Assembly: GCA_028290165.1 (NCBI GenBank)
Contig: JAQGKJ010000189.1
Span: forward strand, 1-7,889
Length of the DNA stretch: 7,889 nucleotides
Direction of reading: 5' to 3'
Source: Bradyrhizobium sp.
GTDB lineage: Bacteria > Pseudomonadota > Alphaproteobacteria > Rhizobiales > Xanthobacteraceae
Every line of letters starts with the position of its first letter. The stretch's first letter is position 1. The notes under the pieces were generated by a model. The model did not search any database, was not told the origin of the DNA, and saw only the letters and a list, made by a program, of their open reading frames with translations. Shown piece after piece: positions 1 through 7,889 of this stretch. Both the position numbers and the translations under genes were made by a program.

Positions 1-2
1 CG

Positions 3-1994
3 ATATTCTCAGCCCGCCAGCCGCCACAGGGCAACGAGTTGCCCGCGCCGCTGTTTCCCGACCAATTACCCACCGGCGCCGAGTATGACCAGCTGGTGCA
101 GCGCGTGATGAGCAACGAGATCATCAGCGGCAAGCTGTTGTCGGAGGACGGCGAATTAACGCTGATCGTCCTCGCACTCGATCCGGAGGTCGTCGCCAGC
201 AGTCGTCTGCGCGACGTCATCGGCGAGATTCAGAAAACAATCAACGATGATCTTGCCGGCACCGGGCTCACGGCTGGCCTCTCCGGCGTGCCGGTGATGC
301 AGCTTGAGATCCGCAACGCCGTGGAGCGCGACCGGCTGGTCTATAATGCATTCGGCTTCGCCGCCGGAGCATTGATCGCCATCATATTCTTTCGACGCTT
401 GTCGTTCATGATCATCGCGGCGGGTCCGCCATTGACCGCCATCGTGCTGGCGCTCGGCGCCCTCGGCTGGCTTGATTTCCGCCTCAACATGTTCCTCAAC
501 GTGATGACGCCGCTCATCATGGTGATCAGCTTTTCGGACAGCATGCAGTTGACGTTCGCGGCCCGCGACCGGCTGCTTCAGGGCGAAGGAAAGTTTCAGG
601 CGTTTTGCAACGCCATGCTCGTGGTCGGACCGGCTTGCGTACTGACGCACGCGACCGCCGCGCTATCTTTCGTCGCGCTGCAGTTTTCCGAATCCGATCT
701 GATCAGGACATTCGGCGAAGCAGGCCTTCTCGCAACTCTGATTGCCATGGTCGCGGTCCTGATGCTGGTGCCGCTGCTCGGCATTCTGCTCGTGCGCAAC
801 GAATCGACCTTTGTGGCGCAAGTCAAAGGGGCGGACACCGCGCTAGATGTGCTCCGGCGCCTTTGTTTCTGGATTGCAGCCCGAATGGTGAGCCGGCCGG
901 GGCTTTACAGCCTGCTCAGCGTGTTGGTTGTCGGCGGCCTTGGGCTGATCTACGCCAATCTCGAACCTCGATACCGGCTTGCTGACCAGGTGCCGGACAG
1001 GGAGCAGGCCGTGGCTGCGAGCCACCGTGTCGATGCCAAGCTAAATGGCGCCAATCCGATCGATGTGCTGATCGAGCTTCCCAAGGGCAAATCACTTTAT
1101 GACTCCGAAACGCTTGACACGATCGCGGCCGTGCATGCGACGGTCGAGAAGCAGCCGGGCGTAGCCAACGTGTGGTCACCTGAAACGTTGCGGCGCTGGC
1201 TTGCCGAGAAGATGGGCAAGTCGGACGTCGCTACGCTGAAGCAATATGTCGACATTCTTCCCCAGTACCTGACGCGTCGGTTCATTTCGGCGGAACAGGA
1301 CGCTGTGCTGGTTTCCGGCCGCGTCCCGGACGTCGACGCCAGCCAGCTTCTGCCCATCATTCAAAGCCTCGACAAAGCGCTGGATCAGGTCCGCGCGCAG
1401 CACCCAGGCTACAAGATAGCCGTGACCGGCCTGTCGGCGATCGCTGCCCGTAACAGCGCCCTCATGATCGAGAAATTGAACAGGGGTCTGACGCTGGAGT
1501 TCCTGTTTGTCGCAGCCTTCATCGGCCTGGCCTTTCGCTCCTTCGTCGTCATGCTGGCGTGCATCATGCCGGGAATATTTCCGGTCGTGCTTTCGGGAAC
1601 CCTGTTGTGGCTGATCGGAGAGGGCCTGCAGTTCGCAAGCGTCGTGGCGCTGACGGTCTCCTTCGGATTGGGCCTGAGCGCCACCATTCATTTTCTGAAC
1701 CGGTTGCGGCACGAGGAGCGGCCGCATGAGGATCCGGCCATCGCCGTGGAGCGGGCAACCGTGCTTGTTGGGCCGCCCTTGATTCTGACCTCGGTGGTGC
1801 TTGCATGCGGTCTGGTGGTAACGGTCTTTTCTGATTTGCCATCGCTGCGCCTGTTCGGGTGGTTAAGCGCGTTCGCAATGCTGGCGGCCTTGGCTGCGGA
1901 CCTGTTGATCCTGCGGCCCACGGTCACATTCTTGAGTAGGCTCGCGCGCCAGCTTGGCGGCAAGCGGTTGCACCAGCTGGAACCAGGGCAGTAG
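3..1994 (+). CDS. RND superfamily / MMPL-type exporter, 5' end outside window
   Basis: Inner-membrane transporter of the RND superfamily (MMPL/COG1033-like), expected to export a lipid-like or hydrophobic substrate using the proton gradient; the substrate cannot be told. The frame is open to the window edge, so the gene begins upstream; a TTG at 39 is in frame but is not a credible start, because it falls inside the first periplasmic loop. The visible 663 residues hold the end of that loop, a block of six hydrophobic helices (about 113-317), a second large soluble loop (about 318-495), and five more helices (about 496-640). That gives 11 of the usual 12 helices; only the first is missing. A charged residue sits in the TM4-like helix (ISFSDSMQ), whereas the matching TM10-like helix reads GLGLSATIHF, with no Asp where relatives often have one. 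The gene ends 74 bases before the PPC-domain gene on the same strand. Family is confident; subfamily and role are not. Confidence 0.88.
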   Translation: MFSARQPPQGNELPAPLFPDQLPTGAEYDQLVQRVMSNEIISGKLLSEDGELTLIVLALDPEVVASSRLRDVIGEIQKTINDDLAGTGLTAGLSGVPVMQLEIRNAVERDRLVYNAFGFAAGALIAIIFFRRLSFMIIAAGPPLTAIVLALGALGWLDFRLNMFLNVMTPLIMVISFSDSMQLTFAARDRLLQGEGKFQAFCNAMLVVGPACVLTHATAALSFVALQFSESDLIRTFGEAGLLATLIAMVAVLMLVPLLGILLVRNESTFVAQVKGADTALDVLRRLCFWIAARMVSRPGLYSLLSVLVVGGLGLIYANLEPRYRLADQVPDREQAVAASHRVDAKLNGANPIDVLIELPKGKSLYDSETLDTIAAVHATVEKQPGVANVWSPETLRRWLAEKMGKSDVATLKQYVDILPQYLTRRFISAEQDAVLVSGRVPDVDASQLLPIIQSLDKALDQVRAQHPGYKIAVTGLSAIAARNSALMIEKLNRGLTLEFLFVAAFIGLAFRSFVVMLACIMPGIFPVVLSGTLLWLIGEGLQFASVVALTVSFGLGLSATIHFLNRLRHEERPHEDPAIAVERATVLVGPPLILTSVVLACGLVVTVFSDLPSLRLFGWLSAFAMLAALAADLLILRPTVTFLSRLARQLGGKRLHQLEPGQ

Positions 1995-2068
1995 CCCTGC
2001 GTTGATTGGGCAGCACTGTTCCGGTCGGCTGAGGCCGGTGCCTACCACGCTCCCCCGAGAGATGGCTC

Positions 2069-2503
2069 ATGAAATCCAAACTGGCTTCCGAACACGACGG
2101 TCGGAAGTTCGTTCTGATCCTGGATCAGGGTGAAGAGGCGTTTGCAGCCATGACGGCTTTTGCAAATCAGCAGGCAATCAGCGCGGCGTCGGTCACGGCG
2201 ATCGGAGCGTTCGAGAGCGCCGAAGTCGGGTGGTTTGATCTCGCCGCCAGGCGGTACAATCCGATTTCCGTCGACGAGCAATGCGAAGTATTGAGCCTGC
2301 TTGGTGACATAGCGCAGGGAGACGACGGCAAGGCCAGCTTGCATCTCCACGCCGTACTCGGGCTTCGCGACGGCACAGTGTGGGGCGGCCACTTTCTAGG
2401 CGGCAAGGTTCGACCGACGCTTGAAGTCACGATTGTCGAGACCGCGTCAAACCTTCGTCGCAAGAAGCGAACGGATTTAGGGATCGCGCTGATAGATATT
2501 TGA
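2069..2503 (+). CDS. PPC/DUF296 domain protein (stand-alone)
   Basis: A 144-residue protein made of a single PPC domain (DUF296, COG1661), the domain found next to AT-hooks in plant AHL proteins and as a free small protein in bacteria and archaea. The diagnostic part is the C-terminal half: a LHLHAVLG strand with His92 and His94, then GGHFLGGKV with His108. These are the conserved histidines that bind a metal in some solved members, followed by a PTLEV strand typical of the fold. Family members form trimers; the bacterial function is not established, and no DNA-binding extension is visible here. The ATG at 2069 is preceded by a purine-rich GAGAG around 2056-2061, a modest ribosome binding site. 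It follows the exporter by 74 bases on the same strand and could share its transcript, since no clear terminator separates them. It converges with the alkene reductase gene, 46 bases away. Confidence 0.87.
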   Translation: MKSKLASEHDGRKFVLILDQGEEAFAAMTAFANQQAISAASVTAIGAFESAEVGWFDLAARRYNPISVDEQCEVLSLLGDIAQGDDGKASLHLHAVLGLRDGTVWGGHFLGGKVRPTLEVTIVETASNLRRKKRTDLGIALIDI

Positions 2504-2549
2504 TTTTCTCATTGCGCGGCTCTCGCTGCTGGCCGGACCCATACCGAGT

Positions 2550-3761
2550 TCACCTCCAGCGCTGGTCGACGCAGGCCTTCGGCTGCTCACCGCGATCTTG
2601 CGCCAGCGAAGGATAGTCCGTGTATCCCTTCTCCCCGCCGCCGTAATACGTGGTGGGATCGTCGACGTTGAAGGGCGCGCCGAGGCGGATCCGTTCGGGC
2701 AGGTCCGGATTGGCGATGAACTTGCGGCCGAAAGCGATCAGGTCGGCTTTGCCTTCGCGAATCCACGGCGCGGCGGTTTCGGCCTGGAAGCCGCCCGCCA
2801 CCATCAGGGTTCCCTTGAACTTCTTCCGGATCAGGTTGACCATGTTTTCCGCTCGCGGATCTGGCGGCTGCCCGTTCTGCATCTGCTCCAGCGCCGGGTT
2901 GACGATGTGCAAATATGCAAAGCCGTAGTCGCTGAGGCGCTCGGCGATATGGCCAAAGGTCGCTTCCGGGTCGTCGTCGTGGATATCGTTCAGCTTGCCG
3001 AGCGGCGATAGCCGCACGCCGATACGATCCGGGCCCCAGATCGGGGTCAGGGCCTCGGCGATCTCGAACAGCAGTCGCGCGCGGTTCTCGACCGGACCGC
3101 CATAGGCGTCGTTGCGCTTGTTGGTGCCGGTCTCGATGAACTGATCGAGCAGATAGCCGTTGGCGCCGTGGATCTCGACACCGTCGAAATCGGCGGCCTC
3201 TGCGTTCCTCGCCGCGCGCTCATATTGCCCGACAATGTAGGGCATCTCTTCGATCGTCAGTGCGCGCGGCCGCACGAAGGGAACAAGCTCGCCTTCGCCG
3301 CGCTCGTTCTCGATGAAGGCCTTGCCCTCCGGGATGATGGCGGAAGGCGCGACGGGAAGCATGTTGTCGGGCTGCAGGGCGGGATGCGAAATGCGCCCGA
3401 CGTGCCAAAGCTGGTTGAAGATCAATCCGCCGGCGTCATGCACCGCCTTGGTGACATGGCGCCACGCTTCCACCTGCTCGCGGCTGTGGATGCCGGGCGT
3501 CCAGGCGTAACCCTGGCCTTGCATGGACACCTGCGTTGCTTCGCTCACGATCAACGCTGCGGATGCGCGCTGCGCGTAGTAGCAGGCGGCGAGCGAGCTT
3601 GGCACATTGCCCGGCTGGCGCGCCCGCGAGCGCGTCAGCGGCGCCATCACGATGCGGTGCCGCAGCTTGAAAGGACCAAGCCGGTACGGCTGGAACAGCA
3701 GGTCGACGTCCGGTGCCTGAACGTCGCGGGTTTTCGGCTCAACCGTCGTTATCTCGTCCAT
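2550..3761 (-). CDS. nemA: Old Yellow Enzyme family alkene reductase (NemA-like)
   Basis: FMN-dependent NAD(P)H oxidoreductase of the Old Yellow Enzyme family, closest in motif pattern to E. coli N-ethylmaleimide reductase and xenobiotic reductases. These cytoplasmic enzymes reduce activated C=C bonds and often nitro compounds or nitrate esters. Visible motifs along the 403-residue TIM barrel are: MAPLTRSRA at 39-47 with FMN-contacting Thr43; NQLWHVGR at 116-123; HGANGYLLDQF at 198-208, where His198/Asn201 is the substrate-anchoring pair and Tyr203 the proton donor; YGG at 220; Arg250 in GVRLSP; and GRKFIANPDLP at 345-355 for the FMN phosphate. The end matches NemA (YYGGGEKGYTDYPSL), then adds about 17 residues. 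There is also an N-terminal extension of about 20 residues before LFQPYRLG. The ATG at 3761 has a strong AAGGAGGG site just upstream, which supports this start and hence the extension. The physiological substrate is unknown; the upstream FNR/FixK-like box suggests low-oxygen control. Confidence 0.95.
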   Translation of the reverse strand: MDEITTVEPKTRDVQAPDVDLLFQPYRLGPFKLRHRIVMAPLTRSRARQPGNVPSSLAACYYAQRASAALIVSEATQVSMQGQGYAWTPGIHSREQVEAWRHVTKAVHDAGGLIFNQLWHVGRISHPALQPDNMLPVAPSAIIPEGKAFIENERGEGELVPFVRPRALTIEEMPYIVGQYERAARNAEAADFDGVEIHGANGYLLDQFIETGTNKRNDAYGGPVENRARLLFEIAEALTPIWGPDRIGVRLSPLGKLNDIHDDDPEATFGHIAERLSDYGFAYLHIVNPALEQMQNGQPPDPRAENMVNLIRKKFKGTLMVAGGFQAETAAPWIREGKADLIAFGRKFIANPDLPERIRLGAPFNVDDPTTYYGGGEKGYTDYPSLAQDRGEQPKACVDQRWR

Positions 3762-3813
3762 ATTCCCTCCTTCAGAAGGTGGAATTGAGAGCCCAAACCA
3801 GCCATTTCAAAAA

Positions 3814-3819
3814 GTATTA
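3814..3819 (-). promoter_or_regulatory. Candidate -10 element for the alkene reductase gene
   Basis: On the minus strand this reads TAATAC, within TAATACT. The match to the sigma-70 consensus is weak: three of six in this register, or four of six if shifted one base to AATACT. The support comes from position. With TAATAC at -12 to -7, transcription would begin near 3807, about 46 bases before the ATG, and the palindrome at 3842-3855 would be centred at -41.5; the shifted register gives -42.5. This is the spacing of class II FNR/CRP-family activated promoters. Confidence 0.4.
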
Positions 3820-3822
3820 GTG

Positions 3823-3836
3823 GCGGGATGACCCGC
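3823..3836. promoter_or_regulatory. Inverted repeat GCGGG-ATGA-CCCGC, possible operator
   Basis: Perfect 5-base arms around a 4-base centre, lying between the FNR/FixK-like box and the candidate -10 of the alkene reductase promoter. A repressor bound here would block RNA polymerase, so it could be an operator for a local regulator. In GC-rich DNA a palindrome this short may be chance, and no second copy was seen. Confidence 0.3.
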
Positions 3837-3841
3837 TTCCA

Positions 3842-3855
3842 TTGACCGCCGTCAA
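3842..3855. promoter_or_regulatory. FNR/FixK-family binding site (TTGAC-CGCC-GTCAA)
   Basis: A perfect inverted repeat, TTGAC-N4-GTCAA, extended by one more paired base on each side outside the next symmetric position (CATTGAC/GTCAATG, 3840-3857). It matches the TTGAY-N4-RTCAA boxes used by FNR, FixK, FnrN and DNR-type regulators, which act in low oxygen or nitrogen-oxide responses. Its centre is about 87 bases upstream of the alkene reductase ATG and 98 upstream of the small gene at 3947, so it could serve either direction. The minus-strand promoter geometry is the better fit. Which family member binds is not decidable from this window. Confidence 0.62.
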
Positions 3856-3946
3856 TGCGGAGGACGATTAGAATTTCGCTAATAAGGCCCGCGTTTGGTG
3901 ACGATCTCATCGATGCGAAAGCGGGTGCGACCGAAGATGGGGCATC

Positions 3947-4159
3947 ATGAAAGCGACCGATACGATCACAGTGGTTGAGGGCTATGACGCGATGCGGATA
4001 TTCCTCGAGACCGTGTTGCGGCGGCGTGGCGAGACCGCCGAGGAGATCGAGTTCATCGTGGGCGCCTTGAAGTGGGCCGATGGCTCGCCGGTCGATCCGA
4101 CGATGTGGCGAGACTGGCTGGCGGCGGTGCAGGTTGTATGCAGTTGTCGGACGCGGTGA
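3947..4159 (+). CDS. Small conserved-looking hypothetical protein (70 aa)
   Basis: I do not recognise a named function. The 70-residue product is acidic and amphipathic, with a core GYDAMRIFLETVLRRRG, then TAEEIEFIVGALKWADG and PVDPTMWRDWLAAVQ. That layout (a helix with YDAMxxFLE, a second helix, and a D-P-x-x-W-x-D-W-L ending) recalls small uncharacterised alphaproteobacterial proteins, though I cannot confirm this by search. Codon third positions are mostly G or C, as in neighbouring genes. There is no signal peptide or membrane segment. The last eight residues (VVCSCRTR) look unlike the rest, so the 3' end may have shifted frame or degenerated. The ribosome binding site is weak (GGGG near 3937). 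It converges with the TMEM175-like gene, leaving 15 bases, and its upstream region shares the FNR/FixK-like box. Confidence 0.6.
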   Translation: MKATDTITVVEGYDAMRIFLETVLRRRGETAEEIEFIVGALKWADGSPVDPTMWRDWLAAVQVVCSCRTR

Positions 4160-4174
4160 GATCGCCAACAAACG

Positions 4175-4948
4175 CTATTCCGTACGCAACCCTTCGGCAT
4201 TGCTGTTCGCCAAAACATCGCTGTTCTCCAAAGTTCGGCGATGGGCCTTTCCGAATTTCAGGCGAATTGGTGTTTCCGTCAGGCCCTCGCTGGTGATGCC
4301 GTAGAACACCGGCAACGCCAGGAAAATCAGCAATGCCAGTTTCGGTGTCGACAGCCAGACGGTCAGCCCCGCTATCGCGTACAGGATGACGCCAAGCGTG
4401 GCACGGAAGCGCTCCTTCGGGAAAAAGTCCGGATCTACACCGTCCTCGACAAGGTAGGGATGGATGCTCAGGACGTGAAACAGCATGAGCCATGACACGC
4501 ACATGGCGTCGGCGATCGTTGCATACAGGGCGGCCGCCACTCTGGCATCGAATTCATTACCGCTCTGGATGGCTGCGGACAAAAGGGCTGTCGGAAAAGG
4601 GATCAGGGCCGACGTCAGCAGCAGGAAGAGGTTGGCGAGATGAAGAAGGCGGTCGCAGTAACGCACTCTTGCGAACACCGCCCGATGGTTGAGCCATATT
4701 ACGCCCGTGTAGCAAAACGACGCAAGGAAGGCGATGTAGCTCGCCCATTGCGCCACAAGCTTGTCCAACAGCTGGCCGGACGCATATTCCGGACGGACGA
4801 TCTCGGCGACAAGAAGCGTGATAGTGATCGACAGCACGCTGTCGCTGAAGGTCTCAAGCCGATCGGTTTCCGCCAAGCGTACGTGTGGCCACGGCGAATC
4901 CCGCTGGACCCCAAGGACCCGGCCAGTTTTCTGCTTGGTCGCGCTCAT
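4175..4948 (-). CDS. TMEM175/DUF1211 family integral membrane protein
   Basis: Predicted inner-membrane protein of the TMEM175 (DUF1211) family, whose bacterial members studied so far are potassium-permeable channels. With the chosen start it has 257 residues. The family signature at the start of helix 1 is clear: Arg30 followed by Phe34-Ser35-Asp36 in RLETFSDSVLSITITLLVAEI. Further hydrophobic helices lie at about 66-85 (ending WLNHRAVF, also typical), 102-123, 137-163, 183-200 and 203-219, giving six in all. A soluble tail of about 35 residues follows. I chose the ATG at 4948 because AGGTG precedes it; an in-frame ATG at 4984 and a TTG at 4996 would add 12 or 16 residues but lack a good ribosome binding site. 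The gene is transcribed away from the sensor kinase and shares a 216-base control region with it. Channel activity is inferred from family only. Confidence 0.88.
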   Translation of the reverse strand: MSATKQKTGRVLGVQRDSPWPHVRLAETDRLETFSDSVLSITITLLVAEIVRPEYASGQLLDKLVAQWASYIAFLASFCYTGVIWLNHRAVFARVRYCDRLLHLANLFLLLTSALIPFPTALLSAAIQSGNEFDARVAAALYATIADAMCVSWLMLFHVLSIHPYLVEDGVDPDFFPKERFRATLGVILYAIAGLTVWLSTPKLALLIFLALPVFYGITSEGLTETPIRLKFGKAHRRTLENSDVLANSNAEGLRTE

Positions 4949-5034
4949 CGCACCTACAAGCCGATGAAATCCGATTGAAGCCATGACGGGCGTCAATTCA
5001 GGTGGGATTTCCGATCCGGCACGCGTCTGTTCCG

Positions 5035-5052
5035 TTACGTAATTTTACGTAA
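5035..5052. promoter_or_regulatory. Tandem TTACGTAA palindromes, candidate response-regulator operator
   Basis: Two perfect 8-base palindromes (TTACGTAA at 5035-5042 and 5045-5052) are separated by TT, so their centres are 10 bases apart, one helical turn. Dimeric LuxR/FixJ-type regulators bind such sites cooperatively on one DNA face. The element sits in the divergent gap, 113 bases before the kinase ATG and 87 bases before the TMEM175-like ATG, in an AT-rich patch within GC-rich surroundings. No other TTACGTAA was found in the window. Assignment to the FixJ-like regulator encoded at 7351 is inference from proximity. Confidence 0.55.
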
Positions 5053-5164
5053 TCGAATTTGCCGCCGATGCCGTCAGACTCCAGAAAACGGGCCGCGGAT
5101 GACGGGACAGATGTGACAGCGCAAATCCAAGCGATTGAATGTCAGTTCAAATCGGAGATAGGTC

Positions 5165-6868
5165 ATGCCTACGTCCATGGAGCACGGCTCCCCTGAGGTC
5201 GGGGGAAGTCATGCCGCGTCGTCGTTTATTTCATGGTTGTTGTCGCCGCAGGACTACATGCCGCACGGCATGTGCTTCCTTTGGCAACCGGAACTGATCA
5301 CGCTTCACGTCGCCTCGGATTCGCTGATCGCGCTTGCCTATTATTCGATTCCGGTCGCGCTGGTCTATTTTGCATTGAAGCGCACCGACCTGGCATTTCC
5401 TGCTATTTTCGTGCTGACGGGTCTCTTCATCCTTGCCTGCGGCACAACGCATATCATGAGCATCTGGACCCTGTGGTTTCCGGACTATCGGCTCGACGGC
5501 GGTATCAAGGCGGTCACGGCGCTGCTCTCCGTCGGAACGGCAGTTGCGATCTGGAAGGTGATGCCGGCGGCGCTGGCGCTTCCGAGCACGGGGCAGCTCG
5601 AGCGAGCGAACAAGCATCTCGGAGAGGAGATCGGCCAGCGGCAACGCGCCGAAGCCGCACTGCGCGAGGCCAATGCGGAACTGGAGCGGCGGGTCGCCGT
5701 TCGTACCAAGGACCTTCAAGACGAAGTCGTTCGGCGGCGGAACACCGAAGAAACGCTCCGCGCCAGCGAGGAGCGTTGGCGCAGCATGTTCGAAGCTTCC
5801 GCGGTCGGCATCGCCGTCATCGACCAGCAGCATCATTTCGCAGCCGCAAACGAAGCGTTTCAGAAGATGATCGGCTACAGCGACGAGGAACTGCGGTCGC
5901 TCGGTCCGCTTGAGATCACGCACGAAGAGGACCGCGAGAGCACAAGGCAGATGATCGAGGATGCACAAAGTGGCAGGCGCCAGGACTACCCCACAGAAAA
6001 GCGATACTATCGCAAGGATGGCAAGCTGATCTGGGTGCGCGTCAGCGCCGTGCGCGCCCTCGACGCCAGCAACATCCTTCAGGGCATCCCCGCCATCATC
6101 GAGGATATCACCGAGCGCAAGCGCGCGGAGGGCGACCTGCTTGACGCGCGGGAAGCGCTCGCGCGCACCACCCGGCTGACCATGATGGGAGAGCTCGCGG
6201 CGTCAATCGCCCATGAGATCAATCAGCCGCTCGGGGCGATCATCATGAACGGCAACGCCTGTGTGCGATTTCTCGGCATCTCGCCGCCCGATCTGGAGGA
6301 GGTCAGGGAGGGGCTCGACGCCATCGTCAGCGACGGCAATCGCGCCAGCGAAGTGCTGAGCCGCATCCGCGCCATGCTGAAGAACGCGACGCCGGAGCAC
6401 GTGCAGATGGATGTCAACCAGGCGCTCACCGAAGTGCTTGCGCTTGCCCGTCACGCGCTGCAGCAACATCGCGTTTCCGTCCAGTCAGACCTTCATTCGG
6501 GGCTTCCGAGCATCATGGCCGATCGGGTCCAGTTGCAGCAGGTCGTGCTCAACCTCGTCATGAACGGCATCGATGCGATGCGGGCGGTTAATGATCGTCC
6601 GCGCATCCTGACTGTCCGATCACAGCTTGACGATCGACGCAACATCGTCGTCAGTGTGGCGGATTCGGGTATCGGTCTCGACGCTACGAACCGGGAACAC
6701 ATTTTCGATACCTTCTTCACGACCAAGTCCGATGGGATGGGGATGGGCTTGGCGATCAGCAAATCGATCATTGAAGCTCATCACGGCCGCCTGTGGGCGA
6801 AACCCAAGGCCCGCTTCGGGACCGAGTTCGCATTTGCATTGCCGTCGTCCGCTGGAGTGAGCCTATGA
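5165..6868 (+). CDS. Membrane sensor histidine kinase with ethylene-receptor-like sensor domain
   Basis: A 567-residue hybrid of a plant-type sensor domain and a FixL-like kinase core. Residues 30-138 form a three-helix membrane domain like that of ETR1: SDSLIALAYYSIP at 51-63, ACGTTHIMSIWTLW at 91-104, and a third helix at about 113-135. Asp52, Tyr59, Ile62-Pro63, Cys92 and His96 match ETR1 Asp25, Tyr32, Ile35-Pro36, Cys65 and His69 with the same spacing; Cys and His hold copper in ETR1. A coiled coil follows (142-200), then a PAS domain (about 201-320, ending in ITERKRAE), a HisKA domain with His350 in ASIAHEINQPL, and a HATPase domain with N box NLVMN at 463-467, DSGIG at 500-504, FFTTK at 517-521 and GMGMG at 524-528. 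There is no receiver. A GGAGATAGG site precedes the ATG. Its stop overlaps the next gene's start. Kinase function is near certain; ethylene as ligand is inferred from residues only. Confidence 0.95.
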   Translation: MPTSMEHGSPEVGGSHAASSFISWLLSPQDYMPHGMCFLWQPELITLHVASDSLIALAYYSIPVALVYFALKRTDLAFPAIFVLTGLFILACGTTHIMSIWTLWFPDYRLDGGIKAVTALLSVGTAVAIWKVMPAALALPSTGQLERANKHLGEEIGQRQRAEAALREANAELERRVAVRTKDLQDEVVRRRNTEETLRASEERWRSMFEASAVGIAVIDQQHHFAAANEAFQKMIGYSDEELRSLGPLEITHEEDRESTRQMIEDAQSGRRQDYPTEKRYYRKDGKLIWVRVSAVRALDASNILQGIPAIIEDITERKRAEGDLLDAREALARTTRLTMMGELAASIAHEINQPLGAIIMNGNACVRFLGISPPDLEEVREGLDAIVSDGNRASEVLSRIRAMLKNATPEHVQMDVNQALTEVLALARHALQQHRVSVQSDLHSGLPSIMADRVQLQQVVLNLVMNGIDAMRAVNDRPRILTVRSQLDDRRNIVVSVADSGIGLDATNREHIFDTFFTTKSDGMGMGLAISKSIIEAHHGRLWAKPKARFGTEFAFALPSSAGVSL

Positions 6869-7269
6869 CCAACAATCAGTCAATCGTCATGATTGTCGAT
6901 GACGACGATTCCATAAGGAAAGCGGTCAGGCGCCTGATGAAATCCTTTGGCCTTGCCGTTGAGACCTTTGCCTCGGCCGAAGAGTTTCTCGACTCGGACC
7001 GGCTGGAGAAAACATCCTGCCTGATCCTGGACGTGCATATGCCGGGCATGAACGGGCTCGAATTGCAGGAGCGCATTGCTGCATCGAGCCATGGGATCCC
7101 GATCATCTTCATCACAGCGTTCAATGACGGTCGTGCGCGCGCGCAGGCGTTGAAAGCTGGGGCAGTCGGCTATCTCCTCAAGCCCTTCGCCGACGAGGAA
7201 CTCCTCAACTGCATTCACACGGCATTGAAACTCCCGGTAGGGGATGCTTCGCAACCCAGACGACAGTAA
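6865..7269 (+). CDS. Receiver-only response regulator (FixJ-type receiver)
   Basis: A 134-residue single REC domain with no output domain. The acidic pocket is Asp12-Asp13, the phosphoacceptor Asp56 lies in LILDVHMPGMNG, the switch Thr is Thr84 in IFITAF, and Lys106 is in LLKPF. Only about 14 residues follow the fold (DASQPRRQ tail), too few for DNA binding. The ATG at 6865 overlaps the kinase stop (ATGA) and has GGAG seven bases upstream inside the kinase gene, so I prefer it over upstream in-frame starts that would lie deep in the kinase gene. Translational coupling strongly suggests it is a direct partner of the kinase. By analogy with other receiver-only proteins it may shuttle phosphate, act as a phosphate sink, or bind a protein target; the sequence does not decide which. 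Confidence 0.94.
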   Translation: MTNNQSIVMIVDDDDSIRKAVRRLMKSFGLAVETFASAEEFLDSDRLEKTSCLILDVHMPGMNGLELQERIAASSHGIPIIFITAFNDGRARAQALKAGAVGYLLKPFADEELLNCIHTALKLPVGDASQPRRQ

Positions 7270-7350
7270 AGGTCATGCCCCATCATCGCGATACGAGCGG
7301 CGCGTAGAGCGCAACGGTATGGTTTCCCAGGTCACATAGCGGGCGGAACG

Positions 7351-7889
7351 ATGGCCTCAGAGCGCGCAGCGGAACGCCGCATCTACATTGTGGACGACGA
7401 TCGCGCATTCTGCATGTCGGTCGAACGGTTGCTGCGCTCGGCGGGTTTGACCGCGGTCTCATATCACTCGGCGTCTGCGTTTCTCAACGCGGTACCGGAC
7501 ATCGCCCACGGATGTGTCCTCCTCGATGTGCGAATGCCGGGAATGGGCGGCCTGGAGTTGCAAAGCAAGCTCAAATCCCTTGATTTCAAACTGCCGATCA
7601 TCGTGATGACGTTGAAAGGCGATATGCAGACCGCGGTGAGGGCGATGAAGGGCGGTGCGGTCGATTTCCTCGAAAAACCCTTCAACGACGAGGGGCTCAT
7701 CGGCGCCATCAATGCTGCCTTCGCGCTGGCCCCGGGGCTGAGCCATGATAGCGAAAGCATCGACGCCGCCCAACGGGTCGCCGCAATGAGCCCGCTCGAA
7801 AGCCAGGTGCTCGACGCGCTGGTCGCCGGGCGCGTGACCAAGCAGATCGCCTATGAACTGGGCATCAGCACGAGAACGGTCGAGGTGCA
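7351..7889 (+). CDS. FixJ/NarL-type response regulator with LuxR HTH, 3' end outside window
   Basis: Two-domain transcriptional regulator, with 179 codons visible and perhaps 25-30 missing. The receiver has Asp15-Asp16, phosphoacceptor Asp59 in LLDVRMPGMGG, Thr87, and Lys109 in DFLEKPF. The LuxR-type HTH begins near 147 (MSPLESQVLDALVAG) and is cut within its recognition region (KQIAYELGISTRTVEV). The receiver layout (AVRAMKGGAVDFLEKPF) is that of FixJ. FixJ has Gly-His-Gly-Asp after the switch Thr; here it is Leu-Lys-Gly-Asp. No ATG, GTG or TTG occurs in frame between 7270 and 7351, which fixes the start; GGCGG lies just upstream. The gene is 81 bases after the receiver-only gene on the same strand, probably in the same operon or with its own promoter. 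It is the likely DNA-binding output of the kinase. Confidence 0.93.
   Translation, partial: MASERAAERRIYIVDDDRAFCMSVERLLRSAGLTAVSYHSASAFLNAVPDIAHGCVLLDVRMPGMGGLELQSKLKSLDFKLPIIVMTLKGDMQTAVRAMKGGAVDFLEKPFNDEGLIGAINAAFALAPGLSHDSESIDAAQRVAAMSPLESQVLDALVAGRVTKQIAYELGISTRTVEV

Follow-up and report, generated by a model that had tools for sequence, protein, structure and literature searches.

The window analysed here, a stretch of 7,889 nucleotides from Bradyrhizobium sp., encodes a membrane histidine kinase that is very likely an ethylene receptor of the bacterial ethylene-binding domain (EBD) type, with copper and ethylene binding predicted from its sequence. The preliminary description had proposed an ethylene-receptor-type N-terminal domain with a copper-ligand pair on this kinase, a proposal borne out both by the residues themselves and by a match of the kinase N terminus to the Pfam family ETR1_N (PF25487; E = 1.2e-36). 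We favour the receptor reading because this match is accompanied by all seven residues of the ETR1 ethylene site and a lysine, kept in 120 of 120 homologues (the best 120 of 1,339 found); because the kinase has an EBD with 61-62% identity to that of AzoEtr1, for which ethylene binding has been published; and because this EBD is better conserved than any other segment, its helices are modelled, the catalytic boxes and receivers appear intact and the order of the kinase and its two response regulators (HK-RR1-RR2) is kept. The features of the window are listed in Table 1.

Table 1. Features of the window (position 1 is its first nucleotide; aa, residues of the kinase; TM, transmembrane).
Feature	Position	Strand	Remarks
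PPC/PCC-domain protein	2069-2503	+	
TMEM175-family protein	4175-4996	-	divergent from kinase gene
EBD-PAS-histidine kinase gene	5165-6868, stop included	+	567 aa
Ethylene-binding-type domain (EBD), PHGxC and three TM helices	5261-5587	+	Pfam, hydropathy, model
TM helices of EBD	5288-5380, 5399-5476, 5486-5578	+	aa 42-72, 79-104, 108-138; model
Pfam ETR1_N match in kinase	5294-5581	+	aa 44-139
Asp52 (ETR1 Asp25)	5318-5320	+	alignment
Tyr59 (ETR1 Tyr32)	5339-5341	+	alignment
Ile62-Pro63 (ETR1 Ile35-Pro36)	5348-5353	+	alignment
Ile89 (ETR1 Ile62)	5429-5431	+	alignment
Cys92 (ETR1 Cys65), presumed Cu(I) ligand	5438-5440	+	alignment
His96 (ETR1 His69), presumed Cu(I) ligand	5450-5452	+	alignment
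Lys115 (ETR1 Lys91, AzoEtr1 Lys98), presumed salt-bridge partner of Asp52	5507-5509	+	alignment
Long helix after TM3, presumed signalling helix or coiled coil	5588-5704	+	aa 142-180; model
PAS domain	5771-6127	+	about aa 203-321; Thr260 at 5942-5944
HisKA	6185-6376	+	phospho-acceptor His350 (SIAHEINQPL) at 6212-6214
HATPase_c	6521-6847	+	boxes intact (DSGIG, FDTFFTTK, GMGMGL)
RR1, single-domain response regulator	6865-7269	+	134 aa; start overlaps kinase stop (ATGA)
RR2, FixJ/LuxR-type response regulator (receiver and GerE)	7351-7887, runs off window	+	

The profile search with the ethylene-binding domain that the preliminary description had suggested scored the ETR1_N match at 125.3 bits, compared with a Pfam cut-off of 27, and both hydropathy and the structure model place three transmembrane helices at the N terminus of the kinase. 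In our alignment, for which we assumed an ETR1 sequence and took Tyr32 to be among its required residues, 7 of 7 ethylene residues are present in the window EBD (D52, Y59, I62, P63, I89, C92 and H96), and K115 occupies the ETR1 K91 column at position His+19, the same as in AzoEtr1. The spacings that had been claimed proved exact (D52 to Y59, +7; on to C92, +33; on to H96, +4), the SIP said to follow the tyrosine is present (Y59-Y60-S61-I62-P63), and the stretch singled out as the sensor, 5255-5570 (aa 31-135), does cover the ethylene-binding-type domain. According to two papers, ETR1 requires seven residues for ethylene; the numbers D25, I35, P36, I62, C65 and H69 come from these papers, as does K91 for the Lys that pairs with the Asp (PMC11819568, PMC6586836). 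Cys65 and His69 are the Cu(I) ligands (PMC6586836). When we scanned the window and 172 loci in stop-to-stop frames no shorter than 80 residues (5,597 frames, 1,046,143 residues), the seven-residue pattern occurred 127 times and the four-residue D-Y-C-H pattern 135 times, all inside domain-bearing frames and neither of them (0 and 0) outside such frames. Shuffling aa 25-142 produced the seven-residue pattern in 0 of 200,000 shuffles and the D-Y-C-H pattern in 9 of 200,000.

A PHGxC motif (P33-C37; window 5261-5284) precedes the first helix. The G, C and W of this segment are found in 45 of 45 canonical EBDs aligned, a set of our own selection, and its Cys sits in the ETR1 Cys6 column when aligned with the assumed ETR1 sequence. 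PHGxC may serve in disulfide formation or as an entry point for metal; in the ETR1 model, inter-chain disulfides are formed by residues 4 and 6 (PMC6586836). The segment varies in divergent paralogues, and that of L144 has no Cys.

Of the 391 genomes sampled from the family, 2 carry a window-type EBD, namely G362 and G384. This count was made over 88 genomes with scores above 100 bits, 78 of them through fetched places (80) and the other 10 by a search with the window EBD, in which the best identity was 49%. Both G362 and G384 contain relatives of MMPL, OYE, TMEM175, kinase, RR1 and RR2 in window order, with other genes inserted between MMPL and OYE and with the TMEM175 gene adjoining the kinase gene (L151 and L152) as it does in the window. 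Identities to the window are 89-90% for MMPL, 86-88% for OYE, 81-83% for TMEM175, 76-77% for the kinase (L120/L151 and L117/L152), 74-75% for RR1 and 61-62% for RR2; no relative of the PPC protein was found in the 19.8 kb of the two stretches. The window, L120 and L117 make up the window-type loci, and the order HK-RR1-RR2 is seen in all 3 of them; RR2 is cut by the window end and is full length in L151/L152. The -4 overlap (ATGA) of RR1, 134 aa long, with the kinase stop is also found in L120 and L117. Both receivers keep the acidic pocket, phospho-Asp, Thr and Lys, as judged by eye. Outside these genomes, a kinase from G646 (L216) that is 60.6% identical over 546 aa is followed by an RR1 relative (58%), at which point the contig stops. 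The G362 kinase is identical at 567 of 567 residues to P0019, a Bradyrhizobium MULTISPECIES protein, and this identity of the nearest relative's product agrees with the alphaproteobacterial host that had been supposed. We regard the window as probably part of a chromosome from the Bradyrhizobium lineage. A promoter scan gave one site, on the other strand, versus 1.1 expected.

Conservation along the kinase is highest in the EBD. Among the best 120 of 1,339 homologues, mean identity to the window was 0.902 in the EBD (120 proteins), 0.819 in the linker (119), 0.765 in the PAS domain (120) and 0.729 in the HK part (113), values that lean toward the EBD because it served as the query and homologues were ranked by EBD score. 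A comparison free of this ranking, between the window and its two syntenic orthologues, gave dN/dS of 0.079-0.161 in the EBD and 0.138-0.296 in PAS and HK. In the same best 120 of 1,339, the PHGxC Cys was kept in every protein together with the seven residues and the lysine, and the column of the phospho-acceptor held His in 117, Ala in 1 and a gap in 2. As a separate matter, the orthologous kinases of L151 (7714-9417) and L152 (7714-9402) differ from each other with a dS of 0.44 in the EBD and 0.08 in the HK part, a contrast that is probably due to recombination or gene conversion within the gene.

The structure prediction that had also been suggested for the sensor domain, run with AlphaFold2 on an alignment of 43 sequences (that of the window included), returned the three transmembrane helices as long helices, with a fourth extending toward the PAS domain (aa 142-180), at a mean pLDDT of 90.5 and a pTM of 0.69. 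A profile search of PDB sequences gave 0 matches, and Foldseek against the PDB gave 212 matches at E <= 10 and none at E <= 0.001. For the ETR1 domain, EPR distances fit the AlphaFold helix arrangement less well than another model (PMC13012798), so our model says little about geometry.

The kinase had been described as FixL-like, which holds for its HisKA-HATPase core and not for its identity. The core looks intact, with the HATPase_c boxes and His350 in place, and the window system resembles FixL-FixJ in having a PAS-HisKA-HATPase core and a FixJ-type regulator, RR2, which matches Response_reg and GerE in Pfam and thus combines a receiver with a LuxR-type HTH. The two differ in that the window PAS lacks the haem His, its Thr260 aligning with the His that we take to bind haem in the true FixL of G362 and G384, and in that the FixL and FixJ scores are under their NCBIfam cut-offs: 176.6 versus 850 bits for the window kinase as FixL, and 214.1 and 217.3 versus 255 bits for the full-length RR2 orthologues as FixJ. 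Given these differences, and since G362 and G384 each encode a true FixL elsewhere, we rejected FixL as the identity of the window kinase.

Comparison of the kinase domain by domain suggests where its sensor came from. Relative to 13 proteins outside its own lineage, the window EBD is 53-64% identical, and PAS and HK, where alignable at length, are 24-29% and 23-33% identical to proteins outside the lineage; within the lineage (L117, L120 and L167), PAS and HK are 57-76% identical. The EBD of the paralogue L142 is 39% identical. For the PAS-HK half, the highest identity among the best 40 plasmid-collection rows listed was to a Cupriavidus necator N-1 PAS kinase that has no EBD (47.7% over aa 199-563), and StyS, in the plasmid-collection rows, matched the window kinase without the EBD at 41.8%. 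Because the EBD finds close matches outside the lineage and the kinase does not, it is likely, on these sequence comparisons, that the EBD was grafted onto this kinase. In other kinases the EBD is joined to different back ends, in the formats EBD-PAS-HK-receiver (L061), EBD-HK-receiver (L071) and EBD-HisKA_2 (L163), and the EBD therefore appears to be a mobile input module, which the window lineage carries on a FixL/StyS-type kinase. A scan of genome contigs gave 14 loci, none above 53% best-segment identity, with L009-L014 matching outside the EBD only.

Bacterial EBD receptors are known, and what is new here is the different kinase lineage and the added LuxR-type regulator. PMC11819568 calls AzoEtr1 of Azospirillum brasilense the first ethylene receptor described in a proteobacterium, in keeping with the earlier remark that few proteobacterial versions had been characterised. 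It reports a protein of 525 aa with the order EBD-PAS-HK and an overlapping 135-aa regulator, AzoRRetr1; AzoEtr1(1-130) in Pichia binds labelled ethylene, the D35A and C75A forms do not rescue biofilm formation, and the receptor affects biofilm, root colonisation and metabolism. The product of our locus L020 is 525 aa long and begins MFGGVEAF, in agreement with the AzoEtr1 length and primer of that source. The window kinase shares with AzoEtr1 the EBD-PAS-HK order, the full set of seven residues and a Lys at His+19, as well as a gene for a single-domain regulator that overlaps the kinase stop (135 aa there, 134 aa in the window). However, the AzoEtr1 PAS and HK are only 24% and 27% identical to those of the window, which does not amount to orthology of the whole kinase, AzoRRetr1 differs in sort from RR1 (best local match 24% over 79 aa), and L020, which spans about 4 kb past the AzoEtr1 kinase, yielded no relative of RR2.

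SynEtr1 of Synechocystis (slr1212) resembles the window system in joining an EBD to a histidine kinase that signals to a response regulator. Its back end differs. It is also a light receptor (PMC11819568). The closest cyanobacterial EBD examined was 64.5% identical to the window EBD. Plant ETR1 has the seven binding residues and the Lys in the same columns and likewise three transmembrane helices, whereas its identity to the window over the domain is 31.8% (assumed ETR1 sequence), its regulators are in separate genes and, of its two N-terminal Cys, the window has one, in the Cys6 column. Predicted EBD proteins with widely varied outputs occur in many proteobacteria, according to PMC7700396, and among the titles and abstract starts that we searched, none described a bacterial ethylene receptor in Bradyrhizobium.

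EBDs are not rare. ETR1_N was found in 130 of the 391 sampled genomes of the Xanthobacteraceae, the family of G001 (128 of 391 over the cut-off, in several kinase formats), in 20 of 289 sampled genomes of the class, in 28 of 79 of the phylum of the cyanobacterium G397 and in 0 of 14 control genomes. D-Y-I-P-I-C-H-K is present in 83 of 110 distinct domains, a set that includes fragments and 20 hand-picked divergent places and so gives no frequency. In an EBD tree of 162 rows and 110 columns, few columns for so many rows, the window type groups with L167 and L163 in sets of 3, 4 and 5 rows (support 100/94, 100/92 and 99/94), and an 89-row clade with the family's other canonical EBDs (99/88) stands apart from it. 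The window type may have entered Bradyrhizobium separately from that clade, as its place in the tree would allow; on the same 110 columns and 162 rows, an AU test did not reject a union of the two (p = 0.228). The tree also holds a derived EBD-kinase clade of the family, of 11 rows (L134-L137, L140-L144 and L148) with 100/100 support and a long stem, in which Arg stands in place of the copper His, Phe in place of Tyr32 and Ala in place of Pro36, and Cys65 is kept in 10 of 11 and lost in L148. These offshoots are unlikely, from their residues, to bind ethylene in the usual way. Since some EBD paralogues lack the copper His, the fold alone is no guarantee of ethylene binding.

It is conceivable, if unlikely, that the EBD binds copper and that the signal is Cu(I) availability or another pi-ligand (alkenes, CO or isoprene-like volatiles), not ethylene. 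The Cys and His point directly to the binding of copper, the PHGxC segment, invariant in G, C and W across the 45 EBDs, might contribute a further metal or redox function, and among the seven window proteins scanned there is no known ethylene gene beyond the receptor-type domain. However, the residues corresponding to D25, Y32, I35, P36 and I62 were kept along with the ligands in 120 of 120 homologues (best 120 of 1,339), and both relatives that have been tested, AzoEtr1 and SynEtr1, are ethylene receptors. The closeness of the PAS-HK half to PAS kinases without an EBD, such as that of Cupriavidus necator N-1 among the best 40 rows, would suit a different arrangement, in which PAS is the real sensor, as in FixL or StyS, and the EBD mainly an anchor and dimeriser. 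We consider this improbable, as conservation is higher in the EBD than in the PAS domain, contrary to what would be expected of an anchor, and the PAS lacks the haem His of FixL.

Counted against the receptor reading were the 31.8% identity to ETR1, the His-less paralogues, the lack of a match among solved structures and the exceptions at the phospho-His. A decayed or chance look-alike without receptor function is scarcely credible, given that the seven-residue pattern is absent from shuffles and from outside the domain, the frames and catalytic boxes are intact, dN/dS is well below 1 in every domain and the operon is conserved.

If the kinase is an ethylene receptor, as we favour, its three-helix N-terminal domain would lie in the inner membrane, presumably as a dimer, with Cu(I) held by Cys92 and His96 and ethylene binding to the copper. 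Asp52 and Lys115 may then relay the change along the third helix and the long helix that comes after it, reaching first the PAS domain and then the HisKA/HATPase core, where the autophosphorylation of His350 would be altered. Ethylene lowers kinase activity in ETR1; for the window kinase we infer the direction of the switch. Phosphotransfer would be to RR1 and RR2 as presumed partners. RR1, which has no output domain, could serve as a phosphate sink, a shuttle or a protein-protein output, and RR2 would act as a FixJ/LuxR-type transcription factor on putative target genes. We give about an even chance to the broader proposal that this Bradyrhizobium EBD, grafted onto a FixL/StyS-type kinase, is a dedicated ethylene-to-transcription switch working through a FixJ-type regulator, separate from the family's commoner EBD kinases, and that the His-to-Arg derived clade senses something else or nothing. 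Should ethylene be bound, a common soil- and plant-associated lineage would sense a plant and soil gas directly and respond by way of regulators encoded alongside the receptor, one of which is a transcription factor. This would be a genetically simple system for asking what bacteria do with ethylene, and the natural variants without the copper His are ready-made controls.

The preliminary description had connected such sensing with nodulation or colonisation. A profile search for NodA gave no match in G362 and a partial one in G384 (25.8 bits, Pfam cut-off 22, profile positions 48-124 of 195), true NodA scoring at least 283 bits in the sampled genomes; AcdS (ACC deaminase) is over its cut-off in both. 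In counts over the 391 family genomes, uncorrected for kinship, AcdS was over its cut-off in 67 of the 88 genomes with a strong EBD (above 100 bits) versus 62 of the 303 others, and true NodA was found in 28 of 88 versus 21 of 303. All 49 of the 49 NodA genomes were also AcdS-positive, and among the 129 AcdS-positive genomes the EBD and NodA were independent (28 of 67 versus 21 of 62, p = 0.37, again uncorrected for kinship). With no true NodA in G362 or G384 and this independence, a tie of the receptor to nodulation is not supported; it could equally well serve the bacterium in soil or in the rhizosphere.

EBDs also occur in shorter frames. Three frames of 212-227 aa (L133:1459-2142, L138:2683-3321 and L139:4668-5336) contain D-Y-I-P-I-C-H, have no Lys in the K91 column and gave no detectable kinase; they would appear to be stand-alone EBD proteins. 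Canonical EBDs are also found in frames of only 211-358 aa in L058, L063, L067 and L072. In L063, from G362, the EBD frame is followed within 10 bases by another that matches both kinase and receiver, and in L058 and L067 a receiver-like frame follows the short EBD frame. These four are possibly split or frameshifted receptors.
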